From the IMG/VR virus record IMGVR_UViG_3300015360_000165, positions 1-27,162 of that record: DNA of 27,162 nucleotides. One strand, written 5' to 3'. Position numbers and translations under genes: made by a program. The notes below the pieces were generated by a model. That model made no database searches, was not told the DNA's origin, and saw nothing but the letters and a program-made list of their open reading frames with translations. This DNA comes from a virus. Of this stretch, positions 1-27,162 are shown piece by piece (the stretch's first letter is position 1; each line of letters opens with the position of its first letter).

Positions 1-291
1 AGCGGTGTGGACGTGACCTGAGAAGCCGCCCAGCGTTGCATTAAAGCCGGTTACGGCTGAGTTGAAATGAGCAACCCAGTACTGTTCTCGCTCCGACGCC
101 TGATCGGGCTCAACCTGTTCGAGAATCTCTGCCGTAAACGCCTTGGCGCTGTATCGAGCAATAGCCTTTGCTAGCTTTCTGCATCGAGACCCTGGTCGTT
201 GATGCTGGCGCCAGCGATGCTCAAGCGCAAAAGTTGTTGTGCCGATGTAAGTTCTGCCACTTCTTCTGTGGGTGATTTTGTATATAATCAT
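1..291 (-). CDS. GIY-YIG homing endonuclease, 3' part outside window
   Basis: Reading from an ATG at 291 toward position 1, there are 97 codons without a stop, so the gene runs off the left edge. The N-terminus matches a GIY-YIG nuclease domain: IYK at residues 3-5, YIG at 15-17, Arg26-Trp27 in the first helix, a KAIARYS stretch near 42-48, EILE at 55-58 and the expected metal-binding Glu69 in SEREQYW. It is followed by GFNATLGG, typical of the end of this domain in phage Seg-like endonucleases. These enzymes cut one site in a related genome so that the gene is copied in by repair. An AGGA lies 8 nt before the ATG. The region is about 57% G+C by hand count of three lines, clearly above the roughly 45% of the next gene, which suggests separate acquisition. 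The DNA-binding half is not in the window. Confidence 0.85.
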   Translation of the reverse strand, partial: MIIYKITHRRSGRTYIGTTTFALEHRWRQHQRPGSRCRKLAKAIARYSAKAFTAEILEQVEPDQASEREQYWVAHFNSAVTGFNATLGGFSGHVHTA

Positions 292-349
292 CTATTTAGT
301 CCTATCGTGTCTGCGCGTTAAACTGTCTAACTATATAGAATTTATCAAT

Positions 350-378
350 TTTACTCAACTGCACAAATACTTTATACT
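350..378 (+). promoter_or_regulatory. predicted sigma70-type promoter
   Basis: TTTACT at 350-355 and TATACT at 373-378 are separated by 17 nt, a good match to a bacterial housekeeping promoter. It sits in the gap between the divergent GIY-YIG gene and the gene at 416, and would drive the head gene cluster. It is a prediction from sequence only. Confidence 0.45.
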
Positions 379-415
379 GTTTTGTAAGAAACGATCCCTA
401 TTAGGAGGAATATAA

Positions 416-850
416 ATGAAAAGCACTAAGAAAGCCGAAATGCAGGCTCAAGCGATTGCAGAGAAACTCTCTCTACGTTTGAAAGGTTCTGCGACTCTGG
501 ACACAGTACGTCAATCAAAAGATGCTAACGGCTGGCCCGTTCTGATCATCTCTGATGGCGGAGTAGAAACTTCTACTTCAGCTGTTGTAGCTGTCCGTAT
601 CTCTGCTATTGATGCAGTTTCTAAAGACATCTTTGGAAATCAGTTGACAGCATTCAACCCACAATTAACAGAAGTGTTTGTTCAGACGGCAGTAGCCATC
701 TCTGAAAAAGACATGTTGATCATCGGTTATGAAGTTTGCCGTCGTGCAGACATCTTGCAGTCTAAAACGACTCAAGCAGCACAAACTGTTGAATCACAAT
801 TGGATGACGCTGCGACTACTCTAGACGCTGAAATCTGCGAAATCCGCTAA
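416..850 (+). CDS. unknown phage protein upstream of scaffold gene
   Basis: A 144-residue protein with an excellent ribosome site (TAGGAGGAA, 8 nt before the ATG). I do not recognise a family. It has a basic N-terminal helix (MKSTKKAEMQAQAIAEKL), a central alternating hydrophobic region that looks like beta strands (WPVLIISDGG, AVVAVRISAI, FVQTAVAI) and an acidic helical C-terminus. There is no signal peptide or membrane segment. It is first in the cluster that continues into the scaffold-like and major capsid genes, 30 nt before the next start, so a head-associated role such as a minor capsid or decoration protein is plausible but inferred from position alone. Confidence 0.75.
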   Translation: MKSTKKAEMQAQAIAEKLSLRLKGSATLDTVRQSKDANGWPVLIISDGGVETSTSAVVAVRISAIDAVSKDIFGNQLTAFNPQLTEVFVQTAVAISEKDMLIIGYEVCRRADILQSKTTQAAQTVESQLDDAATTLDAEICEIR

Positions 851-880
851 TAACGGCCCAACCAGAGGAAGGCGAGAAGT

Positions 881-1618
881 ATGAATAAAAAATATACAGA
901 GCAAGAACTGAACGCTCTAGTCTCGGAAATCGAGACACAGTTTAGTTCTCATCTCGCTAAGGCTGAAGACACCGCAACCACTACTGAGCTTGAAAAAGCT
1001 GAGAAGATCGCTAAATGCGGCGAAATGGCCAAGGACGAAGAAGAGTCTAAGGAAGAAAAGAAAGACGAAGACAAGAAAGAAGACGAAAAGGACGAAGAGA
1101 AACAAGAGGACCCTAAGAAAGAAGACGAAAAGCCTGCTTTCATGGAGAAATCTGACTACTCTGAAGACGACAAGTCTGAGCTTAAAGAGCTTTATACTGG
1201 AATGTCTAAGTCAGAACGCGAAACACACTACGAGGCAATCAAAACGGTAATGGCCTCTGACGTTGCAGCTGAACCAGCTAAAACAGAAGAGAAACCAGTC
1301 GAGATGAAGAAGTCTGAGCAAAACAACGAAATCGAAGCTTTAAAAAAGAGCAACGAAGAGTTGAAAGCCAGCATGGAAACTCTAGTAGCTGCTATGAAGT
1401 CAAAAGTTAAGACTGCGCCGAAAGGCAAAGCCGTAACTGGTCTATCTGCTCTAGATAAGAGCGAAAAGCCGGCTGCACCAGCAATGTCTCGTGAAGAAGC
1501 AAAAAAGGTCTTGAGCAAGAAAGCAGCAGGTCCGTTAGAGAAATCTGAACGTGAACTGATTAATGCATTTTGCTATGGACAGGTTGGATTAGAAAAAGTC
1601 CAGCATTTACTAAACTAA
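881..1618 (+). CDS. putative prohead scaffold/core protein
   Basis: A 245-residue, very hydrophilic protein directly before the major capsid gene, the usual place of the scaffold or core protein that templates capsid assembly. Residues 50-85 are almost all K, D and E, and the rest is predicted helical and coiled-coil (for example 148-175). No enzyme motif is visible, so it does not look like a protease fusion. It carries about eight copies of [L/M]xK[S/A]-acid: LAKAE (25-29), LEKAE (37-41), MEKSD (88-92), MSKSE (108-112), MKKSE (142-146), LKKSN (154-158), LDKSE (191-195) and LEKSE (219-223). Core proteins of T4-like phages are degraded at many short sites ending in Glu, so the motif may be a protease site. 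The C-terminus (AFCYGQVGLEKVQHLLN) is the only clearly amphipathic, non-acidic part and could contact the shell. Confidence 0.65.
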   Translation: MNKKYTEQELNALVSEIETQFSSHLAKAEDTATTTELEKAEKIAKCGEMAKDEEESKEEKKDEDKKEDEKDEEKQEDPKKEDEKPAFMEKSDYSEDDKSELKELYTGMSKSERETHYEAIKTVMASDVAAEPAKTEEKPVEMKKSEQNNEIEALKKSNEELKASMETLVAAMKSKVKTAPKGKAVTGLSALDKSEKPAAPAMSREEAKKVLSKKAAGPLEKSERELINAFCYGQVGLEKVQHLLN

Positions 1619-1624
1619 ATAAAC

Positions 1625-1655
1625 GAGGGACTGTTTTTAGTCCCTCCAACTTTTT
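1625..1655 (+). terminator. hairpin between scaffold-like and capsid genes
   Basis: An 8-bp stem GAGGGACT (1625-1632) / AGTCCCTC (1639-1646) with a T-rich loop is followed by CCAAC and then five T (1651-1655). The U-tract is displaced by 4-5 nt, so termination may be partial. It lies only 36 nt before the capsid start, with no room for a clear promoter after it, so it could instead be a processing or stabilising hairpin for the capsid mRNA. Confidence 0.5.
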
Positions 1656-1682
1656 AAAAAAAGAAAGAAACAAGGAGTAACA

Positions 1683-3068
1683 ATGAACTTCGTAGAAGAG
1701 ATCAAATCTCTCGTAAAGGCTTTGGAAGCTGGTAATTATAACCAAGCTCCTGGCACTTTGAACCAAGGCGCTTCCCTTCAAGTGGAAGATCTTTCTCCAG
1801 TTATGCACAACGTAACTTGGGAAGACAAACATATCAAATTGCAAAAAATGCTTTCTAGCAAAGAAGCAAAAGGCACTTTGATCCAATTCAACCGTCAATT
1901 AGACTACGGTACCTTCGGTGGTAGCGCTCAGTATGAAGGCGGCATTGGAGAAGAAGACACTTCAAGCTTCGTGCGTGAAGTTGTTCCAATGGCATACTAC
2001 AGCACAGTAAGACGTGTATCTGTAGCTGCTAACATGATCAGTGCATTCGACGGCCAAAAAGCTGAAGACCGTGCTTCTGATGACGGCGCTAAGAAAATCG
2101 CCGGCGACGTTGAATTCGACTTGTTCCGTGGTCAATCTGACTACTCAAATGGCGGAGTGTTTGACGGTAACCCGTTAGCAGCTGCTCGTTTACCGAACAT
2201 GCGCGGAGTTGATGCTCAAATTCGTGAATCTGACGCTCAATCAAACTCTCAAGACTTGATGTTTGCTGAGTACGGCAGTGACCAAACTGTTATTATCTCT
2301 GTAGACGGATCTCTTTCTCAGTCTCACATCGAAGACGCAGCGGTTCGTTCAGCAATGAATCACGGATCTGCTGACAAATTGATGCTTGACCCTGTTTCTT
2401 TGTCTGCGTACAACAAAATTGCGCACGCAAAAGAGCGTATCATGCTTGCTGGCAGCCCACAAGGCGCTTCAGGAGCTGATCTTCGCAAACAGTGGACATC
2501 GTCTGCTTTAGTAGACCTTGAGCCTTCTCGTTTCTTGTCTGGTAAAACTAAGCCTGCACGTGCTCGCCAAGGTTCTCCAAATGCTCCAGCTTTATCTGCT
2601 GCTGCTTCTGGATCTTCTGCGATCATCCCTGCTGGAACTTACGCTTACTACGCAACAGCGGTTAGCGAACGTGGCGAATCTCTTCCTTCAGCAGCGGTAT
2701 CTCAAGCAGTTACTTCTGGTCAAGAAGTTGATTTGACTATCGGCGCGGTTTCTGGAGCTAAGTACTTCAACGTATACCGTTCTGAAGCTGGCGGCAACGC
2801 TGCTTCTGCAAAATTCATCGGTAAAGTTAAAGCTGCTTCGACTTCGAACACTTTGTTCACTGATCTTGGCAATCGTTCACCGGGTGCGGTTACTGGCTTC
2901 TTGCTTCAGTCTGACACTATGGCTATTCACCAGTTAGCTGCATTCAGCAAACTGAAAATGGCTGTTTCTGACCTTAGCTTGCCTGAAGCTTCTTTCCGCT
3001 TCTTGTGTGTGGCAGTTTACCAACCAAGGAAAAACGTCCTCCTCGAAAATATAGACGGCCAACTGTAA
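1683..3068 (+). CDS. major capsid protein
   Basis: A 461-residue protein with a strong ribosome site (AAGGAG, 6 nt before ATG), in the standard place after a scaffold-like gene. The N-terminal part (LDYGTFGGSAQYEGGIGEED, then VREVVPMAYYSTVRRVSVAA) and the central acidic/glycine region match the general pattern of the HK97-fold coat proteins of large myoviruses. Residues about 299-401 look like an inserted Ig/fibronectin-type domain: PAGTYAYYATAVSERGE, then VDLTIGAVSGAKYFNVYRSE. Such insertions are common in coat proteins and protrude from the capsid surface. No copy of the LxKSE-type motif is present, and an N-terminal processing site cannot be assigned, although LVKALE at 10-15 is a possible T4-type LxE-like site. 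The gene ends before a strong terminator, consistent with very high expression. Confidence 0.85.
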   Translation: MNFVEEIKSLVKALEAGNYNQAPGTLNQGASLQVEDLSPVMHNVTWEDKHIKLQKMLSSKEAKGTLIQFNRQLDYGTFGGSAQYEGGIGEEDTSSFVREVVPMAYYSTVRRVSVAANMISAFDGQKAEDRASDDGAKKIAGDVEFDLFRGQSDYSNGGVFDGNPLAAARLPNMRGVDAQIRESDAQSNSQDLMFAEYGSDQTVIISVDGSLSQSHIEDAAVRSAMNHGSADKLMLDPVSLSAYNKIAHAKERIMLAGSPQGASGADLRKQWTSSALVDLEPSRFLSGKTKPARARQGSPNAPALSAAASGSSAIIPAGTYAYYATAVSERGESLPSAAVSQAVTSGQEVDLTIGAVSGAKYFNVYRSEAGGNAASAKFIGKVKAASTSNTLFTDLGNRSPGAVTGFLLQSDTMAIHQLAAFSKLKMAVSDLSLPEASFRFLCVAVYQPRKNVLLENIDGQL

Positions 3069-3101
3069 AAATTACTAATAATTATAATTAGTTATAAAGA
3101 G

Positions 3102-3123
3102 CCCGACGAAAGTCGGGTTTTTT
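3102..3123 (+). terminator. rho-independent terminator after capsid gene
   Basis: A GC-rich stem CCCGAC (3102-3107) / GTCGGG (3112-3117) with a stable GAAA tetraloop is followed directly by six T. This is a textbook intrinsic terminator, 33 nt after the capsid stop codon. Confidence 0.92.
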
Positions 3124-3170
3124 ATTGCAATTTGCAGAAACCAAGGGATACTAACCTTAAAGTAGGTTTT

Positions 3171-4730
3171 ATGCCAAAATACAATTCTAAGAATCTCTGT
3201 GAACAGCTAGAACAAATCAAAGCTATGAACGCTGAGGGTTCTAAAGTTTCAGAAATTGCAATAATTCTAGGATGTGCCCCAGCCTCCATAAGAAAAATGC
3301 TTAAAAAGCATTCGATAAACATCGCCCCTGTTCCGCCTAAACTCAAAGATGCAGAATGCCAAGTTTGTAGAAAAATTTTTATATACAAGTATAGTGGAAG
3401 AAACAAAGTATGCTCTGAAGTGTGTAGAAGACAAGCCATAAGCTTAGGCAAGACAAAGTATACAAAAGCAGACAAAGAGCTAGTTATGGCACTTCGAACT
3501 CAGGGCTTAAAGATCAAAGAAATAGAAAAGCAAACTGGTATAAACATCAATACTGTCAAAAAGATCAATAGCATTAATGGCCTTCTTTCTGTAGAAGAAC
3601 GCCAACATCGATGTAAAGTTGGGCGCCTTGCAAGTAACCCAGAGGCTTATGCTGACATGCGAAATGCTTATTTAAAGAAAGCTACAAGTTCAGAGTCCTT
3701 AGAAGCAGTAAAAGCAGAACTGTTACTATTGGGTTGGGAGTATGTTTCAGGTTTTACCAAGAAAACTAGCTCTTTTCTGATCCGATGTCAGAGTTGCAAT
3801 AATAAAAGAGAAACCAGTAAGCTTTGGACTGTTCAAAAAGGTGCCTGTGCTAGCTGTTCTAATACAGGTGTTTCTAAACCAGAGAAAGAAATTGCAGACT
3901 GGATTGCTGGATTAGGGTTGATAGCTGAGCGTTACAAGTTTGAAACCATAACCAATGGAAGAGAAATAGATGTGTATGTGCCAGAAAAGGGCATAGGTAT
4001 AGAGTACTGCGGCTTATACTGGCATAACGAGAATAGTCCCTGGCCAAGAGATTATTCCAGTCATTTAAAAAAATTAAAAAAAGCACAAAGTGTCGGAATC
4101 CGACTAATAACTATATTTGAAGATGAATGGCTAAAACGCGGCCCTCAAGTTCGTGGTTTTTTAGCAGCTGCTTTAGGCAAGACAGATAAAGTCCTTGGAG
4201 CCCGCTCTTGCTTAGTAAAGTCTGTGGAAAAATCCATAGCTAAAAATTTTTTAGAGAAAAATCACATACAAGGAGCAGTTAATACTGAAGCATATTTTGG
4301 ACTTTATAACAAAAATGAGTTGGTTGGCATAGTTTCTGGTGGAAAACATCATAGAGGAAATCCTGGCCTAGTTTTGAATAGACTGGCTTTTGCAAGTGGT
4401 CTTCGAATTGCTGGAGGGGCTTCTCGTTTAGTTTCTGCTTTATCTTCCTGGGGCAAACTGCAAGGTTTAACCAAACTCATTACTTGGAGCGACAATCGTT
4501 GGAGTGCTGGCAAAGTTTATGCTGCCTGCGGATTCGAGAAAAAAGCAGAGCTTCCACCAGATTATTCCTATGTCTACAAAGGCTTAAGACTACCAAAACA
4601 AAGCTGCACTAAAAAAGTTTTACTAAGCAGAGGGGCGGTCGGAAACACAGAATCAGAAATGGCTAAAAGTTTAGGGTATTCTCGAATATGGGATTGTGGT
4701 AAAATTCGTTGGGAAATAGAAATTCCATGA
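3171..4730 (+). CDS. Vsr-like (EDxHD type) homing endonuclease 1
   Basis: Taken from the ATG at 3171 (519 residues); an in-frame ATG at 3132 lies within a few bases of the terminator and is less likely. In order: a helix-turn-helix near residues 10-47, a CxxC...CxxxC zinc-finger-like module (Cys63/66 and 81/85), a second helix-turn-helix near 98-135, and a CxxC...CxxC module (206/209 and 226/229). Then comes the nuclease core at about 237-320 with GREIDVYVP (Asp267), IEYCGLYWH (Glu278, His285) and TIFEDEW. This is the pattern of Vsr-related phage endonucleases such as I-Bth0305I and F-CphI. The C-terminal half (ESLEKNHIQ-like start near 360, RLAFASGLRIAGGASRL, ITWSDNRWSAGKVYAACGFE) resembles a GNAT fold often found in this family. 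It is AT-rich (30% G+C in one line), has no good ribosome site, and lies between the capsid terminator and a small gene. It is free-standing, not in a recognisable intron. Confidence 0.85.
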   Translation: MPKYNSKNLCEQLEQIKAMNAEGSKVSEIAIILGCAPASIRKMLKKHSINIAPVPPKLKDAECQVCRKIFIYKYSGRNKVCSEVCRRQAISLGKTKYTKADKELVMALRTQGLKIKEIEKQTGININTVKKINSINGLLSVEERQHRCKVGRLASNPEAYADMRNAYLKKATSSESLEAVKAELLLLGWEYVSGFTKKTSSFLIRCQSCNNKRETSKLWTVQKGACASCSNTGVSKPEKEIADWIAGLGLIAERYKFETITNGREIDVYVPEKGIGIEYCGLYWHNENSPWPRDYSSHLKKLKKAQSVGIRLITIFEDEWLKRGPQVRGFLAAALGKTDKVLGARSCLVKSVEKSIAKNFLEKNHIQGAVNTEAYFGLYNKNELVGIVSGGKHHRGNPGLVLNRLAFASGLRIAGGASRLVSALSSWGKLQGLTKLITWSDNRWSAGKVYAACGFEKKAELPPDYSYVYKGLRLPKQSCTKKVLLSRGAVGNTESEMAKSLGYSRIWDCGKIRWEIEIP

Positions 4731-4750
4731 TACATGTTTTTAAATAAACA

Positions 4751-4861
4751 AAGAACGTACATGCGCCTTTACTGGCTTAAAAGCAACCGCTAAGATCCGA
4801 TTTCCTTCCGAGGACCCTCACTCGTGGATTGAAGTCCCTTGCTCTCATTTATACAAAAACC
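4751..4861 (+). repeat. 111-bp direct repeat, copy 1 (gene remnant)
   Basis: Identical, as far as I can compare by eye, to 5182-5292. Copy 2 lies inside the gene at 5169, where it encodes about residues 5-41. Copy 1 has no in-frame start: the matching frame meets a TAA at 4741-4743. It is therefore a non-coding fragment, ending directly in the terminator at 4855. Perfect identity argues for a recent duplication. Confidence 0.92.
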
Positions 4862-4886
4862 CCAAGGCTTACCCCTTGGGGTTTTT
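4855..4886. terminator. bidirectional terminator
   Basis: A 13-bp perfect stem, AAAAACCCCAAGG / CCTTGGGGTTTTT, with a 6-nt loop (CTTACC). With A and T runs on either side it can stop transcription from both strands. It lies between the plus-strand endonuclease/remnant and the 3' end of the minus-strand gene at 4885. Confidence 0.9.
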
Positions 4887-5154
4887 ATTTTAAATGAACG
4901 GAAAGAATATACTCAAGCTCTTCTGGGTGTGCTCTTCGAAGTTCTTCGATTCTGGCACTGTCGGCTGGGGCTATGACGTACTTCTTATTCTTAATTGCGC
5001 TCAGCTTTGTTTTAACACTGTCCTCTGTCATGTAAAATCTTTTGCTAAATTTTTTGATCATCTCAGCATTGCCAGTCAAGTTTAATCTAACCATAGCTAT
5101 GGCGCAATCTCTCGCTTCTTCAGGCCATCTTATTGAGTCTTTAGTAAATGCCAC
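4885..5154 (-). CDS. small unknown protein, minus strand
   Basis: An 89-residue reading from a GTG at 5154, chosen because GGAGG sits 4 nt before it; an in-frame TTG at 5169 would add five residues but has no ribosome site. The protein is mostly helical and charged (WPEEARDCAIAMVRLNLTGN, then AEMIKKFSKRFYMTEDSVKTKLSAIKNK), which resembles a small DNA- or protein-binding helical domain; AEMIKKFSKRFYMTEDSVKTKL could be a helix-turn-helix, but I do not recognise a family. Its start faces the start of the plus-strand gene at 5169 only 14 bp away, so the two transcripts must overlap. With its own terminator it has the form of a self-contained moron-type insertion. Confidence 0.6.
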   Translation of the reverse strand: MAFTKDSIRWPEEARDCAIAMVRLNLTGNAEMIKKFSKRFYMTEDSVKTKLSAIKNKKYVIAPADSARIEELRRAHPEELEYILSVHLK

Positions 5155-5168
5155 GATACCTCCATACA

Positions 5169-5546
5169 ATGTCTAATTATCAAGAACGTACATGCGCCTT
5201 TACTGGCTTAAAAGCAACCGCTAAGATCCGATTTCCTTCCGAGGACCCTCACTCGTGGATTGAAGTCCCTTGCTCTCATTTATACAAAAACCTCAGAGAC
5301 TATTTCCCAAAACTGACTCGTCACGAGAAGACTCTTGTGATGTATTTTTATGAGCTCGAGCTTATAAGCGCAGGCTTATACAAGGCCGAAAACCTGGCAC
5401 ACGATCACAGAAGGATGGCTTCGTACAAAAACTTCAACAAGCTTTCTGTTGAATATAAGTCTGCCAAGCTTCAAGCAGAGCACGATTTGCAAGTAGAGGA
5501 AGACTTGAACGAGTGCCTAGCAGAAAGACTAAAAGGAATCAGATGA
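5169..5546 (+). CDS. small unknown protein containing repeat copy 2
   Basis: A 125-residue protein read from the ATG at 5169; an in-frame ATG at 5148 would add seven residues. Neither start has a recognisable ribosome site: the sequence before 5169 is CCTCC-rich, being the complement of the opposite gene's site. No family is recognised. The N-terminus has ERTCAFTGLKATAKIRFPSE and a second Cys at about residue 36, and the remainder is helical with an acidic coiled-coil end (QAEHDLQVEEDLNECLAERL). The last codons overlap the next start as ATGA, so the two genes are translationally coupled. The missing ribosome site and the partial second copy upstream suggest that its 5' region was rearranged. 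Confidence 0.7.
   Translation: MSNYQERTCAFTGLKATAKIRFPSEDPHSWIEVPCSHLYKNLRDYFPKLTRHEKTLVMYFYELELISAGLYKAENLAHDHRRMASYKNFNKLSVEYKSAKLQAEHDLQVEEDLNECLAERLKGIR
5182..5292 (+). repeat. 111-bp direct repeat, copy 2 (intact gene)
   Basis: The in-gene copy of the repeat at 4751-4861, 431 bp downstream in the same orientation. The 320 bp between the two copies hold exactly the terminator and the minus-strand gene, so that block looks like the insert around which the duplication formed. Confidence 0.92.
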
Positions 5547-5950
5547 AAAAAAATTATTACGGATTCAAGCACGAAGTAGTCGCAGAAAAGTTCAAAGGCG
5601 ACCTGACCTACATAGGCGATTTCATGGTACGAGGCAACCTGTGGGCTGTTTACAAGAATGCTAAGCCGGCCTATGAGCTGGGTCATAAAGAATATATGCT
5701 CCTATGTACCACCCACGTTTCAGGAGCTACTCAAGAAGACATAAACACTAGCCGGTTTTACAACGGAATTTTGTGCCTTGAATGTGGAGAAATTTTATTC
5801 TCTTACTACCAGCACGATTACAAAACTTGCGGCTGCGCTAACGGCGCCATGGTTGATGGTGGCGGAGCCTACAGCAGGTTTGGTGCCAAGAGCCTAGACA
5901 GAATTAGGCAGATTCAGTATGACTGCCTTGAAAAGAAAATAGTCAAATAA
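5543..5950 (+). CDS. small protein with Cys-rich metal-binding C-terminus
   Basis: A 135-residue protein starting at the ATG that overlaps the previous stop (ATGA). The C-terminal half holds a CLECG motif, then HDYKTCGC, MVDGGGAYSRFG and a final helix. This pattern (CxxCG, HD-x-K-x-C-x-C, DGG-x-x-Y-x-R) is one I associate with a small family of phage proteins of unknown function that probably bind zinc through the cysteines and histidine; I give no name for it. The N-terminal half (GFKHEVVAEKF, YIGDFMVRGNLWAVYKN) appears to be a beta-rich domain. It is the last plus-strand gene before the convergent minus-strand operon. Confidence 0.75.
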   Translation: MKKNYYGFKHEVVAEKFKGDLTYIGDFMVRGNLWAVYKNAKPAYELGHKEYMLLCTTHVSGATQEDINTSRFYNGILCLECGEILFSYYQHDYKTCGCANGAMVDGGGAYSRFGAKSLDRIRQIQYDCLEKKIVK

Positions 5951-5972
5951 AAAAGGCCCCCGAAAGGGCCTT
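5947..5972 (-). terminator. terminator of the minus-strand operon
   Basis: On the minus strand, AAGGCCC / GGGCCTT with a 6-nt loop is followed by a run of T (complement of the A run at 5949-5954). On the plus strand the hairpin has no U-tract, so it mainly serves the minus-strand operon ending at 5999. Confidence 0.8.
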
Positions 5973-5998
5973 AGTAAACATAGTATTTAAACTACAGT

Positions 5999-6217
5999 CT
6001 AGTTAGCTTCTTCTTCAGCTTTCTCCGTAGAAACCTTTTTTGAAGTTTTTGCTTCAACTTTGACAGGCTGACTGATCACAGGGGCTTCCACCTTTTGAAC
6101 AATTGTTTCTGCTACTGGGCTTGAGTTCTTAGCGTCGATCGCGTCTGCAATCTCGTTAGCAACCTTGGCGTCGCCTAAAGCTTGAGCTAAAATTGATCGT
6201 GCTTGTTTTGATAACAT
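5999..6217 (-). CDS. small unknown protein, end of minus-strand operon
   Basis: A 72-residue protein with a strong ribosome site (AAGGAGAAG before the ATG). The N-terminal half is a compact helical segment (MLSKQARSILAQALGDAKVANEIADAI) and the C-terminal half is a flexible, K/E/V-rich tail. Small phage proteins with this kind of ALxDxxxAxEIxxAI helix often occur near structural genes, but I cannot name a function. It starts 18 nt after the thymidylate-synthase-like gene and is probably on the same transcript. Confidence 0.75.
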   Translation of the reverse strand: MLSKQARSILAQALGDAKVANEIADAIDAKNSSPVAETIVQKVEAPVISQPVKVEAKTSKKVSTEKAEEEAN

Positions 6218-6235
6218 GGTCTTCTCCTTGTTGGG

Positions 6236-6838
6236 TTAATTTCTATCTTCTACTAAAACAATACAATGGTGCGTATAGGAGCCCATTTTGGCCCCTAGCT
6301 CTACAGCTACATTCTCCATAATTCTTCCAATCATGTGAATATTCTTACTAACAATTATTAGAGCTTGAGCTCGCATTATGCCAGTGCAGTGCAAGCGATT
6401 GTCATCGTCTAAACGAAAGTATAGTTCGCGCAAACACTTCCACTCGCTGTCAGCTTCTAGCTTAATGCATGGAGCACAATGCTCTGTAAACGGTATAGTG
6501 AGAACTGCCCGTTTAGATTTAGGTTTTGTCTTTAAAGCAATCACTACGCGATCAATTTTGGCCTGCATGCCTAAGCTGTAATCGCCTTGACCTCCACCCC
6601 TTAAAGAAGAGAAGTGTTGGTAGGTCTCTGGCGTAGTTTTCTGAACGTCAATGTTATGAAGCGTGTAGGCCTCTAGTACTTCAATCGGAAACAAATCGGT
6701 TTCCATTGTGTAAGCTGTAGGGGACATGGTGTCGATTGTACCTATAAAGTTGTTGACTGCGCCGTTATTGTGGCGAAGCTGAAACTCCATAGACAAAACC
6801 ATTTCGTGAATACTGTAGTACAGCGCAGTATTTTTCAT
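6236..6838 (-). CDS. thymidylate-synthase-like protein
   Basis: 200 residues from the ATG at 6838, which overlaps the previous stop as TAATG; an upstream in-frame ATG at 6886 is less likely. The C-terminal half lines up with the ThyA fold: RAVLTIPF (110-117; compare RRIIVSAW), a Cys at 135 where the catalytic Cys of PCH sits, ELYFRLDDDNRLHC (compare FQFYVADGKLSC), MRAQAL (Arg156, compare QRSCDV), KNI (Asn166, at the position of the Asn that favours dUMP over dCMP), and AVELGAKMGSYTH. It is shorter than typical ThyA (about 260), PCH is KCL, the RS-x-D motif is RAQA, and the H-x-Y near the end is not evident. It may be a divergent synthase, a dUMP hydroxymethylase-like enzyme, or inactive. The adjacent kinase supports a role in pyrimidine nucleotides. 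Confidence 0.65.
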   Translation of the reverse strand: MKNTALYYSIHEMVLSMEFQLRHNNGAVNNFIGTIDTMSPTAYTMETDLFPIEVLEAYTLHNIDVQKTTPETYQHFSSLRGGGQGDYSLGMQAKIDRVVIALKTKPKSKRAVLTIPFTEHCAPCIKLEADSEWKCLRELYFRLDDDNRLHCTGIMRAQALIIVSKNIHMIGRIMENVAVELGAKMGSYTHHCIVLVEDRN

Positions 6839-7716
6839 TAGAAAACTGCGCCCTCTTTTTTTATTTTTAGCAATTCCTCTGGCCATTTTTTTTCGTAGAA
6901 GTTTTGAAGCAAAAGCTTTGCCTCTGCGGATGTTATAAAAATTCCTCTACCTGGACTGTCAAGACTTGGAAGTGCCAAGCTTACAGAATCAGAAGAGGAC
7001 GCTTTGAAGTAAAAAGGATCAACATCAAAACAACGAATACCAATAAAAATCCTAGGCCTGCCTAGAGGCTCGACAAAATGTTCCATTCTGATGTTGTCAA
7101 AAACAATTAAACTTCCGGGCTCGTGAGGAAGATGTACAGTCTTATTCTCAAAAGTGTCGTACAGAGATGTGCCGCGAAACGTACCCTCATTCTTGTTCTC
7201 AATGTTGATGCCAAAGACGTACCGAGCATAAAGGGCTTCTTTAACAATAAAAGTCCTTTCAGACCCAAGTTCGTAAGCTGAATAGTTTCCATCCCTGTGC
7301 CTTCGTAGAAATTTAGAAAGGCCAACAAAATTTTGAGAATACATTTGCCAGTTTAGCATTTTTCGATGCGAAGGCGGAACCGGAAATCCAATCAAGTGCG
7401 AAAGCAAGCTATCGTGAAAGCGAAGAAGTTCAATTATTGGCGCAGAAGACGTAGTGACGTGGGGGAGATCGCTTTGCTCTCCAGCCTCTATCACCATGCT
7501 TGCGTAACTTTCTCTAGAGTCGCTTTTCATTGACGGATATACGGCATTTTTTTCAAGGTTTGGAAGTGTGTAATGCTCTGCGTTAAAGTTAGGTATCTCT
7601 TTCTTGAGTGCATCCCCTTCTTTTAAACTGAGAAACTCTTGAACATAAGCATATCCTTTGTCTTTAAGGTCCGAAGATACTGTGTCTAATTTTAATCTTT
7701 CTAAAAAGCTCACCAT
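6838..7716 (-). CDS. probable 2-oxoglutarate/Fe(II) dioxygenase
   Basis: A 292-residue protein whose middle shows the marks of the double-stranded beta-helix oxygenases: His140-x-Asp142 in FLRRHRDG, a beta-rich section (ALYARYVFGINIEN), GTSLYDTFE, the turn HEPGSLIVFDN, a distal His213 in MEHFVEPL, and arginines at 220, 222 and 228 that could hold 2-oxoglutarate (GRPRIFIGIR). These enzymes hydroxylate a substrate using O2 and 2-oxoglutarate; relatives act on protein side chains, small molecules and, in the TET/JBP group, on methyl groups of DNA bases. The N-terminal 90 residues and the C-terminal helix are not recognised. It starts at an ATG overlapping the kinase stop (TAATG) with GGAGAAGGGGAAG before it. 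Being between a dTMP-kinase-like and a thymidylate-synthase-like gene points to a thymine or uracil nucleotide, or the DNA itself, as substrate; this is inference. Confidence 0.6.
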   Translation of the reverse strand: MVSFLERLKLDTVSSDLKDKGYAYVQEFLSLKEGDALKKEIPNFNAEHYTLPNLEKNAVYPSMKSDSRESYASMVIEAGEQSDLPHVTTSSAPIIELLRFHDSLLSHLIGFPVPPSHRKMLNWQMYSQNFVGLSKFLRRHRDGNYSAYELGSERTFIVKEALYARYVFGINIENKNEGTFRGTSLYDTFENKTVHLPHEPGSLIVFDNIRMEHFVEPLGRPRIFIGIRCFDVDPFYFKASSSDSVSLALPSLDSPGRGIFITSAEAKLLLQNFYEKKWPEELLKIKKEGAVF

Positions 7717-8414
7717 TATACTTCCCCTTCTCCGCCAATGTCATATTGGCTTAAAACTTTATTTACCTTTGCTTGAACCGCAGCAATTGAATCTGACTCC
7801 TGAACCTGGATGATTTGAAAATCAATGTCTCGACTAAAGCTGTAAAACGGAGACTGACGCATAGCTGCAACAACTTTTTCCTGAGTTTCCCTATTTTCCA
7901 AGCGCTCCACGACCTCGGTGCCGTCTTTAGAGGAACGAGAGGCTACTCGTTTTAACAACCATTCTACATTGTCCGGAATGAAAATTAAATGCAAGGCGCC
8001 GTATCTGCGCGCAATGTCTTTTTCGGCCAAAATCACGTCTCGGTGACATTGCTCAATAGCTGGCATACTCATGCCCTTTGCCAAAGCATAGGCTACGTGG
8101 CTCATAAGAGCACGGTCTTTGAGAACAACGTTTCCTTTAAATTCCTTCAAATTCTCTCGAGCAGTCTTGATGCCTTCTAAATCGGTCAGAGCAAACAGCT
8201 GCTCTTCTAGTTCGACGCTGTCTTTTGGAAATTTTGAATGAAGGAGCACTTTTCGCAAAGCTAATTGAAAATCGTCCGTTCCATCTCCTCCAAGAAGTCT
8301 GGTAGAGTGGATTTTAAGGCCCTTTTCGTTCAGAGACTTGGTCAATAGGTTAACTTGACTGGTTTTTCCGCAGCCGTCTGGGCCGTCTGCACAAATGTAG
8401 CGTATTTTTTTCAT
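7716..8414 (-). CDS. thymidylate (dNMP) kinase-like P-loop enzyme
   Basis: A 232-residue protein starting with an ATG preceded by TAGGAGC. The N-terminus has a Walker A loop in the form usual for dTMP kinases (ICADGPDGCGKTSQ, residues 7-20). LKDRALMSHVAYA matches the family's DR-x3-S-x2-AY motif that binds the nucleotide, and the later LLKRVASRSSKDGTEVVERLENRE resembles the lid region and following helix. Such enzymes phosphorylate dTMP, or a modified dNMP, to the diphosphate using ATP. It is the first gene of the minus-strand operon. Phages that carry modified thymidines often encode their own dNMP kinase, but ordinary phage dTMP kinases exist too, so substrate cannot be fixed from sequence. 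Confidence 0.85.
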   Translation of the reverse strand: MKKIRYICADGPDGCGKTSQVNLLTKSLNEKGLKIHSTRLLGGDGTDDFQLALRKVLLHSKFPKDSVELEEQLFALTDLEGIKTARENLKEFKGNVVLKDRALMSHVAYALAKGMSMPAIEQCHRDVILAEKDIARRYGALHLIFIPDNVEWLLKRVASRSSKDGTEVVERLENRETQEKVVAAMRQSPFYSFSRDIDFQIIQVQESDSIAAVQAKVNKVLSQYDIGGEGEV

Positions 8415-8462
8415 TGAATTTGCTCCTATATTTGAGGTTCTATCGGCCGGCCGAAGGCTGGT

Positions 8463-8469
8463 AATCTTA
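8463..8469 (+). promoter_or_regulatory. recurrent AATCTTA element before gene 8500
   Basis: AATCTTA with AC following lies in the 85-bp divergent gap, which must contain a plus-strand promoter. It is 37 nt before the start codon and 20 nt before GGAGG. It is the best-placed copy of the intergenic element described in the findings. Confidence 0.35.
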
Positions 8470-8499
8470 ACCTGGACAGTATATCGGTGGAGGTGCCCC

Positions 8500-8916
8500 T
8501 TGAAACTGAGCTCAAAATTACTTAAAAACGTAGACGGCTTGAACTCGTTTGACCAAGCTTCTAGCTGGTCGATCAGTCAAGACTGCGACGCAGGTATCGG
8601 AGAAGACAAGGATCTTTACTTTATGATTGTGGACTTAGACCGTGGTTCTGACAACGCCTGCCCTCCTCGCTTTATGCCAGTAGGTACTGTGGTGACTCTG
8701 GAAGCTGCTTTCAACAATGCGGCAGGTTCAGATCCTATCGTAGTGGCAGCTACTCAGCCCTTCGCAGAGGATAAATCTATATGGAAGGTAGCTTTGACTT
8801 CTTCAATGCTTCCAGCCAACGGGATTGTTAAATTTGCTCTAACCATAGATGCTAAGACCTACAGATGGTCTGCTCTTGCAGCTATTGGCGTAGACAACAA
8901 CGGCTCTTGCTGCTAA
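8500..8916 (+). CDS. unknown small structural-type protein
   Basis: 138 residues starting at a TTG, chosen because GGAGG (8489-8493) is 6 nt upstream. The sequence is beta-rich without charge clusters (LYFMIVDLDRG, MPVGTVVTLEAAFNN, DPIVVAATQPF, IWKVALTSSMLPANGIVKFALTID) and reads like a single Ig-like or jelly-roll domain, the type used for capsid decoration or small baseplate proteins. It ends in CC. It is first in the plus-strand connector/tail cluster and is followed by the adaptor gene after 9 nt. The exact role is unknown. Confidence 0.75.
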   Translation: MKLSSKLLKNVDGLNSFDQASSWSISQDCDAGIGEDKDLYFMIVDLDRGSDNACPPRFMPVGTVVTLEAAFNNAAGSDPIVVAATQPFAEDKSIWKVALTSSMLPANGIVKFALTIDAKTYRWSALAAIGVDNNGSCC

Positions 8917-8925
8917 GGAGAAAAG

Positions 8926-9768
8926 ATGTCTAATATTCCACCAGATGACAGCCAGGGCTCTCCCAAGTACATGCGGACCAAGGTTTTTCCTGTTCACGCT
9001 ACAAAATCTGGCTTAAACCAGCGAACAGAGAAGCCTCTTACAGCCTCTAAGTTCAAAGACCGCTATCTTTTAGGTATACCTAAAGCAATGCCTAACGGAG
9101 ACAAGCTTACAGATTCTATTCTAAACGACAAAATCATGCTCGCTATGAACGAGGTAGAGCTTTTGATCGGCATGCCGGTAGAGCCTCTTGAGTACGAGGA
9201 CAGTCTTCCTTTTGATCTTAACCTTTACAAAAATTTTGTCCATTGCAAAACCTTGCAAGGACCCATTCAGTCTGTGCAGCAACTCTGTATTCGTTCTTCG
9301 GACGGAGTCAATTTGTTTAACATCCCACCTGAATGGATAGATCCGGGCCAGTTTGACAAGCGTCAAGTGAACGTAATTCCTTATCTTTCTTCTGCCGGTG
9401 TACTTGTATCCAACTCTGCGGGTGGTGCTGGTACATTCTTCTTAGCCACAATAGGCAGCTATCGCTGGTTGCCTTCCTACTGGACGATTAAGTACACTGC
9501 TGGTCTAGGCTGCGCTAACGGCGAGCTTCCTGTACCAGTAAACGATCTGATTGGCACAGTAGCTGCCATCAACATTTTAAGTCTTCTAGGACCAACAAAT
9601 CAAGTCACTAGTCAATCTCTAAGCCAGGACAACATTTCTCAATCATCTAACTCTGCTGGCGTAAACCGCTATCAGCTGAGAATTGATGAACTAAAAGAAC
9701 ATAGAGATGAGTTAGTGAAGAAAATTAAGGGCATTTTTTCGCGTAAATACTACGCAGGAAGCCTCTAA
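8926..9768 (+). CDS. putative head-tail adaptor (connector) protein
   Basis: A 280-residue protein with a ribosome site AAGGAG before the ATG. It contains the layout seen in a widespread phage family next to portal/neck genes: LTDSILNDKIMLAMNEVELLIGMPV in the N-terminal helical part, NIPPEWI and VIPY in the beta-rich centre, W-x-x-YTAG (WTIKYTAGLG), then DLIGTVAAINILSLLGPTN, a SQSLSQDNISQS loop, and a C-terminal helix. Such proteins bind below the portal to complete the DNA-filled head. The identification is from pattern memory and position, so moderate. Confidence 0.55.
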   Translation: MSNIPPDDSQGSPKYMRTKVFPVHATKSGLNQRTEKPLTASKFKDRYLLGIPKAMPNGDKLTDSILNDKIMLAMNEVELLIGMPVEPLEYEDSLPFDLNLYKNFVHCKTLQGPIQSVQQLCIRSSDGVNLFNIPPEWIDPGQFDKRQVNVIPYLSSAGVLVSNSAGGAGTFFLATIGSYRWLPSYWTIKYTAGLGCANGELPVPVNDLIGTVAAINILSLLGPTNQVTSQSLSQDNISQSSNSAGVNRYQLRIDELKEHRDELVKKIKGIFSRKYYAGSL

Positions 9769-9772
9769 GCTT

Positions 9773-12631
9773 ATGAAGAAAGAATGGTTTTTAAAGAAAT
9801 TTGAAGCCAAAGAAACGGAGCTGAAAAAGTCTCCGGCGCCATTCATTCCAAACGAAGAAGGCGCCTTTGCTAAAGGCAAAGTCAAGGCTATTGTCAATTA
9901 TGATGCGCATCCAGAAAGTACAAAGAAAACTAAAACAGTAATGCTTCCAAACGGTCTTCGTTACGAGCGTCATGAACGCAAAGCCTCTGCAAAAATGCCA
10001 GGCGGTACTTTTCATTTACTATTTCATCCAAAGCATCAAGATCCAGTAGCTGCTATTGAAACTTACCACAATCATAACGACTACAACACAAAGTACCAGC
10101 AAGCAGCCGGAGTTGATAGCGTCCATGGAGACCACACAGTCCGAACCTCAAAAGTAGATGAAGAGCACAAAGGAAAAGGATACGGAAAGCAGCTTTATTC
10201 TGCAATTTTAGCTCATCACGTTCCTCAAGGAAACAAACTTTGGAGCGATGGTCAAGTTTCACCAAAGGCCCATGCTGCCTGGAAGTCCTTTAGAGGCAAA
10301 CCAGGAGTCAGCGGTTACATTGGACGCTATCCAAAAAACCCTAATCGCAGCGATGTTCAAGAAGGTTCGTACAATCACGACGAGCTCAAAGAACACCCGC
10401 ACTTTTTAATAAACGACAATCAGGAAGAAATAGCTTCTAGTCCCGAACACTTTCCTGCAGTAAAAGGTCTCCATTTTAGCGATCCTTACGCCGATAAGCA
10501 GGGTGGTAGATTAGCCAAGGCGGACGAAACGCAAGCACCAAAGCACAACGACACAATCAGACAGGTTGCACAATCCTACGCAGACAAAAAGGGCTTTAAG
10601 CTCGATCATGCAGCAACCAAGCTTAAAATAGATCCAAACCATTCGACAAAGCTGGCGCAGGCCTACGAAGGGATGAAGCACGACCCAGCTCACCCTCAAG
10701 TCAGAAGAGCTTACGATGCGTTGATAAACGAAACCAGCGATCAGTTTCACCATATTAAATCAACCGGCTTGAAGTTCTCTAAAATCAAACCCGACATGCA
10801 GAATCCTTACAAAAACTCAAAAGACCTACATGAAGATCTTAAGAACAATAATCACATGTGGTACTACCCAACAGAGCAAGGCTTTGGATCAGGTGACCCA
10901 GGTAAAGATCATCCTTTAATGCGTCAAACGGATCACAAAGACAATGAAGGGCAATTTATGCCCGCCAATGACGTTTTTCGTATAGTCCACGACTACTTTG
11001 GCCATGGTAAAGAAGGCTTTGGCTTTGGTGCAGCAGGTGAAGAAAATGCTTGGGCTCATCATAGCAAAATGTTCAGTCCCGACGCTCAAAAAGCTTTAAC
11101 TAGTGAAACACGCGGTCAAAACTCATGGGTTAACTTTGGTCCTCATGGAAAAGCCAATCAAGCCAATCCATCTAAAACGGTCTATGCTCAGCAAAAAGCT
11201 GGCTTACTGCCCGATTGGGCTTTAAATCACGAACAAAAGGATCTTTTAGGCAAGAGCGAAATCACTTTGAGTAAAGGTGAAAAAGGCGACTGGAAGAAGG
11301 AAGGGTATACTCATAAAGTACATCCACCAAAAGTTGAAATGTTTAACGGCAAGCATGACATTACTGAACACAAAATTACTGCTCACAACAAAGATGGTCA
11401 TAGAGTTGGTAGTTATCACTTTTCAGAATGGCCTGAAGCAAGCGAGCACAAAGGCTTGCTTCATACTACTTTCAGTGGAACAGACCCAGATCATCAAAGA
11501 AAAGGGCTTGCAACAGAAGCTTACAAACTTATTGAACACCATACTGGGAAAAAAGTTCACTCTGCTAATGGCAATCGTTCAGAAGATGCTAAAAAATTCT
11601 GGTCTCAGAAAAATAAACCTTTTGGAAAATCAGAAGAATTAGAAAAAGCTGTAAACAGTCCATCCAAGCATATAGGACTGGCCCGTCTTAAACAAATCAA
11701 GCAGGATCATAATCAAGGTGCTGGCGGTCAAGAATACGACGAGCAAGAACTTCACAATGCAATAAATGAGCGTTCTAACGCTCACGCAGAAAAGATGGTT
11801 CGCGATGCTAAAAGAAATGAGCACAAGCATCCAAACGAAGGCAAGGCCGACTACTCTTGGATGTTCAAGCAAAAGATGGCCAAAGGCGAACCTTTAGGTT
11901 TGTCTAAGTCTAACTACAAAGGCGGAGGTATAAGTCAATACAACGCCGCAGACAACGCTAGAAGGAAACAGACTCAAAACACTAGCAGTCAAACCGAAAC
12001 TGGTATTCAAGGAATTAAGGTCAAAGTAGGAGCTAACGTAGGTGGCGAGCAAGGTAAAGACAAATTGAACCGTGAAGCCAAAGAGTTGGCTGCCAAAAAC
12101 AGAAAACAGCCAGTAAACAAGCCACAGTTGTCAGACACAGAAAAAGCTAAAATTAACGCAGAGATGACGCTAAGGGCGCTAAAACAGAACCCTAAGAATA
12201 AGCTTGCAGCGTCTGAACAAATGTACCTTTCAAAGATGAGCAAGAGCGAACCTCTAGGTCTCTCTAAAGGTGAAAAAGGCGACTGGCAAAAAGAAGGGTA
12301 TAAGCTTTCTTACCATCCACATCAAAACGACGAAAGTTACTTTAAGATCCATGCCCACGACAAAACTGGAAAGCATGTTGGCACCGCCGAATTTACCCAC
12401 CATGATGACGGCAAACATATTCGCTCTTACGACGACGGCCAAAAATACGAAGATGCCAATGTCAGCGTCAACGTTCATCATGAACACAGACGCAAGGGTC
12501 TAGCAACAGCTATGTACCAGCATGCAGAAAAATCTACTGGAAAAAAGCTTAAAAATGTCGGCAAGAACAAAAGAACTTCTGACGGTCAAGCCCTCTGGGC
12601 TCAAAAAAATAAACCTTTTGGCACAAAATGA
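9773..12631 (+). CDS. 952-residue multidomain protein with three GNAT domains, possible polyprotein
   Basis: The longest gene here. Domains in order: about 36-190, a GNAT-type acetyltransferase (acetyl-CoA loop HKGKGYGKQLY, 132-142); about 256-485, a domain with HMWYYPTEQGFGSGD (361-375), HDYFGH (406-411), GEENAWAHH (422-430) and SETRGQNSWVNF (444-455); about 500-615, a second GNAT (HQRKGLATEAY, 574-584); about 625-820, a low-complexity helical linker; about 832-952, a third GNAT (HRRKGLATAMY, 905-915). GNAT enzymes move acetyl from acetyl-CoA to an amine. Between domains lie LAKAD (247-251), LGKSE (492-496), LSKGE (499-503), FGKSE (617-621), LSKSN (710-714), MSKSE (822-826) and LSKGE (830-834), the motif also found in the scaffold-like protein. 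This suggests cleavage into separate enzymes in the head. The middle domain is of a type I associate with large phage polyvalent proteins. It starts 4 nt after the adaptor gene with a weak ribosome site. Confidence 0.8.
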   Translation: MKKEWFLKKFEAKETELKKSPAPFIPNEEGAFAKGKVKAIVNYDAHPESTKKTKTVMLPNGLRYERHERKASAKMPGGTFHLLFHPKHQDPVAAIETYHNHNDYNTKYQQAAGVDSVHGDHTVRTSKVDEEHKGKGYGKQLYSAILAHHVPQGNKLWSDGQVSPKAHAAWKSFRGKPGVSGYIGRYPKNPNRSDVQEGSYNHDELKEHPHFLINDNQEEIASSPEHFPAVKGLHFSDPYADKQGGRLAKADETQAPKHNDTIRQVAQSYADKKGFKLDHAATKLKIDPNHSTKLAQAYEGMKHDPAHPQVRRAYDALINETSDQFHHIKSTGLKFSKIKPDMQNPYKNSKDLHEDLKNNNHMWYYPTEQGFGSGDPGKDHPLMRQTDHKDNEGQFMPANDVFRIVHDYFGHGKEGFGFGAAGEENAWAHHSKMFSPDAQKALTSETRGQNSWVNFGPHGKANQANPSKTVYAQQKAGLLPDWALNHEQKDLLGKSEITLSKGEKGDWKKEGYTHKVHPPKVEMFNGKHDITEHKITAHNKDGHRVGSYHFSEWPEASEHKGLLHTTFSGTDPDHQRKGLATEAYKLIEHHTGKKVHSANGNRSEDAKKFWSQKNKPFGKSEELEKAVNSPSKHIGLARLKQIKQDHNQGAGGQEYDEQELHNAINERSNAHAEKMVRDAKRNEHKHPNEGKADYSWMFKQKMAKGEPLGLSKSNYKGGGISQYNAADNARRKQTQNTSSQTETGIQGIKVKVGANVGGEQGKDKLNREAKELAAKNRKQPVNKPQLSDTEKAKINAEMTLRALKQNPKNKLAASEQMYLSKMSKSEPLGLSKGEKGDWQKEGYKLSYHPHQNDESYFKIHAHDKTGKHVGTAEFTHHDDGKHIRSYDDGQKYEDANVSVNVHHEHRRKGLATAMYQHAEKSTGKKLKNVGKNKRTSDGQALWAQKNKPFGTK

Positions 12632-12725
12632 TACGCATCAACACAAGACAAGTCTCAAAACTAGACGCCTCAAAAAGAGAATTTTAGCCTTCACTGCTTG
12701 TATACTCAACCTCTCTAAGTTTTCT

Positions 12726-12754
12726 TTGCCGAGCAGCAAAAACCATGGTATACT
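12726..12754 (+). promoter_or_regulatory. predicted promoter giving a near-leaderless mRNA
   Basis: TTGCCG (12726-12731) and TATACT (12749-12754) with a 17-nt spacer. Transcription would begin about 7 nt after the -10 box, at or next to the ATG at 12761. No ribosome site precedes that ATG, which fits a leaderless message. The gap 12632-12725 shows no other clear element. Confidence 0.4.
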
Positions 12755-12760
12755 TAATTC

Positions 12761-13369
12761 ATGGAAACTACACAAACGCAAAACAATAATTTCAATAAGT
12801 TAGCTACGGTAGTAGTTCTAGCGGTCTTGGCCTTCGGGTCCACTTCAATTGCTTCTCAGTTTGAAGTTGTTATGCTTCGTACTATTTCTTCAGTAGAGTC
12901 TAACAATGGTCGCTACACGAATCACGAAACAATTGAGACTGGCTTGAATGCTGGTACTTCTGCTTACGGCCAGTACGGCTTAATGCCAATCACTATTCTT
13001 GAAGTGGGCGTTAAAACTCCTTCTATTTTAAAAGAGTACCCTGAATTGGCTTCGCTTGAATTGAGTGAGCTTCATGATTTTATGGACGCCAATCCTGAGT
13101 TAGAGCTTAAAATAGCTAGCTCCCTCCTTCGTCGTCTTCTTAAAATCTTTGGGCAGAATCCTCAAGCTATTGGCTATGCTTGGTTAAACGGCATTACTGG
13201 TACTAAGCGAGCCCTCGCTGCAGGAAAAGACCTGAGCACTCATTGGCACGTCAAGAAAATTATGGCCGCCCTAGACAAGCTAGGCGGGTGGAGCAAGCCA
13301 ACCAAGGACTTGTTTTGCTTGCAAAGCCTTATGCTGGCAGACAACCAACCTGGTGTCCCTTACCGTTAA
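12761..13369 (+). CDS. putative lytic transglycosylase with N-terminal membrane helix
   Basis: A 202-residue protein. Residues about 14-32 form a hydrophobic helix (LATVVVLAVLAFGS...), a membrane anchor or signal peptide. It is followed by a transglycosylase-like SLT pattern: ISSVESNNG with the candidate catalytic Glu46, then GTSAYGQYGLMP (65-76), the usual AxGxxQ-type helix and loop. A later helix pair (YAWLNGITGTKRALAAG) fits the fold's C-terminal part. Such enzymes cut the glycan strands of peptidoglycan; in virions they open the wall during DNA entry, and those with a signal help lysis. It is the only gene here with a convincing private promoter in front. The family call is from motifs only; no second catalytic residue is expected in SLT enzymes. 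Confidence 0.6.
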   Translation: METTQTQNNNFNKLATVVVLAVLAFGSTSIASQFEVVMLRTISSVESNNGRYTNHETIETGLNAGTSAYGQYGLMPITILEVGVKTPSILKEYPELASLELSELHDFMDANPELELKIASSLLRRLLKIFGQNPQAIGYAWLNGITGTKRALAAGKDLSTHWHVKKIMAALDKLGGWSKPTKDLFCLQSLMLADNQPGVPYR

Positions 13370-13394
13370 TCAAAAGAAGACCTAGGCCTCAAGA

Positions 13395-13401
13395 AATCTT
13401 A
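13395..13401 (+). promoter_or_regulatory. recurrent AATCTTA element before gene 13418
   Basis: AATCTTAAC, 23 nt before the start. It lies in the loop of a possible hairpin CCTCAA (13387-13392) / TTGAGG (13407-13412) whose 3' arm contains the GAGG ribosome site. The sequence GAGGTGCCC before the start is shared with gene 8500. Confidence 0.3.
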
Positions 13402-13417
13402 ACTTTTTGAGGTGCCC

Positions 13418-13987
13418 ATGCTTAGTCCCAATGAAATTGAAAAAATCGAAGAAATCGGTACGCTTGACGGTTCGCCCGTTAAGATGATCCTTACAAAGGG
13501 TGGATTTTTTGTAGCGGCCGGAAAACCGCGCGGCAAGAACACAGACGAAGCTTTGGCTGCAGGCTCTCATGGGGCAATCGTCCGCTTTAACGTAGAAAAG
13601 CAGTACGCTGGACGCTTCCAGCCAGCTCTCCGCAAGTCTGAGGGTGAAGCAGCTCCGGTTGTGCATGATCACACGCAGCTCCTTTCTAAAGAGAACTCTC
13701 TAAAAGGGTTCCGACTTTATACAGTAAATCACACAGACCGCGTTGAAGCGGTAATTACCAAGAACGGGAACCAAGTAATGATCCAAGAGGCACTGGCTAA
13801 GGGCGAAGAGCTCGAAATCCAGACAGACATCGGCATCACAGACGTCAAGAACGCAAAAGAGCTAAGCTCCGTAGCGATGAGTCTTGCTAGGGCCTTTGCT
13901 GAAGAAGCTACAGTATTAAAAAAAGAATACGTACAGGTTCAGACGCAAGCCAAAAGGATCAAGGCTTCCGATCTAAAGAAGGGATAA
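13418..13987 (+). CDS. unknown head-region protein with LRKSE motif
   Basis: 189 residues from the ATG at 13418, with GAGG 5 nt upstream; a GTG at 13412 overlaps that site and is rejected. The family is not recognised. Two small beta-rich parts (IGTLDGSPVKMILTKGGFFVAAGK and KGFRLYTVNHTDRVEAVITKNGNQVMI) are joined by a linker with LRKSE (71-75) and LLSKEN (88-93), followed by LAKGE further on and a helical C-terminus. The two parts may be related repeats, since both have a basic pattern of a strand, a turn with NG/GG and a strand. It sits between the transglycosylase-like gene and a neck-type gene, 3 nt from the latter. A virion role is likely from position. Confidence 0.7.
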   Translation: MLSPNEIEKIEEIGTLDGSPVKMILTKGGFFVAAGKPRGKNTDEALAAGSHGAIVRFNVEKQYAGRFQPALRKSEGEAAPVVHDHTQLLSKENSLKGFRLYTVNHTDRVEAVITKNGNQVMIQEALAKGEELEIQTDIGITDVKNAKELSSVAMSLARAFAEEATVLKKEYVQVQTQAKRIKASDLKKG

Positions 13988-13990
13988 ACC

Positions 13991-14914
13991 ATGCCTAAAA
14001 AGGCCAAAGGCGAACAAAGAGTCGCTATCCCTCTAGAAGACAGCATACCTCAGATTTCCTTTAATCTGAATGCATTAGATAGTCTGCCTCGCCACCAAGG
14101 TCAGGAGTTTATTCATTTTAAAGCTATTTTGTCTCCCATCGGTCTCAGAGATCGCGGTGACTACAGACGCTCCGGCGAGCTAGATGTTCAAGCCCAGAAT
14201 GGCTACATTTACAAGTGCGCAGGTCAAGTGACTGGCGCTCTAACCTCCAACTCTAAAGCATCAAAGAACGGAGACGGTGGCAAAATTGACAGTGCTACAG
14301 GTTACTTTTCGTGCGGACGCTTTTACGACGCAGACGGAGAGTACCAGAATGGTAACCGCATTTACTTCCAGCCAGGTGACCGTCTCTACATAAGAAACAA
14401 AGACATAGACATGAAAGTGGTAGGCGAACAGCTAGCAGACTACAACCCTGACAGACCCACCCAGCTACAATACCCAGCCCTCAAGGTCGAGTTTGTTATG
14501 GACGGAAAGGGTAAAGAATATTTTTGTGGAAAAGACTACAAGATAGACAAGGACGGCTGCCTAGAATGGAAGGCTGGCAAGGCTCCATACTTTGACACAG
14601 CCACAGGAAAAGGGGCGGTACTATCTGTCCGCTATCTATACGATGCTCATTGGTACATTTCTAGACTCATCCATGAGGTCAGAGTCTCCAACATTACTGG
14701 AGAAGACGGCGTTCGGCGTGAAGAGCGTATGCCGTATTACCTTGAAGTTGTTAGAGAGTACATTTACCACAACCGCAACAACGGCGACCAAACCAAACCA
14801 GACCCGAAGTTAGTCAAAGAAGACCAGTCTAGGGCAGTAGAAAAACCAGTAGAAACAGCACCTTCTCCCAAGCCATTTGTAAAGGTACAAATGTCTGACA
14901 TAGAAGAAGAGTGA
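13991..14914 (+). CDS. putative neck/head-completion structural protein
   Basis: A 307-residue protein with a rare-residue-poor, beta-rich body: HFKAILSPIGLRDRGDYRR, a Cys-containing YIYKCAGQVTGAL, FQPGDRLYIRNKDIDMKVVGEQ, LKVEFVMDGKGKEYFCGKDY, GAVLSVRYLYDAHWYISRLIHE and RMPYYLEVVREYIYHNRN. A disordered, proline/lysine-rich tail follows from about residue 268. I associate this pattern with a conserved but unnamed phage structural family near the head-tail joining genes, not with an enzyme. The start lies 3 nt after the previous stop, with AAGGGAT-like sequence as ribosome site. Function is inferred from position. Confidence 0.65.
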   Translation: MPKKAKGEQRVAIPLEDSIPQISFNLNALDSLPRHQGQEFIHFKAILSPIGLRDRGDYRRSGELDVQAQNGYIYKCAGQVTGALTSNSKASKNGDGGKIDSATGYFSCGRFYDADGEYQNGNRIYFQPGDRLYIRNKDIDMKVVGEQLADYNPDRPTQLQYPALKVEFVMDGKGKEYFCGKDYKIDKDGCLEWKAGKAPYFDTATGKGAVLSVRYLYDAHWYISRLIHEVRVSNITGEDGVRREERMPYYLEVVREYIYHNRNNGDQTKPDPKLVKEDQSRAVEKPVETAPSPKPFVKVQMSDIEEE

Positions 14915-14917
14915 TTC

Positions 14918-14924
14918 AATCTTA
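14918..14924 (+). promoter_or_regulatory. recurrent AATCTTA element before gene 14947
   Basis: AATCTTA just after a TGA stop in the context TGATTC-AATCTTA, 29 nt before the start. The neighbour at 20041 shares the TGATTCAAT lead-in, which argues that more than the 7-mer is conserved. Confidence 0.3.
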
Positions 14925-14946
14925 CTGAAATGACAGGAGTGTTTCA

Positions 14947-15387
14947 ATGAGAAATGCCGACCCACGTAAAATTAATAGAAAGCACAGAACGCCCAATAGT
15001 TCAGCGGGCGACGCTTTAAATAGAGCCTACAGCGATCAGGCCGGCGCCCTCAAGACATCTGATGTCGGCCACAAGCTTGAACCAATTGCTGACCCAAACA
15101 CTGCTCCAGGATTCACTACAAACGCCACCACTGCCCGCAAAATTGGCATGGGTTGTACGGTAGCTGTCTGGGCCACTTCTGCTTCGACTGTAACTTTTGG
15201 AGCTGCTGGAGTTGCCTCTCTTGCTGCCGGAGTTTGCTCCGCAAATGGATCAGTTGGTATTCCTTTGGCAGCCAACACTTGGACCTACTTAAATTCCTTT
15301 CAGCACGAATGGATCATTACTGCGGCTTCTGCAATGGTTTTCATTGTAGCGGATGACACTTACGCCTCAGACAACGTTAAGAAGTAA
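14947..15387 (+). CDS. small unknown structural-type protein
   Basis: 146 residues with ACAGGAG before the ATG. The basic N-terminus (MRNADPRKINRKHRTPNSS) is followed by a linker and, from about residue 60, a compact hydrophobic, beta-rich domain with repeated short strands (CTVAVWATSASTVTFG, GIPLAANTWTYLNS, WIITAASAMVFIVADDTY). It looks like a small Ig-like or decoration-type domain, and resembles in style the protein at 8500. No signal peptide is evident. A role as a minor head/neck decoration protein is only a suggestion. Confidence 0.65.
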   Translation: MRNADPRKINRKHRTPNSSAGDALNRAYSDQAGALKTSDVGHKLEPIADPNTAPGFTTNATTARKIGMGCTVAVWATSASTVTFGAAGVASLAAGVCSANGSVGIPLAANTWTYLNSFQHEWIITAASAMVFIVADDTYASDNVKK

Positions 15388-15389
15388 GC

Positions 15390-16343
15390 ATGAAAAAACA
15401 GGGTGAATTAGCAGCAACAATTTTAGGCGCTGACTTCGTGGAGAAACTCCAGAAGAACAGTGACGTGACGTTGCTTAAACCCGCTTCAGGTCTCCATATA
15501 GACGCCAACGAGATTGCGATTGCTTTAAACGTTGTACCTCGTTCAGTCCTAGGCTTCCTGGCAGCCAATATGCGTTCCATGCGCATCGGTGACAGCAAGA
15601 CAATCAAGTTAGAACCTTTAATTGGCATCAACGCTGCTGGTCATTTAAGTGGATCGGGTGCGCCAAGCGAGCACGTTCTTAGACTTACAAAATTAGATAA
15701 TGACATGTACAATGGCGAAATCGAAGGATCTGGCAAGATCTTAACCACTTTCAGGGGAAAGCCTCTTCCAGGAGTCGGTTTAGTTGTCATGAGCACTTAT
15801 GAGATGTATGACGGCCACGCAGCAGAACCAGCCAAGCAAATAGCAGAGCAGCCTCCAAAAGAAGCAGCAGCAGTACAGCACATGATTAATCAAGAAATGG
15901 TTATAAAAGCCGGTATTATTTCCGAGCTAACTCTCCAAGAGATTCTTAAGTTGAGAATCCAGACCGAGATGGCTCTTAGCTCTTTACGAGCGGAGATAGT
16001 AAGCATGGCTGCACATAGATTAGAAATTTCACAAGCACCAACTGAAACAACTGAAACAGAATCAAAACTTAAACGCTTCCTAGAGAATCGCGAGATCAAA
16101 AAAAAAGAAGCTAACACCTTCAACATCATCCTAGCCAAGGGTGACTCGGCAACGTGCCCAGACTGCCGCCAAAACGTCCTACAAGATGGAACCTTCAACG
16201 GATGCGTATGCTTCGGAGAAGATAGAAACCGAAAGATCTTCCTCAAGAAGACAGAATCGGGAGTGCAGATCAAGTTCGCCAAGGGCTGGGACCCGGAGAA
16301 CATGGAAATGCTTCTCGAAATTCTCAAAAGGAGAGGTAAATGA
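15390..16343 (+). CDS. virion-region protein with C-terminal zinc ribbon
   Basis: A 317-residue protein starting two bases after the previous stop. Residues about 1-140 form an alpha/beta region with a conserved-looking core (LGFLAANMRSMRIGDSKTIKL, ETEM). Residues 165-245 are helical. The C-terminus carries CPDC (256-259) and GCVC (271-274), a zinc-ribbon knuckle pair, preceded by LAKGD and followed by FGEDRNRKIFLKKTESGVQI and WDPENMEMLLEIL. A ribbon of this type next to late genes suggests binding to nucleic acid or another protein, such as a late transcription or assembly factor; the sequence does not tell which. It overlaps the next gene as ATGA. Confidence 0.65.
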   Translation: MKKQGELAATILGADFVEKLQKNSDVTLLKPASGLHIDANEIAIALNVVPRSVLGFLAANMRSMRIGDSKTIKLEPLIGINAAGHLSGSGAPSEHVLRLTKLDNDMYNGEIEGSGKILTTFRGKPLPGVGLVVMSTYEMYDGHAAEPAKQIAEQPPKEAAAVQHMINQEMVIKAGIISELTLQEILKLRIQTEMALSSLRAEIVSMAAHRLEISQAPTETTETESKLKRFLENREIKKKEANTFNIILAKGDSATCPDCRQNVLQDGTFNGCVCFGEDRNRKIFLKKTESGVQIKFAKGWDPENMEMLLEILKRRGK

Positions 16344-18226
16344 GCAATTTAAAAGCCTTAGTAGAAAAACTTAAAGCAGTGGCGGCGGAGGCCGAAGCAG
16401 CATTAAACCAAGAAGCAGGACAAGGACAAGCACAACCAGCAGCACCTTTAAAGAAAAAAAGCCCTCTCAGTAAGCCTGATTCTGCTCCTTTAAAAAAGGA
16501 CGTAGGTCAAAGCACAGACGCAACAATGAAGGAAGGCCTGAATGAAGACTGCAGTGCCAAACCGGAACTTAAAGGGCAAACAGCCCCTGCCGCTCAGACA
16601 GACATGGCAGACCAAGCAGCAGACCAAGCTCCTGAAGAAAAGGATGCCCAAGCCATGGACGCAAGTCCTGAAGCAAACAGTCCTCCTGAAGAGCAAAAAT
16701 TACCCCCTGACGCTGACGAGATCCCTAGCGATGAAATCAACCGTGACTCTCCAATAGGAGAGGATATGGACCAAGTACCTGGCACTGACGAAATGCCTTC
16801 TGTTGAAGAAGAAAACGGTGCTTCTCAAGCAGAAGATACTCCAGAGATGCAGCAAGAAAACGAAGGTGAAGCAGCTCCTCAAGAAGGAATGTGCTACCTT
16901 GCAGGCGACGGCGACAACATTGGAGCAAAGGTTGGTCAAGCCGTACTTAGCGACGACGTTGAATCTTTGCATTCAACAAGCCAAGCAATTAACGCTGGTC
17001 AAAATCTAGTAATGGATTGGTGCGAACAGAACGGTGGACGAGTTATCAGTGCTGGCGGCGACGAATTCGTTCTTGAAATGCCTAGCTGCGACCCTCAAGC
17101 ACTAGAAGATCTACGATCACAATATGCTCAAGCTGTAGGTGCTACATGCACAATTGGTGTAGGTACCTCTATGTCACAAGCAGGCAAGGCGCTAATTGCC
17201 GGCAAGCTAAACGGCAAAGACCAAATTTGCAATTATGACGAATCAATCGAGCAACAACTTCAGTCTGCACACGAAGGTGCTCAGGCTGCTGGCGGCGAAG
17301 CTCAAAAACAAGACGACCACTATTTATCATCTATGTACCAAGATAAGAATCAAGCCCCTAACGAGCAAGAGCAAGCAGACGAGCCTGAACAGATGATCGA
17401 CGCAGTAGCTCCTCCGGGAGAAGAAGCAGCTGATCAGAACCAAGAGCAGCAAGCAATGCTTGACGCAGTAGCTCAAGGTGGACAACAGGAAGGCTCCGAG
17501 GCCTCTCAAGATCCGGCGTTGAACGAAGCCGAAGAAGCTCCTGCTTCAGCCAATCAAGATCCCTTCCATGACGACTCAGACCCACGCAACCAGGACGAAG
17601 GTCAGCAAGACCCGTCAATGTCCGATGTGATGAACGACCAAGTTGATCGTGGCAACGGTGAAAACATCAAAGCCAAACTGGCCGAGATCCTTCAAGCTTT
17701 TCGAGCAGACCAGTCTTTTGTAGAAAACACACGCGAGGCCAACCCAGAACTTTACCGAGAAAGCATGGTCCTCCTTCAACAAATGATCAAGGTTGCCCGC
17801 ATGGTAGGCCCTTCAGCAGCTCCAGCAGACGCAGCCCCTCAGCAGGACCCAGCAGCTGCCCCTCAACCAGGCAGCGAGCCTCAAGCAGAAGAAAAAGCCC
17901 CTTTTCCTCCAAAAAAGGATGCTTCTAACAAAGATGGAGCACCTGCGGCTGAAAAAGAAACCAAAGACAAAGATCCAAAAAAGCCTTTTTCTAGCGCCGA
18001 CAAAAAGGACGAAAAGAAAGACTCTGAAAAGATGGAAAAGGCTGTTCAACAGCCTGGCGGCAAACCTGGAGAATCAAACATTGGCTCTATGGTTCGCACA
18101 GCTAAATTTAACAAAGAGTCTGGCTACCCAAAAGATGCCAAAAATACTCTAGAGCAAGCCAAGCAAGAACAGAAAAACGAACTCTACAGAACCAAGACTC
18201 AGCCTAAGCCAAACCTCCCTAAGTAA
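16340..18226 (+). CDS. acidic virion-region protein with GGDEF/mCpol-like cyclase domain
   Basis: A 628-residue protein. Residues 1-182 are disordered and acidic (Q, A, E, P-rich), 183-305 is a folded domain, 306-440 is disordered again, 441-490 is helical, and the tail is K/P-rich. The folded domain has the nucleotide-cyclase palm layout: LAGDGDNIG (Asp190/Asp192), a helix, then RVISAGGDEFVLEMP with an intact GGDEF (239-243), and later CTIGVGTSMSQAGKALIAGKLNGKD. DGD-x-IG plus GGDE resembles the minimal CRISPR-polymerase (mCpol) group and diguanylate cyclases, which make cyclic nucleotides. All expected metal ligands are present. It sits between structural genes and overlaps its neighbour as ATGA. 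A structural role with a vestigial enzyme is possible. Confidence 0.7.
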   Translation: MSNLKALVEKLKAVAAEAEAALNQEAGQGQAQPAAPLKKKSPLSKPDSAPLKKDVGQSTDATMKEGLNEDCSAKPELKGQTAPAAQTDMADQAADQAPEEKDAQAMDASPEANSPPEEQKLPPDADEIPSDEINRDSPIGEDMDQVPGTDEMPSVEEENGASQAEDTPEMQQENEGEAAPQEGMCYLAGDGDNIGAKVGQAVLSDDVESLHSTSQAINAGQNLVMDWCEQNGGRVISAGGDEFVLEMPSCDPQALEDLRSQYAQAVGATCTIGVGTSMSQAGKALIAGKLNGKDQICNYDESIEQQLQSAHEGAQAAGGEAQKQDDHYLSSMYQDKNQAPNEQEQADEPEQMIDAVAPPGEEAADQNQEQQAMLDAVAQGGQQEGSEASQDPALNEAEEAPASANQDPFHDDSDPRNQDEGQQDPSMSDVMNDQVDRGNGENIKAKLAEILQAFRADQSFVENTREANPELYRESMVLLQQMIKVARMVGPSAAPADAAPQQDPAAAPQPGSEPQAEEKAPFPPKKDASNKDGAPAAEKETKDKDPKKPFSSADKKDEKKDSEKMEKAVQQPGGKPGESNIGSMVRTAKFNKESGYPKDAKNTLEQAKQEQKNELYRTKTQPKPNLPK

Positions 18227-18235
18227 GGAGGCTCT

Positions 18236-18997
18236 GTGAGCGATCCAAAATACAGAATCGAAGTCGATGCAGCCGCAATGGCTGAAACGTTCGGCGAGCT
18301 AGCCAAAGAAGTAGAAGCAGCAATCGAGCAGGCCGTAAAGACCTCCTCAGCGATGACTTACGCTAAAGCCAACGAATTAGCAGCTGAAAAGCTGCGTTCT
18401 AGACGAAAAGACTATCAAGATGCGCTAAGCTATGAAGAGGTTGCCCCTGGAATATGGGTTGTGTCTCTGGACGAATCAGCGTTCTGGATTGAAGAAGGCA
18501 AGACCGCCGGCTCAATGGTGGACGATCTCTTACGTAAAAACCCCAAAGTATCCAAAGACGGTACCCGTTACAAGGTTATACCCTTTGACCACGGTAAAGC
18601 CCCTTCTCAGCAAACTAACAAAGCCAAAGAAATCACAGCACTTGTCAAAAAAGAGCTTAAAGCCCTTAAAGTGCCTTTTAAGAAAGTTGAATACAACTCA
18701 GACGGGTCACCCAAGCTTGGGAGAGTATTTTCTAAAAATATAGCCTCAGACAGGCCGACCAGCAAAGCAAAGTTTCCAGCCCTCAGCGGCCTTACCATCA
18801 CTCAGCGAAAACTAGAGAGCGGCAAGATCAAGCGCGATGTAATGACTTTCCGTATTGTGACTGACCGGCATAAGGAAGAAGGTCTCTGGTTTCACCCAGG
18901 CATGCCTGGAGTCAAAATCATAGACGAAGTCTTTGCCTGGATCAACCAAGAATTCGACTCTAAGATTCTTCCTGAAGTTTTAGAACGGTTCAGGTAA
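18236..18997 (+). CDS. putative tail-completion protein (HK97 gp10-like)
   Basis: 253 residues from a GTG start with AAGGAGG upstream (6 nt spacing). The N-terminal helix (AMAETFGELAKEVEAAIEQAV, then TYAKANELAAEKLRSRRKDYQDAL), a central W-rich segment (APGIWVVSLDESAFWIEEG) and a C-terminal WFHPGMPGVKIIDEVFAWINQEF fit the pattern of HK97 gp10-like neck/tail-completion proteins, which have a helix, a small beta domain and a W-x-HPG turn. They sit where head and tail join. The length is greater than typical, with an extra basic loop at about 115-180. It lies beside another neck-type gene. Confidence 0.5.
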   Translation: MSDPKYRIEVDAAAMAETFGELAKEVEAAIEQAVKTSSAMTYAKANELAAEKLRSRRKDYQDALSYEEVAPGIWVVSLDESAFWIEEGKTAGSMVDDLLRKNPKVSKDGTRYKVIPFDHGKAPSQQTNKAKEITALVKKELKALKVPFKKVEYNSDGSPKLGRVFSKNIASDRPTSKAKFPALSGLTITQRKLESGKIKRDVMTFRIVTDRHKEEGLWFHPGMPGVKIIDEVFAWINQEFDSKILPEVLERFR

Positions 18998-19002
18998 TCT
19001 TA
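18996..19002 (+). promoter_or_regulatory. AATCTTA element inside an AGGTAA-TC-TTACCT inverted repeat
   Basis: The element begins at the stop codon of the previous gene. The flanks make a 6-bp inverted repeat with a 2-nt centre, 12 nt before the ATG at 19008. A promoter in this position would begin transcription in the coding region, so this copy fits a promoter poorly. Confidence 0.25.
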
Positions 19003-19007
19003 CCTTT

Positions 19008-20033
19008 ATGGCTATAGTACAAGGCGATTTGCTCATAAAGAGGGCACTAGAATTAATGATCGAAGAGCTCGGAAAGAATCCGTGGCTTATTGAAGATGTT
19101 CTATCTGACGTAGTCACCGACCCTCTTTTGTCCGAAATTTACGGACAGAAAGAAGTAGACAACGCCAAAGAATGGTTTAAGAACAACAAGATCGCAGTGG
19201 TTATGAAGTACCGCAAAGATCAAATGCAGTTTCCGTGCGTTACCATTGCCATGGGTAGCTCTTCTGAATCAGAGAGCGACGCCCGTCTAGCCGATCAGTC
19301 TACAGAGGTTGAAGAGCTTACGCCAGAGAAGATCAACAAGCCTATTCCTTATGTAATAAAACCCTTCCCTGTAACAAGCTATGCGCTAGGCGTAATGGCT
19401 TTGCCAGAGGACGCAGACCTAAGCACGCTTGCCAAAGACATGCTCCTAATGGACCCAGCTACAGGAGACGCCTTTCCCATCAAGTCAATCTCCAACGCTG
19501 GAGTTGAGATAGAAGGGGCTCCAGCTTTGACGGCTACTAAGTACGGCATTATTCCCCAATACCGTTACTTCAGGGCTCGTCGTGAGATGGCTACCTTTAC
19601 CGAAGCTTACACCATTGGATGCCATGTTGGGTCAGGCGATCCAGCTCCCCTTTTGTGGCTTCACTCTATAGTTCTTTACGGTCTCTTGCGGTACCGCGAG
19701 TCTCTTTTTGAAGCTCGTGGTTACCAAATTTCTTCAGTGTCTAGCACGGACTTTGTCCGCTCTACAGATTTTGAAATAGACAGAGATGCGGCTTTTTCTC
19801 GCTGGATTAACATGAGCGGCAAGGTCGAAAACACATGGCTTAAGACTCCTCAAAGAGTTATTGAAAGCACTGTACTTTCTGCAAAAGACGCTACAGGCGT
19901 AGTCAAGAGAATTAAGATCATGTCCAACCTAGATAACAACCCAGCTATAGCTGACGACTCCAAGCAAGATTCTTGGGGCACTGTGAACGAACCCAACCAG
20001 AAACGCACCTACACCAAGAGGGACCCGAAATGA
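19008..20033 (+). CDS. putative neck/tail-terminator-region protein
   Basis: 341 residues. An N-terminal helical segment (LLIKRALELMIEELGKNPWLIEDVL), a central domain with FPCVTIAMGSSSESE, and YVIKPFPVTSYALGVMALPED, then PLLWLHSIVLYGLLRYRESLFEARGYQISSVSSTDF are characteristic of a conserved phage structural family located between neck genes and the tail sheath. The last motif, a hydrophobic helix followed by SSxDF, is used by tail-terminator type proteins to oligomerise, but the assignment is weak. The C-terminus is basic and disordered. There is no clear ribosome site (AGG is 13 nt away). It overlaps the 25-codon ORF at 20030 as ATGA. Confidence 0.55.
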   Translation: MAIVQGDLLIKRALELMIEELGKNPWLIEDVLSDVVTDPLLSEIYGQKEVDNAKEWFKNNKIAVVMKYRKDQMQFPCVTIAMGSSSESESDARLADQSTEVEELTPEKINKPIPYVIKPFPVTSYALGVMALPEDADLSTLAKDMLLMDPATGDAFPIKSISNAGVEIEGAPALTATKYGIIPQYRYFRARREMATFTEAYTIGCHVGSGDPAPLLWLHSIVLYGLLRYRESLFEARGYQISSVSSTDFVRSTDFEIDRDAAFSRWINMSGKVENTWLKTPQRVIESTVLSAKDATGVVKRIKIMSNLDNNPAIADDSKQDSWGTVNEPNQKRTYTKRDPK

Positions 20034-20107
20034 TTCAATTAATCTTATGTATTCAAATGAAAACTCCTGGCGCAAGGAATCTTTGTAAGCGTAGAGAGGT
20101 AGTGTAA
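20030..20107 (+). CDS. possible 25-residue gene linking two coupled genes
   Basis: ATG at 20030 overlaps the previous stop (ATGA), with GAGGG 7 nt upstream; its TAA overlaps the next ATG (TAATG). It encodes MIQLILCIQMKTPGARNLCK... ending in RREVV, with two cysteines and a basic tail. Double coupling and a good ribosome site are unusual for a chance ORF of this length. It may be a real small protein or only a translational bridge. Confidence 0.4.
   Translation: MIQLILCIQMKTPGARNLCKRREVV
20041..20047 (+). promoter_or_regulatory. recurrent AATCTTA element before gene 20107
   Basis: It lies within the 25-codon ORF, 66 nt before the start at 20107. A second AATCTTT-like copy follows at 20078-20084. 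Confidence 0.2.
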
Positions 20108-20748
20108 TGAAAGAAATAAGCTTTACAGCTCATCATCCCGATCACGGGCACATGACGGTAAAAGGGCACATAGATCCAATTCACGGCTTTCAGGCTCATG
20201 ATCAATCTTACAGCCTACATGGCGACAGTGCTGTATCCGTTGGACCAGATGACGCTCATGGTGACCATGAAGGCGGCATTAACAGCCACATGCAAAAACA
20301 AATAAAAGCTCACGCCGAGTCTTTGGGTGCAGGCAATCATGAGAAAAAACCAGCATTAAAACTTGGCAATCCTTTAGGCAAGTCAGAGTACAGCCCGATT
20401 GAAGCAGCTATTGAAATTCTTAAAAAGAGTGCTGAAGTCCTTGAAAAAGCGGAACATCCAGTAATTGCTAAGTATAATGCCGCTCGTCAATCAGAGGAAG
20501 AAGCAAAGCTACAGACTCCTGAAGGCGAAGCCAAGCGTAAAGCAGGCAACAAAGCTAATGCCAAGAAACTTAAAGAAATGGGCAAAGCTGAGCTTGAAGA
20601 CTCAAACGACGGCAAAGTTGAAGAGATCAAGACTAAAAAAGCCGACGACAAAGAAGAAGAGAATGACACTGAGAACGCAGACGGTACCAAGAAAATGGAC
20701 AAGTCTGAATCAAAGCTTAAAAAATTCATCGCGTCAAGGAAGAAGTAA
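20107..20748 (+). CDS. His-rich, highly charged head-associated protein with KSE motifs
   Basis: 213 residues. The N-terminal 80 are rich in His and Asp (AHHPDHGHMTVKGH, AHGDHEGGINSH), a possible metal-binding, beta-type region. The rest is a charged helical stretch, basic and acidic in alternation, ending in a Lys-rich tail. It contains LGKSE (90-94), LKKSA (105-109), LEKAE (112-116), MGKAE (158-162) and MDKSE (197-201). This resembles the scaffold-like protein at 881 and the linkers of the 952-residue protein. If the motif is a prohead cleavage site, this would be an internal head protein. GAGAGG lies before the ATG. No enzyme motif is seen. Confidence 0.65.
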   Translation: MKEISFTAHHPDHGHMTVKGHIDPIHGFQAHDQSYSLHGDSAVSVGPDDAHGDHEGGINSHMQKQIKAHAESLGAGNHEKKPALKLGNPLGKSEYSPIEAAIEILKKSAEVLEKAEHPVIAKYNAARQSEEEAKLQTPEGEAKRKAGNKANAKKLKEMGKAELEDSNDGKVEEIKTKKADDKEEENDTENADGTKKMDKSESKLKKFIASRKK

Positions 20749-21047
20749 TGAGTAATAAAAAGAAGCTGACACGTGACGAGCAAATTGAAGACATCCAAGC
20801 CAAGCTGGAAGCAGCTAGGCAGAAACGTCTTGCTTTGACTCAGAACGCGCAAGCTTCAACTCAGTCTCAAGAGACAGACCTTAGGGTCCGTTTTCAAGAG
20901 TACTGGGCAGGCGCTAGACGCCAATTCGGTCGTACTGATCGTGACCTAGAGGACGTACTCTGGGCTCACTTGAAGGCAATCGAGCATACAGAAGAACCTA
21001 AATTTGAGGCCGGTGTGTTGCACTTCGGTCTTAAAAAGTTGACCTAA
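20748..21047 (+). CDS. small unknown helical protein
   Basis: 99 residues, starting at an ATG that overlaps the previous stop as TAATG, so translation is coupled. The N-terminal half is a basic/acidic coiled coil (TRDEQIEDIQAKLEAARQKRLALTQ); the C-terminal half has an aromatic core (RFQEYWAGARRQFGRTDRDLEDVLWAHLKAI). I do not recognise a family. It lies directly before the tail sheath and may be a small neck or tail-assembly protein by position. Confidence 0.7.
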   Translation: MSNKKKLTRDEQIEDIQAKLEAARQKRLALTQNAQASTQSQETDLRVRFQEYWAGARRQFGRTDRDLEDVLWAHLKAIEHTEEPKFEAGVLHFGLKKLT

Positions 21048-21052
21048 TCTTG
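21046..21052 (+). promoter_or_regulatory. AATCTTG variant before the tail sheath gene
   Basis: The element starts within the TAA stop of the previous gene, and is 30 nt before the tail sheath ATG. The spacing of 9 nt to AAAAGGAG would leave a very short leader if it were a -10 box. Confidence 0.25.
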
Positions 21053-21075
21053 ACAAAGTTAAAAGGAGAACGCTA

Positions 21076-23220
21076 ATGAGCCTTAGACTAGCGGAATCAT
21101 TCGTAAACACTAACGTACCCGGCGCGTATACTGACGTAAAAGTCCAGTCTACACCTGTAGGTATTGGTGCTTCCGGTAATATCTTAATCATCGGCGAAGC
21201 TGATGGCGGTGCTGACTATAGCGCTGAAACCCTGAAGGATAATTCCTTCGGCCCTAGCCAGGTTGACAAAGTCGCTGCCAAGTATATCTCTGGCCCGATC
21301 GTCGACGCTATGCGCGCTATCAGTGCTCCAAGCAATGATACCGACATTGCTGGTTCGGCAAGCCGAGTTTTCATCTTGAAAACAAACGGTTCAACTAAAG
21401 CGCAAGCTACTGTTGACACGGATTACGGAACTCTTAGAGACCAGAACTTTGGTCAAGGCGGAAACGCTTTTTCTTACAAAGTTCTGCAAATCACTGGTGA
21501 GACTGCTCCCACTGTTACGAGCTCAGCTCTGACAATTGGCGACGGATCTATCTTTGATGGTCTTTCTTTCTCAGTTCGTCCAAACGGCGGAGCTGCAACT
21601 GTCATCACATTGTCTAGCACAATGGCGAATCACGACACTGCTGCTGAATTAGCTGCTGAAATTAGTGCGCTTCTGCCTGCCGGCATGACTTGCATTGCTC
21701 CAGACGCTGCATCAATCAGAATCTCTCTTGCTGTTGACAACTCGGCTTTCCGTAAAGGAAACGGTCGTTCTTTTGAACTGATCGATTCTACTCCGGGTGA
21801 CCTTGCTGCTTTAAACGTAACTGCCAACCTGATCGTTTCTGCTACAGAACCATCTATAGAGATCAACGTTTTGCGTCCAGACCTTAATGCCAACGAGCTG
21901 CTTGATGCTTCCGCTGACATTGCTTTGACAATAGGGTACCAAGGTACTACTGCTGTCATGACGATCTCTGGAAACACACTGACCACCACTGTAACAGGTG
22001 GTTCAGGCGCCAACCAAACGATCAACCTTTCTCAGATCCCAACCATCAAAGCTCTTTCTGACCTGATCAACTCTATGGCGGGTTACTCTGCTTCAGCTGA
22101 TACTGGTTCGACTTCTTTGAGTACAGCGGTCCTTGACCGTGTAACTGCGATTGGTATCTGCTCTTCTGGCGTATCAAAGCAACCAGGAAGAGTCAAAAAG
22201 GCCGCTTATAGCTTTCAAAAAGCTTTAAGTACTTCTCGCTACCTTAGCTTCTCTCCGACAGCAACAGCTGGCTTACCTGCTCCTTCTGCATCGTACTCGT
22301 ACCTTGCTGGCGGATCTCGTGGAGCTACAACTGCGGCAGACATCGTAGACGCTTTAACAAAAGCTGAAGGTGTTTCGGTTAACTTTGTAGTACCATTGTT
22401 TTCGCGTGACGCTTCAACCGACATCGCAGACGGTGCTACTGACTCTTCTTCAACTTATACAATTGACGCTATCCATGCTTCTGCAAAGAACCATGTGTTG
22501 AAAATGTCTTCTGTAATGATGAAGAAGAACCGTATTGCAATGCTTTCTAACAAAGGAACCTACGCTCAGTCTAAGGCTAAGTCTGGTACCGCTGCTTCTT
22601 ACCGCGCCACTATGGCTTTTCAGGATTGCGCTCAGACAAACAGCTTCGGCCAAGTAGTCACGTACCAACCTTGGTTTGCTTCAGTAGTAGCTTCTGGTAT
22701 GCAGTCTGCTGGCTTCTATAAAGCCATCGTTAAGAAGTTTGCTAACATTATTTCTTACGTCGATCCTGCTGGATTTGACTCTGGTAACCCTGGAGACATC
22801 TCTGACGCTCTTGACGCAGGTTTGTTGTTCCTTGAAACTCCATCCTCTGGAGTTCGTTGGGTATCTGACCAAACTACTTATGGCTTTGACACAAATTTTG
22901 TGTATAACAGCTTACAAGCAGTTTACGGTTCAGACATCTTAACTTTAGACTTTGCTGACTCTCTTGAGAAGGCCTTTGTTGGTAAATCACTTGCTGACGT
23001 TGATGCAGCTACTGTTGCTTCATTCATCACTGAGAAAATGGACGGTTACAAGAAATTGAAACTGATCACATCTTCTGACGACGCACCACTAGGCTACAGA
23101 AACGTAAACATCGAAATCAACGGCCCAGTTTTGCGTGTAAACGTAGAAATCAAGCTTGCGACTGCGATCTACTTCATCCCGATCACAATCGAGATCAGCC
23201 AGGTTCAACGGGCTGGGTAA
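21076..23220 (+). CDS. contractile tail sheath protein
   Basis: A 714-residue protein with AAAAGGAG before the ATG. The N-terminus (AESFVNTNVPGAYTDVKVQ, with VPGAY at 14-18) and the following GNILIIGEADGGADY are the typical opening of sheath proteins of contractile tails. The long middle (about 130-400) is a beta-rich inserted domain exposed on the outside. The C-terminal conserved part begins at about 400 (SYSYLAGGSRGATTAADIVDAL, VNFVVPLFSRD) and ends with the typical subdomain GYRNVNIEINGPVLRVNVEIKLATAIYFIPITIEI. Sheath subunits form the sleeve that shortens to drive the tail tube into the cell. It is followed by the tube gene. Confidence 0.95.
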   Translation: MSLRLAESFVNTNVPGAYTDVKVQSTPVGIGASGNILIIGEADGGADYSAETLKDNSFGPSQVDKVAAKYISGPIVDAMRAISAPSNDTDIAGSASRVFILKTNGSTKAQATVDTDYGTLRDQNFGQGGNAFSYKVLQITGETAPTVTSSALTIGDGSIFDGLSFSVRPNGGAATVITLSSTMANHDTAAELAAEISALLPAGMTCIAPDAASIRISLAVDNSAFRKGNGRSFELIDSTPGDLAALNVTANLIVSATEPSIEINVLRPDLNANELLDASADIALTIGYQGTTAVMTISGNTLTTTVTGGSGANQTINLSQIPTIKALSDLINSMAGYSASADTGSTSLSTAVLDRVTAIGICSSGVSKQPGRVKKAAYSFQKALSTSRYLSFSPTATAGLPAPSASYSYLAGGSRGATTAADIVDALTKAEGVSVNFVVPLFSRDASTDIADGATDSSSTYTIDAIHASAKNHVLKMSSVMMKKNRIAMLSNKGTYAQSKAKSGTAASYRATMAFQDCAQTNSFGQVVTYQPWFASVVASGMQSAGFYKAIVKKFANIISYVDPAGFDSGNPGDISDALDAGLLFLETPSSGVRWVSDQTTYGFDTNFVYNSLQAVYGSDILTLDFADSLEKAFVGKSLADVDAATVASFITEKMDGYKKLKLITSSDDAPLGYRNVNIEINGPVLRVNVEIKLATAIYFIPITIEISQVQRAG

Positions 23221-23257
23221 CACCAGTTCGTCACTAGGAATATAGGAGAATAGGAAT

Positions 23258-23713
23258 ATGGCAAAATCAAAAACAATGGTAGGCAGCAGAGCGAAGGTGT
23301 ACGTGAACAATGTTCTCGTAGGCTTGTTTGACTCTTGTTCTTACTCTGCAAACATAACTTCAGAAGCGATCCATATTTTAGGTCGCTTCTCCCCTGACGA
23401 AGTCACGCCGACTGCTGCTGAAGCAGTCACGATCGATTGTTCAGGCTTCCGCATCATTGGTCAAGGGGCTTACCTTTTACCTAAGATGCCACGCTTACAA
23501 GACTTGTTAAACTTAGACAAGATCACGATCACAGTAGTAGACCGTCAAACAGGCGAGACTATCTTGACAGCAATTGGCTGCGTACCTACACGTTACTCGG
23601 GTGGATACCAGGCTAAGGCTACTTCTAAAATTTCTATCTCTTACATGGGCACTAAGCTTATGGAAGAAGACGGAGATCAGGACGAGCAAGACGCTACTTC
23701 GCTTCCTCAATAA
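23258..23713 (+). CDS. tail tube protein
   Basis: A 151-residue protein after the sheath gene, preceded by TAGGAGAATAGG. The sequence is beta-strand rich with the pattern of the tail tube fold: GSRAKVYVNNVLVGLFDSCSY, SEAIHILGRFSPDEVTPTAAEAVTIDCSGF, ITITVVDRQTGETILTAIGC and SGGYQAKATSKISISYMGTKL. An acidic tail (EEDGDQDEQD) follows. Such subunits stack into the rigid tube through which DNA passes. Size and neighbour fit. Confidence 0.9.
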   Translation: MAKSKTMVGSRAKVYVNNVLVGLFDSCSYSANITSEAIHILGRFSPDEVTPTAAEAVTIDCSGFRIIGQGAYLLPKMPRLQDLLNLDKITITVVDRQTGETILTAIGCVPTRYSGGYQAKATSKISISYMGTKLMEEDGDQDEQDATSLPQ

Positions 23714-23730
23714 TTCTATATAGATAGATA

Positions 23731-23750
23731 GCCTCTTTTATAAAAGAGGC
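23731..23750 (+). terminator. hairpin after tail tube gene
   Basis: A perfect 20-nt palindrome GCCTCTTTTATAAAAGAGGC, 18 nt after the tube stop. The following bases (TTGATCTTC) are not a clean U-tract, so this may be a weak terminator or an RNA-end-stabilising hairpin. Confidence 0.6.
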
Positions 23751-23783
23751 TTGATCTTCATCTTCTTCGATAATCTAGTAAGT

Positions 23784-25025
23784 ATGAAGAAGTTAACCTT
23801 AGAAGAAATACAACACCAGACTTTCTTAGAAGGTCATCAACTCCTCTCTCAAGAATACAAAAACAATAAATCCAAGCTGGCGTTTACCTGCCCTGCTGGC
23901 CACCTCTACACCGCTGCTTGGTGCGATTTTCAAGCAAAAAAGCGCTGTAGGTTATGCGGCATCAAGAAAGCCCACAAGGGTTGTAAAAAGTCTCCTGAAA
24001 AAATTTCCGAGCTGCTAGAAAAGCGCGAATATACTCGCACTGCTCAAGAAGAATACATAAACAACAGAACAAAAATAAAATTGCGCTGCTCTAAAGGGCA
24101 TGCGTTTGCCTCCGACTGGTTACACCTTCAAGCAGGGCATGGTTGTCCTTCTTGCTTTTCTTTGATTAGCAAACAGCATAAAGAAATTGCTGAATACGTC
24201 AGAAGCCTAGGAGTAGGTTGCGAGGACAATGTTCGAAACGTAATAGACGGCGAACTAGATGTCTATATTCCAACAAAGCGTTTGGCTATTGAATTAGACG
24301 GGCTTTATTGGCACTCAGAAAACAGAAAGCCTGACATTAAAAGTCGAAATCGAGCAAAGTTAGTCAGTTGTCGAAAGCACAAGGTAAGCCTCCTTGTTGT
24401 GTACGAAGACGAATGGAAATCCCTTGCAAAAAGAAAAATAGTCCAGGCTATGATTCGCTCCCGTATAGGAGTTTTTGATCGAAAGCTGCGAGCTTCGAGT
24501 CTCGACCTGAGAACTGTTGCAGTTAAAGACCGGCGAAACTTCTTTGAGGCTTCTCATATAGATGGAGATGTTCCTTCTAAAAGCGCTTTTGGCTTGTTTT
24601 TTGAAAATAAATTAGTTTGTTGCTTAAGCTTAAGGTGGAATACTAAATATGGATGCTTGGAAATTGCGCGCTTTGCCACCCTTCCAGGAACAACGGTTCA
24701 CGGAGGCCTTGGACGTCTGTTAAAAAAAGTTGAAGGACGCCTGATTACTTATTCCAACAATAGAGTAGGAGACGGCAAAGCCTACGCTGCATGCGGGTTT
24801 GCGCTGGCAGACAAAGAAGAGCATCAAAGCTATTGGTATACAGATTTCAAAGAGAGAGTTTGGCGTTTTCGGTGCAGAAGAGTATCTGAACCAAGCGTTC
24901 TTTTACTTTACCCTTCAGAGAGCGAACAGGCCTTAAATGGGGTTTTTTCGTATCTTTTCAAATCCAAACGAAGAGACGTCTTTAAAATCTGGGACTATGG
25001 GCATCGCCTATGGGTCAAAAACTAG
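23784..25025 (+). CDS. Vsr-like (EDxHD type) homing endonuclease 2
   Basis: 413 residues from the ATG at 23784; an earlier in-frame ATG falls within the hairpin region. Two CxxGH...CxxC zinc modules in tandem (Cys36/His40/Cys55/Cys58 and Cys102/His106/Cys121/Cys124) take the place of the helix-turn-helix parts in the first endonuclease. The nuclease core at about 128-215 has ELDVYIP (Asp159), AIELDGLYWHSE (Glu170, His177) and VVYEDEW. The C-terminal half (FFEASHIDGDV, RFATLPGTTVHGGLGRLL, ITYSNNRVGDGKAYAACGF) matches that of the first enzyme, so the two share nuclease and GNAT-like parts but differ in DNA-recognition modules. It has no strong ribosome site. It sits between the tail tube and the next tail gene. 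Confidence 0.85.
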   Translation: MKKLTLEEIQHQTFLEGHQLLSQEYKNNKSKLAFTCPAGHLYTAAWCDFQAKKRCRLCGIKKAHKGCKKSPEKISELLEKREYTRTAQEEYINNRTKIKLRCSKGHAFASDWLHLQAGHGCPSCFSLISKQHKEIAEYVRSLGVGCEDNVRNVIDGELDVYIPTKRLAIELDGLYWHSENRKPDIKSRNRAKLVSCRKHKVSLLVVYEDEWKSLAKRKIVQAMIRSRIGVFDRKLRASSLDLRTVAVKDRRNFFEASHIDGDVPSKSAFGLFFENKLVCCLSLRWNTKYGCLEIARFATLPGTTVHGGLGRLLKKVEGRLITYSNNRVGDGKAYAACGFALADKEEHQSYWYTDFKERVWRFRCRRVSEPSVLLLYPSESEQALNGVFSYLFKSKRRDVFKIWDYGHRLWVKN

Positions 25026-25043
25026 TCTGTATTTTAGAGTGCC

Positions 25044-25050
25044 AATCTTT
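25044..25050 (+). promoter_or_regulatory. AATCTTT variant before gene 25094
   Basis: It lies after the endonuclease stop and 50 nt before the start of the next gene, directly before the hairpin at 25053. Confidence 0.25.
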
Positions 25051-25052
25051 AT

Positions 25053-25080
25053 TGAGTTCGCGGCATGGGTCGTGAACTTA
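25053..25080 (+). other. stable 5' leader hairpin before tail gene
   Basis: Arms AGTTCGCGGC (25055-25064) and GTCGTGAACT (25069-25078) pair fully, counting two G-U, around an ATGG loop; G54/T79 and T53/A80 can extend it. No U-tract follows, so it is not an intrinsic terminator. It ends about 6 nt before the purine-rich ribosome site of the gene at 25094. Confidence 0.55.
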
Positions 25081-25093
25081 GGTTAGGACAGGT

Positions 25094-26272
25094 ATGGCAC
25101 TTCAGAAAAAGTGGGAAGCAATTTCCGCCGCTCTATTTACACTTGGTTCACGCAAAGGCGAGATCATCTTGGCTCCATTGCCGGCGAACCCGTATCGTGT
25201 AAAGATGAAGATCACCCTTAGCCACCCCACTAACCCTGTTAAAAACTTCATAATCAACCGCGTCGTCTTGAATTCTCTTTTCTTAGGCGAAGAAAAAGCA
25301 CCTATTACTGATCGCGCCGATCTCGCAGGGCAGGGCTACAATGCTGGCGGTCTGACTGCTGTGGTAGCTGAGCAAGACAAATCCATCGTAGACGCAGGCG
25401 AGATAGACCAGTACACTTACGAGCAGGACCCGGTCAACGCAGAACGAGCTATTCTCGTTGACTCTCTCGGACGACCTTACTCTATTGAAAACCCGCTTCC
25501 ATCTAGCGCAACAATCAGTGGTGACGTCACAATCGGTGACATTGATCTTGAAGCTTTTACTTCGACCCCTGACAACGTTTTGTCTGTTGGTTCAGACGAT
25601 GGCACCAAGACAGGCGTTAAAAGAGCTCATAAAATTGGCTCTGACGGCAAACTAGAAGTTAAGGATACAACGGCAAAAACCGTTCTTGACGCAATTGTTT
25701 CTGCTCTTGGTACTACTTTAAAAGTGGATGACGATGAAACGCAGTCTTTGCTCAGTGCTATTGGGACTCTGTTGTCTGGCACTTTAAAAGTGGATGACGA
25801 TGAAACGCAGTCTTTGCTCAACACAATAGCTACTGCGCTTAGCGGAACAATCACCGTCTCTGATACTGCTGTAGCTGCTCTTTTAACGGCAAGCAATAGC
25901 ATTTTGACTTCTATAAACACTCAATTAACAACCGGCACTCTAAAAGTAGATGATGATCAAGCGCAAACCATCTTGACAAACATCTTAACCCAGCTGAACT
26001 CTGGCGGCATTACCATAGGCACTGAAGATGGAACTCTGACCGGAGTGCAACACGTTTTTACAAACAATTTGAGAAAAATGATAACCGGAGCCCACAACTC
26101 CACACCGACCATCACTTGGCTGGACATTGCAAGCAAGAAAAATCGCAGAGCAGATAAAATTGAATGGACATCATCTACCTTTCCAGGGTTTACCGTAAGA
26201 AAGCAGTTCAGCTACACTTTAGCTGGCGGAGATTATGTGCCAACAACAACCGGAACTTGGTCAATAATTTAA
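25094..26272 (+). CDS. tail/fibre-type structural protein with internal repeats
   Basis: A 392-residue protein. The N-terminus (about 1-130) has a beta-rich domain (GEIILAPLPANPYRVKMKITL, FIINRVVLNSLFLGEE). The centre (about 150-310) is a chain of repeated units: GTTLKVDDDETQSLLSAIG and GTLKVDDDETQSLLNTIA are adjacent copies, TITVSDTAVAALLTASNSIL is a divergent one, and TGTLKVDDDQAQTILTNILT is a fourth. Such units probably form a trimeric shaft of strands and helices. The C-terminus (about 310-392) is a beta-rich end. Such proteins occur in tail fibres and baseplates; the exact role is unknown. AGGACAGG precedes the ATG. Confidence 0.7.
   Translation: MALQKKWEAISAALFTLGSRKGEIILAPLPANPYRVKMKITLSHPTNPVKNFIINRVVLNSLFLGEEKAPITDRADLAGQGYNAGGLTAVVAEQDKSIVDAGEIDQYTYEQDPVNAERAILVDSLGRPYSIENPLPSSATISGDVTIGDIDLEAFTSTPDNVLSVGSDDGTKTGVKRAHKIGSDGKLEVKDTTAKTVLDAIVSALGTTLKVDDDETQSLLSAIGTLLSGTLKVDDDETQSLLNTIATALSGTITVSDTAVAALLTASNSILTSINTQLTTGTLKVDDDQAQTILTNILTQLNSGGITIGTEDGTLTGVQHVFTNNLRKMITGAHNSTPTITWLDIASKKNRRADKIEWTSSTFPGFTVRKQFSYTLAGGDYVPTTTGTWSII
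25715..25820 (+). repeat. 40-bp direct repeat inside the tail protein gene
   Basis: 25715-25754 and 25781-25820 are identical, 66 bp (22 codons) apart, and encode the TLKVDDDETQSLL segment twice. A third, diverged copy begins near 25935. Confidence 0.9.
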
Positions 26273-26282
26273 GGAGAAAAAA

Positions 26283-27162
26283 GTGAAATACGCAAAAGCA
26301 GATCTATTATCGAGTGTTGTAAGTGTTTACGATCAAACAAAAACCACAATTCAAGGAAGGGTTTTTGCAAAAACCGTAAACAGTAAAACTGTTTTAGGCC
26401 CACCTCTCAATAAATTCGTTGACACGATTACGGATACTGCTGGTGCAACTGTTCCAATACTTTCGTACTTGTCTCCAAACGGACGACTATTTTCTGTAGG
26501 CGCAGAGTCTCTTGGACTTTTTTTTATTAGTTGTCATGAAATGGATATGGCTACAGGTGCTAGAACCTACATTGGCCAAATTCGTTTTTCACTTGCAGAT
26601 AGCGCCGCTACAACGCACATCTTCAGAGGATTGAAAGTTATAGATACTGGAAACACTGGTTGGAAAATTTTTATCGCTACCTCTGGTACAGTGCTGATCA
26701 ACGGAGGCTTATTTTGCGCAAACAAAATAGACAAGGCAGACTTTATTCCTGTAGGCTCGACTTTGATACCGTTTGCTACTGGAAACGATCAAAAAGCAGT
26801 CTATTTCTTCCAAGACCCAGCAAACATCGGTGCTGCGCAATTAAACATTGCACCTGCCGCCATCCTGCTTGATAACCCCAACAACAAAATCTATTGCCAT
26901 AACGGTGTATCAGCTACGCATCAATACTATATATACGACACTGCAATAGCACCTACCTTTGCAACAGCAAACGTTTCGATTTCCGTTGCTTCTCCTGGAG
27001 TTGTGTCAGATGCTGGACATACTTTTGAGGTTAATGCCCCAGTAACAATTACGGCTGGAACAGTGCCAACTGGCTTAGTGGTTGGTACGGTTTATTATGT
27101 AAGAAATCCTGTTGCAGGCGTTAGTTACGAACTTTCTCTAACTACTGCTGGCGCTTCAATCA
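26283..27162 (+). CDS. large tail-type protein, 3' part outside window
   Basis: From a GTG at 26283 with TAAGGAG upstream, the frame stays open for 293 codons to the right edge. The protein begins MKYAKADLLSSVVSVYDQ and is beta-rich throughout (LGLFFISCHEMDMATGARTY, GWKIFIATSGTVLINGGLF, KAVYFFQDPANIG). Near the edge VTITAGTVPTGLVVGTVYYVRN resembles the beta-type repeats found in tail-fibre and adsorption proteins. It follows the repeat-containing gene after 10 nt and is likely part of the same tail operon. The real length and C-terminal function are outside the window. Confidence 0.85.
   Translation, partial: MKYAKADLLSSVVSVYDQTKTTIQGRVFAKTVNSKTVLGPPLNKFVDTITDTAGATVPILSYLSPNGRLFSVGAESLGLFFISCHEMDMATGARTYIGQIRFSLADSAATTHIFRGLKVIDTGNTGWKIFIATSGTVLINGGLFCANKIDKADFIPVGSTLIPFATGNDQKAVYFFQDPANIGAAQLNIAPAAILLDNPNNKIYCHNGVSATHQYYIYDTAIAPTFATANVSISVASPGVVSDAGHTFEVNAPVTITAGTVPTGLVVGTVYYVRNPVAGVSYELSLTTAGASI

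Follow-up and report, generated by a model that had tools for sequence, protein, structure and literature searches.

A predicted polyprotein in the head module of a myovirus carries candidate head-maturation cleavage sites between its acetyltransferase and other domains

The window analysed, comprising the 27,162 nucleotides (positions 1 to 27,162) of the IMG/VR virus record IMGVR_UViG_3300015360_000165, represents the head-to-tail module of a myovirus. Genes for a scaffold-like protein, the major capsid protein and a phrog_772 protein are followed by an open reading frame (ORF) of 952 codons, further head proteins and the tail sheath, placing the 952-aa ORF between the capsid and tail sheath genes, among the late structural genes. 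The capsid protein shares 53 % amino acid identity with that of Myxococcus phage Mx1 (169.6 kb), in which the gene order is similar and a 1479-aa ORF annotated as a NUDIX hydrolase occupies the place of the 952-aa ORF. A search of IMG/VR with the 952-aa protein (P0001) alone returned no match, while module and capsid-protein queries did recover relatives, and P0001 seems to be without a close full-length relative in this database. Two further ORFs (3132-4730 and 23751-25025), inserted beside the capsid and tail genes, resemble homing endonucleases on visual inspection of their sequences. The main features of the window are as follows, with an arrow marking the bond predicted to be cut.

881..1618, + strand: scaffold-like ORF adjoining the capsid gene; 7 sites in 245 aa (P=2e-7)
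1683..3068, + strand: major capsid protein (phrog_752); N-terminal LVK↓ALEAG, the predicted maturation cut
8926-9768: phrog_772 gene, just before the 952-aa ORF
9773..12631, + strand: polyprotein ORF (P0001), 952 aa, stop included; syntenic with the Mx1 1479-aa ORF
13412..13987, + strand: head-module ORF; 2 sites (LRKSE, LAKGE)
20107..20748, + strand: head-module ORF, a probable further substrate; 4 sites in 213 aa

An earlier sequence-only reading of this DNA had described the 952-codon ORF at 9773-12631 as three GNAT enzymes and a fourth domain, and both the ORF and its composition were confirmed. Pfam family PF00583 matched three stretches above the cutoff (E=6.6e-16, 59 bits), R/QxxGxG/A-type GNAT loops occur as HKGKGYGKQ, HQRKGLATE and HRRKGLATA, and the fourth domain matched phrog_3170 (E=1.2e-13). 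The domains and cassettes distinguished within the protein are listed below.

9947..10387, + strand: GNAT-A, aa 59-205; Pfam FR47/Acetyltransf_CG and phrog_1249 around aa 123-155; homologs in relatives L100 and L101
10595..11227, + strand: fourth domain (phrog_3170, "LPD"), about aa 275-485 (widest 252-492); helical, conserved HDxxxH
11276..11629, + strand: GNAT-B cassette, aa 502-619 (Pfam, cassette alignment, AlphaFold2 model)
11630..11884, + strand: 85-aa cassette, aa 620-704, rich in predicted helix-forming charged residues
11909..12244, + strand: basic, probably disordered cassette, aa 713-824; homologous to the L104 C-terminus between LDK↓SN and VKK↓SE
12200..12217, + strand: KLAASE, a second recurrent linker motif, aa 810-815
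12269..12628, + strand: GNAT-C cassette, aa 833-952; C-terminal NKPFGTK aligns with NKPFGK↓ of GNAT-B

A homolog of the 85-aa cassette is found in L100, with VKK↓SE and FKK↓SE on its flanks. Structure models were generated without the full-length alignment, which placed GNAT fragments wrongly onto the fourth domain. The GNAT-B model (AlphaFold2; pLDDT 73) has an ordered core and ends below 50, and its best Foldseek matches are GNATs (prob ~1, but E>0.001). The fourth domain yielded a confident helical model (pLDDT 92), for which a fold search against the PDB gave no significant match. It also matches a protein annotated as "large polyvalent protein" and BFVD models named polyvalent/ART-PolyVal. 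Its invariant HDxxxH and a later invariant Glu recall the metal site of aromatic amino acid hydroxylases, to which weak fold matches of non-significant similarity were found, and this likeness is only a lead.

Between these units recurs the motif [LMIVF]xK[SAG][ED], with seven copies observed in the 952-aa protein against 0.58 expected, while the maximum in 20,000 shuffles of the protein was five copies and related control motifs lay near chance. The seven motifs noted earlier all occur at the residues given for them, although one, LSKSN (aa 710-714), lacks the acidic residue, and a further copy, MAKGE (aa 702-706), had been overlooked. That none lies in a GNAT core was borne out, as no site falls inside any domain core of the protein, and AlphaFold2 places the sites in low-confidence ends of the fourth domain and GNAT-B. 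Three pairs of sites are only 7-8 residues apart (492/499, 702/710 and 822/830). Together with a weak N-terminal candidate, nine LxK↓[SAG] sites can be listed.

9821..9835, + strand: possible N-terminal site LKK↓SP, aa 17-21, weak
10511..10525, + strand: predicted cut site LAK↓AD, aa 247-251
11246..11260, + strand: predicted cut site LGK↓SE, aa 492-496; in register in L095 and L097
11267..11281, + strand: predicted cut site LSK↓GE, aa 499-503; K and G invariant in ten aligned GNAT cassettes
11621..11635, + strand: predicted cut site FGK↓SE, aa 617-621; recurs at the ends of L215 and L216 GNAT cassettes
11876..11890, + strand: predicted cut site MAK↓GE, aa 702-706
11900..11914, + strand: predicted cut site LSK↓SN, aa 710-714; aligned with LDK↓SN of L104
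12236..12250, + strand: predicted cut site MSK↓SE, aa 822-826
12260..12274, + strand: predicted cut site LSK↓GE, aa 830-834

Cutting at all nine would release short spacers along with five or six pieces of domain size, where up to five pieces had been proposed. An N-terminal site is present in 7/19 polyproteins, compared with ~12% of other proteins, and no N-terminal targeting sequence common to all was found among the 19. The linker motif K[LMI]AASE is enriched in the ORF set of the clade (25 observed; 0.44 expected), being followed by LxK[SAGTN] within 24 residues in 19/33 cases, with the Lys most often at +8.

The motif [LMIVF]xK[SAG][ED] is not peculiar to the 952-aa ORF and recurs across the whole head module, both in this phage and in its relatives. 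In the three relative genomes compared (Mx1, G005 and G012; 150-170 kb), head modules whose limits were set by eye after the capsid and tail gene positions were seen contain 18, 24 and 26 copies, respectively, against 4.4, 6.1 and 4.5 expected. Outside these modules the counts are those of chance (13, 17 and 22; 14.5, 22.2 and 20.1 expected), and six control motifs (e.g. reversed, Lys replaced by Arg, polar for hydrophobic) show no comparable pattern. The head proteins bearing sites include scaffold, protease, portal (two in Mx1) and polyprotein. The highest loads occur in the G012 scaffold (11 in 304 aa; P=1e-13) and the G005 protease precursor and, within the window, in the scaffold-like ORF and the 952-aa ORF, with motif density peaking in the scaffold-like ORF beside the capsid gene. 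The scaffold sites conform to the logo [LMI]xK[SA]E.

The capsid protein (phrog_752) and the protease of the relatives (phrog_1028, the family holding the phage K and CampHawk proteases) belong to SPO1/Herelleviridae-type families. The annotated mature capsid protein of Listeria phage A511 starts after ALK (ALK↓SFTTG), while the solved chain of the phage 812 capsid comprises 439/463 residues, a register that fits a cut after Lys24 (VVK↓SFQTG; sequence from phage K). All 26 capsid proteins listed in the present clade carry L[MLV]K↓ALEAG (26/26), and an LxK↓S/A site as in the SPO1-type capsid precursor is present in the 952-aa protein. SPO1-type scaffolds contain [LVI]xK↓S (11 in CampHawk, 7 in phage K), mostly without an acidic P2' residue, which was counted against the interpretation favoured below. 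Because the homologous capsid precursors are cut after Lys (xxK↓S), the cut is predicted at LxK↓[SAG], with the acid at P2' and not at P1. The end of GNAT-C at NKPFGTK, where GNAT-B has NKPFGK↓SE, fits a cut after Lys. The T4-like cut after Glu proposed in the sequence-only reading does not agree with these families; processing of the T4 internal protein/Alt type, at [LI]xE by a gp21-type protease, was rejected on the homology of the capsid and of the relatives' protease. As for the protease and consensus that the same reading had left to be searched for, a phrog_1028 protease was found in relatives and the consensus is predicted to be LxK↓[SAG]; no protease gene is visible within the 27-kb window, the phage's own lying outside it.

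Many protease ORFs of the relatives (e.g. L217 and L064:13002-16721) repeat internally the peptide that stands at the N-terminus of the capsid protein (LxK↓[AS][LM]xAGS..AAP..L..GAAL..E). The prohead-protease precursors of relatives also hold cargo-like domains, such as GNAT and DUF6321, with the Mx1 precursor reaching 1239 aa.

Parts of the 952-aa protein were found in 18/49 related records, in ORFs of ~240-1950 aa and in differing orders. Around 30 module homologs, 36 sites occur in the 1,538 residues of 30-residue flanks against four in 5,036 core residues, all four at core edges; sites are thus ~30-fold denser in the flanks, from which control motifs are nearly absent. Several alignments have a site in each of the two proteins at their start or end (499/L102 446; 830/L103 325; 710/L104 121; 492/L095 1515 and L097 598), and the ten aligned GNAT cassettes with an invariant K↓G at their N-terminal site derive from several phages. 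A boundary test over all ORFs gave a modest 1.85-fold excess (115 vs 62), the ends of alignments being both noisy and interdependent, and was not relied on. The larger, reshuffled versions in relatives include ART, NUDIX, kinase, VTC, ParB-like and lysozyme-like modules. For example, a single 1640-aa frame of L215 encodes several GNATs of the present family with such K↓G starts, together with ART-like, ParB-like, lysozyme-like and NUDIX parts, L216 adds a VTC domain, and in L103/L217 a GNAT cassette lies within a protease precursor. ORF 12761-13369 of the window, lysozyme/transglycosylase-like by eye and without a Pfam match, is free-standing here, while its homologs in several polyproteins (L100, L089 and Mx1) form the fused C-terminal module.

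The phrog_3170 domain, with 571 relatives among the matching viral-contig stretches, served as a natural control. Of the newly found phages whose capsid protein is of the present type, 7/8 have a site beside this domain, while none lies there in 9/10 contigs of 40 kb or longer that lack this capsid type, the exception (L152) lying at a contig end. Elsewhere the domain is part of proteins as long as 3,161 aa and has no such flanks. Within 30 residues on either side of the fourth domain, the L089, L090 and L091 homologs have no site, which was also counted against the favoured interpretation.

On this sequence evidence, the ORF at 9773-12631 probably encodes a polyvalent effector polyprotein, from which the head-maturation protease would release individual enzymes for ejection with the DNA. 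The polyprotein would be made late and enter the prohead together with the scaffold, where the SPO1-type prohead protease would cut it at LxK↓[SAG], as well as trimming the capsid protein and shredding the scaffold. The short spacers and scaffold peptides would then exit the head, while GNAT-A, the phrog_3170 domain, GNAT-B, the charged 85-aa piece, the basic piece and GNAT-C would be retained and later ejected with the DNA. T4-like heads provide the basis for expecting domain-sized products to stay while small peptides leave. Once ejected, the acetyltransferases may act on host proteins early in infection. As the modules end at cut sites, they could be gained, lost or reordered without harm to the products. 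The balance of the evidence leans modestly towards a more general arrangement in this clade of large myoviruses, in which the capsid-maturation site would serve as a universal cassette delimiter, with LxK↓[SAG]-bounded effector modules moving among polyprotein genes and at times into the precursor of the prohead protease. The modules would be packaged joined in a single chain and would part from one another only within the head as it matures.

Other explanations of the motif can be envisaged. It could be a tag for docking or prohead targeting, acting through binding to capsid or scaffold, with the polyprotein packaged and ejected whole, as the vRNAP of phage N4 is packaged unprocessed (PMC5512222). 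Restriction to head proteins would be expected of such a tag as well, but a tag would not be needed at both edges of each module, and the matching sequence lies exactly at the cut point of homologous capsid proteins; with the last GNAT stopping directly after NKPFGTK where its sister continues as NKPFGK↓SE, we regard a tag as unlikely. The motif could also be solely a common flexible linker in which no protease is involved, since K, S and E favour disorder and the sites are located in unstructured ends. However, the flanks are not enriched in control motifs, K[SAG][EDN] without the hydrophobic P3 residue is rare there (6 vs 36 full sites), and the same domain is without the motif in phages lacking this capsid type, making a linker function highly improbable.

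The fate of the products may also be read differently. Since the densest sites are those of the scaffold, cutting might merely dismantle an expendable internal core protein, no enzyme being active in the host. The predicted products, however, have lengths of 85-250 aa, folded enzymes whose GNAT motifs are intact are among them, the sites lie between and not through these, and catalytic modules recur (ART, NUDIX, VTC and GNAT), so that there is little likelihood of a purely expendable role. The location of the gene within the late structural module would also suit a protein that is not injected but acts late in the infected cell, with assembly proteins or the dying host as examples of its targets. 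Against this, prohead-protease sites are most readily understood in proteins that enter the prohead, and injection has precedents in the polyvalent proteins and Alt (PMC5512222, PMC5694885); late action is accordingly considered improbable, if slightly less so than mere dismantling.

The polyprotein interpretation combines elements that are already known. Polyvalent proteins carry many effector domains per chain (GNAT, ART, kinase, ParB and peptidase), and some are phage-encoded and likely packaged; Iyer et al. (2017) drew a parallel with viral polyproteins and suggested that peptidase domains embedded in the chain bring about release (PMC5512222). The 952-aa ORF similarly joins unrelated effector-type domains (three GNATs and phrog_3170), and domains are shared with named polyvalent proteins (phrog_3170 here, PF18760 ART-PolyVal in the syntenic ORF of Mx1). 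It differs in that release is predicted to occur in trans, by the head-maturation protease, through a uniform site common to scaffold and capsid and present at most module edges. T4 Alt and SPN3US gp53/gp54, which are ejected or belong to the inner head, are processed by the prohead protease, Alt at both ends (PMC5694885, PMC10052503), and lose propeptides at xxE↓ sites; the available portions of these sources do not describe the separation of several enzymes from one chain. The SPO1/Herelleviridae phages (A511, 812/K and CampHawk) share the phrog_752 capsid, the phrog_1028 protease and [LVI]xK↓S sites in scaffold, capsid and protease, but their protease ORFs, as examined in the head cluster, are of ~255 aa and without cargo modules. 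The syntenic 1479-aa ORF of Mx1 has GNAT, ART-PolyVal, NUDIX and other modules separated by MKK↓AE, LKK↓SE and LEK↓SE, a module set that differs from that of the 952-aa ORF and of which the annotation names the NUDIX domain only. No earlier description of prohead-protease cleavage of a polyvalent protein was found in the open-access papers searched, which is not proof of absence; what seems to be new is the combination of polyvalent chain and prohead-protease trimming, with one uniform site common to scaffold and capsid at most module edges.

This offers a testable mechanism for loading and separating multi-enzyme phage effectors, whereby one chain would enter and the maturation protease would free its parts. 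The site can furthermore be used as a search key, flagging head-associated proteins and their module boundaries in these genomes, and the likely injected set (acetyltransferases, ADP-ribosyltransferases, NUDIX, kinases and lysozyme-like enzymes) may thereby be read from sequence.

Elsewhere in the window, the head-module ORF 16340-18226 includes an mCpol/mini-Cas10 cyclase domain (aa 186-298; PF18182, E=1.8e-16) with GDGDN and GGDEF motifs, which is conserved at the N-terminus of homologous ORFs in ~25 relatives. The host mCpol is the Panoptes defence enzyme (PMC12657230), and the copy in the phage structural module could be a packaged counter-defence.

Follow-up and report, generated by a model that had tools for sequence, protein, structure and literature searches.

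An mCpol enzyme domain held in the virion gene cassette of a phage lineage

Comparison of the phage domain with described palm enzymes

The characterisation of mCpol as an enzyme of bacterial immunity dates from 2025; its product keeps a toxic effector silent. In the available parts of the two descriptions, characterised members of the family make 2′,3′-c-di-AMP and related defence products (PMC12657218, PMC12657230). For OptS, the mCpol of the Panoptes (mCpol-2TM-beta) system (Klebsiella OptS, PDB 9mnr and 9pd0; also 9nwn), the same texts report that residues D6 and D57 are critical for catalysis (Sullivan et al. 2025, PMC12657218), and that S30 and N34 confer ATP selectivity in OptS/mCpol (Doherty et al. 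2025, PMC12657230; also PMC12657218). Related palm folds are found in GGDEF diguanylate cyclases and in Cas10/Cmr2 of type III CRISPR. Among phage proteins, multidomain polyvalent proteins have been predicted to be packaged and injected, and the rare GGDEF and RelA/SpoT domains within them were considered as possible cyclic-nucleotide weapons in the available text of that study (Iyer et al. 2017, PMC5512222). The word mCpol is absent from the main text of the latter paper and from that of a 2021 jumbo-phage survey (PMC7824862). Likewise, a full-text literature search, assessed by titles and the starts of abstracts and leaving bioRxiv largely outside, returned no report of a phage-encoded mCpol.

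The locus described here lies in the virus record IMGVR_UViG_3300015360_000165, all 27,162 bases of which were analyzed (hereafter the window). A sequence-only reading had placed a GGDEF/mCpol-like palm between acidic, disordered flanks in a protein of the late region, and the motif positions that it gave, DGDNIG at residues 190–195 and GGDEF at residues 239–243, were correct for the 628-aa ORF at 16340–18226 (Table 1). The start codon of this gene overlaps the stop codon of the upstream gene (ATGA), with the motif AGGAG just 5′ of it. The encoded protein consists, in this order, of (i) an acidic low-complexity N-terminus; (ii) the mCpol domain; (iii) an acidic linker; (iv) a conserved, probably helical segment; and (v) a charged low-complexity tail. 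Its composition confirmed the acidic flanks: aspartate and glutamate together account for 23% of residues 1–180 and 24% of residues 306–440 (vs. 14% of residues 181–305), and hydrophobic residues for only 14% and 13%, respectively (vs. 30%). The conserved segment around NPELY, probably helical as judged from its sequence rather than by a prediction tool, is common to all 20 proteins inspected from this gene slot, of which 17 are the distinct mCpol rows (the window and Mx1 among them) and three lack mCpol.

Table 1. Features of the mCpol locus and of its surroundings in the window
Feature	Position	Strand	Basis
952-aa multidomain protein with GNAT acetyltransferase stretches	9773..12631	+	
phrog_1004 virion structural protein (head and packaging)	13991..14914	+	PHROG match; homologues in syntenic loci reaching that far
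Conserved gene, 317 aa, directly upstream of the mCpol gene and overlapping its start codon	15390..16343	+	Syntenic loci
Slot protein, 628 aa	16340..18226	+	ORF list; composition
mCpol domain, residues 186–298 (PF18182 positions 1–113 of 114)	16895..17233	+	Profiles; AlphaFold; OptS match
DGDNIG, first metal motif, from residue 190 (D190 = OptS D6)	16907..16924	+	Alignment
S214 to N218 (S214/N218 = OptS S30/N34)	16979..16993	+	Alignment, letters
GGDEF hairpin motif, from residue 239 (D241 = OptS D57)	17054..17068	+	Alignment
Conserved segment around NPELY, residues ~443–495, probably helical	17666..17824	+	Alignment
phrog_16819 family, downstream neighbour of the mCpol gene	18236..18997	+	PHROG match
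Weak tail-terminator match, SP10 termination protein / phrog_1000 (Pfam E 0.001, below cut-off)	19008..20033	+	
Tail sheath protein, phrog_279	21076..23220	+	

Two mCpol profiles matched the slot protein above their cut-offs, i.e. PF18182 from Pfam (E = 1.8 × 10−16, 60.9 bits, cut-off 26.4) and NF033576 from NCBIfam (44.3 bits, cut-off 40). The only PDB sequences matched at E < 0.1 were two mCpol/OptS proteins (1.9 × 10−6 and 4.4 × 10−6). PADLOC returned only weak Cas10b and CARF_HEPN_mCpol matches. Because the cut-off of PF18182 also admits Cas10-like frames and is insufficient on its own to define mCpol, profile, fold, and tree were used in combination.

This property of the profile was seen in a sample of 400 genomes belonging to the same phylum as an Anaerolineae genome, where most PF18182 matches above the cut-off were located in Cas10-like frames of 550–730 residues, the Cas10 or mCpol label of the bacterial frames being assigned by us from length and sequence. 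Since the cut-off accepts Cas10-like palms, automatic counts of mCpol may be inflated.

Structure prediction, which the sequence-only reading had suggested as a check against mCpol, Cas10, and diguanylate cyclase folds, favoured mCpol. The domain was predicted with a mean pLDDT of 95.3 (AlphaFold2, 16 sequences) and aligned with OptS (9pd0) at a Z-score of 18.5 and an rmsd of 1.7 over 120 residues, with 28% identity over the aligned fold. The best PDB fold matches were 9pd0, 9mnr, and 9nwn, OptS/mCpol entries reaching Z-scores of 17.7–18.5. The next family was a GGDEF domain (Z = 13.2), with GGDEF, Cas10, and Y-family polymerases all scoring around 13. OptS was also the top Foldseek match (E = 1.5 × 10−9). 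Among viral structures, A0A6J5L1I5 matched best, an uncharacterised protein from an uncultured Caudovirales phage (rmsd 1.9, TM 0.85 normalised by query length, 22% identity).

The tree comprised 40 rows, namely 17 phage copies, 8 bacterial mCpol, and 15 Cas10. All phage copies formed one group (support 97/93), and together with the bacterial mCpol rows they were split from the Cas10 rows at 100/100; the phage clade sits inside mCpol as sampled by these eight bacterial rows only. The long branches of two copies, from the isolated Myxococcus phage Mx1 and from the locus L032, paired with each other, which is possibly an artefact, but the neighbour gene paired them too (100/98).

A chance motif and a diguanylate cyclase were rejected, and the domain did not qualify as Cas10. 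A chance motif is at odds with the Pfam match, the PDB sequence matches, and the predicted fold. Diguanylate cyclases share the palm fold and, with the window copy, the literal GGDEF; however, no GGDEF family was among the Pfam matches of the slot protein at E ≤ 1, the fold score was lower (Z of about 13 vs. 18.5), only three of the 17 homologues have the pentapeptide (those of the window, L001, and L017), and the nucleotide-selecting residues of the window copy fit ATP. Cas10 has a related palm, but the Cas10-type profile PF22335 scored 22.1 bits, below its cut-off of 27, and the domain falls outside the Cas10 group, on the opposite side of the tree. Thus, the mCpol part of the earlier reading stood, and its diguanylate cyclase part did not.

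As judged by profile, model, and tree, the domain is a genuine member of the mCpol enzyme family, and catalysis would be expected by homology. With Panoptes OptS it shares family, fold, catalytic aspartates, and the ATP-selecting serine and asparagine. In contrast to the sampled stand-alone bacterial frames of 125–201 aa, it is embedded in a 628-aa protein of a virion cassette, and no effector gene was identified. A known enzyme family is found here in a new place, fixed in the virion gene cassette of a phage lineage. Our best explanation, which we put forward tentatively, is that the lineage possesses an active mCpol enzyme that is used against cyclic-nucleotide defence of the host.

The gene cassette and the history of the domain

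The late-region setting given by the sequence-only reading agrees with the location of the gene in a head/tail cassette. The gene family directly upstream (15390–16343) is present in the syntenic loci that reach it and has no match in two Herelleviridae. The gene at 9773–12631 has a counterpart in Mx1, at the corresponding position, with ART-PolyVal, NUDIX, and GNAT domains. The slot protein resembles polyvalent phage proteins, as these are presented in the available text of PMC5512222, in having an enzyme domain within a large virion-cassette protein, encoded near a multidomain protein with GNAT (window) or ART/NUDIX/GNAT domains (Mx1). In contrast to polyvalent proteins it has one recognised enzyme domain, mCpol, rather than several; several are found in the 9773–12631 gene product and its Mx1 counterpart. 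These neighbours make a role of mCpol as a virion-delivered enzyme plausible.

Further elements were noted around the cassette. A homing endonuclease (phrog_3339, window 3132–4730) is inserted among the structural genes, and so is a gene at 23751–25025 which resembles a homing endonuclease by eye. Three genes on the minus strand at 6236–8414 are opposed to the cassette, one of them (7716–8414) being nucleoside monophosphate kinase-like by eye. In Mx1, thymidylate synthase and dNMP kinase genes follow the capsid gene. Searches for Rfam families and tRNAs found none in the window.

For a linkage scan of viral contigs, the phrog_16819 neighbour served as a probe independent of mCpol. Of the 23 loci found, the slot gene was readable in 20, the other three (L028, L030, and L033) reaching too little upstream. 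The mCpol domain was present in 17 of the 20 readable slots and absent in L026, L027, and L029; in the case of L026, no mCpol match was obtained throughout the 170-kb record. Mx1, for which the literature search found no paper, carries a degenerate mCpol in the same slot. The cassettes of two Herelleviridae, LysYB2 and Goe26, are similar, but neither an mCpol gene nor a gene of the 15390 type could be recognised in them. A genome-contig scan with a four-phage alignment found no relative, and tblastn gave weak matches (E of 0.04–0.6) to two small faecal phage records and one Erwinia phage.

When the neighbour-gene tree was rooted on the Herelleviridae, the mCpol-less phages fell inside the mCpol-bearing set. 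Two changes of mCpol presence are required on this tree, the simplest combination being one gain and one loss. Recent capture from bacteria was rejected, as the phage sequences make up a single clade and mCpol occurs across the tree of the cassette itself. Seen in these comparisons, mCpol is an old and mostly active-looking module of the lineage, fixed in the virion-gene cassette, once inactivated and once lost. Most simply, an ancestor of the lineage would have captured mCpol once and fused it to a disordered protein encoded in the neck/tail cassette, and vertical descent would have maintained it since then, mostly with an intact active site.

Conservation of the active site

Residue conservation was counted in 17 distinct phage rows, among them the window and Mx1; L013 and L015, near-copies of L016, had been removed. 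D190 and D241, which align with the catalytic D6 and D57 of OptS, were both kept in 14 of 17 rows. Taken singly, D190 was kept in 14 rows (S in Mx1, N in L022, and H in L032) and D241 in 15 (A in Mx1 and T in L032). The start of L032 can be aligned in two ways, either with H at position 190, as counted here and as in its sister Mx1, or with D and a three-residue gap; position 241 is T under either alignment. Other positions of the motifs ranged from invariant to rare: D192 and G240 (17/17 each), S214 (15/17), E242 (12/17), and F243 (3/17). Without the Mx1/L032 pair, the remaining 15 rows had a mean pairwise identity of 42% (range 29–68%), and D192, G240, and D241 were among 12 invariant positions. 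The dN/dS ratio was 0.15–0.29 in the three of five mCpol pairs yielding an estimate; over all seven pairs compared, dS (NG86) was estimable in these three, the pairs without a value being window/L001 for mCpol, the C-terminal segment, and the neighbour gene, and L019/L021 for mCpol.

Both ATP-selecting residues are present in the window copy (S214 and N218). On the simplest reading, the window phage would encode an active cyclic dinucleotide synthase that probably uses ATP. The asparagine was kept in 4 of 17 rows, with N, D, R, Q, K, V, and E all seen at the N34-equivalent position. As the other 13 rows carry a different residue here, products may differ within the lineage, and some relatives may use other NTPs.

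Loss of the acidic ligands in homologues had been named in the sequence-only reading as a sign of a purely structural domain. Such loss does occur, but in a minority: both acids were lost in 2 of 17 rows (Mx1 and L032), one was changed in 1 of 17 (L022), and the entire domain was absent in 3 of 20 slots. The L032 copy is still predicted to adopt the mCpol fold (pLDDT 93.7, OptS Z = 16.9), a result that may be biased by an alignment of mostly active relatives. Since Mx1 and L032 no longer have the acids and one subclade lacks the domain altogether, catalysis is, as far as these sequences tell, not essential to the slot protein.

An alternative that we consider somewhat unlikely starts from these losses and takes the slot protein as a neck/tail assembly or scaffold part, in which mCpol would have been domesticated for dimerisation or nucleotide binding, any catalysis being incidental or vestigial. 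The persistence of the predicted fold in L032 after loss of the acids, their loss in Mx1, and the lack of the domain in three phages would agree with such a role, as would the constant location of the slot immediately before the phrog_16819 gene in the readable loci and the C-terminal segment being the invariant part of the protein. However, both aspartates persist in 14 of the 15 rows that remain once the inactivated pair is set aside, in spite of the sequence divergence among them, and two metal motifs are more than a purely structural domain would require. Moreover, the cassette of the two Herelleviridae sampled contains no recognisable equivalent. With intact, inactivated (Mx1), and missing versions in one and the same gene slot, the lineage provides natural controls for testing what catalysis contributes.

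Proposed role and variation among close relatives

According to the reading that we prefer, an active enzyme directed against cyclic-nucleotide defence, mCpol should by homology dimerise and join two ATP into a cyclic dinucleotide, e.g. 2′,3′-c-di-AMP. The slot protein would be made together with the virion parts and possibly be packaged and ejected with the DNA. The cyclic dinucleotide thus supplied could be read as an "all quiet" signal by Panoptes-type effectors, or it could otherwise jam such signalling. If the enzyme is active, the phage may make the bacterium's own immune signal, and the keeping of a mostly intact mCpol in a virion cassette would amount to direct viral use of an immune synthase.

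Panoptes would be the first target to consider, since products of precisely this type silence its effector. In the most specific form of the proposal, the phage brings an OptS-like enzyme as a virion-carried counter-weapon, so that the toxic effector of the host stays nucleotide-bound despite depletion of the signal; we regard this form as unlikely. An "anti-anti-anti-defence" of this kind is expected but not described in the available text of Sullivan et al. (2025, PMC12657218). Nine related records were searched for Acb1 and Acb2: L019 with intact and Mx1 with inactivated mCpol (149–170 kb), L026 without mCpol (170 kb), and six records of 34–99 kb that are probably fragments. Neither protein was detected in any of the nine, with a T4 control positive for both. 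As Acb1 and Acb2 were not found, the simplest reason for needing protection from Panoptes is missing in the searched records, which weighs mildly against an anti-Panoptes role.

The cyclic dinucleotide could instead feed ordinary host pathways, i.e. receptors of c-di-AMP, c-di-GMP, or cGAMP, and influence physiology, host receptors, or the timing of lysis rather than defence. The same chemistry would serve this end, the variable N34 equivalent would be compatible with different products in different hosts, and viral fold matches include phage proteins named GGDEF or diguanylate cyclase. We nevertheless hold this use to be quite improbable, given that the domain falls within the mCpol family, of which the characterised enzymes produce defence nucleotides (PMC12657218 and PMC12657230, in the parts available), and that a GGDEF profile match is absent. 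Finally, it is very unlikely that mCpol belongs to a phage-carried defence or exclusion system against competing phages: a defence system does use mCpol as its synthase component, and invader-made cyclic nucleotides could act on rival elements (Iyer et al. 2017, PMC5512222, available text), but an exclusion gene would hardly be expected in a structural operon, and the profile of a Cap15-type (2TM-beta) effector (Cap15_CD_rec) matched none of the nine related records in a search whose controls gave no match either.

The linkers of the slot protein vary within the lineage. Those of L004, L031, L026, L027, and L029, a subclade including its mCpol-less members, contain many CxxC pairs (CPYC and CKYC) reminiscent of small zinc sites, and L019 and L023 also have a few CNCP pairs. 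In the near-identical phages L016 and L014, the acidic linker of the mCpol protein (L016:8497-9789 and L014:1229-2530) contains in-frame tandem repeats of DQYDEYQ that differ between the two. The first ~280 bases of the L014 mCpol (1238–1517) also differ from L016, while the phages are otherwise 97–100% identical, and a gene that we read as an HNH-type endonuclease (L014:302-1228) lies just before the mCpol start codon of L014. An adaptive swap of the mCpol domain was considered for this pair and rejected; insertion of the endonuclease upstream together with co-conversion (homing) explains the difference more simply.
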